Below, in pieces: positions 1 through 51,696 of a stretch of 51,696 bases of DNA (positions within the stretch are counted from its first letter, which is position 1; every line of letters starts with the position of its first letter). The translations under genes were made by a program, and so were the position numbers. The DNA comes from a virus: IMG/VR virus record IMGVR_UViG_3300035670_000297, positions 1 to 51,696 of that record; one strand, given 5' to 3'. The notes beneath the pieces were generated by a model. The model searched no databases and had not been told where the DNA came from. It was given only the letters and a program-made list of their open reading frames with translations.

Positions 1-105
1 ACTCGCAACCACCTCAACCAGAAGGACGGTGGCCCCTCCGTCATTGCCACGTCCGACCTGTCAGACATCCGCAACTACCTCGACAACGCGAAGCGCAAGC
101 CATGA
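1..105 (+). CDS. C-terminal end of the small gene at 51336-51674 (duplicate of the window end)
   Basis: This partial reading frame ends in TGA at 103-105 and is the duplicated tail of the 112-residue gene described at 51336-51674. On the closed circle it is the same gene and should be counted once. Its stop overlaps the ATG of the next small gene (ATGA at 102-105), which suggests translational coupling. Confidence 0.85.
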   Translation, partial: TRNHLNQKDGGPSVIATSDLSDIRNYLDNAKRKP

Positions 106-127
106 TCGCCTTCGCATTCGGCTTCCT
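1..127. repeat. Terminal direct repeat, left copy (circle closure)
   Basis: Bases 1-127 are identical to 51570-51696. The repeat runs through the end of one small gene and into the next with no special structure, so it looks like the overlap of a circular assembly rather than an encapsidated terminal repeat. A length of exactly 127 matches a common assembler k-mer. The unique genome would be about 51,569 bp. A circularly permuted or physically circularised genome is inferred. Confidence 0.95.
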
Positions 128-203
128 CGTCTTCAGCCTCGCGTTCTGGCTCAACTGCGCCATGATCTCATGGTTCTTCAGACCACCCCGATCACGCAGA
201 TGA
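102..203 (+). CDS. Very small single-span membrane protein (33 aa)
   Basis: The ATG at 102 overlaps the stop of the preceding gene as ATGA and the frame closes with TGA at 201-203. The product begins MIAFAFGFLVFSLAFWL and is hydrophobic for about 26 residues, then ends in a short basic tail (RPPRSRR), the layout of a single-span inner membrane protein. No separate ribosome binding site is evident, so coupling to the upstream gene is inferred. The function is unknown; small phage membrane proteins of this kind are often holin accessories or host-takeover factors. Its shortness limits confidence. Confidence 0.5.
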   Translation: MIAFAFGFLVFSLAFWLNCAMISWFFRPPRSRR

Positions 204-230
204 GCAGACCCGCAGACACTTCAGTCCTCG

Positions 231-294
231 GGGCATGGATGGCCCCCGCCGGTGGCGGGGCCATCCAGCCCCTTGAGGAGCGCGTTGCTCCTCA
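231..294 (+). ncRNA. Structured leader, two hairpins (leader family, copy D)
   Basis: Two strong hairpins fill the gap before the gene at 343. The first, 237-266, pairs GGATGGCCCC with GGGGCCATCC plus inner CGCC/GGCG around a GGT loop. The second, 274-294, is a perfect 8-bp stem TGAGGAGC/GCTCCTCA closed by the loop GCGTT. The GCGTT loop and the CCCCCG element match the leaders at 50611 and 51250, so I treat this as a divergent member of that family. It could act as an attenuator, terminator or riboregulator. The run after it (GACTTGTTTCGTTTCT) is only moderately T-rich. Confidence 0.5.
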
Positions 295-342
295 GACTTG
301 TTTCGTTTCTTACTTCCATCAGATCTTCGAAAGGATCTAGAT

Positions 343-798
343 ATGCCTACCCCCAAGTTGTTCAGCACTGTCGTCAAGGCCAACAGCATCGTGACCGCCT
401 CGTGGCTCAAGGAGCCGGGCACCTACCTCATGACTCTCCAGTCCGTGAAGGAGACCACGACCGCCACGAGCGGCACGCCCTGCTTGCGCGTCACCTACCT
501 CACCTCCGACAAGAAGCAGATGGTGACCGACTCGGTCCTCTTCACGGACAACGGCATCATCGGCATCGAGAAGTACCTGCAGTCCGCCGGCATCGACCTC
601 AACGAACTCGGAGACGCCGAGGTCGAACTCTTCGATGTGGTCAACGACCTCAAGGGTCGCGAGTTCCAGGTCGTGACCGAGCGCATCGACGACGGACGCA
701 TCGTCGTGCGTGGCCTGCGTCAGCCTCAGGCTCGCAACCTCAAGGCGGTGGTCCGCACCAACGCCATCCAGCCCAGCGACGCGAAGAACGCTGGCTGA
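343..798 (+). CDS. Conserved phage protein, possible ssDNA-binding (DUF669-like) protein
   Basis: The 151-residue product starts at ATG 343 behind a good Shine-Dalgarno (AAGGA, 331-335). It has the feel of a small OB-fold-like DNA-binding protein: an early G-x-Y segment (PGTYLMTLQSV), a substrate-like strand (CLRVTYLTSD), an internal helix around GIEKYLQSAGID, and a late strand GREFQVVTERIDDGR. Similar spacing occurs in DUF669-type proteins that sit beside phage recombinases, and the gene at 12072 looks like a second such protein. The assignment is by resemblance only, with no diagnostic motif. It ends just before the inverted repeat at 820-859. Confidence 0.35.
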   Translation: MPTPKLFSTVVKANSIVTASWLKEPGTYLMTLQSVKETTTATSGTPCLRVTYLTSDKKQMVTDSVLFTDNGIIGIEKYLQSAGIDLNELGDAEVELFDVVNDLKGREFQVVTERIDDGRIVVRGLRQPQARNLKAVVRTNAIQPSDAKNAG

Positions 799-819
799 TC
801 CACTCACTACCACGGCCTC

Positions 820-859
820 TGTCCCCCCACGTCCATCGCTCGATCGGCGTGGGGGGACA
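820..859 (+). terminator. Perfect 12-bp inverted repeat carrying the GTCCCCCCAC motif in both orientations
   Basis: TGTCCCCCCACG at 820-831 is the exact reverse complement of CGTGGGGGGACA at 848-859, with a 16-base loop. It lies 21 bases after the stop of the gene at 343-798 and 33 bases before the next start. The hairpin would be very stable but lacks a T-tract, so it may be a Rho-independent-like pause, an mRNA stabiliser, or a double protein-binding site. It contains two exact copies of the motif scattered through this genome. Confidence 0.5.
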
Positions 860-892
860 TGCCTCTACTACCCCATACACACGGAGACACAC

Positions 893-1429
893 ATGCCACT
901 CTGCATTCCATACATCGACGATGAGATACGCCTCGTTCGCCAATCACGCGTCTCGCCCGCAGACCTTCGTCGCCTAGCCGGCGACCTAGGCATCGGCTCG
1001 AACGTGCCATGGGAAGTTGACATGCGAGACCACGCATTCACCGACCCATCGCCCGTCGCACGGGTAGACCGTGACTCAGTGGACACCCCCAACCTAGGCC
1101 GTCGCATCTGCGACGACGAGCGTTTGCTCCACCTCCGCCGGTACAACCGGATGCTTCGAGCATGGGCCGATAAGATCCTGCTCGACGCAGGCGAGGCAGA
1201 CCTCATCGCCTGGTCCACCGGTACCATCGCCGACTCGTTCCTCGTGCTCGGCCTCAGCCGTGCAGACGCACGTCGTATCATCCGACGCGAGCACAAGCGC
1301 AGCGAGATCGACGACTTGCCCGCACGATGCAAGGCCATGCGAGGCAAGCGATGGTCCAAGACCACACGTGATCGTGACTCCCGTTGGTTCACCCCGCACA
1401 ACTTCAGGAGGACACCCCGTGCCAAGTGA
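893..1429 (+). CDS. Unknown basic protein (178 aa)
   Basis: ATG at 893 follows GGAGA (883-887) at good spacing. The product is unrecognised. It is mixed in its first half and strongly basic in its last third, with an arginine- and lysine-rich stretch (ARRIIRREHKRS and later MRGKRWSKTTRDR) that suggests nucleic-acid contact. The frame overlaps the next gene by 11 bases (1419-1429), indicating one transcription unit. A role in replication or host takeover is only a guess from its place in the early rightward arm. Confidence 0.7.
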   Translation: MPLCIPYIDDEIRLVRQSRVSPADLRRLAGDLGIGSNVPWEVDMRDHAFTDPSPVARVDRDSVDTPNLGRRICDDERLLHLRRYNRMLRAWADKILLDAGEADLIAWSTGTIADSFLVLGLSRADARRIIRREHKRSEIDDLPARCKAMRGKRWSKTTRDRDSRWFTPHNFRRTPRAK

Positions 1430-1718
1430 GGCAGCACTCTCCGTCGTCTCTCTCCACCTGATCCCAGGCCAAGAACTTGTTCGGTCCTTGGACTCAAGCC
1501 ACCTTGCCTGCGTCAGCGATGGCAAGTGGAAGACCGGCTATCATCCAACCCAACAACTGATAGACGGCATCCTCAAGTGGAGACTTGAACGTGCCCTGAT
1601 CCAAGACGCACTCCCATTCCTCTCGTCCGACGAGCGAGAGTTCCTGATGACCGGGATCACACCAGCCCAGTGGAAAGCCCTGTTCCCTGAGCCAGCCACG
1701 CCGGCTGATCCCTACTGA
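1419..1718 (+). CDS. Unknown small protein (99 aa, GTG start)
   Basis: GTG at 1419 is chosen because AGGAGG at 1405-1410 lies eight bases upstream and no better start follows. The product begins VPSEAALSVVSLHL and contains a helical segment (LIDGILKWRLERALIQDALP) followed by EREFLMTGITPAQWKALFPE, resembling a small helix-turn-helix-like or regulatory protein. I do not recognise the family. A strong intrinsic terminator follows at 1734-1770, so this gene closes the 893-1718 unit. Confidence 0.65.
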   Translation: MPSEAALSVVSLHLIPGQELVRSLDSSHLACVSDGKWKTGYHPTQQLIDGILKWRLERALIQDALPFLSSDEREFLMTGITPAQWKALFPEPATPADPY

Positions 1719-1733
1719 TCCGTGTCTCTATGG

Positions 1734-1770
1734 CCCCTGGCTCCGCTTCCGTGGAGTCAGGGGTTTTTTA
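1734..1770 (+). terminator. Intrinsic (Rho-independent) terminator
   Basis: CCCCTGGCTCC (1734-1744) pairs with GGAGTCAGGGG (1753-1763) with one G-U pair around an 8-base loop, and TTTTTTA follows directly. It sits 15 bases after the stop of the gene at 1419-1718. This is the cleanest textbook terminator in the window and uses a bacterial-type mechanism, in keeping with transcription by host RNA polymerase. Confidence 0.9.
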
Positions 1771-1842
1771 TTCCACCGTCCCCCCATAGTTCCATCGGAG
1801 CTACCCCACAAACCAACATGCCCACGACCAAGACCCAGGCTT

Positions 1843-1868
1843 GCGGTGATTACACCGTTATTCACCGC
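1843..1868 (+). promoter_or_regulatory. Nested inverted repeats, candidate operator
   Basis: GCGGTGA (1843-1849) and TCACCGC (1862-1868) form an outer inverted repeat, and CGGTGATTACACCG (1844-1857) is itself a perfect 14-base dyad. The repeated half-site CGGTG/CACCG therefore occurs three times within 26 bases. It lies in the 294-base gap between the terminator at 1770 and the next gene, the expected place for a promoter and repressor site. A GC hairpin (CCGGCGC/GCGCCGG, 1923-1946) follows in the same gap, and AAGGAG lies at 1975-1980. No clear sigma70 hexamers were found beside it. Confidence 0.45.
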
Positions 1869-2012
1869 ATCCCCCACACCCACCCAGACAACAAGACGAG
1901 TAGCGTTTCATGTCGCCTGCGCCCGGCGCGCCTGCGGCGGCGCCGGTCTCCGGCTCTCACTCACCTCTTACCAGAAAGGAGCAACGATGCAGCTACCCAG
2001 CATCTACATCCC

Positions 2013-2285
2013 ATGCTCAGCAAGCAGCATGAACGTTCGTTCCGCACCTTCCTCCGTGCGGCACGCATGCGTGGTCAGCCTTGGATCACACTCGTCGATG
2101 CCACCACACCGGATGGCACATCATCCCCAGTCATCTGCATCCTAGGAGAAGACAATGCGGAGTCCATCCTCGTACCTTACGCGATGGTTGTATCGCCTAT
2201 CACCCGTCCGCTCCTCTCCTCCCTCGTCTACCCCGCCCACATCCAGCCCCTCATCTTCACCGGCAAACCCCCCGACAATCAATGA
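2013..2285 (+). CDS. Unknown small protein (90 aa)
   Basis: The frame shows strong C/G third-position bias and a protein-like sequence (PWITLVDATTPDGTSSPV, then AESILVPYAMVV), whereas the frame served directly by the AAGGAG at 1975-1980 (ATG 1987) gives a 53-codon serine- and histidine-rich shadow. ATG 2013 is the first start in the good frame but lies 33 bases from that Shine-Dalgarno, so translation may be coupled to the short ATG-1987 frame or begin at an unusual codon. The N-terminus is basic (KQHERSFRTFLRAARMR). Function unknown. Confidence 0.55.
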   Translation: MLSKQHERSFRTFLRAARMRGQPWITLVDATTPDGTSSPVICILGEDNAESILVPYAMVVSPITRPLLSSLVYPAHIQPLIFTGKPPDNQ

Positions 2286-2316
2286 CGCGACCGGCGACTT
2301 CGTCTGCCCGTTCCTC

Positions 2317-2412
2317 ATGCCCCAGTCCGAGGAGATGACCCCGCCCTACTACCTCGACGAAGATCCATCCGCCCCACTCACCGATCACTTCATCGACCAC
2401 CGCCATGACTAA
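2317..2412 (+). CDS. Possible short acidic peptide gene (about 31 aa)
   Basis: Between 2286 and 2404 the best coding signal is the frame giving MPQSEEMTPPYYLDEDPSAP and ending in TGA at 2412, with ATG at 2317. The same frame is open upstream (residues NDATGDFVCPFL) but lacks a usual start after the previous gene. The end overlaps the start of the glycosylase gene (ATG 2405). It is acidic and proline-rich. It could be a real small gene with an unrecognised start, so confidence is low. Confidence 0.3.
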   Translation: MPQSEEMTPPYYLDEDPSAPLTDHFIDHRHD

Positions 2413-3097
2413 GACTCCACTTCCTATCCTCCTCCCCGCACACCCGTCGTGCACCGAATGCGAGTTGCATTCAGGAGCCAGGAACCCAGGAGTCCCATCG
2501 GTCCACCTCCCTGAATCCCTGCCTTTCAGCAGAACCACACCCGTCGTTGCCGTTCTCGGCATGAATCCGGGGCTTCAGGAGGACAGGACCAATGCCCCAT
2601 TCGTCGGCCCATCCGGCCGCCTACTGCGTGACGTGTACCTGCGTGACATCACACCCAACGCTTGCGTCTTCCTGCTCAACACCGCACGCTGCTATACCCA
2701 CTCATCCTCCCCGCCCAAGCCCCGCCACTTTCGCGCCTGCTTTACCACCCACTCCTCACTCGACCTGACCTCCATCGCCGGCGACCTAGCCCACGACACA
2801 CCACGCATCCTGCTCTGCGCCGGCGCCCATGCCCTCTCCACCACCACCAAGTTCTGCGCCTCAAAGCCCTGGTCCTTGACCTCCGCCTTCACCCGGCAAG
2901 GTACACCCACCAACTTGTGGGGGGACTGGCAACTCTTCACCACCTTCCACCCAGCCGCAGTGCTCCGTGATCCCAACCTCCTTCACCCCGTTGCCGATCA
3001 CATGACACTCGTGCACGCAGCACTCACGGGGCAGATGCCTGTAGCATCCAGCCCTCTGCTCGTCCCTCCCTACCTACCACCGGAGGATCCATCATGA
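2405..3097 (+). CDS. Uracil-DNA glycosylase, family 4 type (Fe-S)
   Basis: This 230-residue enzyme would remove uracil from DNA and leave an abasic site for repair. It has the family motifs in order: C16-x2-C19 near the N-terminus, GMNPG-x2-ED at 52-60 (the G-E/N-x-P-G loop), PFVGPSGRLL at 65-74, LNTARC at 91-96, and the C-terminal TFHPAAVLR at 180-188. C96-x15-C112 completes a four-cysteine set with the spacing known for [4Fe-4S] family-4 enzymes. Phage copies are often labelled SPO1 DNA polymerase-related proteins. The next gene starts at 3094 (ATGA overlap). The catalytic water-activating residue appears to be Asn rather than Glu. Confidence 0.85.
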   Translation: MTKTPLPILLPAHPSCTECELHSGARNPGVPSVHLPESLPFSRTTPVVAVLGMNPGLQEDRTNAPFVGPSGRLLRDVYLRDITPNACVFLLNTARCYTHSSSPPKPRHFRACFTTHSSLDLTSIAGDLAHDTPRILLCAGAHALSTTTKFCASKPWSLTSAFTRQGTPTNLWGDWQLFTTFHPAAVLRDPNLLHPVADHMTLVHAALTGQMPVASSPLLVPPYLPPEDPS

Positions 3098-3480
3098 GTT
3101 CGTTCTCTCTCCCCGCTTCCTCGCTCGCCACATACGCCAGCTCGAAGAAGATCCCCACGTGGATCATCGCCATCACTCGGGTGCTCGAGGTGTTCAGCCA
3201 CGCTGAAGATCCATACGACATCAAGATCAACGGCTCATGCGACATCGCAACCCGGCCCCCCACCTACGTCCCATACGGTGACACCTCCGTGATGCTTCAC
3301 GATTCCTACGACGAGATCACGGACGTGGAGATCACGCTCATCTCTTGGTCAGGCGACTCGCACTCCGAGGTGGTCGCCCTACGCACCATCGAACCCGACA
3401 TCCTCAAGGCACTCAACCAGCTCGTCTCTTCCTACCTCGACAAGTATCCAGACGAGGTATCCGACGAGGACTACGAATAA
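3094..3480 (+). CDS. Unknown acidic protein (128 aa)
   Basis: ATG 3094 overlaps the glycosylase stop as ATGA, with GGAGG at 3082-3086 upstream. The product has a short helical start, two predicted strand segments (DIKINGSCDIATR, VEITLISWSGD), a helix (EPDILKALNQLVSSYLDKY) and a strongly acidic end (DEVSDEDYE). No known family is recognised. The tight operon position suggests an accessory role in replication or repair. Confidence 0.7.
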   Translation: MSSFSLPASSLATYASSKKIPTWIIAITRVLEVFSHAEDPYDIKINGSCDIATRPPTYVPYGDTSVMLHDSYDEITDVEITLISWSGDSHSEVVALRTIEPDILKALNQLVSSYLDKYPDEVSDEDYE

Positions 3481-3489
3481 GGAGAACCC

Positions 3490-3774
3490 ATGACCAAAGA
3501 ACCATCAAACCTTGACCTCGCACGTGAGGCAGCCACCCTACTGTCCAACATCAAGAGGGAGCATGCCCTCGTCATCAGTGCAGCAGAGGAGTCCAATGAC
3601 TTGTGGACTGCCAATGCAATCTCCAACTTGAAGGACGCGACTCACCGTCTCTCGGAGATTCTCTCCACCCTGATCTCCCGATCTGCAGGTGAGTGGGCCA
3701 CCGACCTGCTTCAGCACCAGATGTCCAAGGAGTTTCCCAACTGGCCACACCCAGGTGCCCACCCCTACCGCTAA
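3490..3774 (+). CDS. Unknown helical protein (94 aa)
   Basis: ATG 3490 follows AAGGAGAACCC, an excellent ribosome binding site, nine bases after the previous stop. The product is largely alpha-helical with heptad-like hydrophobic spacing through LAREAATLLSNIKREHALVI and ISNLKDATHRLSEILSTLI, suggesting a helical bundle or dimer. The end is proline- and histidine-rich. I do not recognise the family. Confidence 0.7.
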   Translation: MTKEPSNLDLAREAATLLSNIKREHALVISAAEESNDLWTANAISNLKDATHRLSEILSTLISRSAGEWATDLLQHQMSKEFPNWPHPGAHPYR

Positions 3775-3785
3775 CCTCCCCCGGT

Positions 3786-4001
3786 ATGAAGATCATTCCG
3801 AAGTCCCACCTTCGACCCATCTCCGACGGCTACTCACGACGCCAGACACCTGTCAACCCAACCGCCCCACTCCGCACCCAGCGTGAGGTGGCGACGATCC
3901 TCGGTCTCACCCCCGCCCAAGTCGCACACGCAGAGAGGCTCGCACTCCTGAAGATCCGCGCAGCCCTCTCGGCCTACGGCTACAACAAGGACACCACATG
4001 A
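3786..4001 (+). CDS. Stand-alone sigma-70 region 4-like helix-turn-helix protein (71 aa)
   Basis: Residues 31-61 read TQREVATILGLTPAQVAHAE followed by RLALLKIRAAL, matching the pattern of sigma-70 region 4.2: a leading hydrophilic helix, the G-L-T turn, the recognition helix, then the A-L-x-K-x-R segment. Only about 30 basic residues precede it, so there is no region 2 and the protein cannot be a full sigma factor. Region-4-like phage proteins can redirect host RNA polymerase or simply bind DNA. ATG 3786 is the natural start, but its ribosome site is weak, and the stop overlaps the next gene as ATGA. Confidence 0.65.
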   Translation: MKIIPKSHLRPISDGYSRRQTPVNPTAPLRTQREVATILGLTPAQVAHAERLALLKIRAALSAYGYNKDTT

Positions 4002-4285
4002 CCATCGAAGAGCTAAAGGAACTTGTACGCACAACTATTCTTGAACGTGATGCGGCTCGCGAGAGGATCGCCCGCATTATGGAAGGGCTCGAAGGCTGCT
4101 GCATGACCTGCGGGCCAGTCGGCTGGCGCAACCAGCAGATGGAACATGAGATTGCCACGCTCAAGGCCGAGCGGGACGAGGCCAGGCGGTGGTTCTGCCA
4201 GCATGTGGAACTGCCGCATGGAGGCGACGGAACAGGTTATGCAAAGGTACATGGATGGGACTGCTTCAAGGAGAACACCCCATGA
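3998..4285 (+). CDS. Unknown coiled-coil protein with Cys pair (95 aa)
   Basis: ATG 3998 overlaps the sigma-like gene's stop. The product has two heptad-like helical stretches (TIEELKELVRTTILERDAAR and MEHEIATLKAERDEARRWF) separated by GCCMTCG, a C-x2-C turn that could bind zinc or form disulfides. The C-terminal part has a further Cys. Phage proteins of this pattern (coiled coil flanking a CxxC turn) are common but uncharacterised. The end overlaps the next gene by four bases (ATGA at 4282). Confidence 0.65.
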   Translation: MTIEELKELVRTTILERDAARERIARIMEGLEGCCMTCGPVGWRNQQMEHEIATLKAERDEARRWFCQHVELPHGGDGTGYAKVHGWDCFKENTP

Positions 4286-4494
4286 CCCGCATTGCCGACT
4301 GCATTGACATCCTCACCAAAGCCGGATGGATCTACGAAGGCAGCACCAAGATCGAGGGCATCCGCTGCTACATCATGCGCAGGCGCAGCGATGGTGACCC
4401 TGCCGTCCAACAAGGCGTCATCTACTTCACTACCTACGGACTGCGACGTGAAGCAGAGAAGGAACTCAGCAAGCATGAAACTCATTTCGCTTGA
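4282..4494 (+). CDS. Unknown small protein (70 aa)
   Basis: ATG 4282 is preceded by GGAGA (4270-4274) and overlaps the upstream stop (ATGA). The product begins MTRIADCIDILTKAGWIYEG and resembles a small winged or RHH-like fold, with a helix, then strands (RCYIMRRRSD, VIYFTTYG) and a final helix. It overlaps the DNA polymerase start by 20 bases, indicating translational coupling. The family is unrecognised. Confidence 0.65.
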   Translation: MTRIADCIDILTKAGWIYEGSTKIEGIRCYIMRRRSDGDPAVQQGVIYFTTYGLRREAEKELSKHETHFA

Positions 4495-6826
4495 CATCGA
4501 GACCTACGGTGCATGCACCCATACCCACGATGGACGACCGCTCCCCACCCAGACGGTCTTCCATCCAGCGCGCGCCCTCCATACGGACGCGGTGTCCCCC
4601 CAGGACATGGTGCTCTCAGTCAGCGTGACCACCGAAGCAGGCAGTTGCCCATGTGGCAAGCGGCGTGGTCAACCTGAGTTCTCCCCATGCTGCACAATGG
4701 TCATGTACCCCCACTCACACATGATCCACATCCGCAAGTGGATTGAGTGGGCGACCGACATCCTCGGCATGAACCTGCCCTTCGACCTGCAGTTCCTCCG
4801 CCACTACTCACCCGGCCTGCGCCTCGCCCTCCATGGCAGGCACACCCTGCACGATCTCTCGATCCTCAACTACTTGCACTCCGAGCTGCGCCCCGAGCGT
4901 TCGCTCAAGTCCCTCGGCCCCGTGCTCGGCACCCACGCCTACGACCGCACCATCAAGGATGGGAAGTTCAAGTCCCCCCACGATCCGCAGTTCATTGCAT
5001 ACGCAGCACAGGACACACACAACACCATGCTTGCTGCGCGTGAACTGAGGCGACGCATCTACGCCGACTGGCCCGACTCCGGGAAGCTGAGCCCAGAGGC
5101 GGTCAGGCATTACTCCTCCCTCATCTGGACCGTGGTCACCATGGCCGAGGCCGGCATCCCCATGTCCCGCCCCATGCTCGAGACCCGACAAGCCCTGCTG
5201 CAGAGGAAGGCCGACCTCGCCATCGCCCAAGCCGGGCGCCTTGGCCTGCTGCTCGAGGGCACCGGCTCCTCGAAAAGCAAGGAGGCTTTCCTAGATGTGA
5301 CAATAAGTAAACTCGCAGCTCTAGGTGTTGACATTTTATCACACCCCCTTACCCAGTTCACGGAGAAGACGCGTCGTCTCTCCTGGTCAGATGGCAACCG
5401 CCAACTCATTGCTGCTCACCTACCCGCTGACTCGCCCGAGGCTCGTGGCCTTTGGCTGGCCGGCATTCACTCACGCGCCCAGAAGCAGCTCTCCTCTTAC
5501 CTCTACCCCCTACTCCACGGCAGGCGCAACAAGCCGGAGGACAAGGGAGATACGGTAATCCCATGGACGAACACGAAGAACCCAAGTTCCACATCAACGT
5601 CACCTTTGAAACCCAGTTGGACAAAGAGTCCTACCGGGTCACACTCCCCCTCGACGACCTCGCAGAAAGAGTCGTCTCTCTCCACCGACCCTACCTGCTT
5701 GACAAGAACCTGCTCATGCAGGCGATTGCATTCACGGTCATCAGCATGCTCCAGCAAAACGAAGACGACTACATCAGGGAGCGAACGGGCGCCGTCGTGC
5801 TGCGAGCAGAAACCCTGCGACTCGCCAAGCACATGCAGATCATCGTTGACTCCTTCGCAGATGGAATCGAGATCAAGCACACCAGCAAGCTCATCGAGAT
5901 CTCGGACGAAGAAGAGAACGAGGACGACGGAGCCTAAGGCAACGGGCGCCGCCTACCCCGTGTGGTTCATCGTGCCCTCCGCATCCAAGGATGCATCGGG
6001 TGACGAGGGTGGCACCATCCAAGCTCGCATCACCTGCAAGCGTCCTTCGGCCCAGACCTTCCCCCCTGAGATCAAGCAGTGCATCCAATCCAGGTGGGTG
6101 GGGGGACGCATCATCTCGATGGATCTCTCGCAGATCGAGCTTCGGATGGCAGCCCTCTGCTCTGGTGACCCCAGCCTGCTGGCCGCCTTCAACACAGGGC
6201 TGGACCTCCACACCCACCGGGCAGTCCAGCTGTTCGGCCAAGACTCCATCACTCGACCCACCTTCAAGAAGCGTGAGCGGCAGGTGGGCAAGACCATGAA
6301 CTTCGCCGACCTCTTCCTGGCTTCCCCCCAGCGAATGAGGATGTCGGTGCACGAGATGACTGGTGAGCTGATGCCCCTATCCTTCTTCGAGGAAGTGGCC
6401 CGTTCGCGCCCGGATGCGCGTCCCGGTCTCCACAGGTGGCAGCAGTCTCTCATCAGTCGGGTAGCCACGGACGGCTACCTCCTTTTGCCTATCCTTGGTC
6501 AGTCCCGCACATTCGTGGGGGGACCATCAGCCCACCTCAATGAGGTGGTCAACTTCCCCATCCAAACCCAGGCCAGCAACACCCTGATCCAGATCCAGAG
6601 CCGGCTGCTCGAGTACCTGCCCAAGCTCTACACCCAGGGACCCAGGCCCCTGATGTTCCTGCAGGTATACGACGCCATCTACTTCGATGTCCCCCCACAG
6701 TACGAAGACTCCTTGAAGGCTGCGGTCCAGCAGGCGGTGTTGGATGTCGCCTCTCCCTCCGGATACTGGGGCAGGCTGCAGGAGTATTACGGAAACCAGG
6801 TTCCCTTGGAGTACGAGATCGACTAG
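4475..6826 (+). CDS. Family A DNA polymerase with 3'-5' exonuclease, interrupted by a nested gene
   Basis: ATG 4475 places the exonuclease motif I (LDIET, D7/E9) at the usual distance. Exo II is GMNLPFD (N100, D104) and Exo III is YAAQD (Y176, D180). Polymerase motif A is MDLSQIELR (D550, E555), motif B is R602-x3-K606-x3-F610, and motif C is VYD (D733). The frame is 783 codons, but residues about 364-487 are a serine-, threonine- and arginine-rich nonsense-like stretch because another gene (5563-5937) occupies that DNA in a different frame. Removing it leaves about 660 residues, normal for phage enzymes. Motif C has Tyr where His is usual, and motif B lacks the usual Tyr-Gly. The gene is either read through, split or bypassed. 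Confidence 0.85.
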   Translation: MKLISLDIETYGACTHTHDGRPLPTQTVFHPARALHTDAVSPQDMVLSVSVTTEAGSCPCGKRRGQPEFSPCCTMVMYPHSHMIHIRKWIEWATDILGMNLPFDLQFLRHYSPGLRLALHGRHTLHDLSILNYLHSELRPERSLKSLGPVLGTHAYDRTIKDGKFKSPHDPQFIAYAAQDTHNTMLAARELRRRIYADWPDSGKLSPEAVRHYSSLIWTVVTMAEAGIPMSRPMLETRQALLQRKADLAIAQAGRLGLLLEGTGSSKSKEAFLDVTISKLAALGVDILSHPLTQFTEKTRRLSWSDGNRQLIAAHLPADSPEARGLWLAGIHSRAQKQLSSYLYPLLHGRRNKPEDKGDTVIPWTNTKNPSSTSTSPLKPSWTKSPTGSHSPSTTSQKESSLSTDPTCLTRTCSCRRLHSRSSACSSKTKTTTSGSERAPSCCEQKPCDSPSTCRSSLTPSQMESRSSTPASSSRSRTKKRTRTTEPKATGAAYPVWFIVPSASKDASGDEGGTIQARITCKRPSAQTFPPEIKQCIQSRWVGGRIISMDLSQIELRMAALCSGDPSLLAAFNTGLDLHTHRAVQLFGQDSITRPTFKKRERQVGKTMNFADLFLASPQRMRMSVHEMTGELMPLSFFEEVARSRPDARPGLHRWQQSLISRVATDGYLLLPILGQSRTFVGGPSAHLNEVVNFPIQTQASNTLIQIQSRLLEYLPKLYTQGPRPLMFLQVYDAIYFDVPPQYEDSLKAAVQQAVLDVASPSGYWGRLQEYYGNQVPLEYEID
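5563..5937 (+). CDS. Gene nested inside the polymerase frame, acidic protein (124 aa)
   Basis: ATG 5563 to TAA 5937 encodes a balanced, clearly protein-like acidic product (starting MDEHEEPKFHINVTFETQL, ending in a Glu/Asp tail) with normal codon bias, in the +2 frame relative to the polymerase. GGGAG at 5545-5549 could serve as a somewhat distant ribosome site. The 375-base length is a multiple of three, so the polymerase frame remains in register. The protein has predicted strands, a helix (KNLLMQAIAFTVISMLQQ) and a basic-amphipathic helix. There are no HNH, GIY-YIG or LAGLIDADG motifs and no intein motifs. The family is unrecognised; similar acidic phage proteins can mimic DNA, but that is a guess. 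Confidence 0.7.
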   Translation: MDEHEEPKFHINVTFETQLDKESYRVTLPLDDLAERVVSLHRPYLLDKNLLMQAIAFTVISMLQQNEDDYIRERTGAVVLRAETLRLAKHMQIIVDSFADGIEIKHTSKLIEISDEEENEDDGA

Positions 6827-6835
6827 GCTGGTGGT

Positions 6836-7468
6836 GTGCGCCGCGAGTACACCATCCTCACCGATACGAGGGAGCAGACACCGCTCTCCTTCCCAAGCCA
6901 CCTACCCCTGCTCGATCCCAACCGGCAGCCCCAGTCCCGCACCTCCCTAACCGTCAAGCTGGGGGGACGCACCCAGAAGCTGGACGCAGGAGACTACGCC
7001 CTCGAGGGATACGAGCGGGTCTGTCTCGTCGAGCGCAAGGGCAGCATCAGGGAGCTGGCCAAGAACTGCCTGACCGCAGACCGCACCCGATTCATTGCGG
7101 CCCTCGACCGACTGCGTGCAGCCTGCCTCCATCCCTACGTCCTAGTGGAGGGCACCCTCACGGACATGGCCCAAGACCCCAACGTCCCGGACTGGTGGAC
7201 TGCACTCGACTCACTCCAGAGGCTGCTGCTTGAAAGAAACATTGGCCTCATCTTCTTACCAAACAAGGGCGCCATTCAGCGCCGGATGATTGGGGAGTGG
7301 GTGGCTCGCCTCTTGGTGAACTCCTCGCTTTCCCCTATACTTCCCGCTATCACCCCTGAGGAACCCCAATGTCCGACCACGTCACACTTGTCACCCAGCG
7401 CCGACCCCTCCGCCTCGCCCGAGAGGACGCCAACACAACCGTCATCGCAGCAGGCACTGACATCGTAG
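6836..7468 (+). CDS. ERCC4-type (XPF/Mus81-like) nuclease
   Basis: The product carries the ERCC4 nuclease signature: an N-terminal Asp-Thr-Arg-Glu (D10-R12-E13, in LTDTREQTP), GDY at 52-54, and the catalytic E66-R67-K68 (LVERKGS), followed by the helical RFIAALDRLRAACLHPYVLV segment. Such proteins cut branched or flapped DNA in recombination and replication intermediates. GTG 6836 is the first plausible start, nine bases after the polymerase stop, with a weak ribosome site. The last 33 residues are proline- and serine-rich and overlap the next gene by 100 bases, which suggests the 3' end was altered when the adhesin cassette was joined here. Confidence 0.8.
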   Translation: MRREYTILTDTREQTPLSFPSHLPLLDPNRQPQSRTSLTVKLGGRTQKLDAGDYALEGYERVCLVERKGSIRELAKNCLTADRTRFIAALDRLRAACLHPYVLVEGTLTDMAQDPNVPDWWTALDSLQRLLLERNIGLIFLPNKGAIQRRMIGEWVARLLVNSSLSPILPAITPEEPQCPTTSHLSPSADPSASPERTPTQPSSQQALTS

Positions 7469-7872
7469 CCAGCACAACTACCCAGCCTGCAAACGCAACT
7501 GGCCGCATCGTTGTTCCGGGTGTGCTCAACTACCTGTGCGTGTGCCCCCTCATGGCGACGGGCACCACGACGCCGGGCGTGCGTGTGATCGGATGGTCCC
7601 GCCTGCCCACGGGCCTCTGGGTGCCACGGTTCCTTGCCAAGGTGAGCCTCACCCTGAACAGCACGGCGGTGGGTTCGTTCTTCGGTGCCTCCCTGCTGGC
7701 GCCCTACAACCTGGGCCTCACGAAGGGCGACGCCAAGTTGCTGTTTGAGGACGTGTCCAACGATTCGAACGGTTGGCTCATCGTGGACACGGTGGGCTCC
7801 GAGCTGGTGGAGATCATTTTCGAAGCTGCTTCTGGCACCCCTGCCTGCAACGCACTCATCAGCGAGGTCTGA
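7369..7872 (+). CDS. Probable virion surface or tail fibre-associated protein (167 aa)
   Basis: ATG 7369 follows GAGGA-like purines and starts within the end of the ERCC4 gene. The product is beta-rich, with many Thr, Val and Gly strands (TGRIVVPGVLNYLCVC, LIVDTVGSELVEIIFEA) and no enzymatic motif. It directly precedes the glycine-rich adhesin and has the general look of phage head-fibre or tail-fibre adaptor proteins. It also resembles in size and strand pattern, though not in sequence, the paralogous proteins at 20660 and 21086. The assignment is by context. Confidence 0.5.
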   Translation: MSDHVTLVTQRRPLRLAREDANTTVIAAGTDIVASTTTQPANATGRIVVPGVLNYLCVCPLMATGTTTPGVRVIGWSRLPTGLWVPRFLAKVSLTLNSTAVGSFFGASLLAPYNLGLTKGDAKLLFEDVSNDSNGWLIVDTVGSELVEIIFEAASGTPACNALISEV

Positions 7873-7875
7873 GCC

Positions 7876-8964
7876 ATGATGACGAGGTTCCGCACCAGAA
7901 GGTTGGCTGTGGACAGCGTCAGGTTTCGAAGCGCCTGCCGACGATGCGCCTACATCCAAGATTTGTTTGTTGACCCAACCCGCAAGACCCTGATCTTCCA
8001 AGCAGAAGTTCTGATGGTCGGAGGCGGCGCCGGTGGAGGCTCCACCAGCCTCGCAGCTCCTTATGCTGGTGGAGGTGGAGGTGGAGGTGGTGTTGTGTCT
8101 GGTCTTGTCGATTTCGACTGGGACCAAGACACTGGTTCAGGTACCGAGCCTTGGGTTTACTTCTCTGATATCGGAGCCGGAGGAGCAGGATCTAGTGGCC
8201 TTCAAACGACTGCACCCTATGGAGGATCTGCTGGTTCCCCAACAGTCTTGTACACCTACGACACAAACCTCTCTTGTTTAGTTGGAGGAGGAGCAGGCGG
8301 CGGTAATGCCTCAAGAGTAGGCCTTTCGGGTGCGACCTATGGAGGCTCTTCAGGAGGTGGAGCTGGTGGTGGAACAGGCACCAGAAACGGAGGTCTTGCA
8401 GGACTTACCAACTACAAGTTCGACTACAACTACTTCGACAACTACTACGCCCTCGCTGGTGCAGCCAATGTTTCCGATGGTCTGGGTACTTTTACGATTC
8501 CGGGTGGCGGTGGAGGTGCTGGGTCTAGTGGGTCACAAGGAACTGCCAGCCCTATAAAGGGTGGAGATGGCGGCACATCTCAGACTGACTTCCCAGGATT
8601 TCCCTTGGGACCAGGTGGTGGTGGTGGCGCCCCTGCAGGCGGTACTCCCGGGAGTGGCCATGAGGGTGTCGGTGATGGTGGTGCGGTTGATAATGCCGGG
8701 AGGAATGGCTTCGCAAACTCCGGTGGCGGAGGCGGTGGTAGCGGTGAGGATACGGCTGGGGGTGTGGCTTTGGGCGGAGGTAATGGGGGTAGCGGACTCA
8801 TTGTTATTCGATACCCCGGAACTCCAGTCGCGCCGTCGTCCTTGGATAGACTAGACTCCCCGGTTCCAGCGGGGGCAGCGGGCATTTCCTACCGCTCGGG
8901 CGGCTATACCTACCACGTGTTCAGTAGCAGCAACCACTACTTCGACTTGAGAAAGCTTCTCTGA
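7876..8964 (+). CDS. Glycine-rich tail fibre tip / adhesin-type protein
   Basis: This 362-residue protein has a short basic start, then from about residue 48 a long series of glycine runs (VGGGAGGG, AGGGGGGGG, PGGGGGAGSSG and others) separated by loops with Tyr, Asp and Ser, and it ends with GGSGLIVIRYPGTP and a C-terminal SGGYTYHVFSSS segment. This polyglycine architecture and the IVIRYP ending are typical of phage glycine-rich receptor-binding domains at fibre tips, where the loops decide host range. It lies three bases after the preceding gene. Its codon use is more AT/T-ended in places than its neighbours, suggesting exchange between phages. Confidence 0.8.
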   Translation: MMTRFRTRRLAVDSVRFRSACRRCAYIQDLFVDPTRKTLIFQAEVLMVGGGAGGGSTSLAAPYAGGGGGGGGVVSGLVDFDWDQDTGSGTEPWVYFSDIGAGGAGSSGLQTTAPYGGSAGSPTVLYTYDTNLSCLVGGGAGGGNASRVGLSGATYGGSSGGGAGGGTGTRNGGLAGLTNYKFDYNYFDNYYALAGAANVSDGLGTFTIPGGGGGAGSSGSQGTASPIKGGDGGTSQTDFPGFPLGPGGGGGAPAGGTPGSGHEGVGDGGAVDNAGRNGFANSGGGGGGSGEDTAGGVALGGGNGGSGLIVIRYPGTPVAPSSLDRLDSPVPAGAAGISYRSGGYTYHVFSSSNHYFDLRKLL

Positions 8965-8966
8965 CC

Positions 8967-9209
8967 ATGCCACACTTTGCCAAGATCAACGAGGAGAACA
9001 TCGTGACCAAGGTCATCTATGTCTCTGACGCCCTTGAGGCATTGGGCGAGGAGGCCTTCTCCCAGATGAGAGGTGGCACTTGGTTGCACACCTCATACAC
9101 GGGAAGAATTCGTGGGAAGTACGCGGCTCTTGGTGACCGCTACGACCCGGTTTCGGATACGTTTGTTTACGTGCCATCACCAGATCAAGAGCCCGAAGAA
9201 GAAGAGTAG
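8967..9209 (+). CDS. Conserved aquatic-phage fibre-associated protein (80 aa)
   Basis: The product begins MPHFAKINEENIVTKVIYVS and contains GGTWLHTSYTGRIRGKYAALG and a Y-D-P-x-x-D-T-F segment. These features closely match a small protein found repeatedly in marine cyanophages and other aquatic phages, usually beside tail fibre genes and thought to assist fibre or tip assembly. It starts two bases after the adhesin stop. The acidic tail (EPEEEE) is also typical. The biochemical role is not established. Confidence 0.75.
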   Translation: MPHFAKINEENIVTKVIYVSDALEALGEEAFSQMRGGTWLHTSYTGRIRGKYAALGDRYDPVSDTFVYVPSPDQEPEEEE

Positions 9210-9223
9210 GGCAGGAGAACAAC

Positions 9224-10489
9224 ATGCCACCAGAGTTCCGGGCGCTCTCACAAGAGGACGCCATCGAGTTTCTCGAGGCCCACGGCATCGTCGCCACCAA
9301 GCCTCCCATTCGCTCGTCTGACTTTCGTCTTGTCACTGACTCGCCATTCCACTACCTGCTGTGCCGAAGGTTCGGCATGGTTCCGGAGATCTCATGGAGT
9401 GAAGCACTGAATAGGGGAACCTGGTTTCACCAGAGGTTCGCCATGCTTCACATGCCTGAGGCAGAAGCTGACCTCGCATACAACCAGCTGCTGCGCGACC
9501 GGGTCGAGGAACTGATGGAGGTGTGCAAGCGCCACGGCATCGACGGCGAGAAGAAGCGAGCCATCATCTCGACTGAGGAGCAAGACCACGCAACATCCCT
9601 TGCTTGGTACAAGACCTGCAACAAGGTGCAGATCAGCTCGGAGGTTGGGACGCTGAGCCAGTTTCTTACGGCCCCCCACTACAGGCCGATCTGTGCGGAG
9701 TGCCTGCTGGGGGCGTCGATGCGGGATGTGACGAAGGATGGGTGGATGGCGCCGTGCGTGGCGCAGCCCGACTTGGTGCTGTACCACACGAAGCAGAACT
9801 CGGTGTGGATCGTGGACTACAAGACCACATCCCTGTCCCCCCTCGAACGCGCTCTGTCCTGCACGATCGAGCCGCAGACCCAGCACTACCTGCACATCCT
9901 TGAGGCCAACCTCAAGCAGGAGAAGTTCAGGGAAGAGCACGCGCTGCCTCCCGACGTGAGGGTGGGGGGGATGATGCACGCCATCGTGCAGAAGCCAACG
10001 ATCGAGTTTGGCATGAAGGACCGGGACTACACGTTGGACAACACGCCCTTCAAGAGCGGACCTCGGAAGGGCGAGCCCCGCAATGAGCGGGTGTATCAGG
10101 GTGAGCCCCGGCTGGAGAACTACATCAAGCGGTGCCAAGAGTGGTACACCGGGACGGGGGAGTACACCCACCTTGCGTCCGATAGGCAGGCGTCTCCAGT
10201 TGTCAACATTTCATTCACAAGCGGCGAGGCCCTGTTGGACAAGATGTGGCGCCGGCAGTATCTTGCGAGGGTTGCGATGGTCAACAAGTGGCGGATGCTC
10301 CGCCCCGACCCAGGGTTGTTCCCTTGGCCGGCAGGTGTTTCGGGAAAGACAGGCAGGAAGGATCCTTACTCTGACTTCGTGCTCAGGCCCTACACCGAGT
10401 GGCCCGAGATCATGAGGCAGAACGGGGTAGCCATCGTCCGACGAGATGCTGTCCTGCCTGACAGCGATGAGGAGATCAGTGATGGGTGA
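9224..10489 (+). CDS. PD-(D/E)XK superfamily nuclease (RecB/Cas4-like exonuclease)
   Basis: ATG 9224 is preceded by AGGAG. The 421-residue product carries the nuclease core: a helix with GTWFHQRF (H69), then QPDLVLY (D183), a strand, and IVDYKTTS (D198-x-K200), followed by a Q-x-x-x-Y helix (QTQHYLHIL) as in RecB-family nucleases. A CAEC pair (157, 160) and other cysteines raise the possibility of an Fe-S cluster as in Cas4/AddB, though the full set is not clear. It precedes the Sak4-like ATPase and SSB-like genes, so it probably supplies the exonuclease in a recombination system. The stop overlaps the next gene by eight bases. Confidence 0.8.
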   Translation: MPPEFRALSQEDAIEFLEAHGIVATKPPIRSSDFRLVTDSPFHYLLCRRFGMVPEISWSEALNRGTWFHQRFAMLHMPEAEADLAYNQLLRDRVEELMEVCKRHGIDGEKKRAIISTEEQDHATSLAWYKTCNKVQISSEVGTLSQFLTAPHYRPICAECLLGASMRDVTKDGWMAPCVAQPDLVLYHTKQNSVWIVDYKTTSLSPLERALSCTIEPQTQHYLHILEANLKQEKFREEHALPPDVRVGGMMHAIVQKPTIEFGMKDRDYTLDNTPFKSGPRKGEPRNERVYQGEPRLENYIKRCQEWYTGTGEYTHLASDRQASPVVNISFTSGEALLDKMWRRQYLARVAMVNKWRMLRPDPGLFPWPAGVSGKTGRKDPYSDFVLRPYTEWPEIMRQNGVAIVRRDAVLPDSDEEISDG

Positions 10490-10907
10490 CTATCCAGACA
10501 AGCAGAATGTGAGGGACACCATGAAGAACCAGTTCAAGGAGTTCACTGCAGACATCATCAACACGATCGTGAAGCCCAAGCTTCAGGCGGTGTTCGCGAA
10601 GTATCGGGATCGCATCAACTCGAGGGGGGACTTCCTCGCTTTCTTCAATGAGGAGTTCGGGTACTCCATCTCGATGAGTGTGTTTCAGGGATGGATGGAT
10701 CAACTGGGTGTGCGCTTTGAGCGGACAGTCAGGATCATTGGTCTCGAGCTGCCTGCGCCGGGCGGCCTTGCGGCCCGCCCGGCTCCGGCATCTGCCGGGG
10801 ACCAGGAAGAGTTTCAGGTAAGGTTTGCCAACGAATCACCCACCGACTTCGCCGGCGCTCGTGGCTACGGTGATGCCTTCGGTGAGCTACACAAGGACTT
10901 CAACTGA
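10482..10907 (+). CDS. Unknown protein (141 aa), possible DNA-binding
   Basis: ATG 10482 follows GAGGAG (10468-10473). The N-terminal two thirds are helical with a predicted helix-turn-helix-like arrangement (RGDFLAFFNEEFGYSISMSV then FQGWMDQLGVRFERTVRI), common in small phage transcription or replication factors. The last third is proline-, alanine- and glycine-rich, encoded by GC-rich DNA with hairpin potential around 10755-10800. It overlaps the nuclease gene by eight bases and the ATPase gene by one (TGATG), so it belongs to the same operon. Confidence 0.6.
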   Translation: MGDYPDKQNVRDTMKNQFKEFTADIINTIVKPKLQAVFAKYRDRINSRGDFLAFFNEEFGYSISMSVFQGWMDQLGVRFERTVRIIGLELPAPGGLAARPAPASAGDQEEFQVRFANESPTDFAGARGYGDAFGELHKDFN

Positions 10908-11806
10908 TGAGCACGTTCCAGACAATGGCTACGGGTGCCTCGCCCTCCAAGGGCTTCCCCGGCTTGGGGTTCACCCAGCCCTCTCACTACAGCCTCAAGA
11001 ACATGTGGGGCATGGTGGTAGGCGAGCAGAACAGCGGCAAGTCCTATCTGTTTCAGGGTTGCTCTGACGCATTCATCCTGAATCTGGATCTCACGGCGAC
11101 GGTGTCCCCCCACGCCAATGCGACGGTGTGGCCCGGCATCGGCAAGGATGGCCGGCCCATTGATGTAGGTGGCAAGCCGATCACGCTGACGTGGGATCTG
11201 GTAGAGGCGAAGATCAAGCAGTTGTGTGAGCTGGCGGACAAGGGAATGGATCGCCCATCGATGGTGGTGATCGACACGCTGGCTCCGGCAATCCGAATGT
11301 TGAAGGGCCACGTCGCGCGGCTCATGGGCAAGGAGACGTTCGAGCAGGCCCATGGCCCAGCGGCTTGGGAGAAGTTGTATGACTCGGTGATCGACATTGC
11401 GCACCGACTCAGGCAACATGGGTATGGCGTGTGGATGATCGCGCACCTCAGCCGTGAGTGGGTGGAGATCTCGGAGCACAGCAAGGTGGAGGATCACTAC
11501 CTCAGCCTGCCCCCCGGACTGAAGGAGCGGTTGTCCAAGAGCGTGGAGATCATCGCGCCCATGCGGTGCGAGACCACGGAGAGCACCACCACCGAGCCGG
11601 TGACCGTGACGATTGGTGGCAAGCAGATCACCCAGCAGAAGGTGGTCGTGAAGCGGGAGAACCGCAGGATCCTGGCGTTCGCTGATCCTCGGTACATGCG
11701 GCTGGTGCGCACCCGCACCCTCAAGCCGCTGCCCGACATCGACATCACCAACTCGCCGACTGCATGGCAGGACTTTGAGAAGGCGTTCAACGACGCCACC
11801 TCATGA
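10907..11806 (+). CDS. RecA-fold ATPase, Sak4-like single-strand annealing protein
   Basis: The 299-residue product has Walker A GEQNSGKS at 39-46, a Walker B-like strand MVVIDTLAP at 119-127, and a later MIAHLSREW segment consistent with a sensor region. It resembles the AAA_24/Sak4 group, small RecA-like recombinases that anneal single-stranded DNA, usually with a partner SSB encoded nearby. Here an SSB-like gene follows at 12072 and an exonuclease precedes. ATG 10907 overlaps the previous stop (TGATG). Confidence 0.75.
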   Translation: MSTFQTMATGASPSKGFPGLGFTQPSHYSLKNMWGMVVGEQNSGKSYLFQGCSDAFILNLDLTATVSPHANATVWPGIGKDGRPIDVGGKPITLTWDLVEAKIKQLCELADKGMDRPSMVVIDTLAPAIRMLKGHVARLMGKETFEQAHGPAAWEKLYDSVIDIAHRLRQHGYGVWMIAHLSREWVEISEHSKVEDHYLSLPPGLKERLSKSVEIIAPMRCETTESTTTEPVTVTIGGKQITQQKVVVKRENRRILAFADPRYMRLVRTRTLKPLPDIDITNSPTAWQDFEKAFNDATS

Positions 11807-11823
11807 CCGTGTTTTACTGTGCA

Positions 11824-11936
11824 CGTCAGGGACTAGCCAATGGTAGTAACAAGCATGGGATGGATGCACAGCCGCCCTCGCTAACATGCCCGATGACGGG
11901 TGATGGGAGTACCCAGTCTCCCTTGGCTCCCTGACG
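11824..11936 (+). ncRNA. Multi-branched structured RNA candidate between the Sak4 and SSB-like genes
   Basis: CGTCAGGGA (11824-11832) pairs perfectly with TCCCTGACG (11928-11936), and directly inside it GCCAA (11836-11840) pairs with TTGGC (11923-11927), giving a 14-bp closing helix with a 3-base bulge. The interior can form GCATG/CATGC around a central arm, CCCG/CGGG, and a GGGAG/CTCCC hairpin. A multibranched layout of this kind is typical of riboswitches or phage non-coding RNAs. The 265-base gap has no convincing gene. A further hairpin (GGGGTGGG/CCCACCCC, 11957-11985) lies downstream. Confidence 0.55.
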
Positions 11937-11988
11937 ACGATCCCCCGGAAGGGCTGGGGGTGGGCCCTCGACGGTGTCCCACCCCTGC

Positions 11989-12015
11989 CTTCCAGTTTGT
12001 GGAAGTTAAACTTCC
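11989..12015 (+). promoter_or_regulatory. Overlapping CTTCCA/TGGAAG dyads, candidate operator
   Basis: CTTCCA (11989-11994) and TGGAAG (12000-12005) form an inverted repeat, and GGAAGTT-A-AACTTCC (12001-12015) is a perfect odd-length palindrome sharing the central half-site. Three adjacent half-sites about 57 bases before the SSB-like gene suggest a protein-binding site. An RNA hairpin is the alternative. No clear sigma70 hexamers accompany it. Confidence 0.4.
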
Positions 12016-12071
12016 AGTTCTTTGTTCCGTGTCTCGTTTCTTCTTACCCCCTATTTCAAGGAGTTTGCATC

Positions 12072-12590
12072 GTGTCGATCAAGTCAAGCATGTTCAATGC
12101 GTTCAGTGAGATCTACCAGTCGGCTGAGGCCAACACCGAGGGCTCGGCTGCTGGCTGGCGCCCCGAGGCTGGCGACCACGCCGTCATGGTGACGGGCATC
12201 GTGGCCGACAACGGCGAGTTCAAGCAGAAGGATGGCCAGGTGTTCCCGTCCAACCTGATCTACTTCACCTACCAGATGATTGATGACCCGGGTAGCCCCA
12301 GCGATCCCCGGTCGTTCAAGGGCAAGGCCTTCAACCTGCCGAGCAATCCGTCTCAGTTGACGGACGATGGTGCCAAGACCCGCATGCGCATCGACCTCGA
12401 GCGCCTGAAGGGCCACCTGCGCACCATCCTCGGCAGCAGCACCAACAACCTCGCCGCCGACATGGAGGCTGTGAGCAAGAAGTTGGGCAACGGCGTGCCG
12501 ACTGGCGTGAAGCTCCGGGCCAAGTACGACGCAAGTCGGGACGGCAAGACCCTGTACTTCACCGAGTTCCTCACTGGCCAGCTGCTCTGA
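12072..12590 (+). CDS. Probable single-stranded DNA-binding protein (DUF669-like)
   Basis: GTG 12072 is chosen because AAGGAG (12057-12062) lies nine bases upstream; ATG 12090 is a possible later start. The 172-residue product has the pattern of phage SSB-like/DUF669 proteins: an N-terminal helix (MFNAFSEIYQSAEAN), strands containing GDHAVMVTGIVADNGEF and SNLIYFTYQMID, a helix (DLERLKGHLRTILG) and C-terminal strand KTLYFTEFLTG. Genes of this type sit next to Sak4-like ATPases and coat single strands for annealing. Its own long structured leader (11824-12015) suggests separate regulation. There is no classical acidic SSB tail. Confidence 0.6.
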   Translation: MSIKSSMFNAFSEIYQSAEANTEGSAAGWRPEAGDHAVMVTGIVADNGEFKQKDGQVFPSNLIYFTYQMIDDPGSPSDPRSFKGKAFNLPSNPSQLTDDGAKTRMRIDLERLKGHLRTILGSSTNNLAADMEAVSKKLGNGVPTGVKLRAKYDASRDGKTLYFTEFLTGQLL

Positions 12591-12598
12591 GTGACGGG

Positions 12599-12626
12599 TT
12601 GACATGGGGACACCCGGCACTAGCAT
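12599..12626 (+). promoter_or_regulatory. Sigma70-type promoter
   Basis: A perfect -35 hexamer TTGACA (12599-12604) is followed after 16 bases by TAGCAT (12621-12626), four of six matches to TATAAT. The same layout, TTGACA with 16-base spacing to TAG-start hexamer, is seen at 47795-47822. Transcription would start near 12633, just before an exact GTCCCCCCAC motif and a strong terminator-like hairpin. It begins eight bases after the SSB-like gene stop. Confidence 0.55.
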
Positions 12627-12649
12627 GGACCAAACGTCCCCCCACGACA

Positions 12650-12692
12650 GCCCCGGAGGTAACCTGCCCGGTTCCTCCGGGGCATTCTCTTT
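12650..12692 (+). terminator. Terminator-like hairpin or attenuator
   Basis: GCCCCGGAGG (12650-12659) pairs perfectly with CCTCCGGGGC (12674-12683) around a 14-base loop, followed by ATTCTCTTTA. It lies only about 17 bases after the predicted start of the promoter at 12599-12626, so it may release a short RNA of about 55-60 bases or act as an attenuator for the genes at 12778-16598. It also would terminate transcripts from the SSB-like gene. Confidence 0.6.
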
Positions 12693-12695
12693 ACA

Positions 12696-12751
12696 GGGGC
12701 CGGTCGCATCCGGTTGGGCTCACCTCAAGCCCCTCCGGCCTGACCGGCCCC
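12696..12751 (+). ncRNA. Long GC hairpin with internal loops upstream of 12778
   Basis: GGGGCCGGTC (12696-12705) pairs perfectly with GACCGGCCCC (12742-12751). Inside, CCGG pairs with CCGG and GGGCT pairs with AGCCC around a 7-base loop, giving about 19 pairs in one rod-like stem. It directly follows the terminator-like hairpin, so the two may be alternative structures in a leader. An open frame from 12604 crosses it, so a coding explanation cannot be excluded. Confidence 0.45.
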
Positions 12752-12777
12752 TAGCGTCACGGGCTATCCGACTGTGG

Positions 12778-13203
12778 ATGGCAACTCCCGGGTGGGACAG
12801 GCAGGTGCCTGAAGTCGAGGTCTCCCCCAGGAGAGGTCTACTCCGAGGTAGGGTAGGCCTCGGTTTGTGGATGCGCCCCTGCGCGGGAGGCCTCGACTAC
12901 TGGCTCCTGCTTGGCTGGTCGCCCAAGGGCCCGCCCGTGCCCCCAGATCGACAGACCCGTTGGCTAAGGGCTACGGAGGCTCCCCCCTGGGACTTCCTGC
13001 CCCTGGGCGACGTAGACGTTTCAGGGAGCCTGCATGCCGGCCAGCTGCGGTACCTGGCTTTCCAGATCAGAACCGACATTCGAAACCAGATGGACGCCCT
13101 CCTAGGCCGGCCACTGGTTGACCGCCTTCTCCTGCCCCGGCGTGTGCCGTGGGCCGTCCGTGTCATTGCCCCCCAGACCTATCAGTTCTGGGTGGGCCTG
13201 TAA
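12778..13203 (+). CDS. Unknown protein (about 141 aa), start uncertain
   Basis: The frame is open from ATG 12604, but the first 58 codons cross a terminator-like hairpin and a long GC stem, so I prefer ATG 12778. Neither start has a clear ribosome site. The product is tryptophan-, arginine- and leucine-rich (LGLWMRPCAGGLDYWLLLGW; LLPRRVPWAVRVIAP) and unrecognised. It ends 23 bases before the MoxR-like gene and may work with it. GC-rich composition makes chance open frames common here, so confidence is moderate. Confidence 0.5.
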   Translation: MATPGWDRQVPEVEVSPRRGLLRGRVGLGLWMRPCAGGLDYWLLLGWSPKGPPVPPDRQTRWLRATEAPPWDFLPLGDVDVSGSLHAGQLRYLAFQIRTDIRNQMDALLGRPLVDRLLLPRRVPWAVRVIAPQTYQFWVGL

Positions 13204-13226
13204 CCCCTACCCCCGGAGCACTACCC

Positions 13227-14150
13227 ATGGCTACCTACATCGCACAGTTCAAGCCCGTCGTCTCACCCCCCACCCCCAAGGAGATCCCAGTGGACCTCTT
13301 TACTGCCCCGACCCAGGCCCCCGAGCCGGTTGACATGTCCCTCAGCCCCCGCCTGAAGCAGATCGTGGGGGGAATCGCACAGTCCCGGATGACGGAGAAC
13401 CTCCGAGTCACCGGCCCCAGCGGCTGCGGCAAGACCAGCCTCGGCCAGTGGATCGCCCAAGAGACCAAGCGCCCGCTGCTCATCATGGATTGCGCCGTCG
13501 TCCGTGAGCCCCGCGACTGGTTCGGCTTCCGCACCGTCAAGGATGGCGCCGTCCTGTGGCAGGACACCGAGTTCGTCAGGGCCATCGAGGCTGGCAACTA
13601 CGTCGTGGTCCTCGACGAGTTGAACCGTGCATCGTCCTCCGTCCTCAACGGCCTGTTCCCCCTGCTCGACCACCGCCGGCGTGCGTGGATCGAGGAGCGT
13701 CAGCGTGCAGTGACGGTCGGCGCGAACACCATGTTCATCGCCACCACCAACACCGGTTCCCGCTACGTCGGCGCCGGCCCACTGGATGCTGCGTTGGACG
13801 AGCGCTTCACGCGCGTCATCGAGATGTCCTACCTCAACCGGCAGGACGAGTTGGCTCTCCTCACCCGACGCGTGCCCACGCTGGACGCCAAGTGGGCAGA
13901 GGCGTTGTGCGAGATCGCGGCCAAGACCAGACAGTCCACGTCCAACGTTCGACCCCTCAGCACCAGGCGTGTACTGGCTGCGGCTCAGGACCTGGCGCAG
14001 TATGGTCAGGAGTCTCTGGAGTACACCATCCTCAACTCCAGCTCAGATCCCGTCGAGCGTTCAGCCCTCGCTGCTCTGCTAATCGGCAAGTTCCCCAACA
14101 TCCTGGAAGGCTACAGCGTGCAGACCCCCAACACCACGTCGCCCTTCTGA
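13227..14150 (+). CDS. MoxR/CobS-like AAA+ ATPase
   Basis: ATG 13227 follows CCCCGGAGC (GGAG at 13214-13217). The 307-residue protein has Walker A GPSGCGKTS (63-71), Walker B VVLDELNRA (127-135), a sensor-1 Asn in IATTNTG, and an arginine finger in LDERFTR. This is the MoxR/CbbQ/CobS type of chaperone-like AAA+ enzyme, which normally pairs with a vWA-domain protein to remodel a target. The vWA partner is the next gene, 21 bases downstream. CobS-like genes are known in marine T4-like phages, but their substrate in phages is unclear. Confidence 0.85.
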   Translation: MATYIAQFKPVVSPPTPKEIPVDLFTAPTQAPEPVDMSLSPRLKQIVGGIAQSRMTENLRVTGPSGCGKTSLGQWIAQETKRPLLIMDCAVVREPRDWFGFRTVKDGAVLWQDTEFVRAIEAGNYVVVLDELNRASSSVLNGLFPLLDHRRRAWIEERQRAVTVGANTMFIATTNTGSRYVGAGPLDAALDERFTRVIEMSYLNRQDELALLTRRVPTLDAKWAEALCEIAAKTRQSTSNVRPLSTRRVLAAAQDLAQYGQESLEYTILNSSSDPVERSALAALLIGKFPNILEGYSVQTPNTTSPF

Positions 14151-14171
14151 TCCCCCCACGGAGCTACCCCC

Positions 14172-16208
14172 ATGTTCAACAAGATCTATGACTGGTTCGA
14201 CAACACGTTTGACTACGGGTTCCACAGGGACAACACCAAGACCAAGCGTGTAGATCCGGACTCCGCGCTGTTCGTTCTGGAGCAGGCAGGTGAGGTTTGG
14301 GACCTCTGGGTCCGGAACCCAGTGTCCTTCCGACTCTCAACCTCCTACAACCAATCTGGTTATGGCAGTGCGCCTTTCTACTTCCGCACCGCAATCGAAC
14401 AGGCTCGACGCATCTACCTCAGCTCCGACGAGCAGAAGAAGGAGATGCTCAAGAAGCCAGACACCAAGTTGTGTGCGGAGTACATCGAGGCTCGGAGGCT
14501 TGAACTCCAAGAACATCCGGACTCTGCGGAGATGGTTGCCATCCCGTACTCCGTCATGGCTGCAGCTCCTGACTTCGCATCCGCAGTCGATGCGGTGACT
14601 GCCATCGGCCTAGACGCGCTCGAGTTCAACAACAACACGCTTCTGGAGTTGGACTACACGTGCGTCCAAGCCTTGGTGGACAACGCCACTTCGAACAGTG
14701 GGAACAGGGATGTGCGTTCTTGGGGCTACTCTGAAGCCCAGAACCTTGGCATGGTGTCGCTCAACATCCAGAACGAAGCCAAGTACCGGTTGCACTGCGA
14801 CATGTTCCTCAAGACCTGGTCTGCTCTCTGCTCCCTCAAGCACCGCCAAGTAATCCTGGATAAGTGGCCGGGGTGGTCAGAGTTGTACGAGTCCTACGAG
14901 TCAACGATCTTGGACAGCAAGGCTTCGGTCCAGAAGTTCCTGGATGGCAAGGCGTTCGGCAACAGTGAGTACGAGCGGTTCTTCACTGCGTTGGCCTACA
15001 ACACCAACATCAGCGGACACCGAGTCAAGCTGCCCAAGCTACCGCAGTTCGACATGGCAGCGAGTGTGGTCAAGCGCTATTGGCCCGACCTGCTGACCGC
15101 AGACCCCAACACTCAGATCATCGAGCTTGGCAAGATGATGACTGAGGTGCGTGGCATCTTGTCCCTCGACCCCAACGGAAATGGCAAAGCCCCCCGGAAG
15201 GGCAAGCTCATGGTGGGCATCAATCCCGCAGAGGACCAGGAGTCGCGGGGTGGGAAAGACACAACCATCGAGTGTTCCCCCAGCGACGGTCAGAAGGCCA
15301 CCGAAGACTCGGCCACTAACCAAGTCATGGTGCCTGCAGACTTTGGATTTGTTCGGGACTACCTCCGCAAAGAAGAGGCCAAGAGGCCTAGCTTTATCTC
15401 CCCCCACAAGCTGAACATGTACACCCCCAACAAGCAGTTGACCGACGAGGTAGCGTCTGCGGTGTGGCAAGTTGCTCTCCCACCAGCCAGCGACCACGGG
15501 CAGTTGGATGGAGTGCTAGACGAAGGCGCCCTCTACAAGCTAGCCGGGTGGGGGGACGCACATGTCTTTGACCGACCCCCCGAAGCCGGCGCCGGAAGTG
15601 TGGTACTGGGCATCATGGTTGACGTGAGCGGCAGCATGCTCAACCTGATCGATAACGCCTTGGCCTTCCTCCACGCAGTCATCGAGGGTTCCAAGAACCA
15701 CAAGAACGTGAAGCTCATCCCCGTCTGCTTCTCAGCAACTGACAACCACGTCCTGAACAACAAGGCCGCAATCTGCAGCGTTGTCGAGTTTCAGAGTGTG
15801 GAGGAGCTGGCTCACATTCACCAGTATGGGGGCACGCCCTCCACTGTTGCGCTTTACCACATGATTCAACGACTGGACATGGAAGACGCCCACGCCAGCA
15901 AGGGGATCATCATGGTCACGGACGGCAAGCCTTGCGGCATGTGTTTCGACCCAACGTTGGACTTTGACAACTACGTCAAGACACCCCAAGACAAGACCCT
16001 TTTTGAGTGTGGGTATCTAGACTCGCCCAAGACCCTTAACTGGCTTAGCCGCAAGTCACCCTACCCCGTCGTTGGCGTCGGCATAGGACCGGGGATCGAC
16101 CGTGTGACCATGATCGAAGGCTTTGGTGCATCCAACAGCTTCAATGTCCCAGATGCCACAAAGGTGGTTCCCATCGTCTGCGACATCCTGAAGTCCGCTA
16201 CCATCTAG
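14172..16208 (+). CDS. vWA (MIDAS) domain protein, CobT-like partner of the MoxR ATPase
   Basis: The 678-residue product has a C-terminal von Willebrand A domain with a complete MIDAS: D484-x-S486-x-S488 (VDVSGSM), T555 (YGGTPS) and D584 (VTDGKP), which binds a divalent metal. The first two thirds are helical and unrecognised, matching the general plan of CobT/CbbO-type partners of MoxR ATPases. It lies immediately after the ATPase gene, so the two likely form one metal-dependent remodelling complex. Cysteines in GKPCGMCFD next to the MIDAS loop are unusual. RBS: GGAGCTACCCCC before ATG 14172. Confidence 0.8.
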   Translation: MFNKIYDWFDNTFDYGFHRDNTKTKRVDPDSALFVLEQAGEVWDLWVRNPVSFRLSTSYNQSGYGSAPFYFRTAIEQARRIYLSSDEQKKEMLKKPDTKLCAEYIEARRLELQEHPDSAEMVAIPYSVMAAAPDFASAVDAVTAIGLDALEFNNNTLLELDYTCVQALVDNATSNSGNRDVRSWGYSEAQNLGMVSLNIQNEAKYRLHCDMFLKTWSALCSLKHRQVILDKWPGWSELYESYESTILDSKASVQKFLDGKAFGNSEYERFFTALAYNTNISGHRVKLPKLPQFDMAASVVKRYWPDLLTADPNTQIIELGKMMTEVRGILSLDPNGNGKAPRKGKLMVGINPAEDQESRGGKDTTIECSPSDGQKATEDSATNQVMVPADFGFVRDYLRKEEAKRPSFISPHKLNMYTPNKQLTDEVASAVWQVALPPASDHGQLDGVLDEGALYKLAGWGDAHVFDRPPEAGAGSVVLGIMVDVSGSMLNLIDNALAFLHAVIEGSKNHKNVKLIPVCFSATDNHVLNNKAAICSVVEFQSVEELAHIHQYGGTPSTVALYHMIQRLDMEDAHASKGIIMVTDGKPCGMCFDPTLDFDNYVKTPQDKTLFECGYLDSPKTLNWLSRKSPYPVVGVGIGPGIDRVTMIEGFGASNSFNVPDATKVVPIVCDILKSATI

Positions 16209-16232
16209 GCGTCCTCGCCAAGGAGCCTAGCC

Positions 16233-16598
16233 ATGCCACGACTGGAACGACGAGTAACTACCAACTCAGATGAGGACCTCCGAAGACGGCTCGTTCAATC
16301 CGAAGCCATGGTTGCCAGGTTTGCGGAGCGCATTCGCGCCTTCCAAGCCGTGCACACCATGAGGGTCGAGGAGACCGGCATCTTCATCGGGTTCCTAGGT
16401 GTTCTGTATCGCGAGTGGTTAGATCGCGAGAAGCAAGACGGACCCGCTCGAGTGTTTGTCCGATGGGTTGAGAGTCAGACAGCTGAGTCTCTTGTGGCCT
16501 TATTGGTTGGCCAAGACCCCAGCTCTTACTGCCCCAACCCCCCCAAGTCCGATGGGGGGACAAGCCCAGACGAGAATGGCGACAGCTGCGACGAGTAG
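16233..16598 (+). CDS. Unknown protein (121 aa), last gene of the rightward arm
   Basis: ATG 16233 follows AAGGAG (16219-16224). The product has an N-terminal helical region (DLRRRLVQSEAMVARFAERI), a hydrophobic stretch (IFIGFLGVLYREWL) and a Pro/Ser/Asp-rich tail. No family is recognised. Its end overlaps the convergent leftward gene by 73 bases (16526-16598), so there is no room for a bidirectional terminator. It carries a variant of the C6/G6 motif. Confidence 0.6.
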   Translation: MPRLERRVTTNSDEDLRRRLVQSEAMVARFAERIRAFQAVHTMRVEETGIFIGFLGVLYREWLDREKQDGPARVFVRWVESQTAESLVALLVGQDPSSYCPNPPKSDGGTSPDENGDSCDE

Positions 16599-19500
16599 CC
16601 CGGTGCAATCACTCCCCGGTACTGCTGCTCGAACGCGTTGGGTAGCCGTTCAATCTGCCGTGCCAGCAGTGATTGCTCTCGGGCCTCGATCGCTCTGTCC
16701 CATTCTTGTTTCTGCACATTCATGGGCATGCCAAATGCTTTCTTGAACTCGGCCTCAATCGCCTTTGCTTTCGAGAAAGAGTTGGCAAGGATGGCATTCT
16801 TGTACTCCGACTTCATCTGGACCATCCGGTCTCGATTGCGGATCAAGAAAGCCACGGCCTCTCGGTCGTCCTTGAACCTGCCCATGTCTGCGCCAATGCC
16901 ACGGAGGATGGTGCCGATTCCCCCTCTGAACTCCATCAACGTTCCATCGGAGCGATAGATGGGAACGGTGCCATCCTCCCGCATGGAGCCCCAGTCTGCG
17001 TACTCCCTCTGGATCTCCACACCCGGAAGGTCGGGAAGCTTCGGCAACATGTAGCTCAACCGCTGAAGCGCCACGCCCGATGGCACCAAACGGGCCACCG
17101 TGTTGCCCAGCTTCTCATCGTCAAACTGCAGGATGCCAGCCACCGTATCCAACGGAATGTCGACGATGGGTGGCAGCAGATCGCCGACCTTCCCACTCAG
17201 GATCTTCTGCGGGTAGTCCGTAACCGCCTGACCACCCAGCTGCTGCGAGAGGTCAGCGCCCAGCATGTTCTTGCCGACCTCGTAGATCACGGCACCCGTG
17301 CCCATGATCCGCATGAAGTCGCCCACTGTCGCGTTGATCTCCCACGACGGTCCACCAAACCTGCCCAATCCAAACTCCCGTTTCCCCCCACCGAGAATCG
17401 GAGACACCGTCATGGGATACAGCATGCTGCGCAGGGGGAACGTGACGAACTGCCGAATGGGTGCGCTCGCCAGGTTGATGATTCCAAACAGCGGGTTGGA
17501 CGGCGAGGCCAGAGCCATTGGCGTGTTGAGCGGAGTGGCTCCGTAGTTCACGAAGCCCACCATCTGCTCAATCTGATCCATCTCATTTACGGCGCCCCCC
17601 ACCACGCCGCGTCGGTAGCCCATGATGCCACCTGCCCCTGGCTTCATCGTTGCCCGTCGCATGGCGAACTGCGTCGCCTCGCCGGTAACGATGCGATTGA
17701 ACACCTCGGCCTTCTCGAAGAACTTCATGGGCGCCTCAAGCAGCGCCCACTCCAGCATCCCCGGCCGACGCTGCGCCTGCAACCGGCTCTTGATAATGCT
17801 CCCATCAATCGAGTCAAGCAGGTCGTCCGTGATCGCAAGCAGGTCGCGGCCATCGACGTTCGAGAGCGGGATGTGTTTCTGCAATAGCGCCCGACGCTCG
17901 GCCTGCGAGATGTTCGGGGCAAGGGTTGTACGCTCCTTCGCATACGCGTTGAGTTGCTGTCCCGCCTTCTTCACTCCGTGCCACCATGCGTCAGCACCCA
18001 ACGTGGGCAACAAGAAGGATGGCGTCTGAAGCATCTGACCCAGCACGCTGAACATGTTGAGCGAGAGGTGGGTCTTATACAGGTAGCTTGCGATTCCACC
18101 GCTCATTGCCCTAGCTGATGCAAGCGAAGCAGGCGAAGCCGCAAAGGACTCCATGCTCGCCTTCGCCCTACCAAACAGCGTGTTCGGATCGGTGGCCCAG
18201 TTGAACATCGGAGACTTTGCCAGCCACTCCGCTGTGGACTTCGCCGACTGAAGCGCCCGATACGACATCATGTTCTTCATGGTCGCGCCAGGTTGGCCAG
18301 TCAACCTGGGGATCATGAACTCCCGCATGAACTGAATAGTCTCAGGCGCCTCTCTGCCCGGACGCATCCCAGCCTCCAGCAGGTCGTTGATGTTGAATCC
18401 CCCCACGGGTTCACCACCCCGCCCTCGTCCCCCCATGATGTCGTCATACATCGACTTGGCAGTTTGCCCAACGCTCAGGGGTTCTCGGTAGAGCTCCTTC
18501 GTACCCACCGTCTCCTTCAGCCGGCCCCTCGCGTCCAGTAGACCGGCCTGCTTGTTGAGCCTGCGGGTCTCCTCATTGAAGATTGCCATCACGTCCTTCG
18601 GCACCTGGTCGATGTAGAGAACGTAGTTACCAGCTGACTCACGGGCGTAACGACCCGCCTGTCTTGCGGTGTTCATCGTTAGGAAGGTGGGTTCGTCCTT
18701 CGCGGCTGTGGCGTAATCGCGACTTGCTCTGATCTCTCTGCGCAACCCACGGCTCGTACCAAACTGAGACTCAAGAATCTCCAAGTCCTCTGGGTCGTAG
18801 TGCTGTGCGTTGGGCGTCTTCTTCGCCATCGCACTCCCCATTGTGCGGTTCTTTGGATCCCGCATGCTGGCGACCCGAGCAGCCATTGCCTCCTCTGACT
18901 GAGGATCAATGCGCTTCCCATTGCGGATCTCGACGAAGTCGTTGCGTGGTGCGTAGCGGTTGGTGCTGTTCATCTCCACCACTTGACGCACGTACCCCTT
19001 GAACTCCGTCTCGCTGACCCGGCCCTTACGAACCAGGTCCACCAAGTCGGGGTCCAGCAACCCGAATGCGGTGTCATCCTTCAGCTTCGAGATGTGCTGG
19101 TAGAGCTTCAGCACCTTGTCCTCATCCACCACAAACCGATTGCCGGCCAACGCCTGCGCCTCGTTTGCTGGAGAGTCCTTGCCGGTCAGCATGTACCAAC
19201 GACGGCGGTACAGGTCCCGTACCCCGTTTGCATACTCCAGCCCAGCCCCACCCGCGTAGCCCTGAAGCCACTGCTTGTAGGTTCCCTTCGCATGCCACTG
19301 CCTCTGCTGCTCCTCCCGCCCGACCACCTGCCGCACGGGAATCGAAGGTGGTATCGCCTCAGGCGTGGGCAGCTGGAACGCGCTAGGGGAGTCCGCAATC
19401 TGATGCTGAAGGGTGCGTGGGCCAACGCCCCTCACCCGCACAGTCTCCGTGACATCGAACTGTGGGGGGACTCGATACTCCTTCCCCTTGTACGTGAACG

Positions 19501-20389
19501 TACCAGCCCCGATCTCTCGAGCCCGCAGGTAGGACTCATGCATTCCCTTGAGGTCTACCGTGGGGTCAGCAAACTTGACCCGGGCAGCCCTTGTGCTAAT
19601 CCCCCCACGTCGATTGCGGAGAACCTGCTCGAGGTCCGTGTGGATGTTGCCCTCTTGTCCCAGGTTCCACTTCTCAGTGCCATCCCGCATGACCACCTTC
19701 ATCGAGGGACGAAGACCTGCAGAGGATCTGCGGATGAAGTTCGGAACATCCCGACCTTCGTGGTAGGCCCGCACCGTAGCACCCAGCAACTTCAACTCAT
19801 CCCGGAGCGCCCCGGGCGCGTAGTCCATGGGATCGAGAGAGGTAACCGAGGTCTTGTACTTCTGCTCGAGGTACTGCGTGATCCTGTGTCCGTGCGTGTG
19901 GACAAGATCAGCCTCTTGGCTAACGAGGTCGCCGAATCTCTTCTGCGCCCTCTGCAGCACCGACAGGATGCCACGGTTGTTGACCGAGTTGGTCAGACCC
20001 AGCAGGTTGGCAGACCTCGCAATGTCAATGGCCTTCTTCCCAAACCCACCCTGCGGAATGGAGCTAATCAGCCGGCCCCCGTTCCTCATGATCTGCTTCG
20101 CAGTGATCGGACTGGTCAGCGCCAACAGCAGCACGAATGGGTTGGTCACCAGATCGACGATCGTGTCGGTCACCGGATTCCGGCCGATAGCCTCCTTCAC
20201 CCGGCCAGAGATCCCCTGCCTCTCGAGGGGGGACAAACTAGGAGAGTCAGCCAGCGTCCGGATGGCCAAAGCCGCCGACCCCCGGCCAGACAGGATTTGA
20301 TCCAAGATGACGCCAGGGGCGTCGTACATGCGGATTGGCTCAAACTGGGCCAACCCCTCTTCATCGAATGGAGGCTGTTGAGGTGCCAT
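16526..20389 (-). CDS. Very large virion protein, probable internal/ejection protein (gp16-like position)
   Basis: This 1287-residue protein is the last gene of the late block, the position of the largest internal virion (ejection) protein in T7-like phages. It has a hydrophobic N-terminal segment (DLVTNPFVLLLALTSP), long helical and coiled stretches, an Arg/Lys-rich middle, a second hydrophobic region (FMRIMGTGAVIYEVGKNML) and a charged helical C-terminus. I see no lytic transglycosylase or protease motif. ATG 20389 is a plausible start. It is separated from the upstream gene by an intrinsic terminator, so it may be expressed at a different level. The role is inferred from size and order. 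Confidence 0.6.
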   Translation of the reverse strand: MAPQQPPFDEEGLAQFEPIRMYDAPGVILDQILSGRGSAALAIRTLADSPSLSPLERQGISGRVKEAIGRNPVTDTIVDLVTNPFVLLLALTSPITAKQIMRNGGRLISSIPQGGFGKKAIDIARSANLLGLTNSVNNRGILSVLQRAQKRFGDLVSQEADLVHTHGHRITQYLEQKYKTSVTSLDPMDYAPGALRDELKLLGATVRAYHEGRDVPNFIRRSSAGLRPSMKVVMRDGTEKWNLGQEGNIHTDLEQVLRNRRGGISTRAARVKFADPTVDLKGMHESYLRAREIGAGTFTYKGKEYRVPPQFDVTETVRVRGVGPRTLQHQIADSPSAFQLPTPEAIPPSIPVRQVVGREEQQRQWHAKGTYKQWLQGYAGGAGLEYANGVRDLYRRRWYMLTGKDSPANEAQALAGNRFVVDEDKVLKLYQHISKLKDDTAFGLLDPDLVDLVRKGRVSETEFKGYVRQVVEMNSTNRYAPRNDFVEIRNGKRIDPQSEEAMAARVASMRDPKNRTMGSAMAKKTPNAQHYDPEDLEILESQFGTSRGLRREIRASRDYATAAKDEPTFLTMNTARQAGRYARESAGNYVLYIDQVPKDVMAIFNEETRRLNKQAGLLDARGRLKETVGTKELYREPLSVGQTAKSMYDDIMGGRGRGGEPVGGFNINDLLEAGMRPGREAPETIQFMREFMIPRLTGQPGATMKNMMSYRALQSAKSTAEWLAKSPMFNWATDPNTLFGRAKASMESFAASPASLASARAMSGGIASYLYKTHLSLNMFSVLGQMLQTPSFLLPTLGADAWWHGVKKAGQQLNAYAKERTTLAPNISQAERRALLQKHIPLSNVDGRDLLAITDDLLDSIDGSIIKSRLQAQRRPGMLEWALLEAPMKFFEKAEVFNRIVTGEATQFAMRRATMKPGAGGIMGYRRGVVGGAVNEMDQIEQMVGFVNYGATPLNTPMALASPSNPLFGIINLASAPIRQFVTFPLRSMLYPMTVSPILGGGKREFGLGRFGGPSWEINATVGDFMRIMGTGAVIYEVGKNMLGADLSQQLGGQAVTDYPQKILSGKVGDLLPPIVDIPLDTVAGILQFDDEKLGNTVARLVPSGVALQRLSYMLPKLPDLPGVEIQREYADWGSMREDGTVPIYRSDGTLMEFRGGIGTILRGIGADMGRFKDDREAVAFLIRNRDRMVQMKSEYKNAILANSFSKAKAIEAEFKKAFGMPMNVQKQEWDRAIEAREQSLLARQIERLPNAFEQQYRGVIAPGYSSQLSPFSSGLVPPSDLGGLGQ

Positions 20390-20404
20390 ATGGGTGCTGT
20401 CAGT

Positions 20405-20440
20405 AAAAGGCCCCGGAGAGCTTTCGCGTCATCCGGGGCC
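20405..20440 (-). terminator. Intrinsic terminator between late genes
   Basis: Read on the minus strand, GGCCCCGG and CCGGGGCC form a perfect 8-bp stem, followed by TTTTACTG. It sits between the small gene ending at 20453 and the large gene starting at 20389. It may reduce read-through into the 1287-residue protein gene, which would match the low copy number of ejection proteins. Confidence 0.75.
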
Positions 20441-20452
20441 CGTTCCGGGGGA

Positions 20453-20647
20453 TCAGATCTTCTTGGGCATGTAGTCCCAACGGTCGCTTGGGTTCAGCCT
20501 TTGGCCTGCTCCCATTCGACTGGGCTGCTCTTCACCAGTTACGGTCGCTCCGGCTGAGCCAGGCCCCTTCTTCTTCTTGTTCTTCGACTTGAGCAAGTCA
20601 GAGAGTTGACTCAAGTAACCAGACTTTTGTGAGCTCCCCATGTTCAT
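20453..20647 (-). CDS. Small lysine-rich protein (64 aa)
   Basis: The first ATG (20647) has AGGAA nine bases upstream on the minus strand; a second ATG two codons later is possible. The product has a helical start (SGYLSQLSDLLKSKNKKKKG) with a Lys cluster, then a flexible Gly/Ser/Pro-rich tail. It lies among internal virion proteins and is followed by a terminator. Function unknown; DNA or membrane contact is possible from the charge. Confidence 0.6.
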   Translation of the reverse strand: MNMGSSQKSGYLSQLSDLLKSKNKKKKGPGSAGATVTGEEQPSRMGAGQRLNPSDRWDYMPKKI

Positions 20648-20659
20648 CTCTGTGGTTCC

Positions 20660-21085
20660 TTATGCAATTCGGGATCTGATTCGTGCCTGGATCGTGCCTT
20701 TGAAGTTCGTAACGTTACCAGTGTACTCAAATCCCAACCAACTTCCAGCAGGCACGATGTTCTCAAACGGGCACATGTTCAACTGGAACGTCCCCGCCGC
20801 CCCCAATGGGGCGCTGTTCGTGCAGATGTAAACCCCATCGCTTGCGAAGTTGGCGGTAGTTGGGACCGCAGGCACGGCCAACGTACCCACCAACTTCTGG
20901 AACTTCACGATCGACCCAGCCTGCCCGGCCTCATGGACCCCTACCCAAATAGAGTCCACGACAAAGTCCCTATCCGCAAAGAACCACGAAGTACCACTTG
21001 CAGCCTTCCCGGCGTCAACCTCAAACAGCATCACCTGAAAGTCATCAGGGTAATGCTGAGTTACAAGTGGTCTTTGCCCGGCCAC
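20660..21085 (-). CDS. Putative virion surface protein, paralogue of the next gene upstream
   Basis: The 141-residue product (GTG start at 21085, directly abutting the preceding stop) shares the opening PLVTQHYPDDFQV, an aromatic ADRDF/IVDSI block and the ending ARIRSRIA with the 144-residue product of 21086-21520. The two are clearly duplicated genes that have diverged in their middles. Both are beta-strand rich, as expected of a small structural domain, for example head decoration or fibre proteins. Their place next to internal virion genes supports a virion role, but the exact location is unknown. Confidence 0.6.
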   Translation of the reverse strand: MAGQRPLVTQHYPDDFQVMLFEVDAGKAASGTSWFFADRDFVVDSIWVGVHEAGQAGSIVKFQKLVGTLAVPAVPTTANFASDGVYICTNSAPLGAAGTFQLNMCPFENIVPAGSWLGFEYTGNVTNFKGTIQARIRSRIA

Positions 21086-21520
21086 TTAGGCCACGCGGCT
21101 TCGGAACCGCACCTGAATGATTCCGTCAGGCGTACCAATGGTTCCAGCCACGATTACGCCAACGAAGTTGCCAGCCTTCACAAGATTTGTGTCGCTGGAC
21201 GGCGTAGCCAAAGAAACAACCGTGGTAGCCGGGACCGTAGCACTACTACCCATCGCAAAAGCCGTGCCGTGAAGAGCAGTACCACCAGTGATGTGGGCTG
21301 CTGCCCCCGTTGAAGGGGTTGCAACAGTGCCGACGGTGCTCTTCGCCAACTGCAGTGTAGCGCCAGCACCACCAGCGGTTTGAATGCTGAAAGTAATGCT
21401 GTCAATCACAATGTCTCGATCGGCGTAGAACAGAAGATCGCCAGACGAAAACGCACGAATCTGAAAAGTCAGAACCTGGAAGTCGTCGGGGTAGTGCTGG
21501 GTAACGAGGGGGACGGGCAT
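21086..21520 (-). CDS. Putative virion surface protein, paralogue of 20660-21085
   Basis: The 144-residue product shares its first ~15 residues, the YADRDIVIDSI block and its last eight residues with the following gene. The middle is low-complexity Ala/Gly/Thr (GGAGATLQLAKSTVGTVATP), typical of beta-sandwich surface proteins. ATG 21520 is preceded by purine-rich sequence, and the gap to the upstream gene is six bases. Gene duplication with divergence suggests two versions of one structural part. Confidence 0.6.
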   Translation of the reverse strand: MPVPLVTQHYPDDFQVLTFQIRAFSSGDLLFYADRDIVIDSITFSIQTAGGAGATLQLAKSTVGTVATPSTGAAAHITGGTALHGTAFAMGSSATVPATTVVSLATPSSDTNLVKAGNFVGVIVAGTIGTPDGIIQVRFRSRVA

Positions 21521-21526
21521 GGGGGT

Positions 21527-22291
21527 TTATCCAATCAGTTCGGACAGCGGGTCTGGTTGCTGGAATGCGCCGCTGTCCATTGCACGCGCCAGCTCCATCA
21601 GAAGATCTTGCCGAGGCTGACCGCCCAACACCACTGCCCCTCGGGGCAACCGGCGACCAGCTGAGACTTGATTGTAGAGGGCAGGATTGTTCTGTGCAAC
21701 CCGCGCCAAGTTCTCCTGGATCGACTGCTGCAGTCGAGCATTCTCCATGATGCTCGCGATCTGTCGACCACGGAACTTGTCATTCTGCCTTCGAAGAACG
21801 TCTCCAGCTGCGAGTCGAGCCTGCTCTTGTGTTCGTCCCCCCGGACCAAGCAGGTCGGTTTCCTCGGTTAGGTAGTTGATAAGGGGAGAAGCACCAAGGT
21901 AGGCCAAGCCGCCAAGCCCACCCAAGCCGGCGAGTCCCCTCAGCATTCCCACTCTACGCCCAGCCAGACCTAAGCCTCGACCAAAGGCAGCCCTAGAACC
22001 CAGGCTCGTGCCAAGTTCAATGGCTTGACCGATGCGGCCAGCCCGCCGCTTGGCCATCTTCAACCGGCCACTCAGCTTGTTGAAGTAGCGGCCACGCTTT
22101 GGCCTAGCCCTCTGACTGAAAGTAGCAGAGCCGGGACGTTGTCTTTGTAGTTCCTCAAGAGCAGCCAATTCCTCTGGGGAGACTGCAGGAACAGGACCAA
22201 TAATAGGATCAGGACCAATCGGAGCATCGTATGCATCTGCTCCTTCGGGACCCCGACTCGGACCACGCCGGCGACGACGGCGACGAGCCAT
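21527..22291 (-). CDS. Basic virion-block protein with central Gly-rich hydrophobic segment (254 aa)
   Basis: The protein opens with an arginine run (MARRRRRRRG), has a further basic region (MAKRRAGRIGQ), then a small-residue hydrophobic stretch (LAGLGGLGGLAYLGASPL), and a glutamine- and alanine-rich helical C-terminus (ARLQQSIQENLARVAQNN). This pattern, basic plus amphipathic/hydrophobic, is common in phage internal proteins that pass through membranes with DNA. ATG 22291 overlaps the upstream stop as TAATG. Confidence 0.6.
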   Translation of the reverse strand: MARRRRRRRGPSRGPEGADAYDAPIGPDPIIGPVPAVSPEELAALEELQRQRPGSATFSQRARPKRGRYFNKLSGRLKMAKRRAGRIGQAIELGTSLGSRAAFGRGLGLAGRRVGMLRGLAGLGGLGGLAYLGASPLINYLTEETDLLGPGGRTQEQARLAAGDVLRRQNDKFRGRQIASIMENARLQQSIQENLARVAQNNPALYNQVSAGRRLPRGAVVLGGQPRQDLLMELARAMDSGAFQQPDPLSELIG

Positions 22292-22725
22292 TAGTAGTAA
22301 CCTCGCTCAGCCATGAGCTGAGCAAACCCTCGAGGAGTCTGCTGGGACATACCTGCAATCTGATCCCGGTATGCGTCAGTCAGGGTCATCAACTCGGGGC
22401 TAATCATTCGATTTGGCATGTTGAAAGAGCTGCCATACGCAGCACCCTGCGAGCCAACAAGCTGGTCTTGAAGCCCGCGCTTCTGCAGCATTCCTTCTAT
22501 AGCAGAGGTGCCCATGCCCGACGACCCACCCTGCTGCCGCATCAAAGCATCCAGAATGTCGGGGGGCAGTCCTCCCTCCCCACCACCATCCCCTTCCTCT
22601 GGAGAGCCCTGAACCATTCGGTCGAGCGACGGACCCAGAAGGCTAAACAACAACATGGCAGCAACATTGGCGCCCAAGAAGCCGCCAGCCTTACCAAGCA
22701 TCGAACCGATTCGTCCTCTAGCCAT
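22291..22725 (-). CDS. Small virion-block protein with hydrophobic N-terminus (144 aa)
   Basis: The N-terminus is basic then hydrophobic (KAGGFLGANVAAMLLFSLLG), followed by an acidic Gly-rich linker and a helical Gln/Ser-rich C-terminal half. It overlaps its upstream neighbour by eight bases and the downstream gene by one (TAATG), so the run is tightly coupled. It has the look of a short internal or tail-associated protein; no family is recognised. Confidence 0.6.
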   Translation of the reverse strand: MARGRIGSMLGKAGGFLGANVAAMLLFSLLGPSLDRMVQGSPEEGDGGGEGGLPPDILDALMRQQGGSSGMGTSAIEGMLQKRGLQDQLVGSQGAAYGSSFNMPNRMISPELMTLTDAYRDQIAGMSQQTPRGFAQLMAERGYY

Positions 22726-23122
22726 GTTGCATCATCTCCTGCTGCGCTCGAAGCCGCTCGATGCGCTCGGCGACATCATAACGCGTAAACGCCGCAATGC
22801 CGAATACCGACTCCTGACTGTCGGCGTCCCACAGGTGCCACACGACCGACCGATTGAGTCGATGGGGGGACAAAGCACGAGTATCTCGAAGATCCCAGAG
22901 CCACCTGCGAAGCACCTTCTGCGTGACTTCCCGGCCCCCCACGACCAGGTCCTCGCTCCCGACATCTACCAGCGAAGCGGGATGTCCCCCCACGTTGAGG
23001 TCGGGGACCGTCTCCTGGGTCCACCCCTGCAGGGGGAAGACATAGCCGTACTCCTCCTTGCGGTGGTTCTCCACAAGGTGGGTAGTTACGGCCTTCCAGT
23101 CTGGCGAGTCTGGGGCTTTCAT
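22718..23122 (-). CDS. Unknown protein (134 aa)
   Basis: ATG 23122 overlaps the upstream stop (ATGA). The product is Trp-, Asp- and Arg-rich with a mixed alpha/beta pattern (KEEYGYVFPLQGWTQE, VVWHLWDADSQESVFG) and a helical end (RIERLRAQQEMM). It differs from its low-complexity neighbours and looks like a globular soluble domain. Function unknown; it may be an assembly factor within the internal virion protein operon. Confidence 0.55.
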   Translation of the reverse strand: MKAPDSPDWKAVTTHLVENHRKEEYGYVFPLQGWTQETVPDLNVGGHPASLVDVGSEDLVVGGREVTQKVLRRWLWDLRDTRALSPHRLNRSVVWHLWDADSQESVFGIAAFTRYDVAERIERLRAQQEMMQHG

Positions 23123-24861
23123 CGGTACTCAGTGGGCCTCTCAAGGGGGCCGGGTGTTTGTCCCCTGCCCCTCCGCTTCTTCGCTTGCTCCTCCAGCAGC
23201 CTCGCGCGTTCCTGGCTTCCAGCTTCCGCAACCATCTGGTCGAGAACGTCGAGGTTAAGGCCCTGGGCATTAGCGGGATCTGCCAAGAACTCAGCCATCG
23301 CCTTCTTGAGGTCCTTCGTAATGACGTTTTGACCGGTGATGTCAGCCATCGTTCCAAGCAACTCCCGAATGGCCTTGACTTGATCTGGCTGAGCAATTCC
23401 AAACTGACCACGGCGCACGTCAGCTCCCGGCCCAAGTGTGGCGTCGAGAAGCTGAGTAAGCTGCCGCTCGTCCATGGTGATCTCGCCACCAGGGCCGCTT
23501 GGAGTAAACGCCTTGTTGATCGCCTGAATGACTCGCTCGTAATCGGAGGCTCTTTGAATCTGACCCGAGCCAAACACTGAACCAAGGGTCGTTGCGATAG
23601 AGTCAAGCTCATCTGACAGCCCTCGACCCAGCGCATTGATGAGATCCTGCTCAGTGCCCTCTCCCGTCACGTCGCCAAACCGGGGCGTAGCAACGCCACC
23701 CTCGCCGGCAGGACCCTGCTGGATGGCCTTAGCCGCTGCCTTGAAGAACTCCACAAAGCCTTCTTGGCCAAGACCGCTTTGACCACCAAGGTCAGTAATC
23801 CGATCCTGCAATCGGCTCTTCACCATGTTGATGCGGTCAGGATCTCCTGACTGAGTGGCAATCCTCAACATGTCAACGTCGGCCATCAAGCCCCCGATGT
23901 CGTCACTGGAAAGACCAAGCTTGCTGGCAAGATCGCCACCAAGCATCTGCGTAACGGCTCGAGACTTACTGCCACTTACAGAAGCCGCAGCTCGGCCGGC
24001 CTCGATGCTACCTGCAATACCTGCCCTACGTTGAAAGAGACCAGGCTCATCATAAAACCCTGCTCGTCCAATCGCCCCGAGGATGCCGCCTTCTGGCGCT
24101 GAGGCCGCCCAGTTCTTCAAGGTCTCCTCGGGAACAAGTGCAGCAAGGGCGGCAGCAAAGCCTTCATCCTGAATAGCAAAGTGAAGATCGGAATACGCTG
24201 CCACTCCGGGGATTCCACCTCCGGAGACGAGTCCGCCGGTTGCCTTGCTACGGGCGCCTTGAACCACGTTTCGCAGAGCACCAGTGAAGTCAATGGCTCC
24301 GCCTTCAGCAATGGCCTTATCTCTCTGGGCCATGAGCGCGTCTCGCTGGGTTTGGAACCCATTGACCAGTTGCTCCCGCTGCGTACTGCTCAGTTGCGTC
24401 AAGCCAGCGGCCGAAGCTTCAGACTCCGCAATCGAAGTCTTCATCTCTTCGCTCCTCTGCATCAACTCGAAACGGCGATGTCGAAGCTCTTCCCGCTTTG
24501 CTCCAGTGGCGACTGAGATCTGCGCCTCGAGCTGATCCTGCTCTTGCTCAAGCTCAAGCTGCTGTCCCATGAGGCGCTCTCGAGCCTGCTGCTCGAGAGC
24601 CATTCGGTCTTGGTTCAGCTTGGACTGCATCTGACCCTGAGCACCCAGCATCTCCATCTGTCGTGCAAAACCCCGCTCTTCGCTTTCCTTCTGACGCCCG
24701 TAGGCTCGAGCCTCGGCATCCCTAGTCTCGGCCATCATGCGCATGAACTGCTCGCGGCTGCCCATGTCTCCTGGGTCACGACCGCCGCCGCCACCCCCAC
24801 GACCCTGCAGGGCCATGAGCTGCGCGTTCACATCAGATCCAAATGGAGACTGAAGACTCAT
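23119..24861 (-). CDS. Large helical internal virion protein (580 aa)
   Basis: ATG 24861 is preferred over an upstream in-frame start at 24909 because it overlaps the previous stop as TAATG, the pattern used throughout this block. The first 160 residues are a charged, Gln/Glu/Met-rich coiled coil (for example ALEQQARERLMGQQLELEQE), followed by a more globular helical region and a basic end. The composition and place between the nozzle gene and the largest protein match the T7-like ejection protein set. No enzymatic motif was seen. Confidence 0.6.
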   Translation of the reverse strand: MSLQSPFGSDVNAQLMALQGRGGGGGGRDPGDMGSREQFMRMMAETRDAEARAYGRQKESEERGFARQMEMLGAQGQMQSKLNQDRMALEQQARERLMGQQLELEQEQDQLEAQISVATGAKREELRHRRFELMQRSEEMKTSIAESEASAAGLTQLSSTQREQLVNGFQTQRDALMAQRDKAIAEGGAIDFTGALRNVVQGARSKATGGLVSGGGIPGVAAYSDLHFAIQDEGFAAALAALVPEETLKNWAASAPEGGILGAIGRAGFYDEPGLFQRRAGIAGSIEAGRAAASVSGSKSRAVTQMLGGDLASKLGLSSDDIGGLMADVDMLRIATQSGDPDRINMVKSRLQDRITDLGGQSGLGQEGFVEFFKAAAKAIQQGPAGEGGVATPRFGDVTGEGTEQDLINALGRGLSDELDSIATTLGSVFGSGQIQRASDYERVIQAINKAFTPSGPGGEITMDERQLTQLLDATLGPGADVRRGQFGIAQPDQVKAIRELLGTMADITGQNVITKDLKKAMAEFLADPANAQGLNLDVLDQMVAEAGSQERARLLEEQAKKRRGRGQTPGPLERPTEYR

Positions 24862-26183
24862 TAGATGATTCCCCTTCGACGACCTTCTTGGTATGCCTCG
24901 GTGCCCCAATCAGGACCAAGGCCAAGTCGCTTTGCTGCCTCAGGACTCATAAGCCCACTTTCCGTAGTTCGAAGTGGTGGAAGTTGCGAAGCTGCTGGAG
25001 CACTCGAAGCCATGGGCTGCCGTACCCCTCTGCGAGAGGTCTCCACAATGTTTCCGCCGAAGTTCATCGGGGTGGCTTGTGCTCCCCCCACGAGTCCGAA
25101 CTGGTTGCGTGGGATGAGGTTCTGGGCGTTCATCGCAGTAATCATGGTCTGCAGCATCGACACCGGGCTGAAGGGCCGAGCCATAATCAACTGGGCAGAG
25201 TTGCTGAGACCCTGCAGTCGCAGGCTCTCAGCCGCCTGAGCCGCCTGTGCTTGCTGCTGGGCAGAGGCCTGATAGAGACCAGCAGCCAACTGACGAGCCT
25301 GCTGCTGACCCATACGAGCGCCATACTGCAGCTGGGCACCAGCCTGCCCCAAGCCGGCGCCGAACTCCGCACTCCGCTGCTGCATCCCAGCAAGCGTCTG
25401 CTGCAAGCCGGCAGTTGTTCGCTCTTTCTCGGCGGCAAGATCAGTGACAGTCTTGAACTTCAACTGGTCTGCCTGCTGACGGATCTGACGAGACGCCTCC
25501 TGGAACTGACCCTGCGTTCCGGGGATCGCGCCTCCCATGGCAGCGGCCGCCTCGTCCGTTCGAGCGGCCTCTGACTGCGCAATGGCAGAAGCAGCGGCAC
25601 TCTGCTGCTGGGCAATCGACTCACCGTAGTCACGGATGGCCTTCTGCTGATCGGCCCTCGCCTGGCCGTATTCCCTAGCGTACTTCTTCTCGACATCCGC
25701 AAACTGCCTCTGCATGTCTTCAAAAGCAGTGTCAGCAATGTTGATGGCCTGTTCGCCCATCTGACGCATACGCGCCAGGTCTCCAACACCGGCCGTCCTG
25801 ATTGCAGAGGCCCCAGCCTCGGCGCCACTTCGAATGTCACGAGCGGCGTTCATGACGTTGCCGTAGTTCATCGCCTCAGCTTGACGTGCTGCAAGATCGT
25901 CAAGAGCCACAGCGCCCAGCATGTGGTGGCCGCCAATGCGACCAGCAGACCCGGCCTGCATCAACTGCTGAGGGCTTGTGTGAAAGCCGGACATGATGTC
26001 CATGAGGGCCTGACGATGGGCCTGGTCCATCCTTTGCGCCTCTCCAAGCGCAAACGATTGGCCAGCTTGCTGGTGCATCATCCCGGGCGTCATCGAGCCA
26101 GGACCACCCTGTGCATAGCTGCGCGGAGCTGGAGAATTAGCGGCTCCGAATGGAACGTTGAATGGGTTTTGGAAGGAGCTCAT
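24861..26183 (-). CDS. Ala/Gln-rich helical internal virion protein (440 aa)
   Basis: ATG 26183 follows AAAGAAG-like purines. The central 250 residues are almost entirely Ala, Gln, Glu, Arg and Met in long helices (ARADQQKAIRDYGESIAQQQ, LYQASAQQQAQAAQAAESLR), flanked by Pro/Gly-rich ends. This is typical of podovirus internal core or ejection proteins, which form elongated helical assemblies. It sits two genes after the nozzle candidate. Confidence 0.6.
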   Translation of the reverse strand: MSSFQNPFNVPFGAANSPAPRSYAQGGPGSMTPGMMHQQAGQSFALGEAQRMDQAHRQALMDIMSGFHTSPQQLMQAGSAGRIGGHHMLGAVALDDLAARQAEAMNYGNVMNAARDIRSGAEAGASAIRTAGVGDLARMRQMGEQAINIADTAFEDMQRQFADVEKKYAREYGQARADQQKAIRDYGESIAQQQSAAASAIAQSEAARTDEAAAAMGGAIPGTQGQFQEASRQIRQQADQLKFKTVTDLAAEKERTTAGLQQTLAGMQQRSAEFGAGLGQAGAQLQYGARMGQQQARQLAAGLYQASAQQQAQAAQAAESLRLQGLSNSAQLIMARPFSPVSMLQTMITAMNAQNLIPRNQFGLVGGAQATPMNFGGNIVETSRRGVRQPMASSAPAASQLPPLRTTESGLMSPEAAKRLGLGPDWGTEAYQEGRRRGII

Positions 26184-26198
26184 CTTCTTTGCAGCCTA

Positions 26199-26651
26199 CT
26201 AAAAGCGGTAGCCTCGATCTTCGTACTGCTGTCTCAGTTGGTTGTACCGATCAAGGTAGGGAAGCATGTCTTGCATATACCGAGACGATGGATTTGCGCC
26301 GATGATTCCAAGATCAGCAGCCATACGAGGGGAGTAGCCCCCAAATGCTGCACCTGCGTAATCCTTCATTGACTTCGGATTTGCATAGTTCCTGTCTTGG
26401 CGGTTTGCCCCTAAGAGTTGCCTGCTAACTCGTTGGGCTTCCTGCCTTAGACGATTGAAGTCCGACTCGTAGTCCGACCCAAGCTGGGAATAGCCAGACG
26501 CTTGACGCTGCATTTGAGAACTAGCGGCAGGGTTCTCTCTACGCATCTGCTGAAAGACTTGATAGGGATTGAGAGCTGACTGGGCCGAAGCTCCAGACCT
26601 AGCCATAAGGGATTGGAGGTCCCCCAACGAGATTCCCATTGGGCCATTCAT
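26199..26651 (-). CDS. Small internal virion protein (150 aa)
   Basis: The product is Gln-, Arg-, Tyr- and Ser-rich and mainly helical (FNRLRQEAQRVSRQLLGAN, YLDRYNQLRQQYED). ATG 26651 overlaps the stop of the nozzle gene as TAATG. Its position directly after the nozzle and before larger helical proteins matches the smallest ejection protein in T7-like phages, but no sequence similarity to a named family is evident. Confidence 0.5.
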   Translation of the reverse strand: MNGPMGISLGDLQSLMARSGASAQSALNPYQVFQQMRRENPAASSQMQRQASGYSQLGSDYESDFNRLRQEAQRVSRQLLGANRQDRNYANPKSMKDYAGAAFGGYSPRMAADLGIIGANPSSRYMQDMLPYLDRYNQLRQQYEDRGYRF

Positions 26652-29155
26652 TAGACGTATCTCCTGTCACTGTCAAGTATCCTGCCTTTTAGCGTCAAAG
26701 CAAGCAGGGTAATGTCAGCTCCTGGCCAGAAGCAGACCCACGAGGGGGAGAGCGTTGAAGAGACAACGCCATGCTTTCCAAAGGAGGCGTTTGGCACATC
26801 CTCCGGATCCGTGATCGAGGTGCCAAAACACACCGCTGGGACCTGTCCTCCCCCCACGGACGTGAGCGGGGTAAGCGGCACAGCAGGGCCAGCCAGCGGC
26901 TGGTTTGCCACCAAACCAGGGGCAAGAGGCCCTATAGGACGGGAGCCTCGGTAGACCTCCGCCATCCAGAAGGGGTTGGCCGACGCCGACTCACCGGGAT
27001 CCGCCGTGGGGGGATTAGACGAGGAGTTGTACTCCACATAGGCCGCCATTGAAGAAACCTGCTTGTTCCGGAAGAAGTCCTTGAACTCCCCCGCTCCCGG
27101 TTGGAACTCGGTTCCCACATTCGACCCGGTCCACCGCATAAATACCGGGGCACAGGAGATAAGCCCACGTGAGTCGGGAGACCCCATGCTCGACAAAAGC
27201 ACCCTCTGCCCAAGCGTAAAGGGGGCCACAACGGTGCTGTCTCCTTGGACCACGTATCCAGCGCACCCGTAGTAGTTGGCCTCAGACGGGGTGGAGCCCG
27301 AGGGATCAAACGTAGTTCCCCCCCACGACCCGGTATCCCAGTACCTAATAATGGCGGAGTCCCCCAGCAAACTCTTGTTTCGGGTCACCTCATCCGTGCC
27401 TGTTGCCGGGACAAAGACACCCCAGTTCTGCGTGCCAGACAAGGGTCCTTGGGGCTTGAAGAACAGGGCCCGACGCTCCAGAGCCCCGGTGCTGGAGACC
27501 CAGTTACCAGCCCTCAAGAACTTGAAGGGCAGGTCCACCAACTCGGTCATGCGGCTGGTTGAGAACCACATGAGCGCCGCATGGCCTGTAGCCCCAGTCT
27601 CCGTTTGGGTGGGCCGGTAGGTATAGAGGCACATGGTGTTGGCGTCATAAGCCAGCTGGACTGAGCTGATCGTGGAGATCCAGGTGTTCTGTAGCAGGTT
27701 GTTCAAGCCAAGCACGTCGTCTACCTGACCCTCGGCACTAACCGCCTTCAAGCCACGGTTACTTACGAAGTAGATGAGATTGCCTACCGACTCGATACCC
27801 CACCTAGCTGCCAACCCAAAGCCTGGGTGCATCTCCTCAATCCGAGCAAATGCCCCCTGCCGGCGGATGTGGTAGAGCCTGTCCTGAGAAAAGCCCAGCA
27901 TCATCGATCCAACTTTGCGAAGTCCGATGATCTCGTTTGAGGGGGTTTGTGGAACCCACCGACTAAACGGGCTAAAGTTCTCCGGCAGGATTTCCAGAAG
28001 CGAAGACCACCTCAGCTCCCCCAATCCAGCCGGGGGGGACAGGGGAGTCGTGCCAGTTGGGAGTGTGGGAGCGCCCGAGATGCGGCTAACAAACAGAGTG
28101 CCTTCAAGGAACTGAGCAATGCCTCCCTTGGGCATCGTCGCCTCGAGGTTGCCTCGCTCGACATACACATCCTTGTATACGAGCACCCGGTCTTGGTTTG
28201 ACGCAAAGCCCTCGTAAGTGGTAGTGTTATTCAACCCGTCAATCGTGACCGTGACCTCCAGGTGCATCGGCGCCCCAGAAGCCCCACCGCCAGTTGAACC
28301 CTGATTGACGGTTCGGTAAACGAGTGCCCGGTCATACCCCGTCTTATTGCGGACTGAGTATTGCAACATGCCTCGAGCAGAGTCGAGGTTTAGTGTTGAA
28401 GTCTCGTGAATAAAAACTTCTCCGTTCTCGCTGATGGGGGTCTTACGGCCTGTGGTTGTGTTGATGTACTGAATCGCAAAACCATACCGCCCACGAGTCA
28501 GCCTGTTTGCGTCCGTAGTCCCTGTGGGGTTTGGGCTTGGGCTTGTGGTGCTGCCTGCGTTGTAGGCCCGAACAACAAGATCCGCTGTCTGCGGAGTTGC
28601 AAACGCTGGCGTAACGTTGCCACCTAACAACGAGGAAGACGCTGCGATAGCAAGAACGGTTGGTCGCGCCCCCGGGCCAGCGGGCTCTGCGTCAACGTCC
28701 AAGCTAAACGCGCCACTCGCATTCAAGATGTGAAGCGAAGGGTCATACCCCCTAGCAAACACAAAGATGTACCGACCCAGAACCTGAACGTCTACCTCCA
28801 AACCTACAGCCCCGGTAATCGTTCGAAGGCTAATCTCTGCAATCGAAGACCCGTTCCAACCTCGGAATAGAAACTCGGTGTTGCCTCCGTTCTCGATTAC
28901 AAGAACGTAGCCATACGAAAACGCCGTGGCGCTGCGGAGTGGGTTGACTGGAAAGCAGTTGACCAGCGTCCCGGTTACCGAGAAAGAATCAACGCGAACA
29001 AACCCCGGATGTGGGCGAAGTCCCCCCACGTGGTTGCCGTCAAAGCCGATCAGATCCCAAGCAGTTTCCTTGGGAAGAGACGGACGAGACTGGGCTTTCG
29101 AGGAGCTTACGAGCCCCGCAAAGTTCCAAGTCCAGTTTGTTTCAACGTCAGCCAC
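26651..29155 (-). CDS. Tail nozzle protein (T7 gp12-like, beta-propeller type)
   Basis: The 834-residue protein begins with a segment like other podovirus nozzle proteins (WDLIGFDGNHVGGLRPHPGF) and continues with repeated beta-rich blades (for example GRYIFVFARG, MLGFSQDRLYHIRR, NLIYFVSNRGLKAVS, LMWFSTSRMTEL), as expected of the propeller domains that form the distal tail tube. GTG 29155 has GGAGG six bases upstream. It is followed by the helical ejection proteins and the adaptor candidate lies upstream, matching T7-like order. Function is inferred from fold pattern and context. Confidence 0.65.
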   Translation of the reverse strand: MADVETNWTWNFAGLVSSSKAQSRPSLPKETAWDLIGFDGNHVGGLRPHPGFVRVDSFSVTGTLVNCFPVNPLRSATAFSYGYVLVIENGGNTEFLFRGWNGSSIAEISLRTITGAVGLEVDVQVLGRYIFVFARGYDPSLHILNASGAFSLDVDAEPAGPGARPTVLAIAASSSLLGGNVTPAFATPQTADLVVRAYNAGSTTSPSPNPTGTTDANRLTRGRYGFAIQYINTTTGRKTPISENGEVFIHETSTLNLDSARGMLQYSVRNKTGYDRALVYRTVNQGSTGGGASGAPMHLEVTVTIDGLNNTTTYEGFASNQDRVLVYKDVYVERGNLEATMPKGGIAQFLEGTLFVSRISGAPTLPTGTTPLSPPAGLGELRWSSLLEILPENFSPFSRWVPQTPSNEIIGLRKVGSMMLGFSQDRLYHIRRQGAFARIEEMHPGFGLAARWGIESVGNLIYFVSNRGLKAVSAEGQVDDVLGLNNLLQNTWISTISSVQLAYDANTMCLYTYRPTQTETGATGHAALMWFSTSRMTELVDLPFKFLRAGNWVSSTGALERRALFFKPQGPLSGTQNWGVFVPATGTDEVTRNKSLLGDSAIIRYWDTGSWGGTTFDPSGSTPSEANYYGCAGYVVQGDSTVVAPFTLGQRVLLSSMGSPDSRGLISCAPVFMRWTGSNVGTEFQPGAGEFKDFFRNKQVSSMAAYVEYNSSSNPPTADPGESASANPFWMAEVYRGSRPIGPLAPGLVANQPLAGPAVPLTPLTSVGGGQVPAVCFGTSITDPEDVPNASFGKHGVVSSTLSPSWVCFWPGADITLLALTLKGRILDSDRRYV

Positions 29156-29438
29156 CCCTTGCCTCCAGACGATCCAGCCTGAGCCGGAGGTCTGTCAGGT
29201 CCCGATCATGAACCCTATCTGTGCCCGTGAGGTTGATGGTGGTCTTCACCAAGTCGCTTACCACGGCCTTCAGCTCCGTCACGCTTTCCTGCTGGTTCGT
29301 CAAGATCTGGTCCCTCCGACCGATCTCAACGGGAAGCATGATGATGCCAGTCAGGATGCTGAGGAAGGTGCCAGTCTTGGTGATCTGGTCCCAAATCTGG
29401 GGGAACGTGTACTTATGGTTTGGGTTGTAGGGGGGCAT
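29148..29438 (-). CDS. Small membrane protein with coiled coil, holin-like (96 aa)
   Basis: A hydrophobic segment (TGTFLSILTGIIMLPVEIG, about residues 22-40) is followed by a heptad-rich helix (QQESVTELKAVVSDLVKTTI to the C-terminus). The one-span plus coiled-coil layout is seen in XhlA-like and other small phage lysis or membrane proteins. It lies beside a lipoprotein gene and another tiny membrane gene, which supports a lysis role. Its stop overlaps the nozzle gene's GTG by eight bases. Confidence 0.5.
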   Translation of the reverse strand: MPPYNPNHKYTFPQIWDQITKTGTFLSILTGIIMLPVEIGRRDQILTNQQESVTELKAVVSDLVKTTINLTGTDRVHDRDLTDLRLRLDRLEARGG

Positions 29439-29760
29439 TGGTGGACTTCTTTCGTTCTTCCAGAATAACAGCGGACTTGAGCAGCACCAAGTAGTTGATG
29501 GCGTCCACGATGGTGTCCTGCACGCTCTCGTTGACCTGCAGCTTTCCCTTGCTGATGAAGGTCGCCAACCGGCTCACCTTGTCCAAGAACCGAATGAAGA
29601 TCCCCCCACTAATGGTGCCTACCCCCAAGTGGGGGCCAAGCTCGAAGTTGCGGAACGGGTTGTCCACCCCGTTGGTGTAGTCGGCCTGCTTGATCTTCAT
29701 GATGGACTGGGCCAACTGGCACAGGTCTTCGTGAATCTCCAACACCTCGTCCGTGGTCAT
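29413..29760 (-). CDS. DUF1599-like protein (nucleotide modification associated / MazG-like)
   Basis: ATG 29760 has GGAG at good spacing (AAGGAGACCCC). The 115-residue product contains DYTNGVDNPFRNFELG, a DKVSRLATFISKGK segment and ESVQDTIVDAINYLVLLKSA, which match the DUF1599 pattern of phage proteins linked to nucleotide modification and resembling the MazG helical fold. Such proteins may act on nucleotides, but the activity is not established. It is unusual to find it in the lysis region. Its start overlaps the lipoprotein gene stop (ATGA). Confidence 0.65.
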   Translation of the reverse strand: MTTDEVLEIHEDLCQLAQSIMKIKQADYTNGVDNPFRNFELGPHLGVGTISGGIFIRFLDKVSRLATFISKGKLQVNESVQDTIVDAINYLVLLKSAVILEERKKSTNAPLQPKP

Positions 29761-30281
29761 GGGGTCTCCTTGTTGGCCTTGCGCCATGCGGCGTCGAACT
29801 CCTTGTCCGATGCCCGCTTCATGGCAATCCATTCCCGGAGGGTTTCTGGCTTGTCTTGGGCCAGCGTTGCGGCGGCCATGTGGGCCTCGTCCACCTTCCT
29901 CCGGGGGAGCCACCCAATGGCTACCCGGATGGCGGAGAATGCCCCGGACGCCGTACCCACCCACACAAGGGCGGCACCGGCGGCTGCAATCAGGGCCCAC
30001 TGCAGGAGGGTGGCCCACCATGGCACCACATCCTTGACCCCCGGAAGGGCCTTGTGGATTCCCCCCACGGATTTGGTGATTGCGGAGGCTTCGGCCTGGA
30101 TCTCGGTGGCGGATCGAATCGACTCCACTTCTTGGGAAGTGTGGCGGATTTGCTCCGCCAGCCGGTGGATCTGGTGGGCGTGGCCGGAAATGGCGTTGGC
30201 CTCCTCAGCGATGTGCTGGGAGGCCGAACACCCAAGAACAAGTGTGCAGAGAAAGATCAGCCCAGCTTGTCGGAGATCCAC
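29757..30281 (-). CDS. Lipoprotein with internal transmembrane span, u-spanin-like
   Basis: GTG 30281 gives a classical lipoprotein signal: VDLRQAG, a hydrophobic stretch, and the lipobox LVLGC with C18. After a helical periplasmic region (HQIHRLAEQIRHTSQEVESI) comes a transmembrane segment (VPWWATLLQWALIAAAGAAL, about residues 86-109) and a charged cytoplasmic tail of about 60 residues. A lipid anchor for the outer membrane plus a span in the inner membrane is the plan of unimolecular spanins, although known ones end soon after the span. The GTG lies within the 3' end of the tiny gene at 30257-30376. No strong ribosome site is seen. Confidence 0.5.
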   Translation of the reverse strand: MDLRQAGLIFLCTLVLGCSASQHIAEEANAISGHAHQIHRLAEQIRHTSQEVESIRSATEIQAEASAITKSVGGIHKALPGVKDVVPWWATLLQWALIAAAGAALVWVGTASGAFSAIRVAIGWLPRRKVDEAHMAAATLAQDKPETLREWIAMKRASDKEFDAAWRKANKETP

Positions 30282-30376
30282 GACCCGAGCTTCCCGAGCG
30301 GCAGGACGTTGCCACCGATGTAGCCAAAGGCGAAGAGCATGACACCAAACCAGACGCTGCCAATGAACGATTCCAT
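30257..30376 (-). CDS. Tiny single-span membrane protein (39 aa), possible holin/antiholin
   Basis: ATG 30376 has GGAG (AGGAGAAACCC) at ideal spacing. The peptide starts MESFIGSVWFGVMLFAFGYI, spans the membrane once, and ends GKLGSWISDKLG. The next gene's GTG start lies inside its last codons, so the two are translationally coupled, a common arrangement for lysis genes. A small holin, pinholin or regulator of the u-spanin-like protein are possible roles. The short length limits confidence. Confidence 0.5.
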   Translation of the reverse strand: MESFIGSVWFGVMLFAFGYIGGNVLPLGKLGSWISDKLG

Positions 30377-30389
30377 GGGTTTCTCCTAA

Positions 30390-30408
30390 CCCCCCGACGT
30401 GGGGGGAC
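30390..30408 (-). promoter_or_regulatory. C6/G6 hairpin in front of the lysis gene
   Basis: CCCCCC (30390-30395) faces GGGGGG (30401-30406) across a 5-base loop, and the right arm is part of an exact GTGGGGGGAC motif (30399-30408). It lies 14 bases before the ATG of the 39-residue membrane protein on the minus strand, just upstream of its ribosome site. It could slow ribosome loading or mark a protein-binding site. Confidence 0.4.
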
Positions 30409-30420
30409 CGGGCCAGTATA

Positions 30421-30945
30421 TCACCATTTTCCAATGGGGCACTTCTCTTCGGGGATCCTGACCTTCAGGTTCACGAAGCACCCGCACACCTTGCAGCTCT
30501 TCCCCGTCCACTGGTCACACCCCTTGCACACCTCCAACCGCGCCTTCGACTCCTCCGTTTCCGGCTTCGTCAACGCCTTGGCCGCCTTAACCGCCCCCTT
30601 CGCATAATGCATAATGCCTTGACTCTCGGGGGAAGTTGTATGGGGGTTAGGCTGGATGCTAGAGGTGGCGGGTGTTTTAGCAGCCTTGAAAGATTTGACT
30701 CGGCACGACAACATAAGAGCGCGATTCAAAGCCGCTAGGACTCCAACGCACCTCCCATAGAAGTCCTCATCAGATTCCTCTTCTCCTTTTTGAATGGGCA
30801 TCTGACCCCCCGCTTGTTCGTAGAGTTTAAGAATATTGGGGGCTGCATTTGTCAACACCGGGACCAAAGCAGTATTGACATCTTCAATAAGTTGCATAAG
30901 GAGTTTTTTCTCCTCAGCTCCGCCTTCGATTTTTATTGAGTTCAT
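30421..30945 (-). CDS. Protein with C-terminal zinc-ribbon-like Cys motif (174 aa)
   Basis: ATG 30945 overlaps the stop of the upstream gene as ATGA. The last 35 residues carry C-x2-C, C-x2-CGC and a final C-P-x-G-K-W (CKGCDQWTGKSCKVCGC, then EEKCPIGKW), a motif seen at the end of many small phage proteins and presumed to bind zinc. The first half is acidic and helical (EEKKLLMQLIEDVNTALVPV). Base composition is more AT-rich than in neighbouring late genes, like the gene just upstream, so the pair may have arrived together. Function unknown. Confidence 0.6.
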   Translation of the reverse strand: MNSIKIEGGAEEKKLLMQLIEDVNTALVPVLTNAAPNILKLYEQAGGQMPIQKGEEESDEDFYGRCVGVLAALNRALMLSCRVKSFKAAKTPATSSIQPNPHTTSPESQGIMHYAKGAVKAAKALTKPETEESKARLEVCKGCDQWTGKSCKVCGCFVNLKVRIPEEKCPIGKW

Positions 30946-31973
30946 GGGCATCCACAGAATCCAGTGCAATCAAATGTTACGGGGTTTGTAATTTCAGTAC
31001 CACTAGCACTACCGCTACAAGGACCCTGACAAGTTATGTATGCAATTTCCGTATCAGTAGCGGAAGGGTCTGTACAGTTTGGAGAGTTGCAAGCCCTAGT
31101 AGCTCCTACGATGGCACCACTAAAGATCTGAGTAATATCTGGGTTGCAAAACGCATCTGTAAAGTTGAACGTGGTAAGTGTAAATGGGTTAATAAGGGCT
31201 TTACAACTTGCCCAAGTTGTCAAAGAATTAGTAACCAACACATCAACATACACACATTGAACACCAGGCTGGTTGCACGATCGAGTTGTACCGTTACCTC
31301 CGCACGCTACATCCTGTTGTTGGCACGTGCACGTCATTGGATTTGGGCAGGCAACGGGAGCAAACAACGAATCTGCAATAACCCCAGTCACATTTGAGCA
31401 ATCAGATCCCCCTGAGTTGCAATCAGATGTAGTTGTGCATTGAGCGTATCCATTCCAAGTTTGAATGTTTACCTGAACCCACCGACAAATTACACAATCA
31501 TCGTCATTGAGGGGGGGTGTGCGGTCTGAACAGATCCTTGAAGAACAGGGGTCAGTTGAGAAGTTGCCAGCTACTGCGTTGCAGTCGCACTCTGTAACCC
31601 CGTCAAAACAGTCACCATCAACAAGACAGCACGAACCTGATAACTCGCTGTCACAACACTCTGTAACGCCAGTTACAACCGTACCCCCTGATTGAATACA
31701 AAGGCATTCATCAATGCTGATGGGGGCTCCTATTCCAAAACAACAGTCCACAGTAAGTTCTGGGTTACAGGGACAAGAATCTGGATCACAGTTTGTACCT
31801 ACCCCCAAAAACGTGCCGGAAAACAAATCACACTCGTCGGAAGAAAAGCCAGGAAGACACCCGTACAAGTGGTGACAGCACGCTCCACCCTCTCCTTCAC
31901 AACAGCAGCTGAGGTTGGCAGCCAGGGATCCCCCCACTTGGAACAGCTGGCCGTTGTAGGTGTAGAGCGGCAC
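30942..31973 (-). CDS. Cysteine-rich repeat protein, probable virion surface/extracellular protein
   Basis: The 343-residue product contains 43 cysteines (about one in eight residues). They fall in degenerate repeats in the N-terminal half: CC pairs, then D/S-E-C, then G-x-F/T, then C-x4-C-P-C (for example ACCHHLYGCLP, SDECDLFSGTF, GSCCLVDGDCFDG, TECDCNAVAGNF). Similar CC-x-DG-x-C repeats occur in extracellular proteins of aquatic bacteria. No signal peptide is seen, so export would be as part of the virion. GTG 31973 is the start. The DNA is visibly more AT-rich than around it. It lies between structural genes, suggesting a disulfide-rich host-contact protein. Confidence 0.6.
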   Translation of the reverse strand: MPLYTYNGQLFQVGGSLAANLSCCCEGEGGACCHHLYGCLPGFSSDECDLFSGTFLGVGTNCDPDSCPCNPELTVDCCFGIGAPISIDECLCIQSGGTVVTGVTECCDSELSGSCCLVDGDCFDGVTECDCNAVAGNFSTDPCSSRICSDRTPPLNDDDCVICRWVQVNIQTWNGYAQCTTTSDCNSGGSDCSNVTGVIADSLFAPVACPNPMTCTCQQQDVACGGNGTTRSCNQPGVQCVYVDVLVTNSLTTWASCKALINPFTLTTFNFTDAFCNPDITQIFSGAIVGATRACNSPNCTDPSATDTEIAYITCQGPCSGSASGTEITNPVTFDCTGFCGCP

Positions 31974-31985
31974 GACCGGACTGTA

Positions 31986-32828
31986 TCAGACAATCTCACG
32001 ATAGACCACGAAGGATCCGGCCTTGCAGGTGATGGCAGAGCTTGCAACCTCTGAGGCAAACCGGGCGATCAAGACCGCATCAGCATCGGCCAAGATCATG
32101 CCTCTCATCCTAGCCAAGTTTCTGGTTGTACTTCCACTACTGGTGTTAGCAGTAGCTGGAGAATCAAAAGCAAGTACGTTTGCGTTTCTCGTGGTTGTTG
32201 TGGCGCCTGCGCTATATTCGCTGCTCATTACAAGACCACCAGCGGTTCCTGCACTGGCGTTGACTGCCCATCGGGAGCCAGTAGCACCAGAGGCCGATGC
32301 GTAATAGCAAAAGAATTCAAATTGGTACAACTTGCCGCTGGTGATTGCAAACGACAAGCCCGTCACGTCTGCAATCGTGTTGGCCACAGCGTTGTTGTTG
32401 ACCACATCTGAGTTGAGAACAACGATGTTGAAGCCAAGATCTGCAGGACCCGCAATCTGGTTGATTGAACTCTTGACCGTACCCGCTGCGGAGATCACCA
32501 CAAACCCACCACTGTCAGTCCACTGCAGGTTCTCGTCCGGGGCCAGGTTCACTCTGTAAAGCAGCCGAGCGCCCACACTGATTGATACATAAGCCGACGA
32601 GCTGTCGTCGTTGTGGATGGTGATGAAGTCGATGCCCCGCATGTATCCCACGGCTGGGGCAGCGACCAAGTTCACGGGGGTTGTGTCGTTCGTGTCGGTG
32701 GAGGTGAACCCCGGAGTCAACTCACCAACCTGCGTGTCACGCCACGAGGCGTAGCAAGTTAGCTGGTTGCTGGCTACGGCGGTGTCGAGCACCACTTCCA
32801 GATTTGTGCTTGAGTTGAGGTAGATCAT
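31986..32828 (-). CDS. Virion structural protein, beta-rich (280 aa)
   Basis: The N-terminal half follows a pattern common to many phage structural proteins: MIYLNSSTNLEVVLD, QLTCYASWRD, TTPVNLVAAPAVGYMRGIDF, then ITIHNDDSSSAYVSISV and LQWTDSGGFVVIS. Such proteins are usually annotated as tail or structural. The C-terminal half is a separate beta-rich domain with an aromatic strand (YQFEFFCYYASASGATGSRW). It lies between the cysteine-rich protein and another structural gene. Confidence 0.65.
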   Translation of the reverse strand: MIYLNSSTNLEVVLDTAVASNQLTCYASWRDTQVGELTPGFTSTDTNDTTPVNLVAAPAVGYMRGIDFITIHNDDSSSAYVSISVGARLLYRVNLAPDENLQWTDSGGFVVISAAGTVKSSINQIAGPADLGFNIVVLNSDVVNNNAVANTIADVTGLSFAITSGKLYQFEFFCYYASASGATGSRWAVNASAGTAGGLVMSSEYSAGATTTTRNANVLAFDSPATANTSSGSTTRNLARMRGMILADADAVLIARFASEVASSAITCKAGSFVVYREIV

Positions 32829-32830
32829 CG

Positions 32831-33499
32831 TCAGGTTCCAATCGACTCGATTCGCATGACCTCGTCAAACTCCACACCACCCGGGGTAGGCAGCCCTTCG
32901 GGGCAGGTGTTGACCGGCTCAAGGCCATTAGCCGTAGTACCGGCACAGGCGGTACTGGAGTCTGCAGACCCATCAAACGAGGTGATAAGGCCGTCCTTGA
33001 TACGCAGCCTAAACCTCATCTTCAGGATGTTGTTGGCATCAACAGCCGGGTCGTAATACCAATCCTCCAACACCGGAATGTCGGTAGTGCCCGAGCATGC
33101 GGTGTCTCCCGTGGCCTTCCACGATTCAAGGTCGGCGACCCGCTGGCACAACTCTGAGATATCGCACGGGGCAAAGCCCGACACAAAGTTAGTCACGTTC
33201 TGCATGAAGGACTGCAAGTCATACGAGTTCTGCAGTGCGACATTCAAGGGGTTTCCGTAGTTCGACGACATGTCGATGTACGGAGAGTTGTATGTTGGGT
33301 TGCTGTTTACGCTGAGGGAGATGGGTGGAATCTCCGGCATCCGGATCCCCGCAGCCTGCACCGTGATGTTTGACTCTCTTTGAGAGTCGGAAGACGGCTG
33401 AACCGTCATGGGCGGTGGCCCAGGAAAGGAGAAGCTTTGCCCCCAGCCAGAGGACATACGACTCTGCAAGCCAGAGCTGAAGCTTGGGCGAGTGAGCAT
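32831..33499 (-). CDS. Virion-block protein of unknown function (222 aa)
   Basis: ATG 33499 overlaps the stop of the adaptor gene as TAATG. The first part is Ser/Pro/Gln-rich and flexible; the middle holds CDISELCQRVADLESWKATG, a short coiled coil that may trimerise; the C-terminal part is beta-rich and has a few cysteines. A trimeric coil followed by a beta domain is common in small fibre or appendage proteins. No family is recognised. Confidence 0.55.
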   Translation of the reverse strand: MLTRPSFSSGLQSRMSSGWGQSFSFPGPPPMTVQPSSDSQRESNITVQAAGIRMPEIPPISLSVNSNPTYNSPYIDMSSNYGNPLNVALQNSYDLQSFMQNVTNFVSGFAPCDISELCQRVADLESWKATGDTACSGTTDIPVLEDWYYDPAVDANNILKMRFRLRIKDGLITSFDGSADSSTACAGTTANGLEPVNTCPEGLPTPGGVEFDEVMRIESIGT

Positions 33500-34407
33500 T
33501 ACGGCTTCCAGTCAGGGTTGTCTGGCGTGTACTTCTGCCAACTCTTGCCTGTCCGTGCCTGCATGTTCGACAGGTTGTCGGTAATGGTCTTGAGCGCCAT
33601 GCGGTACTGCTCAACAAGCAACGCATGCTGGGACTGCGAAACCTTTCGCCACGTTCCCAACTTGATTGCAGAAGCCAGCGTTACCGCCTCCGTCATTGAC
33701 TGGAAGTTAGGCGGAGCAACCTCATAGCTGTAGTTTGACACCGACAAAGTAAACGGCCTACCCACCGTAGCAACTCTCGTTGAGGTGTTGTATGCCGTGA
33801 TGATGCGCTCCTCGTGCACGTTCGCGCCATACAGCCTCAGGGTCTGTCCCGCATAAGCGTTGGGACGCTTATCAAGGAGGCCCAGCGTTGGAACACCTGC
33901 AAGGGTGAACGTGGTGGTTGTGGTCAAGTATCCGTTAGCCGGATCGCCCGGACCACTGTGAGAGTAGTAGTGGGGACGCATGTCCCCGTTGGACAGGTAG
34001 AGAACAGTGATGTCTTCCGCCACATCTGGGAATGGGCGGAAACAGATCATGTTGCCCTCCAAGATCCAGCCTGGTCCCCCCACGGCAAACATTCCTCGGG
34101 GCGTCCACTCGCGCTCGTGCAGACCGTTGTCGTCAGAGCCGCTGGAGAACTTGACTACTCGAAGCACCTCGCCCACGCACGGTGGCAGGGTGTAGCACTC
34201 TTGGTCCTTGACCAGCGAGATGTTGAACTTGAGGAGGACCGGGTTCTCCGCGTTCAGGGACAACCGGGCCTGCACATCGACGATCGAGGGCATCACGATG
34301 TGCTGAAGCAGGTACTGATCGTTGTACTTCGCCTCAAAGTCCGCGTCATCCAAGTAGCCGCGAAGCCGCTCGAGGACCGTCTTCAGAAATGATTCGCTGC
34401 TATCCAT
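33499..34407 (-). CDS. Head-tail adaptor / tail tubular protein A-like (gp11-like)
   Basis: The 302-residue product has an N-terminal helical segment (SFLKTVLERLRGYLDDADFE), a middle with QECYTLPPCVGEVLRVVKF, and a C-terminal helical region (MTEAVTLASAIKLGTWRKVS). This resembles the podovirus adaptor that forms the ring under the portal. Its order relative to capsid and nozzle supports the call. ATG 34407 lies three bases after the next upstream gene stop. Confidence 0.6.
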   Translation of the reverse strand: MDSSESFLKTVLERLRGYLDDADFEAKYNDQYLLQHIVMPSIVDVQARLSLNAENPVLLKFNISLVKDQECYTLPPCVGEVLRVVKFSSGSDDNGLHEREWTPRGMFAVGGPGWILEGNMICFRPFPDVAEDITVLYLSNGDMRPHYYSHSGPGDPANGYLTTTTTFTLAGVPTLGLLDKRPNAYAGQTLRLYGANVHEERIITAYNTSTRVATVGRPFTLSVSNYSYEVAPPNFQSMTEAVTLASAIKLGTWRKVSQSQHALLVEQYRMALKTITDNLSNMQARTGKSWQKYTPDNPDWKP

Positions 34408-34410
34408 GGG

Positions 34411-34683
34411 CTACTCCGAGGTGCTCCAGTCCATAAACTCGTCAATCGAACAGCGATTCAAGAATAACGGGGTTCCCTCGCCCTTCCAATCACTTTCTAC
34501 CCGGTACTGAAGGTACTCATCCGCCTGCTCCTCCGTCAGGCCGGCGGCAGTCATCAGGATCTTCTGAGCCTTCTTGCGGTCGTAGATTGCCAGTGGGGGG
34601 CGGTGAAGGCACCAAGCGTAGCCAAGGAAGGCATCTTCAAAGCCCTCCGCGACCAGGGTTTGGTTGGGGTACTCCTCAGCCAT
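34411..34683 (-). CDS. Conserved small late protein (90 aa)
   Basis: The product (starting MAEEYPNQTLVAEGFEDAFL) includes GYAWCLHRPPLAIYDRKKAQ and a helix-rich end typical of small phage proteins found beside adaptor genes. ATG 34683 overlaps the preceding stop by eight bases. No enzymatic motif is present. A head-completion or assembly role is inferred from position. Confidence 0.6.
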   Translation of the reverse strand: MAEEYPNQTLVAEGFEDAFLGYAWCLHRPPLAIYDRKKAQKILMTAAGLTEEQADEYLQYRVESDWKGEGTPLFLNRCSIDEFMDWSTSE

Positions 34684-35230
34684 GTGAGTAGACGCGACCG
34701 GCCTGCAGCCTGTTCAGGTCCTCACGAACCTGCCCAAAGCCGTCCGGGTCTTCCATCTCGGACTGAACCGGGGTCATTCCCATTTCCATCTGAAGCGCCT
34801 GGTACTCCATCCCCAGCTTCCGGAGTCTGGATGCCGCGCTCTTTCTGGTGTCTTCTCGAGCCTCGGCAAGCTGCTTCTTGAGAGACGCCATGCGCCTCAA
34901 GTTTGACTTGGCCCGATCGACGACCGCTTGAGCAGTGACCATCCGAGCATCAAAGTATTCCCGGGTGGGTCTGTTGTCGGGGGCGTAGGACTCAAGCTCT
35001 TGGGCGTATAAGGGGGGATAGATCCAGTCAGCAAGCACGAGGTTCCCTGTTTCGAGGTGCTCGTACTCAAACAAGGAAGGACGCTGATAGTGTCGTCGCA
35101 TCCAGAGGATGAAGTCACCATCGGGCAGGATCCGATGACGCGAGCCATCCATCTGCAGTCCATTTGCACAGGCCTCCCAAATCGGGTCATAAACGACCTG
35201 AATGTCAACAGTAGGGCTACTTGACTCCAT
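34676..35230 (-). CDS. Unknown late protein with coiled coil (184 aa)
   Basis: A globular N-terminal half with strands and aromatic residues (RILPDGDFILWMRRHYQRPS, DWIYPPLYAQELESY) is followed by a charged helix (RMASLKKQLAEAREDTRKSA). It overlaps neighbours on both sides by short stretches (8 bases downstream, 14 upstream), so it is part of the late operon. The family is unrecognised; a connector or virion assembly role is possible. Confidence 0.55.
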   Translation of the reverse strand: MESSSPTVDIQVVYDPIWEACANGLQMDGSRHRILPDGDFILWMRRHYQRPSLFEYEHLETGNLVLADWIYPPLYAQELESYAPDNRPTREYFDARMVTAQAVVDRAKSNLRRMASLKKQLAEAREDTRKSAASRLRKLGMEYQALQMEMGMTPVQSEMEDPDGFGQVREDLNRLQAGRVYSHG

Positions 35231-35477
35231 AGGGCTTTGCTTTCTTCACGAGGCGGGGCATTCGTTTTGAGAAGGGCTTGGCCGACTTCGACCCTGCTTT
35301 CAAGACACGTTGAAGCGTAGCATAGTGGAGTGGGTGCAGGTTCTTCGTTCGCCTGCTTGGAAGCTCTGGATTGATCTGACGCGACCTGCCCGCAAGTGGT
35401 CGAGCCTTCAGGGCCCCACGCTTTAGCCTCGCACTGACCCGAGACCACACCGACTTGATTGCCTTCTTCTTAGCCAT
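35217..35477 (-). CDS. Small very basic protein (86 aa)
   Basis: About a third of residues are Lys or Arg (starting MAKKKAIKSVWSRVSARLKR). It overlaps both neighbours by a few bases. It is the first of five consecutive small basic genes (35217-36638). A virion-packaged DNA-binding or condensing role is suggested by composition only. Confidence 0.6.
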   Translation of the reverse strand: MAKKKAIKSVWSRVSARLKRGALKARPLAGRSRQINPELPSRRTKNLHPLHYATLQRVLKAGSKSAKPFSKRMPRLVKKAKPYGVK

Positions 35478-35847
35478 TCTTCAACCTCTTGGCCATTCTA
35501 CGGATGGGGCTGACCTTCTTGCCAAACGCACCCTGCATTCCAACACGCGACTTCTCCGCCTTCTTGGCCGCGAGCTGAGACCCACTCATCTCCCCCCGCG
35601 TCACGGGGGTCTTGCTGCTCACCCGTCGAGACGGTCGGCAATACTCATTGCTGCCCCCCGCTCCGCACGCCTTGCCGGTGCGGGTGTCCACCCACTTCTC
35701 GGCGGTCCACCGCTTGAGGTTCGCGCCGGCCTGCGTCTTCCGCACATTGCCACTGGCCTTGCGGCACTTGGCCGTGGCCTGAGCCGCACGGGCTGACCAC
35801 TTCCCGTAGGACGCCATCACCTTCCGATAGCACGCGTCCTTGGCCAC
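35470..35847 (-). CDS. DUF5872-like small basic protein (125 aa)
   Basis: The C-terminal half reads RWTAEKWVDTRTGKACG, YCRPSRRVSSKTPVTRGEM and ends in Lys/Arg-rich helix. This E-K-W-V-D...CG...YCRPS...TP-x-T pattern is a conserved domain shared by aquatic phages and large eukaryotic DNA viruses. It has conserved cysteines and basic residues and is suspected to bind DNA in virions, but no activity is established. GTG 35847 is the start. Confidence 0.65.
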   Translation of the reverse strand: MAKDACYRKVMASYGKWSARAAQATAKCRKASGNVRKTQAGANLKRWTAEKWVDTRTGKACGAGGSNEYCRPSRRVSSKTPVTRGEMSGSQLAAKKAEKSRVGMQGAFGKKVSPIRRMAKRLKNG

Positions 35848-35848
35848 A

Positions 35849-36100
35849 CTAGCAGTTCCAGGCCCTGAGGGACTTGTTGATTCGGGAGTTGGGATCCCGC
35901 GAGGTCTTGGCGCTCGTAAGCTTCTTCTTCATGCCTCGCATGCGGGCACAGAAGGAGTTGCGTCGCTTGCCACCCTCAGGCTGGGGTCGCTTCAAGTTCC
36001 CGCCCGTAGCCTTGTTGTAGGCACGGCGGCCAAGCTCAGAGAGTCCCCCCAGCGGATTCTTGTGCTTCGCCTTGAACTTGAACTTGGGTCGTTTAGCCAC
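35849..36100 (-). CDS. DUF6321-like small basic protein (83 aa)
   Basis: The sequence includes GLSELGRRAYNKATGGNLKR, SFCARMRGMKKKLTS and PNSRINKSLRAWNC, a signature found in small proteins of aquatic phages and giant viruses and given a DUF number (DUF6321, from memory). It is very Lys/Arg-rich. GTG 36100 lies one base after the previous stop with AAGG-type purines upstream. Virion packaging beside DNA is plausible but not shown. Confidence 0.65.
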   Translation of the reverse strand: MAKRPKFKFKAKHKNPLGGLSELGRRAYNKATGGNLKRPQPEGGKRRNSFCARMRGMKKKLTSAKTSRDPNSRINKSLRAWNC

Positions 36101-36101
36101 G

Positions 36102-36263
36102 TTAGCCCTTCTTCTTGGCCATGCGCTTGAAGGTCTTGGCTAGGTTGTAGCGACGAGAACCGGGCTTGCAGGTTGGGCCCCCGAACTTGGGGCCGGTACA
36201 CACGCCCTTAGTGCCACGACGCTTGATGCCGGCCGCAACCTTCTGGATCCACTTCTCAGCCAC
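36102..36263 (-). CDS. Very small basic protein (53 aa)
   Basis: GTG 36263 to TAA 36102. The peptide starts VAEKWIQKVAAGIKRRGTKG and has VCTGPKFGGPTCKPGSRRYN followed by a Lys-rich helix (LAKTFKRMAKKKG). The C-T-G...C-P-G-S-x-R-Y-N-L-A-x-T-F pattern is also shared between aquatic phages and large eukaryotic viruses. It sits between two other small basic genes in one operon. Function unknown. Confidence 0.6.
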   Translation of the reverse strand: MAEKWIQKVAAGIKRRGTKGVCTGPKFGGPTCKPGSRRYNLAKTFKRMAKKKG

Positions 36264-36266
36264 GGC

Positions 36267-36638
36267 TTAGTCCTTGGCCATGTAGTAGCCAGCCGCGCCG
36301 GCCGCGCCGTACTTCGCAATCTTCTTGCCAAGCTTGCGCATCTTCTTGGGGTCGCGAGCAACCTTGCCCAGGCTGGACATCAGCTTGTTCGGCGGGGTCC
36401 GCATCACCTTACGACCAGCCCGTCGCGCCGACTTGCCCATGCCCATCACGCCTTCGCCCATGCCACGGGCAATGTTCATACCGGCAGAGCCAGCACGACG
36501 AGCCTTCTTCACGGTCTTGGAGCCCTTCACTGCGGCAATCCCCTTCTTGCCGTAGCTGATGCCACCGCTGACGGCCTTCTTGCCCATACCCACGCCCTTC
36601 TTACCGTAACCCATTGCCTTGCCGAACATGCCCTTCAT
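36267..36638 (-). CDS. Gly/Lys-rich basic virion-type protein (123 aa)
   Basis: The product is dominated by Gly, Lys, Met and Ala with irregular GKK and GMGK repeats (KAMGYGKKGVGMGKKAV) and ends in a short small-residue hydrophobic segment (YGAAGAAGYYMAKD). ATG 36638 overlaps the upstream stop by four bases. It resembles protamine-like or histone H1-tail-like proteins in composition. A DNA-packing role inside the capsid is an inference. Confidence 0.55.
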   Translation of the reverse strand: MKGMFGKAMGYGKKGVGMGKKAVSGGISYGKKGIAAVKGSKTVKKARRAGSAGMNIARGMGEGVMGMGKSARRAGRKVMRTPPNKLMSSLGKVARDPKKMRKLGKKIAKYGAAGAAGYYMAKD

Positions 36639-36934
36639 GACTGTTTCTCCTGGGGCCTGTAGCCCAATTTCCAGAGGACTCGAGCAATCGCGGTAGCGCT
36701 GTCCTCAACCACGCTCTCGTCGAGCTCTGGATGCAACGCATGCAGCAGCTCGTGCACAATCGTATCCAAGCGAAGGCGACCTTCAAGAGTCTCCTTCACA
36801 CGCACCACGTAGCGACGACGGGAACGCCCCGCGTCGCAGTCGCCCAAGGTCGAGCGTGAGAGTTCGCTTGCTGAGACAAAGCGAAGATCCACGATTCGAC
36901 CGCAGCTTTGGATGACTACTCTGTCAGAAGACAT
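36635..36934 (-). CDS. Small HExxH metallopeptidase-like protein (99 aa)
   Basis: Residues LDTIVHELLHALHPELDE contain an HExxH zinc motif, and an Asp/Glu-rich segment with ESVVEDSATAIARVLWKLGY follows, which could supply the third ligand (Glu about 18 residues on). The N-terminus is beta-rich. Such very small proteins occur in many phages and may be SprT-like peptidases or inactive relatives. It may process a capsid protein, since scaffold and capsid genes are near, but this is speculative. Confidence 0.6.
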   Translation of the reverse strand: MSSDRVVIQSCGRIVDLRFVSASELSRSTLGDCDAGRSRRRYVVRVKETLEGRLRLDTIVHELLHALHPELDESVVEDSATAIARVLWKLGYRPQEKQS

Positions 36935-37766
36935 CGGGCATCCTCAGCAACTGGGCATCCCAGTCCTTCAAGTTGAAGGGTGGGACAGCCCGCATGTTAC
37001 ACCGGATTAGCCCCAATGCAGCCCCCCACTGTGAGGTGTCCTTACGTCTCATCCACGTCGGCTGAAGCGGACCACACGTGCCCACGTTCATGTACCACCA
37101 CGGAAGCGGAATCGCAGCCGTGCGCCTGCACTGCGTAGGTGGCACGGGGCGGTGAGTGTGACCGCGCACCACTAAGCGATTCGAGTGCCCCCCACAGAAG
37201 TTCGAGAACTGGATCGCCTCCAGCTCGTCACTCGAGCGGCCCGCGTCAAAGCCGTGGGTCAGGATCACCGGTCCAATCTCCAGACAGCCTGATCGGTCCT
37301 TTCGGTACTCCGTCCACTTCCAGTGCTTGGCCTCACTGGCAAAGGGTTCCACATGCAGGAAGTTGCTCACACCGCGCAGAGCGGCCGGAATGCGGCGGGG
37401 GTCCGCAGCCTGCAGGTTGTCGTCATGGTTGCCCATAATCGCATGACAAACTGTCCTCCTAGGAAGGACAGATCTCAGGCTTGCCATGAATGCGGCCGCA
37501 TGCTTGTATTCGTCCAGCAGGTCGTGCTGCGACTCGTCGGGATGGACGCTCGCCGCCGACGCCTCAAAGATGTCCCCCAGATGCACGAGATGGGTCAGGC
37601 CCTCCAGAGATCCCAAGGTGTCAAGCAGCCACCGATGGACCGTGGGGGGCGTAAACGGAGAATGCGTACAGGAGAGGACGGCAATGACCGCCTCTCCTGC
37701 ACGACTTCTCGTAGGTGGGGCTGCAGGCCCTCGCCTGACCTGCAGCCCCTTGCGCTTTCGGGCCAC
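36924..37766 (-). CDS. Calcineurin-like metallophosphoesterase with altered first motif
   Basis: The 280-residue product has the metallophosphoesterase motifs in order: LSCTHSPF (motif I, normally D-x-H), HLGDIFE (GD), MGNHDD (GNHD), ILTHGFD, and VVRGHTHRP (GH-x-H). All metal ligands are present except that Cys stands where the first Asp is expected. Such enzymes cleave phosphoesters in nucleic acids or nucleotides. It follows the capsid gene downstream of a hairpin (37787-37804). GTG 37766 has GGAGGG at good spacing. Confidence 0.8.
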   Translation of the reverse strand: MARKRKGLQVRRGPAAPPTRSRAGEAVIAVLSCTHSPFTPPTVHRWLLDTLGSLEGLTHLVHLGDIFEASAASVHPDESQHDLLDEYKHAAAFMASLRSVLPRRTVCHAIMGNHDDNLQAADPRRIPAALRGVSNFLHVEPFASEAKHWKWTEYRKDRSGCLEIGPVILTHGFDAGRSSDELEAIQFSNFCGGHSNRLVVRGHTHRPVPPTQCRRTAAIPLPWWYMNVGTCGPLQPTWMRRKDTSQWGAALGLIRCNMRAVPPFNLKDWDAQLLRMPDVF

Positions 37767-37786
37767 TTATGTGGACCCTCCAGGAA

Positions 37787-37804
37787 GATCGCTACTCAGC
37801 GATC
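37787..37804 (-). terminator. Hairpin after the major capsid gene
   Basis: GATCGCT and AGCGATC form a perfect 7-bp stem with a 4-base loop, beginning in the last codon/stop of the capsid gene. No T-run follows on the minus strand (CTTCCTGG), so it is more likely an mRNA 3'-end stabiliser or partial terminator than a full stop. This fits higher expression of capsid than of the phosphoesterase. Confidence 0.45.
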
Positions 37805-39425
37805 AACTCGAGTACACCTTGTCGTAGCTGCAACCCGTCAGCTTCAGACCAGCAGGCTGGTCAGGCACCAGCTGCATCCGGATCATTCCGGGCATCTGGA
37901 CAGCCTCGGTGATGCTGGCGCCGTTGTTGGCAAGGATCGGCCACTTGGTGGTCGACATGCCGGTCAGGGCGGGCATCACGAAGTTGAACGGGATGAACGA
38001 CTCGGCCTCAGCGAACGACTGCACGCCCTGCGGGGCGGGCGGGACGTACCGCTTCCAGTTGGCGCCACCCTTCTTCAGGCCGTAGACCACGCCGTCCTCG
38101 ATGTAGGTCGAGGTGTAGCCGTTGTAGGTCTTGCCTTCGAAGGTGAACTTGAAGCCGTCCTCGCTGCCCTCGTTGTTGAGGGACGAGAGACGACCCGTGC
38201 GCTCCAGAGTGTACTGACCGATCTTCTGGGCCTCGTAGGCCATCCACACGCCGTCAGCGGCGATGAGGCAGTCGATCGTCTGGCCGTACTTGTTCTTCGC
38301 AGCATGGAAGCGGCGGATGTACTGGCGGAGCTTGTGCTCAGTCAGTGCACCGACGCTGGTCTGCCGGAAGCTCTTGAACTCCGGGTGAGAGGTCACATCA
38401 ATCTGGTTGCTCGAGTCAGCCTCGGCACCCAGCAGGATGTTGTCGTTACCACCGCTACCGAACTTCATCCAGCTGTTGATACCGGCGATACCGGTAAAAC
38501 CAGCTGCGGTCGTGCTCGCGTTCACTCGGCTGTTGGCGTAAGTGATCCAAATCTTGGTGGTCGCAGACGTACCACCAGTCGTGCACGTGATGCTGGCAGT
38601 ACCGTTGCCGAACTCACCAGTTGCGGCAGACAGAACCACCTTACCGGTGAGCTCGTCCACAGCAGCCACGAACACCTTCTTACGGGTGGTCAGGTTCTGG
38701 TTTGCAGCGGCATTCGCGGTGTCGTTGATTCGAATTGCGGGACCGCTGCTGTCGGTGTAGACATCGACTCGCTGACCCACGTAGAAACGATCCACGGCAC
38801 CATTGCCCACAACCAGGGTGACTCGATCTTCGCCCGTGGGTGCACCGTTCGTACCGTCGCCCTGAAGGCCGACGTAACTTTCGGTGTACGCAAGAGCGTA
38901 GCTGTCGCTCTGGCTGACGTACCAGTAGTTGCACAGCGTGTGGGCCATGTTCTGAGCAAAGCCCTTCAGCTTCGGGGCAATCACATCACCGATGAAAGCC
39001 GGGGTGGCCTCAGCGGTCATCTCGCCCAGAGTCACTGCAAGGTTGGTCAGCATGGCGCGCATGCCGATGCCCAGACGGTACGGCTTCTGAACCGGACCCT
39101 CAAGAGCGCTCGGCCACACCTCGGTCGCGCTCTGCGTGTACAGCTTGTCACCACGACCAAGACTGGTCGTAGCATCACCGTACAGCACAAAGTCGTTACG
39201 AGGACGAGCCTGCTCGATCACGCCGGTCAGACCGCCGCGATACACCTTCAGAATCTTCAGGTCACGACCGATCGCACTGGCCGGGCCCACGCCCTGCGAG
39301 GTCACGACGGTGTCGCGCCAAGCCGGATCGAGGGTGGGGAGGATCGTGTCGACGTTCTTGTTGATGATCTCTTCGATCTGGTTTGCATGAGTATCGAAGA
39401 GAGTTCCAGTCACTCCAAAAGGCAT
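37803..39425 (-). CDS. Major capsid protein
   Basis: The 540-residue product follows a scaffold-type gene and precedes accessory genes, the usual capsid position. It has an N-terminal helix, a segment RDLKILKVYRGGLTGVIEQA, a long mid-chain helix region (TNLAVTLGEMTAEATPAFIG), a Thr/Ala/Gly-rich beta insertion (residues about 210-290), and C-terminal KKGGANWKRYVPPAP and FNFVMPALTGMSTTKWPIL segments as in HK97-fold capsid proteins of podoviruses. The start ATG 39425 has AAGGAA at good spacing. Codon use is strongly biased to C-ended codons, as expected for a highly expressed gene. Confidence 0.8.
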   Translation of the reverse strand: MPFGVTGTLFDTHANQIEEIINKNVDTILPTLDPAWRDTVVTSQGVGPASAIGRDLKILKVYRGGLTGVIEQARPRNDFVLYGDATTSLGRGDKLYTQSATEVWPSALEGPVQKPYRLGIGMRAMLTNLAVTLGEMTAEATPAFIGDVIAPKLKGFAQNMAHTLCNYWYVSQSDSYALAYTESYVGLQGDGTNGAPTGEDRVTLVVGNGAVDRFYVGQRVDVYTDSSGPAIRINDTANAAANQNLTTRKKVFVAAVDELTGKVVLSAATGEFGNGTASITCTTGGTSATTKIWITYANSRVNASTTAAGFTGIAGINSWMKFGSGGNDNILLGAEADSSNQIDVTSHPEFKSFRQTSVGALTEHKLRQYIRRFHAAKNKYGQTIDCLIAADGVWMAYEAQKIGQYTLERTGRLSSLNNEGSEDGFKFTFEGKTYNGYTSTYIEDGVVYGLKKGGANWKRYVPPAPQGVQSFAEAESFIPFNFVMPALTGMSTTKWPILANNGASITEAVQMPGMIRMQLVPDQPAGLKLTGCSYDKVYSS

Positions 39426-39452
39426 TGTTGTTGTTCCTTCGGTAAGGGGAAA

Positions 39453-40412
39453 TCAGACGCGGTCAGTTCCCTTATCGAGGCCAGCAGCCAGACGACTCAG
39501 AACGTCTGAGTTGTATGCGTTCAGCTGCGTCTCGATGTCACCGGTCTTCATTCCGGGCTTCCACTTGGGAGCCGGCACCGGCTTGCGGGAAACGAAGTAA
39601 TCCGAACCGCTTGCTGTTTCCGGCGCCCGACCAAGACGGTTGGGGTCGCCGATTACCGAGCGATACTTGGCAACCACAGACTCCGTAGCCCGCTTTGCCT
39701 CTTCCGCTACCCAGGCTTCGTTGAAGGTGCCAGACGCGTCTCGGCGCTGCCTCAGGAAATCCAGTGTCGTTTGACGGATGTCCCGTTCGATGGCAGCCCG
39801 TGCGTTCTTGGCGGCCTCGTCGCCGTTCAGTTCGCGGAGCTTGCCCAACAGTGTACGGGCATCCTGAACTCCGTCAAGAGACCCATTGATCTGCTGGTCC
39901 ATGTGCTGGCCAAGGCGCTCCGCCTTGATCCGCCTGACTTCCTCCTCAGCGACCTGGGCGCGGCGCTGAGCGTCAAGGATGGACTGGGCCACAAACTCGG
40001 TGTCCTGGTCGTCCTCCTCGTCCTCTTCGGGGTCCTGTCCCTCCACTTCCGGGTCTTCGTTTTCGTCAACCATTTCGTACTCCTCGTCTTCCTGGCCACC
40101 TTGGGCCCAAGCGCCAACCTGCCGGTCGATCTCCTGCTCGGGGAAGCCGGCATCCCGAAGCAGCTGGCGAGCAGCTTCAGTCTTCATGTCGGCAGGAACG
40201 TCCTGCCGCATCACCGTAAGAGCGGCCTCCCGAAACTTCGAGAGACTTTCCATCTCCTCGCGAGCCTTCTCGAGTTCCTCGCGCGCAGCGGCGAGCTCGC
40301 GAACCGGAATCTCGCGGCCCCCCACGCGGACGCTGGTATCAAGGTCCATGATGTTGGGGGTGGTCTCATCAGTCTCGTTGTCAATCTCCGGCGTGGTCTC
40401 GTCAGTAGCCAT
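39453..40412 (-). CDS. Capsid scaffolding protein
   Basis: The 319-residue product is acidic and mostly helical: an acidic flexible N-terminus, a coiled coil (LAAAREELEKAREEMESLSK), an extended Glu/Asp run (GQDPEEDEEDDQDTEF), then charged helices and a basic, proline-containing C-terminus (KPVPAPKWKPG). This is typical of scaffolds, whose C-terminal basic region binds the capsid protein. It lies between portal and capsid genes. Confidence 0.75.
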   Translation of the reverse strand: MATDETTPEIDNETDETTPNIMDLDTSVRVGGREIPVRELAAAREELEKAREEMESLSKFREAALTVMRQDVPADMKTEAARQLLRDAGFPEQEIDRQVGAWAQGGQEDEEYEMVDENEDPEVEGQDPEEDEEDDQDTEFVAQSILDAQRRAQVAEEEVRRIKAERLGQHMDQQINGSLDGVQDARTLLGKLRELNGDEAAKNARAAIERDIRQTTLDFLRQRRDASGTFNEAWVAEEAKRATESVVAKYRSVIGDPNRLGRAPETASGSDYFVSRKPVPAPKWKPGMKTGDIETQLNAYNSDVLSRLAAGLDKGTDRV

Positions 40413-40418
40413 TTGGTA

Positions 40419-42419
40419 TTACCTCTGCATGGGGGGCATGCCCGGCATACCCATTCCTGGGGGCGCGTTTTGAGGTCCCATGGCCATGGCGGCCATCTCG
40501 GGCGAGGGGACCTGCGGGGGCAAAGTTGCCCCCATGAACTGGAGCATCGACTGCTTGTAGTCAGAGAAGGCGTTCTGGACCTCTGGTGAAGCAACCGACA
40601 TGACGGGGCTGGACATGAAGGAGGACAGCAGGCGCATCTGGATGTCAGGCCTGGAGCTGTCTGGGGTCAACACCACCTGCCCCGGATCGTTACCGTTGCC
40701 GTAGAGAACCAGAATGTTCTGGACTCCCATCTCGTAGGCTGATCGTTCCTCCTCAATCCACATCGCGAAGTCGAGACCCTCCTTCAGGGTAAACAGCTTG
40801 AAGGAGTCGGGATCCATGAGGCCGGCTCGAAGGAGTGCCATCGCCTCTTCCTTGCGGGCCACTTCGCTGCGTGGGTTGACCTGACGAACGCCGAAGGTGA
40901 GGTGTCCCACGTGCGGAATCGGGTTCTTGTCAAAGGACACGCTGCCATTCTCAAGGTCGATGACTGCCCCTGCGAGGTCGAGCGTAAGGTTGCTCACCGG
41001 CACTGGCTTGGGGAACTTCACGAGATCCGCAACTGCGCTGCTTACGATTGAGCGGTACATATCCCCGAACGCCCTCTGAATTCCGATTGAGGGGTTGGTC
41101 ATCGCACGGGTGATCTGCTCATCAAGGAACTGCAGACCGGTCGCGCTGTCCACCCGACCCTTCTCCTGAATGAGGTCTTGGATCGGGCTGATGGCGTGCA
41201 TCACCTCGCGGGCAAACTGGGCCACCTTTCCGGGGACATCTCCGGCGTTGGCTGGGCTGATGTTGATGGGGTTGAACTTCTCGTTCAACGGATCAGGCTG
41301 GTAGGCCATGACACGCAGGCCCTTGCCAACCTCTCGAAGCGTGGTTCGCTCGTTGAACGCACCGGCTGGAAGCACCAGAACTCCGTAGCGGTCCACATCC
41401 CGGATGTTGTTGAACAGGCTCTTCATCATCTTCTCCGCCTCGCGAGAGATGCCGAAGAGCAGGTCAAACATGCCGGCTCCATAGAAGGTGCCGGTGTCCA
41501 TGAAACGGGCCCAGCCCAGCGGGCAGTAGACCACACGGTCGGAGTAGTCCTCATCCGACAGCACCACCTCGCCACACGTCACCACGTATCGGGCGCAGGT
41601 ACCGCGAGGGCCATCGAGCCAAAGCTCGCGCACTCGAGCCACCTTTGTGCTCAGGAGGTTGGAGCCAGAGGAGATACCGGTTGAGATTGCACGGCCGTCA
41701 AAGGGATTACGAACAGCGTCGCCGGGCTCATCCAATCCGGCATCCTGAATGGTGTCGCCCGGGTCGGTTGCCCAGTATTCCATCCGGTCCAGGTTCTTCT
41801 GAATGAACGACTTGCCAAAGCGCTCCTCCAAGAACTCCACCGGAACAACGCGCTGGCGCAGCATCCCCTGCTTCTTGGCGTGGTCCTGATGCAGCGCGGG
41901 GAAGGGATAGACCTCACGCGGGTGCACAACCTCAAGGTCTGCCGTCAAGCCGACCGTGGGAACATCAACCAGGTGGCCCTGAATGCCGCAGCATCCCAGC
42001 GTCACGAAGTTGTGTGCAAAGTCGCTGACCACCTGCGACAGGTGATTCTCAGCAACCAAGGAATCTGCAACCACCTGCGCGGCAGCACGCTCCCGGATCA
42101 TCCGCAGGGATGTGCCCTGCCGCATGATTCGGGGCCGAAGATCCATGCTCGCGATCCGGGCCACCGTGCGGTCGATCATCGACAGAAGTTCCTGGCTTTG
42201 GAACTCGACGTTCCCCTCCTTGTCGAGGTAGTGGGGGGACACTCGACCGTTGTACGGGTCAAAGACATCGAACCGCCGGGCACCGTTCAGGTAGTGCCAA
42301 GCCAGCATCCACACCGCACGCCGGTAGGAGTACCTAGCCCTCTCCCGCTCTGCGTGCATACGCAGAAGCTTTGCAATCTCGGTAGGGTCCTTAGGAAGGC
42401 TGATTGTCTGGGCGGGCAC
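40419..42419 (-). CDS. Portal protein
   Basis: The 666-residue product has a helical N-terminus, a typical portal stretch (QELLSMIDRTVARIASMDLR), a helical stem region and a Met/Pro/Gly-rich C-terminal tail. It sits between terminase and scaffold, the usual place. GTG 42419 is the start, with AAGGAG nine bases upstream. Portal proteins form the 12-subunit DNA channel at one capsid vertex. Confidence 0.8.
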   Translation of the reverse strand: MPAQTISLPKDPTEIAKLLRMHAERERARYSYRRAVWMLAWHYLNGARRFDVFDPYNGRVSPHYLDKEGNVEFQSQELLSMIDRTVARIASMDLRPRIMRQGTSLRMIRERAAAQVVADSLVAENHLSQVVSDFAHNFVTLGCCGIQGHLVDVPTVGLTADLEVVHPREVYPFPALHQDHAKKQGMLRQRVVPVEFLEERFGKSFIQKNLDRMEYWATDPGDTIQDAGLDEPGDAVRNPFDGRAISTGISSGSNLLSTKVARVRELWLDGPRGTCARYVVTCGEVVLSDEDYSDRVVYCPLGWARFMDTGTFYGAGMFDLLFGISREAEKMMKSLFNNIRDVDRYGVLVLPAGAFNERTTLREVGKGLRVMAYQPDPLNEKFNPINISPANAGDVPGKVAQFAREVMHAISPIQDLIQEKGRVDSATGLQFLDEQITRAMTNPSIGIQRAFGDMYRSIVSSAVADLVKFPKPVPVSNLTLDLAGAVIDLENGSVSFDKNPIPHVGHLTFGVRQVNPRSEVARKEEAMALLRAGLMDPDSFKLFTLKEGLDFAMWIEEERSAYEMGVQNILVLYGNGNDPGQVVLTPDSSRPDIQMRLLSSFMSSPVMSVASPEVQNAFSDYKQSMLQFMGATLPPQVPSPEMAAMAMGPQNAPPGMGMPGMPPMQR

Positions 42420-42660
42420 TTGCGATTCTCCTTGCTACGCCAAGTGGGGTCCACTCAGCCGGGATCTCATCATCAGACACCTCAAACATCCCGGTGAATT
42501 CAGTGCGGGGCTCCTCAGAAGCCACTGGACGAACCGGCGGCAGACCGAAGTCACCGGAGCCCCGCGTGTAGTACACCCTGGCCATCGCCTCGTACAGGAA
42601 GTACGGGATGGTGACGTACAAGCTCTTTTCGTTCGTTTCGTTAGACTTTGGAGCTTCCAT
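42391..42660 (-). CDS. Small unknown protein between terminase and portal (89 aa)
   Basis: ATG 42660 overlaps the terminase stop by 20 bases, and the end overlaps the portal start by 29. The N-terminal half is protein-like (SLYVTIPYFLYEAMARVYYT), the C-terminal half is acidic then basic. No family is recognised. Small proteins here may be head-assembly cofactors. Confidence 0.55.
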   Translation of the reverse strand: MEAPKSNETNEKSLYVTIPYFLYEAMARVYYTRGSGDFGLPPVRPVASEEPRTEFTGMFEVSDDEIPAEWTPLGVARRIASARPDNQPS

Positions 42661-44572
42661 CAGATTCCTTGGCGATAAGGAGGTGGTTCACATCATCGGG
42701 GCTAAGTCGGTTGAAATCAAGGGTAGCAAGAACCGGTATCCCATTGTCATCAAGTAGAGTTCCGGTCCTCAAAAGATCCAAACCCACCGCCTTGGGGGCG
42801 TCAGGTCCCCCCACGCTCGGGATGCGGAACCGCATGATGATGGTGCTCATCGAGACGGTGTCGAGGTGGTCGTCATGGCCCAAACCGCCGTTCTTGGCCT
42901 CGGGGTTGAACTGCTCGATCTGGTCGAAGAGTTCCCGCCAAGGCTTCTCCATCTTGAGCCACAAGGGCAACTTGATGAGTCCGTGCTCGAACCGGAACAT
43001 CAGGGTGCTGATCTTGCCCTCTTTCTGCATCATGCCCACCCGCAGGGGGACGACTCGGGGGAGGTGGGTCGTGCCGGTCATCTCGGTAGCCCGCTGGCGG
43101 ACCAGGCTTTCGAGCTGTTGGTACAGGGAGGCGGACTCCCGAACCACCTCGGGGTGGATGGTGGGCACCCTCCACTTGTCGGCCAGCCGGAAGACGTTGC
43201 GGACCAGCTCCACCTCGGGAGCCTTGCCAGCCCACATGTCCAGCACGAATAGGCAGTTCTCAGGGGTGGCGGCCATGACGGTTGCCACCTTGTAATCCGA
43301 GTCGGTGCCGTGTGTAAAGGAGGTGTCAATGGCCATGAACAGGCGGCACTGCTGCAGGAACTCCCCGATGGGTCGGCTTCTGGTCTGCTCCTTGTCCCCC
43401 CAGCAAATGAGGGCCTTGGAGTTGTAGGGCTGGAGGGTGAACTCGAGGTCGGGGTTCTCAAGCCACCAGCCGTGGGACTCTCGGGTCAGGACTGGGAAGT
43501 AGTTCTCCCCGCTCTCCCCCGGCCGGCCCCGGTACTCGGCGAGGTAGACCGATGGGCCCAGACGCTCCTTGATCTCCTCGAGGGAGATGCGGTTCTTGAG
43601 CTTGGGGTTGCCCCGCTTGGCATCGCGGGTAAGCGGCCACATCTCGGGCCAGCAGGAGTGGGTGATGCCGTCCTTGTCATACTCCGAATCCAGGAGCATG
43701 CGGGACCAGAACTCAAAGCGGGGGTCTTGGGCACGCGGTCCTTGGGGAGTCTGCTCGGTCTGCATGGCGTGCCATGCGTAGTGACGGCGGGAGACGAAAG
43801 TGGCCAGCCAGCGCACCGAGGTGTCGGGACGCATGAGCATCGGCAGGATGATCTTGAAGAGCAGGGTCTCCACGTAGTCACGCAGGACGCTCATAGAGGT
43901 CGCGGCCTTCGCGTCATACTCCGGGTCATCCAGGACGTAACAGCGGGGGCGGCCACCACGCTGCTTGCTGGAAGCGGAGATGGCGCGGAGCCACGAGCCG
44001 TTCTTCAGGTACATCATCTCCAACCCGAACGAGGCTTCGCCACGGCGGGGGGTGATGCGGTTGTCTGGGAAGTCGGGTGAGAAGTCGTCGAAGATCCGCT
44101 TGTTGTCAGTCAGCTGGCTCTTGACGATTTGGGCTGTTTGCTGCGCGTTGTCGTGCGAGCTGGTGGCGTAGATAAAAGAGAAGGCCGGACGAGTCAGCAT
44201 CTGCAGCAGCATCGACTTGCGGATGCAACTGCTCTTCGCGAATCCGCGAGGTGCAATCACTAGTGAGGACTTGCTGCTCGCCCACTCCTTGTAGATCGAG
44301 TAGTGCCCAAGTGGGGTCGCCACCGGAAGGTCGTCGAAGAACAATGGATTGAAGTCCGCCTCTTCGTCCGGCCAGAGATAATACTTCTCGAAGAAGTTGA
44401 GGGCTGAAATGAAGTCGATCGAGCGCTGCTTCAGGTCGTCGGTTGGAAGTAGCCATTGGCGAGCTGCATTCAAACGAGCAAGTCGCTGCCCTTCCTCGGT
44501 AAGGTCAGCGTAGTCTGCTGGAAGTGGGTGCAGCGGGTTAGCCGGCCTGCCCTCAATCCGCTTTAGATCCAT
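42641..44572 (-). CDS. terL: Terminase large subunit (packaging ATPase and nuclease)
   Basis: The 643-residue product (ATG 44572) has a Walker A-type P-loop APRGFAKSS (107-115), Walker B with catalytic acid LDDPE (214-218), and the RNase H-like nuclease with D416 (MAIDTSF) and D567-D568 (GHDDHLD). It drives DNA into the prohead and cuts it. An in-frame TTG start 13 codons upstream is possible but has no better ribosome site. The start lies inside the end of the preceding gene by 20 bases. A GTCCCCCCAG motif is at its start. Confidence 0.95.
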   Translation of the reverse strand: MDLKRIEGRPANPLHPLPADYADLTEEGQRLARLNAARQWLLPTDDLKQRSIDFISALNFFEKYYLWPDEEADFNPLFFDDLPVATPLGHYSIYKEWASSKSSLVIAPRGFAKSSCIRKSMLLQMLTRPAFSFIYATSSHDNAQQTAQIVKSQLTDNKRIFDDFSPDFPDNRITPRRGEASFGLEMMYLKNGSWLRAISASSKQRGGRPRCYVLDDPEYDAKAATSMSVLRDYVETLLFKIILPMLMRPDTSVRWLATFVSRRHYAWHAMQTEQTPQGPRAQDPRFEFWSRMLLDSEYDKDGITHSCWPEMWPLTRDAKRGNPKLKNRISLEEIKERLGPSVYLAEYRGRPGESGENYFPVLTRESHGWWLENPDLEFTLQPYNSKALICWGDKEQTRSRPIGEFLQQCRLFMAIDTSFTHGTDSDYKVATVMAATPENCLFVLDMWAGKAPEVELVRNVFRLADKWRVPTIHPEVVRESASLYQQLESLVRQRATEMTGTTHLPRVVPLRVGMMQKEGKISTLMFRFEHGLIKLPLWLKMEKPWRELFDQIEQFNPEAKNGGLGHDDHLDTVSMSTIIMRFRIPSVGGPDAPKAVGLDLLRTGTLLDDNGIPVLATLDFNRLSPDDVNHLLIAKESDGSSKV

Positions 44573-44945
44573 TGGCGAATCGTCCCCCCAGCAGAAGGTC
44601 GAGGGTTGCAATGCGGCAGAGGACCGTGATGGTCAAGGCTGGGTCTCGGCTCACAAGGCTGTTGTTGAGGATTACGCGAAGGGCGTTCGTGGCCCAGGGG
44701 CTGAGCTCTTTGTTGGGGAGAAGGCGAGACTCCAGCTCGTAGCCCAGTTGTTCGGGTGAGCCCACCAGTTCGATTGGGTCCTTGAACGCAAGATCAAACA
44801 GGATCTGTCCGCCCGCTCGAGCCATCCCCAGCTGGCCCATCGACCGAAGTTGATCCCGGTGTGGAATCAAGGCTTCCTCGGTCTCCTGAGTCACCGGAGG
44901 GGAGGTACGTGCTTGCGTGACTGGGGCGATCTTCTGACGTGACAT
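44553..44945 (-). CDS. Unknown protein before terminase (130 aa)
   Basis: ATG 44945 has GAGGAAA at good spacing. The product has a flexible Thr/Pro N-terminus and a helical C-terminal half (TNALRVILNNSLVSRDPALT then ITVLCRIATLDLLLG). It overlaps the large terminase start by 20 bases and its upstream neighbour by 152 bases in another frame. It might be a second part of the small terminase or an accessory head protein; no family is clear. Confidence 0.55.
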   Translation of the reverse strand: MSRQKIAPVTQARTSPPVTQETEEALIPHRDQLRSMGQLGMARAGGQILFDLAFKDPIELVGSPEQLGYELESRLLPNKELSPWATNALRVILNNSLVSRDPALTITVLCRIATLDLLLGGRFANGSKAD

Positions 44946-45279
44946 CGGGGATTTCCTCTTGAATGCGAGAGACGATGCGCGAAGCGGTTAGCGAGACCTC
45001 AAGCTTGCGCCCGTCAGCTTCCTGGGTGCCTCGAATTTCCTGCATCGCGAGAAGGCCCGAGGCCATGGCTGTCTCGCGGAGTACAGCGCGAAGTCTAGCA
45101 TGTGCACGCAGGGAGACGCTGGCGTCTGGGTCCCTAAAGTGCCGAATGAGTGTAGCGATTTCTTCCTCAACCGTGAACTGAGCACGGTCAAGAGCCCGAG
45201 CCACACTATCTGCTCGATAGAAGGTGGGTACCCCCTGGGGGACAATCGGGGCGAGGGATGTGTTGGGGATCTTCTTCAT
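44794..45279 (-). CDS. Candidate small terminase subunit (161 aa)
   Basis: ATG 45279 overlaps the preceding stop (TGATGA). The first 110 residues are helical and charged (EEEIATLIRHFRDPDASVSL, RAHARLRAVLRETAMASGLL) and could form the DNA-recognition subunit that normally precedes the large terminase. The last 50 residues are Ser/Gly/Asp-rich and lie over the start of the next gene in another frame, so the true end or the overlap may be an evolved extension. The call is by position. Confidence 0.45.
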   Translation of the reverse strand: MKKIPNTSLAPIVPQGVPTFYRADSVARALDRAQFTVEEEIATLIRHFRDPDASVSLRAHARLRAVLRETAMASGLLAMQEIRGTQEADGRKLEVSLTASRIVSRIQEEIPDVTSEDRPSHASTYLPSGDSGDRGSLDSTPGSTSVDGPAGDGSSGRTDPV

Positions 45280-47789
45280 CAACGACCGCGACTCCTCCGC
45301 ATCCTAGGCTTTCTCGGCTTGGTTTTGCGGAGTAGTGGGCTCTCTCGCAGGTCACTCCTGATAAACTCGGACTCCAACTCGCGACGAAGATGGGGTGCAA
45401 CGGAGGTGGGACCAGCAGCAATCGGTTCCACGTTTGATAGGGCTTCCAGCTCGGCCACGCTGAACTGACGTGGCGGCTGGAAAGTTCGAAGAGGCTGTAC
45501 CCGAGAACCAGTCTCAAGGTTCTGTACTCGAATACCGCCTCGGGCTGGAATTGGAAGGCGGGCTGGGGTAAGTCCCCCCACCTCGGGGCCCATTTGGGTC
45601 AGGACCTGGCCTCGGGGGTCCACTCGAGCCCCGATGATGCTGGTGCGTGGGAGTCCGTCGTTCTCCACGATACGAGAGGCGGTGCCTCTGGGTGCGGGGG
45701 ATGCAGGGCGTCCCGTGACTCGGGACAGCCCGGTGCGTGCGGACTGGGTCAACTCACCCTCAGTCAGAATGGGCTCAGGTCCGCCGGATCGGAGAGACGT
45801 AACATCCTTCTTGCGCAGTAGTTCGGTGTCCTCAAGGTCTGGAACAGTCCTGGGCTCCTTACCCGGCATGCGCCGGAGGTCCTCGTGATGTGCCACCAGC
45901 GCTTGAACAGCTCGATTGGCTACGTCTCGTCGGTAGATGGACAGAGCCTTGGACCGTAGGGTTGCTCGATCGGAGCTGATTGGCACCCCCAGACGCTTCT
46001 CCAGGTTGCGAATCTCCCTCTCTGCCCGTGCAGCAGTACTTCGATTGCCGTCACTCGCCTGCATGCGGAGCTGCTCAACGTCCGCCATGAAGGATTTGAT
46101 GAAGTTGGACTGTGCAACCTGAGCGTCTTCAAGTGTGCCAAATCTTCCAACACTACGTGCAAGCTTGATTGCAGCCATTTCATCGGCAGGCGTGACTTGG
46201 GCGCTTCGGATGTTCTGACGTGCCTTGTTAGACACCTTTGAGAGTCCGCCGCTTAGTTCGCCTTCTCCGGGACCCCCAGCAAGTTTGCTTAGGACCTTTT
46301 CAATCTCGAGGAGTTCTCCTTCTTCTCGAGTGCGGGTGGCCTTTCTTTGCACCTTCTGGGCCGTCTCAGTTGTGCGTTGGGCAGCGGCTCGTCCCAGGTT
46401 CACCTGGCCGGCCTGCTCCATGGTGACGGTGGCTGGAAGTCTGCGACGCAGCACCTCAGCAGTAACGTCTGGCGTGGCAGAGGCGGGGAGCTGGGGCAGC
46501 ATACGAGTGATCTTGGAGTAGGGGCCCTGCCTCAGCTGCCTCTTCCGAGCCGGAGGGGGTGTTAGTGACAAAATCTCTCTAACGTCCATAGCCGGCTGGA
46601 TGTATCGGCTGGCGTCTTGCTTGCTTAGGAAGCCGGCGGTCTCGAGCGGTTTGAGGAACTCGGGCTCCACCCCACTACCGCGCATAACTTGGATGGTCCC
46701 CCCACGGACTTCTCTGGGGATGTCACGCTTGAGACGTTCGCGTAGCCGAGACTTGAGCTGCGATTCTGCGGGTGTGTCCTCTGGTGAAGGCTTGAGTTGC
46801 TTGGCGACTTCAGCAAGTTGTGAAAACAGAAGGTCCCGCTGCTTCTTGCTGGCAGACTTCTTGCCTCGGAAGGAGGGGCGGTCGTCTCCTCGCTGCTTGG
46901 CAAACCGGCGCTCCTCGAAAGCGCGTTCGCGGTTGAGGGGTTGGATGCCCTCTGGTGGTTCTGGGGGCAGGTCGGGGCTAGCCGTCAGCTCTTCAAGCTT
47001 CTTGGTGGAAACTCTTCGGAGGGGGCGAGCCTTTGCTCCCAGCTTCTTGGAGCGGGCTTTCTGAGTGCCCTGGGCCTCCTTGAGGATGTCTATTGTTTCC
47101 TCAAGACTTGTGGCCGCCATCGCGCGCTTTGCGGTGCCGGAGTCAAGAGAGTGGGCGGCCTGGATGGCTCGAGCTTTTCCAGGCGGAATGGGGATGAGTT
47201 TATCCCCCTTCTTTGTAATTCGATAAACCTTGCCCCGCTTCGTATTGACAGACTGAACAACTTCCAAGTTCTCTGCAATCGCAAGAGTTGATGAGGAGGG
47301 GCTTTGCGCTCGGCCTGTGGGATACAGCTCCTCAATGAGGATTCCGGCTCCCCGAAGTACGCGAGACCAGTTATCGCGGAATCGGTTGGAGACCTCGGTG
47401 CGGCCTGCCCTTTTGGAGGCTTTGGAGAGCTGGTCAAAGATGTTTGCGCCGTTGGCGAGGGCTTCAGCGTTCCCGGGAACGGGCAGGACGAAGAGCTGAC
47501 CTAAAGCGTCGCCGTAAGAGGCGACTGGAACAAGAACCTTTGGGAGTTGGTAGGCGTTGTAGCCCTTGGGTCGATAACCCAGAAGCCACATTGGTCGGTT
47601 GCCACGAGGGGGAGTGTCGTAGACAAACGTGAGATCGGATGCAGAGACGAATCGGGGAGCCTTGGGACCACCAGAGGGAATGCGAATCTTCACGTCTCGG
47701 CCGAGCTGCTGAAACTCCTTCTCCATCGCGACGAGGGAGACTGGTTTCTCGGGGACGTTGGACTTGGGATTGTCTGGTGATTCTGCCAT
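45279..47789 (-). CDS. Large basic protein of unknown function, first gene of the late block (836 aa)
   Basis: The protein is Arg-, Lys-, Ser- and Pro-rich with no recognised domain, but it has helical patches (EFQQLGRDVKIRIPSGG; ATSLEETIDILKEAQGTQKA; TREEGELLEIEKVLSKLAG) and a very basic C-terminus ending RKPRMRRSRGR. ATG 47789 is the likely start; no clear Shine-Dalgarno is visible. It begins 130 bases from the oppositely oriented helicase gene, so its promoter should lie there. Its position ahead of terminase genes suggests a packaging, internal virion or DNA-organising role. This is the largest gene without a sequence-based guess. Confidence 0.6.
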   Translation of the reverse strand: MAESPDNPKSNVPEKPVSLVAMEKEFQQLGRDVKIRIPSGGPKAPRFVSASDLTFVYDTPPRGNRPMWLLGYRPKGYNAYQLPKVLVPVASYGDALGQLFVLPVPGNAEALANGANIFDQLSKASKRAGRTEVSNRFRDNWSRVLRGAGILIEELYPTGRAQSPSSSTLAIAENLEVVQSVNTKRGKVYRITKKGDKLIPIPPGKARAIQAAHSLDSGTAKRAMAATSLEETIDILKEAQGTQKARSKKLGAKARPLRRVSTKKLEELTASPDLPPEPPEGIQPLNRERAFEERRFAKQRGDDRPSFRGKKSASKKQRDLLFSQLAEVAKQLKPSPEDTPAESQLKSRLRERLKRDIPREVRGGTIQVMRGSGVEPEFLKPLETAGFLSKQDASRYIQPAMDVREILSLTPPPARKRQLRQGPYSKITRMLPQLPASATPDVTAEVLRRRLPATVTMEQAGQVNLGRAAAQRTTETAQKVQRKATRTREEGELLEIEKVLSKLAGGPGEGELSGGLSKVSNKARQNIRSAQVTPADEMAAIKLARSVGRFGTLEDAQVAQSNFIKSFMADVEQLRMQASDGNRSTAARAEREIRNLEKRLGVPISSDRATLRSKALSIYRRDVANRAVQALVAHHEDLRRMPGKEPRTVPDLEDTELLRKKDVTSLRSGGPEPILTEGELTQSARTGLSRVTGRPASPAPRGTASRIVENDGLPRTSIIGARVDPRGQVLTQMGPEVGGLTPARLPIPARGGIRVQNLETGSRVQPLRTFQPPRQFSVAELEALSNVEPIAAGPTSVAPHLRRELESEFIRSDLRESPLLRKTKPRKPRMRRSRGR

Positions 47790-47794
47790 TTTGC

Positions 47795-47822
47795 TTGACA
47801 ATAAGAGGTGCTGAGCTAGAGT
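47795..47822 (+). promoter_or_regulatory. Sigma70-type promoter for the helicase gene
   Basis: TTGACA (47795-47800) is followed after 16 bases by TAGAGT (47817-47822), four of six to TATAAT. Transcription would begin near 47829 and run through a leader with CCCGGC/GCCGGG pairing to the helicase start at 47920. The promoter lies just upstream of the divergent late gene's ATG, so the two directions may compete. Confidence 0.6.
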
Positions 47823-47919
47823 GCGGATCCCCGGCGCCTAGCCCCAGCTCCTGCATGCAAATGCCAGTCGAGCCGGGAAGAGTTGCTGTAGATCAAGAAC
47901 ACAATCAGGAGGATACGCG

Positions 47920-49314
47920 ATGAAAGCGTTGACGCAACGGAACCCGTTGGGTAGTGCAGAGCCGATGCACGTAGCAAGAAGCGTGCTCAAGGCGGGATGG
48001 ACTACTCCTTTGGGGCACAAGGGTTTGCTTGAGTGGCGTGGAGAGCCGTGGGAGTGGTACGGCGGAACCTGGGTGCGCAGGGATACCAAGTGGTTGGATG
48101 AAGCGCTCTGGGTTGCCTTGGAGGATGCGCATATCGCCGTGCGTACTGCCACGGGGATGAACCTCCGCAGGCTGGCTCCGACCATGGAGACCGTGCGGAA
48201 TGTGGGTCAGGCACTGAGAGCGATTACGCGAATGCGGCATGAAGTGGCGCCGGCGTGGTTGGGCGCTGGTGAGGGCCCAGATGCCCAGTGGATCGTGAGC
48301 TTTCAGGATGTGATGGTGGACGCCCGCACGTTGGAAACGTCCCCCCGCAGTGAGTTGTGGTTTGAGCCCCATGTTTTGTCGGTCTTGTGGGAGCCCGAGG
48401 CTACGTGTCCCACGTGGGAGGGCTGTGTAGCGGAGTGGAGCGAGGGCGATCCTGCGTGGCAGGAGCTGCTCGCTAGGGCGATGGGCTACATGATGCTGCC
48501 TGATAGGGCGTTCCAGCGCTGGTTGTTGATGCACGGGAAGGTGAGGGGTGGCAAGGGCACGATCATGGGCGTCGTAAAGCAGTTGCTGGGGACGGCGGTG
48601 AAGAGCGCAAGCGTGGCCCAGTTGGCCCAGAACTTCGGGTTGTGGGGGCTGGAAAGTTCAAGAATCTTGAATGTTGCGGAGTTTGGGGCGGTGAACAGCA
48701 GGGAAGGTGAGTTGGCGGCTGCAACCCTGAAGAACATCGTGGGCGGAGATCCAGTGACGATTGACCGGAAGTACATGGAGCCGCTGCGGGATGTGCAGAT
48801 TGCGGCGTTCCCTGTAGTCCAGAGCAATGAGATCCCCAAGCTTCCGAACAGGGGTCAGGGTCTAGCGAGCAAGATGCTGGTGTTGCCGTTCACCAAGAGC
48901 TTCTTAGGCAAGGAGGACCTGGGTCTGGCGGCCAAGTTGGAGGCTGAGTTGCCTGGGATCGCGGTGTGGGCACTGAGGGGTGCGCAGAGGCTGCTGTGTG
49001 AGCAGGATTCGGCGGCTAGGTGGCCACGGCCTAGGGCGGCTGAGGACGCGTTTGAACGGTTCAGTGTGCTGAATGCCCCGATGCAGGAGTTCCTCGAGGC
49101 CAACTTCGAGGAGTGCGAGGGCGGGTTTGTCTCTACGAGCGTGATCTGGGCTAGGTGGCAGGAGTGGAAGAAGACCAACGGCCTGCGGGAGGAGCTGACT
49201 CAGGCCAAGCTGCTGCACCGGATCGTCGAGGAGAGCAGCTGGATGCTGGGAAGGGCCCGGTTGGGTAGCGAACGGATCAGGGGTTTGAAGGGCCTGAAGC
49301 TAGGCTCGGAGTAA
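47920..49314 (+). CDS. Superfamily 3 (D5/P4-type) replicative helicase
   Basis: ATG 47920 follows AGGAGG. The 464-residue protein has a C-terminal SF3 ATPase: Walker A GKVRGGKGT (206-214), Walker B ILNVAEF (249-255) and motif C FPVVQSN (297-303). The first 190 residues resemble the D5-N region preceding phage and plasmid SF3 helicases; there is no primase catalytic motif. It probably unwinds the origin, whose likely site, a dense repeat array, follows directly at 49403-49683. It stands alone in its orientation between late genes and the small-gene cluster. Confidence 0.8.
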   Translation: MKALTQRNPLGSAEPMHVARSVLKAGWTTPLGHKGLLEWRGEPWEWYGGTWVRRDTKWLDEALWVALEDAHIAVRTATGMNLRRLAPTMETVRNVGQALRAITRMRHEVAPAWLGAGEGPDAQWIVSFQDVMVDARTLETSPRSELWFEPHVLSVLWEPEATCPTWEGCVAEWSEGDPAWQELLARAMGYMMLPDRAFQRWLLMHGKVRGGKGTIMGVVKQLLGTAVKSASVAQLAQNFGLWGLESSRILNVAEFGAVNSREGELAAATLKNIVGGDPVTIDRKYMEPLRDVQIAAFPVVQSNEIPKLPNRGQGLASKMLVLPFTKSFLGKEDLGLAAKLEAELPGIAVWALRGAQRLLCEQDSAARWPRPRAAEDAFERFSVLNAPMQEFLEANFEECEGGFVSTSVIWARWQEWKKTNGLREELTQAKLLHRIVEESSWMLGRARLGSERIRGLKGLKLGSE

Positions 49315-49315
49315 G

Positions 49316-49362
49316 GGCATATAATTCAGAGATGTCGAGTTCTGGATTTGAAGTTATATGCC
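49316..49362 (+). repeat. Imperfect inverted repeat after the helicase gene
   Basis: GGCATATAATTC (49316-49327) faces GAAGTTATATGCC (49350-49362), matching with one extra base, across a 22-base loop. It begins two bases after the helicase stop and includes TATAAT. It could terminate the helicase transcript (TCAACTTTATC follows) or be an AT-rich unwinding element of the origin region. Confidence 0.45.
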
Positions 49363-49402
49363 TCAACTTTATCGGGCGGTGGCGATATTGGGCTGGAAAC
49401 GG

Positions 49403-49683
49403 GGGTGGTTTCAGGGGGGTGACCACCTGTGACCACCTCCGTCCACAACTGGTGGTCTAGGTCCCACCCAATGTTATCATTGACGGTTTGGGGGGGTGAC
49501 CACTATGACCACCTGTATAGAAAAAGTCTTTATGGCTATAGTGTTCCTAGAAGGACTTTGTTGCTGGGAGGTGGTCAGCCTGGTCACCCTGGTCGGCCAG
49601 CTCCTAAAACACTTATGGCGGCCCAAAAACGCGTATTCCTGGGTGTGGGGGGCGACCACGTGTGGTGGTCAGGTGGTGGTCAG
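49403..49683. other. Candidate replication origin: inverted GACCACC iteron array
   Basis: GACCAC(C) or its complement (G)GTGGTC occurs about ten times in 280 bases. GTGACCACCT is tandemly repeated at 49419-49438; GGTGGTC at 49451; GTGACCAC/GACCACCT at 49496-49514; AGGTGGTC at 49569-49576; TGGTCACC at 49581; GACCAC at 49654; and GTGGTGGTCAG is tandemly duplicated at 49662-49683. Left copies are mostly one orientation and right copies mostly the other, around an AT-richer core (49515-49560). It follows the SF3 helicase gene and has no protein-coding signal. Iterons next to a helicase gene are a usual origin layout; a packaging or partition site is an alternative. Confidence 0.6.
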
Positions 49684-50002
49684 GTGGACGCCGGCCAGAA
49701 ATTTCCAGAGCGGTGGGGCCTTTGTAAGCCCACGGCTCGCTCAGTTTGGGGGCCGGCCGCCGTTGGCGTACGCGTGCGTCAGACCGGCAGACGCTGCCCT
49801 TCGGCCATCGAGGCCTGCGGTCAGCACACAGCCGGCGGCTAGCCGGCCCTCACGTTTCACTCAATCCTGAAATCCTCTTGCTTCGGCGAAATGCGGGTTG
49901 CCCCCCGCGTGCGGTGTCGGGGTTGCAGATACAGCGTGCACTGTGCACGTCTGCTGACGACCCCGCGACTACCTCCTTTGCGTCTCAGACGCGAGGTTCA
50001 CA
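49684..50002 (+). other. Non-coding structured region before the small-gene cluster
   Basis: No convincing gene is present. Structure includes a near-perfect stem around GTGGGGC/GCCCAC (about 49713-49733), GCCGGC-GGCTA-GCCGGC (49831-49847) and the leader described at 49889-49972. A GCGTCT-C-AGACGC palindrome (49980-49992) sits 10 bases before the ATG at 50003 and could be an operator or small hairpin over the ribosome site. The stretch is very GC-rich in its middle. Confidence 0.5.
49889..49972 (+). ncRNA. Structured leader family, copy A
   Basis: The opening AAATGCGGGTTGCCCCCCG matches AAATGCTGGTTGACCCCCGG of copy C. It is followed by a hairpin: CGGGGT (49918-49923) with ACCCCG (49960-49965), GCAGA (49925-49929) with TCTGC (49950-49954), and CGTGCA-CTG-TGCACG at the tip. 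It lies about 30 bases before the gene at 50003. The same shape with different base pairs in copies B and C supports a conserved RNA. Confidence 0.55.
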
Positions 50003-50368
50003 ATGCGTAACTCGTTCGCCACTATCGTCGCCGCTCAGGCTCGCGCCGCCCTCCCCGTGCTCTCCGAGATCGCGGACGCGGCGCTCCGGAAGCCCCTCGC
50101 CTTCACGGTGACGGGCTGCTCGGAGACCGCCAAGGGCGAGACCGTGCTCAACGGCACCGTCACCCACGGCAAGGTCACGTACCGTGCCGCGATCTTCGGG
50201 ATGTCCGACATCCTCGAGGCTCTCGACGGTGCGGAGCCGAAGGTCGACCTCGTGCTCAAGCTCCGGTTCGAGCGGAACGCCCGTTCGAAGGGCGTGTTCT
50301 TCGCTCGCAACCGCAGCGAGTCGGTGACGCCTGCTGAGGCGGTCGACGTGATCGACACGATCGACTGA
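50003..50368 (+). CDS. Unknown protein (121 aa), first gene of the small-gene cluster
   Basis: ATG 50003 has GAGG nearby (49992-49995). The product has an Ala-rich helix (MRNSFATIVAAQARAALPVL), then strands (LAFTVTGCSETAKGETVLNG, KVTYRAAIFG, VDLVLKLRFERNARSKGVFF) suggestive of an OB-like or small beta-barrel fold, and an acidic end. It has strong C-ended codon use, suggesting high expression. It is followed by a stable hairpin. It may be a phage early protein; no family is recognised. Confidence 0.65.
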   Translation: MRNSFATIVAAQARAALPVLSEIADAALRKPLAFTVTGCSETAKGETVLNGTVTHGKVTYRAAIFGMSDILEALDGAEPKVDLVLKLRFERNARSKGVFFARNRSESVTPAEAVDVIDTID

Positions 50369-50382
50369 CCCACACGGGAGAG

Positions 50383-50415
50383 GGGGTAGACCAGGCTCGT
50401 AGCTTGGTCTACCCC
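50383..50415 (+). terminator. Stable hairpin after the 50003-50368 gene
   Basis: GGGGTAGACCA (50383-50393) pairs perfectly with TGGTCTACCCC (50405-50415) around an 11-base loop. A weakly T-rich stretch (CATTTCTACG) follows. It may be a partial terminator or attenuator between the 121-residue gene and the small membrane gene at 50442. Confidence 0.6.
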
Positions 50416-50441
50416 AATCCCATTTCTACGAAAGGAACGCT

Positions 50442-50597
50442 ATGTCAGCCATTGAGATTGCACTCGCGTCTGTCCTCATCACTACGCTCCTCGGCCTCGG
50501 CTTCGCGCTCGCGGCCATACGTACCCCCGCCTCCCGCAAGGAGATGGGCATTCGCCTCCAGGACGACGACTTCGACTGGACAGACTCTCGAGACTGA
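50442..50597 (+). CDS. Small single-span membrane protein (51 aa)
   Basis: ATG 50442 has AAAGGAA at good spacing. The peptide begins MSAIEIALASVLITTLLGLG, spans the membrane once (to about residue 26) and ends in an acidic-aromatic cytoplasmic tail (GIRLQDDDFDWTDSRD). The tail, with its DDDFDW cluster, looks designed for protein contact. Candidates are a superinfection-exclusion or host-takeover factor. Shortness limits confidence. Confidence 0.6.
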   Translation: MSAIEIALASVLITTLLGLGFALAAIRTPASRKEMGIRLQDDDFDWTDSRD

Positions 50598-50610
50598 CCA
50601 ACGGCCAGGG

Positions 50611-50672
50611 AAATGCTGGTCGTACCCCCGGCGTCGGGCAGGGTGAGCGCGTTGCTCGTCCTGCCCACGCCA
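50611..50672 (+). ncRNA. Structured leader family, copy B
   Basis: AAATGCTGGTCGTACCCCCG opens the element. A hairpin follows: GGGCAGG (50636-50642) with CCTGCCC (50660-50666), a 2/2 internal loop (GT/GT), and GAGC-GCGTT-GCTC at the tip. Copy C has the same plan with different bases (GGCGGGG/CCCCGCC; CAGC-GCGT-GCTG). It is followed by AGGAGACACACAC and GTG 50700. Confidence 0.6.
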
Positions 50673-50699
50673 CTCATCTCTCACATAGGAGACACACAC

Positions 50700-50861
50700 G
50701 TGCTTAACTTTGGTAATCCGATTCGGCAGTGCACAGAGACTGGACAATGGTTCTTCTGGTTCGAGTGCGAGACGCAACACTCTCAGCTCTATCCGACTAA
50801 GGAGAGTTGCGAAGAGGCACTCGCTGCGTACTGCGAAGACTTGGATAGTCTCACTCTCTAA
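50700..50861 (+). CDS. Small unknown protein (53 aa)
   Basis: GTG 50700 follows AGGAGACACACAC, a clear ribosome binding site. The product is acidic with several aromatics and cysteines (QCTETGQWFFWFECETQHSQ, SCEEALAAYCEDLDSL). The pattern of paired cysteines in a 53-residue protein suggests a compact fold. No family recognised. It lies directly after structured leader copy B. Confidence 0.6.
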   Translation: MLNFGNPIRQCTETGQWFFWFECETQHSQLYPTKESCEEALAAYCEDLDSLTL

Positions 50862-50880
50862 CCTCTGAAAGGAGATACAC

Positions 50881-51231
50881 ATGCGCAATACCACTTGTCC
50901 TCACTGCGGCGGATGCATGATGGGAGACGGAGTCACCACTCCCATTCATTGCGAACGCGTCATACTGATCTTCGACCATTACGAGGAACCCGACTGCGAC
51001 CCCATCACCTGCGCTCATGAGCCGATCGAGGAAGACCCGGGCGACCATCCAGACTGGTACCCCGCCTCACCCTCATCGACTCCCCGTAACCCACTCTATG
51101 GGGACACACTCACCGAGCAGGAGATGGCGAACGGCTGGCACTACTGCCCCGCCTTCGACTACCTCCTCACCCAGGGTGAGAACCGTACCGGGGACCGCTG
51201 CTACTGCGGCCACCCCAATCACTCCGTCTAA
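50881..51231 (+). CDS. Small protein with N-terminal zinc ribbon-like motif (116 aa)
   Basis: ATG 50881 follows AAAGGAGATACAC. The N-terminus CPHCGGCMMGDG and later CDPITCAHE, then RCYCGHPNHSV at the C-terminus, provide cysteine and histidine pairs for one or two zinc sites. The middle is acidic and proline-rich. Zinc-ribbon phage proteins often bind nucleic acid or RNA polymerase, but nothing specific can be said. It is preceded 19 bases away by the small 53-residue gene. Confidence 0.6.
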   Translation: MRNTTCPHCGGCMMGDGVTTPIHCERVILIFDHYEEPDCDPITCAHEPIEEDPGDHPDWYPASPSSTPRNPLYGDTLTEQEMANGWHYCPAFDYLLTQGENRTGDRCYCGHPNHSV

Positions 51232-51249
51232 CCCAGCAGACTGCTAGGC

Positions 51250-51312
51250 AAATGCTGGTTGACCCCCGGTGGGCAGGCGGGGTGCAGCGCGTGCTGTGCC
51301 CCGCCCCCACCT
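51250..51312 (+). ncRNA. Structured leader family, copy C
   Basis: The element begins AAATGCTGGTTGACCCCCGG and forms GGCGGGG (51276-51282) with CCCCGCC (51299-51305), a 2/2 internal loop (TG/TG), and CAGC-GCGT-GCTG at the tip. Its base pairs differ from copy B while the shape is kept. It precedes GTG 51336 with an AGGAGAGACAC ribosome site. Confidence 0.6.
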
Positions 51313-51335
51313 CCACATCTACACAGGAGAGACAC

Positions 51336-51674
51336 GTGCCACAATCTACAGCTACCCCCATCACTGACTCCGCCTTCGCCGGCGTCCTCAAGCACGCCTC
51401 GAAGGCGCTCTTCCGTCAGACCCGAGTCTTCGAAGAGGTCCTCTTCACCGATGACTACGGGTTCCTCAACCCACTCATCGACAAGGAAGAGATCACGGTC
51501 GCCGAGTTGGAGGCCATGCTCACCGCATGCGAACGGCTCACCGCCATCGCACGCATGGTCCACCTCGCCACTCGCAACCACCTCAACCAGAAGGACGGTG
51601 GCCCCTCCGTCATTGCCACGTCCGACCTGTCAGACATCCGCAACTACCTCGACAACGCGAAGCGCAAGCCATGA
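51336..51674 (+). CDS. Small unknown protein spanning the circle junction (112 aa)
   Basis: GTG 51336 follows AGGAGAGACAC. The product is helical and acidic-to-basic (FAGVLKHASKALFRQTRVFE, ITVAELEAMLTACERLTAIA) with a C-terminal NHLNQKDGGPSVIATSDLSD segment. On the circle its stop overlaps the ATG of the 33-residue membrane gene (102 in the first copy, 51671 here). No family recognised. Confidence 0.6.
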   Translation: MPQSTATPITDSAFAGVLKHASKALFRQTRVFEEVLFTDDYGFLNPLIDKEEITVAELEAMLTACERLTAIARMVHLATRNHLNQKDGGPSVIATSDLSDIRNYLDNAKRKP

Positions 51675-51696
51675 TCGCCTTCGCATTCGGCTTCCT
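51570..51696. repeat. Terminal direct repeat, right copy (circle closure)
   Basis: Identical to bases 1-127. It includes the end of the 112-residue gene and the first codons of the 33-residue membrane gene, which is complete only in the left copy. Confidence 0.95.

Follow-up and report, generated by a model that had tools for sequence, protein, structure and literature searches.

The family A DNA polymerase gene of this phage probably carries a dual-coding insert, one reading of which would give a read-through polymerase with a disordered loop while the other, initiated internally, would give a small separate protein. The window, that is, the whole stretch of DNA analysed, is a virus record of 51,696 bases and was read as phage from its terminase and replication genes. 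In the reading that we favour, ribosomes starting at 4475 would pass through the insert and produce a single 783-residue polymerase, in which about 120 disordered residues, rich in Ser, Thr, Lys and Arg, form a linker in the thumb-palm loop; initiation by other ribosomes at an internal Shine-Dalgarno (SD) site and ATG would yield a separate acidic protein of 124 residues. The nested frame would be the ancestral gene, conserved in its residues, and the polymerase frame through the insert would merely be kept open and polar. Most likely no unusual mechanism is needed for this beyond straight-through translation and internal initiation. The parts of the locus are the following.

4475–6826, + strand: family A DNA polymerase ORF of 783 aa, ATG 4475 to TAG 6826, stop-free through the insert on translation
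4475–5557, + strand: polymerase N part, 3'-5' exonuclease and thumb; the alignment to relatives stops at residue 361
5543–5550, + strand: Shine-Dalgarno-like AAGGGAGA 5' of the nested start, anti-SD duplex -8.4 kcal/mol
5558–5944, + strand: Ser/Thr/Lys/Arg-rich linker in the polymerase frame, residues 362–490, predicted to be disordered (pLDDT <50 at residues 367–483)
5563–5937, + strand: nested gene for an acidic 124-aa protein, ATG 5563 to TAA 5937, with a homologous 129-aa ORF at the equivalent site of L001
5945–6826, + strand: polymerase C part, palm and fingers with motifs A, B and C, assigned by identity to relatives

The initial annotation had described an out-of-frame ORF within an intact polymerase gene whose frame it does not close, and its coordinates and frames proved to be exact. 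Relative to the nested frame, the polymerase is read at +1, each polymerase codon consisting of nested positions 2 and 3 and the following position 1, and translation confirmed that 5563–5937 reads as a Ser/Thr/Lys/Arg-rich stretch in the polymerase frame. The polymerase motifs are intact on either side of the insert, as had been claimed; the ORF matches Pfam DNA_pol_A (2.1e-21) and phrog_17 (8e-46), and the PolA palm-fingers domain, motifs A, B and C and the PolA fold were all recovered by Pfam, PDB profile matches, AF2 and Foldseek. An AF2 model of the polymerase built with 26 relatives in the alignment had a mean pLDDT of 82.7, with 542 of the 783 residues at 90 or above, and its Foldseek matches were the Bst, Klenow and Taq PolA enzymes. 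Residues 367–483 all fell below 50 in this model and the remainder was confident. Based on the predicted elements H321-347 and E491-493, the model places the insert in a variable loop that joins the final thumb helix to the first strands of the palm; as modelled, an unstructured stretch can be borne there without touching the conserved motifs. An ERCC4-type nuclease gene (6836–7468) lies directly 3' of the polymerase.

The same arrangement was found in L001, a contig from an independent metagenome, which carries a homologue of the nested gene at the equivalent site of its polymerase and in which the polymerase frame is again free of stops. The nested ORF of L001 (129 residues, ATG 5595 to TAA 5984) is preceded by the ATCCCATGG junction as in the window, and the thumb-palm gap measures 405 nt in L001 vs 384 in the window. 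Over their alignment, the nested proteins share 24% identity (BLASTP E 8e-9 in a single pairwise comparison), in contrast to 78% identity for the N part and 82% for the C part of the polymerase; with insert-free relatives, the window shares 57–61% and 64–70% of these two parts, respectively. The shared arrangement and the difference in identity indicate that the insert is real and held in common, and that the nested gene is fast-evolving. Misassembly, which had been named as a possible refutation, is ruled out by the identical arrangement in the independent L001 contig. Aligning the polymerase to its homologues for the boundaries of the insert, as the initial annotation had proposed, showed that most relatives carry a loop of just 8–20 residues at this site.

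The two frames appear to be kept in different ways. When the nested protein was held constant and its synonymous codons were resampled, using the codon usage of the whole genome, of local genes or of the polymerases themselves as reference, the polymerase frame was stop-free by chance in 0.2–2.5% of cases for the window and 0.4–2.2% for L001, varying with the reference; of 901 segments of 375 nt taken from the window's other genes, 22 were stop-free in the equivalent frame. The same resampling predicts 47 Ser and Thr residues in the polymerase frame of the window and 53 in that of L001, compared to 57 and 69 observed, and 27 and 29 hydrophobic residues, compared to 16 and 12 observed. In the nested frame, the window and L001 align with a score of 91; preserving the polymerase-frame residues alone lowers this to 31 on average (z 7.4). 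Their alignment in the polymerase frame scores about as shuffled residues do (z 0.6). Conservation of the Ser/Thr-rich insert as amino acids, a second finding that would have spoken against the original claim, was thus looked for, and the polymerase-frame inserts of window and L001 align no better than shuffled ones. These values and the composition argue that the nested frame is kept as a protein and the polymerase frame just as an open polar stretch. Both frames would then be under selection, the nested one through residue conservation and the polymerase one through openness and composition, and strong support for such dual selection is limited to the window and L001. The asymmetry recurs in the same residue-keeping test for two further pairs of relatives, strongly in L078/L079 (z 11.2 in the nested frame and 2.5 in the polymerase frame) and more weakly in L130/L150 (z 3.3 and 1.3).

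It could be argued that the Ser/Thr linker alone is real, with the nested ORF arising as an unexpressed by-product of its low-complexity sequence. The variable loop does hold linkers of 31–75 aa without any nested ORF in relatives of the L066, L069, L070 and L093 type, and in L122 and L130 an open nested frame is expected anyway given the polymerase residues. We nevertheless consider this explanation very improbable for the window, since the nested frame is the residue-conserved one in the window and L001, and since the probability of an open nested frame given the polymerase amino acids is 0.07 for the window, 0.02 for L001 and 0.0008 for L112. Moreover, the third position of nested codons is C in 51–62% of cases, close to the 48–49% of the polymerase's own codons, and an SD site and ATG are present; the likeness in codon usage speaks for an ancestral nested frame. 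Openness must be read with care in the most C-rich relatives, L119, L122, L130 and L150, in which codon usage by itself leads one to expect an open +1 frame (P 0.46–0.77), so that it carries information chiefly for the window, L001, L121 and L078/L079. For the same reason we do not claim every nested ORF as selected. A hydrophobic ORF in L068 could itself be the shadow of a Ser/Pro-rich linker.

With respect to expression, the SD-like sites AAGGGAGA in the window and AAAGGAGA in L001 stand 12–13 nt 5' of the nested ATG. The pairing energy with the anti-SD sequence beats that of 93% of background positions in the window and, at -8.7 kcal/mol, that of 98% in L001, and most nested starts across the relatives have an SD-like site before them. 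We infer that both products are made from the overlapping frames. The initial annotation had offered three possible products, namely a polymerase with a disordered insert, two half-proteins or a protein made by skipping the insert, and it is the first of these that is best supported; half-proteins do occur in the relatives L125 and L117, but the gene of the window has no conserved restart, and skipping is unsupported.

If the polymerase were split, the nested gene would be translated and the palm-fingers half made by re-initiation, giving two polymerase chains and a small protein. Split polymerases with a small gene between the halves are known (MEP401, PMC10580990; phage 25 gp43, PMC2988022), and two relatives of the window, L117 and L125, have a truly split enzyme. 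In L125, the N part ends at a TGA that overlaps the ATG of a GroES gene (ATGA; gene at 1922–2254, Pfam Cpn10 6.5e-10, phrog_3188 2.4e-8), and the palm half has its own SD and ATG, restarting at AAGGAGtaagcATG / AAGGAGTAAGCATG. In L117 (468–2217), about 1.7 kb with several small genes lies between the polymerase halves, the first of these genes being nested in the +1 phase in the N half. A polymerase-frame stop combined with a separate start for the C half is found in L125, but in neither the window nor L001. The only in-frame restart candidates 3' of the nested stop in the window are GTG 5960 and GTG 5972, both without an SD, and the equivalent of the first is GTC in L001; within the region tested, L112, L122 and L150 have no in-frame restart codon near the C part. 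Continuous translation is therefore the simplest route to the palm half. In addition, the openness and polarity of the polymerase frame would be needless in a split enzyme, and for the window we regard a split as unlikely. L117 and L125 do show that a single polypeptide is not obligatory in this lineage. The polymerase frame of L119 contains a single TGA.

Removal of the insert by RNA splicing, protein splicing or ribosome bypassing would restore a polymerase of ordinary length, and the initial annotation had pointed to in-frame ACG codons at 5552 and 5942 as a possible hop signal. Bypassing has a precedent in T4 gene 60. Both ACG codons are indeed present in the window; their equivalents in L001 are ACT 5584 and ACC 5995, however, so the proposed signal is not conserved. 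A group I or II intron was rejected as the window has no Rfam match at the gathering threshold, and an intein as there is no Pfam match and the Ser/Thr linker sits in a variable loop. One relative, L141 (3343–4356), carries an in-frame insert in the polymerase O-helix motif (between RQVGK and TINFADLF, ending in LLTHN) that looks like a typical intein from its sequence; the family's intein-like insert thus lies in the conserved O-helix and not in the thumb-palm loop. As an open polymerase frame would also be superfluous if the insert were removed, we give this explanation next to no credence.

The nested protein has no recognizable relatives beyond this locus. HNH, GIY-YIG, LAGLIDADG or other known domains were absent at any meaningful E-value in Pfam and PHROGs. 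The profile search and structure prediction that had been proposed for the 124-residue protein were both run, the former without a known domain and the latter giving, from two sequences, a poor AF2 model (pLDDT 49) that was too poor for a fold search. Standalone homologues were not found in viral_contigs, in the ORFs of the first loci or among cultured phages, and in 27 whole relative records the only copies were those of the window and L001. A search for flanking direct repeats as insertion scars gave short matches only, with nothing convincing at the two junctions. Comparison with the nested protein of L079 (SW z 3.4, p 0.006; hhalign E 0.019) is only suggestive of kinship. For the nested product, an accessory role as cargo seems the most likely one, ahead of polymerase regulation or mobile nuclease activity. 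The idea that the nested protein controls the polymerase it interrupts did not gain support; unrelated genes, including one for GroES, fill the same loop elsewhere, which argues against a dedicated regulator.

The closest known architecture is that of the ShiLan domain and the Pacc40 gp60 insert, hidden out-of-frame HNH endonucleases in phage DNA methylases (PMC11855218). There, as here, the insert is stop-free in the frame of the host enzyme and encodes a complete protein in another frame, ending with the insert; read in the host frame it is disordered, it belongs to neither introns nor inteins, and its distribution is patchy. By comparison with insert-free relatives, the window likewise combines a stop-free host frame with a complete ORF in another frame that spans the insert. 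The expectation that such a nested gene would be new is consequently only partly right. By analogy, the nested gene of the window could be a selfish element, a diverged homing endonuclease spread by homing and tolerated because the host frame stays open, and the shared architecture and patchy occurrence among relatives fit this proposal. We consider it distinctly improbable: Pfam and PHROGs gave no HNH, GIY-YIG or LAGLIDADG match; the window protein, with zero cysteines, has none for zinc fingers and does not resemble an HNH endonuclease bearing them; and other loci hold transmembrane proteins and GroES. The initial annotation had already seen no homing, intron or intein motif in the nested protein, and this was borne out by Pfam, PHROGs and Rfam. 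Active homing should leave near-identical elements in patchy hosts, whereas nested proteins with 24% identity between flanks of about 80% are the opposite of recent homing. Further differences from ShiLan are the host, a polymerase here and a methylase there; nested proteins that are not HNH; unrelated genes recurring at one loop, with SD-like sites at most nested starts; a nested gene that is old and diverged; and a series that extends to truly split polymerases.

Variation of the loop among relatives places the dual-coding insert in a broader setting. Relatives were found via short peptide patterns, and a palm-half search of IMG/VR gave at least 30 loci, at least 26 of them clear full relatives; in most palm-half matches, about 10 residues separate the thumb (KPEDKSSTVLP) from the palm segment (GLAFPVWYPVP). 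Loop length was measured with thumb and palm profiles in 96 distinct polymerases among the matches listed, and the counts are accordingly not natural frequencies. Among these, 70 had a loop of at most 21 residues, five had 24–32 residues, ten had 64–74 residues without a nested ORF, and 11 had a loop of at least 264 nt with a start-to-stop out-of-frame ORF (the window, L001, L112, L117, L119, L121, L122, L125, L130, L150 and L068). All nine unsplit carriers have the polymerase in the +1 frame of the nested gene, and the coordinates put the first insert of L117 in that phase too. In tblastn, the ORFs of the carriers were mutually unrelated except for those of the window and L001 and, weakly, L130 and L150; they comprise soluble proteins, two-helix membrane proteins in L130, L150 and L068 as read from sequence, and GroES in L125. 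On a palm-half tree the nested state is scattered, well-supported branches forcing at least four changes, although some branches are long.

A second nesting site lies between exonuclease and thumb (L078:1292–1564 and L079:2211–2501). Here, a Ser/Thr-rich polymerase-frame insert of about 95 residues, absent from the other aligned relatives, coincides with a nested gene of 90–96 residues in the +1 phase, the two proteins being 41% identical. Further out-of-frame ORFs with apparent transmembrane stretches were noticed at L068:4047–4286, L121:2256–2588, L060:3861–4178 and L062:3654–3989; all fall within the N-terminal polymerase half, inside or close to a third variable region rich in Ser and Pro, and could be low-complexity shadows.

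Loops of this polymerase lineage may serve as general cargo slots, into which small non-mobile genes have been captured whole in the +1 phase, some captures later splitting the polymerase as with GroES in L125; we hold this to be about as probable as its opposite. In the dual-coding reading that we favour, the thumb-palm loop would already be an insertion-tolerant cargo slot of the lineage, filled repeatedly by unrelated small genes, and insertion into it would have led to splitting in some relatives. The recurrence of the +1 phase could follow from the tendency of the +1 frame of C-rich genes to be open and Ser/Thr/Pro-rich, and since the +1 phase of such a gene reads as an open, polar and disordered linker, capture may have been nearly neutral at once. 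In L066, a relative with a short loop, a GroES-like ORF (1629–2084) lies 5' of the polymerase, suggesting that the GroES gene of L125 could have entered its polymerase from a neighbouring position.

Interrupted replication enzymes have been described in other phages. The OM43 phages MEP401 and MEP402 have split family A polymerases (PMC10580990; OP830906 gp13/gp14/gp15), in which PolA is likewise interrupted by a small gene of unknown function; unlike here, there are two separate polymerase ORFs, and the break in MEP401 is just before motif A, further downstream than the insert of the window. In Aeh1 nrdA/mobE, T4 gene 60/mobA and phage 25 gene 43 (reviewed in PMC2988022), a foreign gene similarly interrupts an essential replication enzyme that still works; those enzymes are split into two polypeptides, by a homing endonuclease gene in the case of nrdA and gene 60, whereas the host frame here runs through. 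The spacer of the hepatitis B virus polymerase, which overlaps PreS (PMC9093120), resembles our case in that a disordered, variable spacer in a viral polymerase is the other reading of a conserved gene; virus and polymerase are unrelated, and the likeness is a functional analogy alone. Our search of an open-access library turned up no description of a phage DNA polymerase with nested genes other than those for nucleases.

The polymerases described here offer a concrete, recurring example of an essential replication enzyme whose gene harbours complete genes in a shifted frame. Since intact, looped, dual-coded and split forms can be compared among the relatives, two questions become testable, namely how long same-strand overlaps originate and how split polymerases evolve. 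For annotation, our findings carry a warning, as gene callers will probably lose one of the two readings, either the nested gene or the polymerase that runs through the insert. If the loops are indeed cargo slots, they would represent a route to nested genes that does not depend on homing, and one by which split enzymes may be born.
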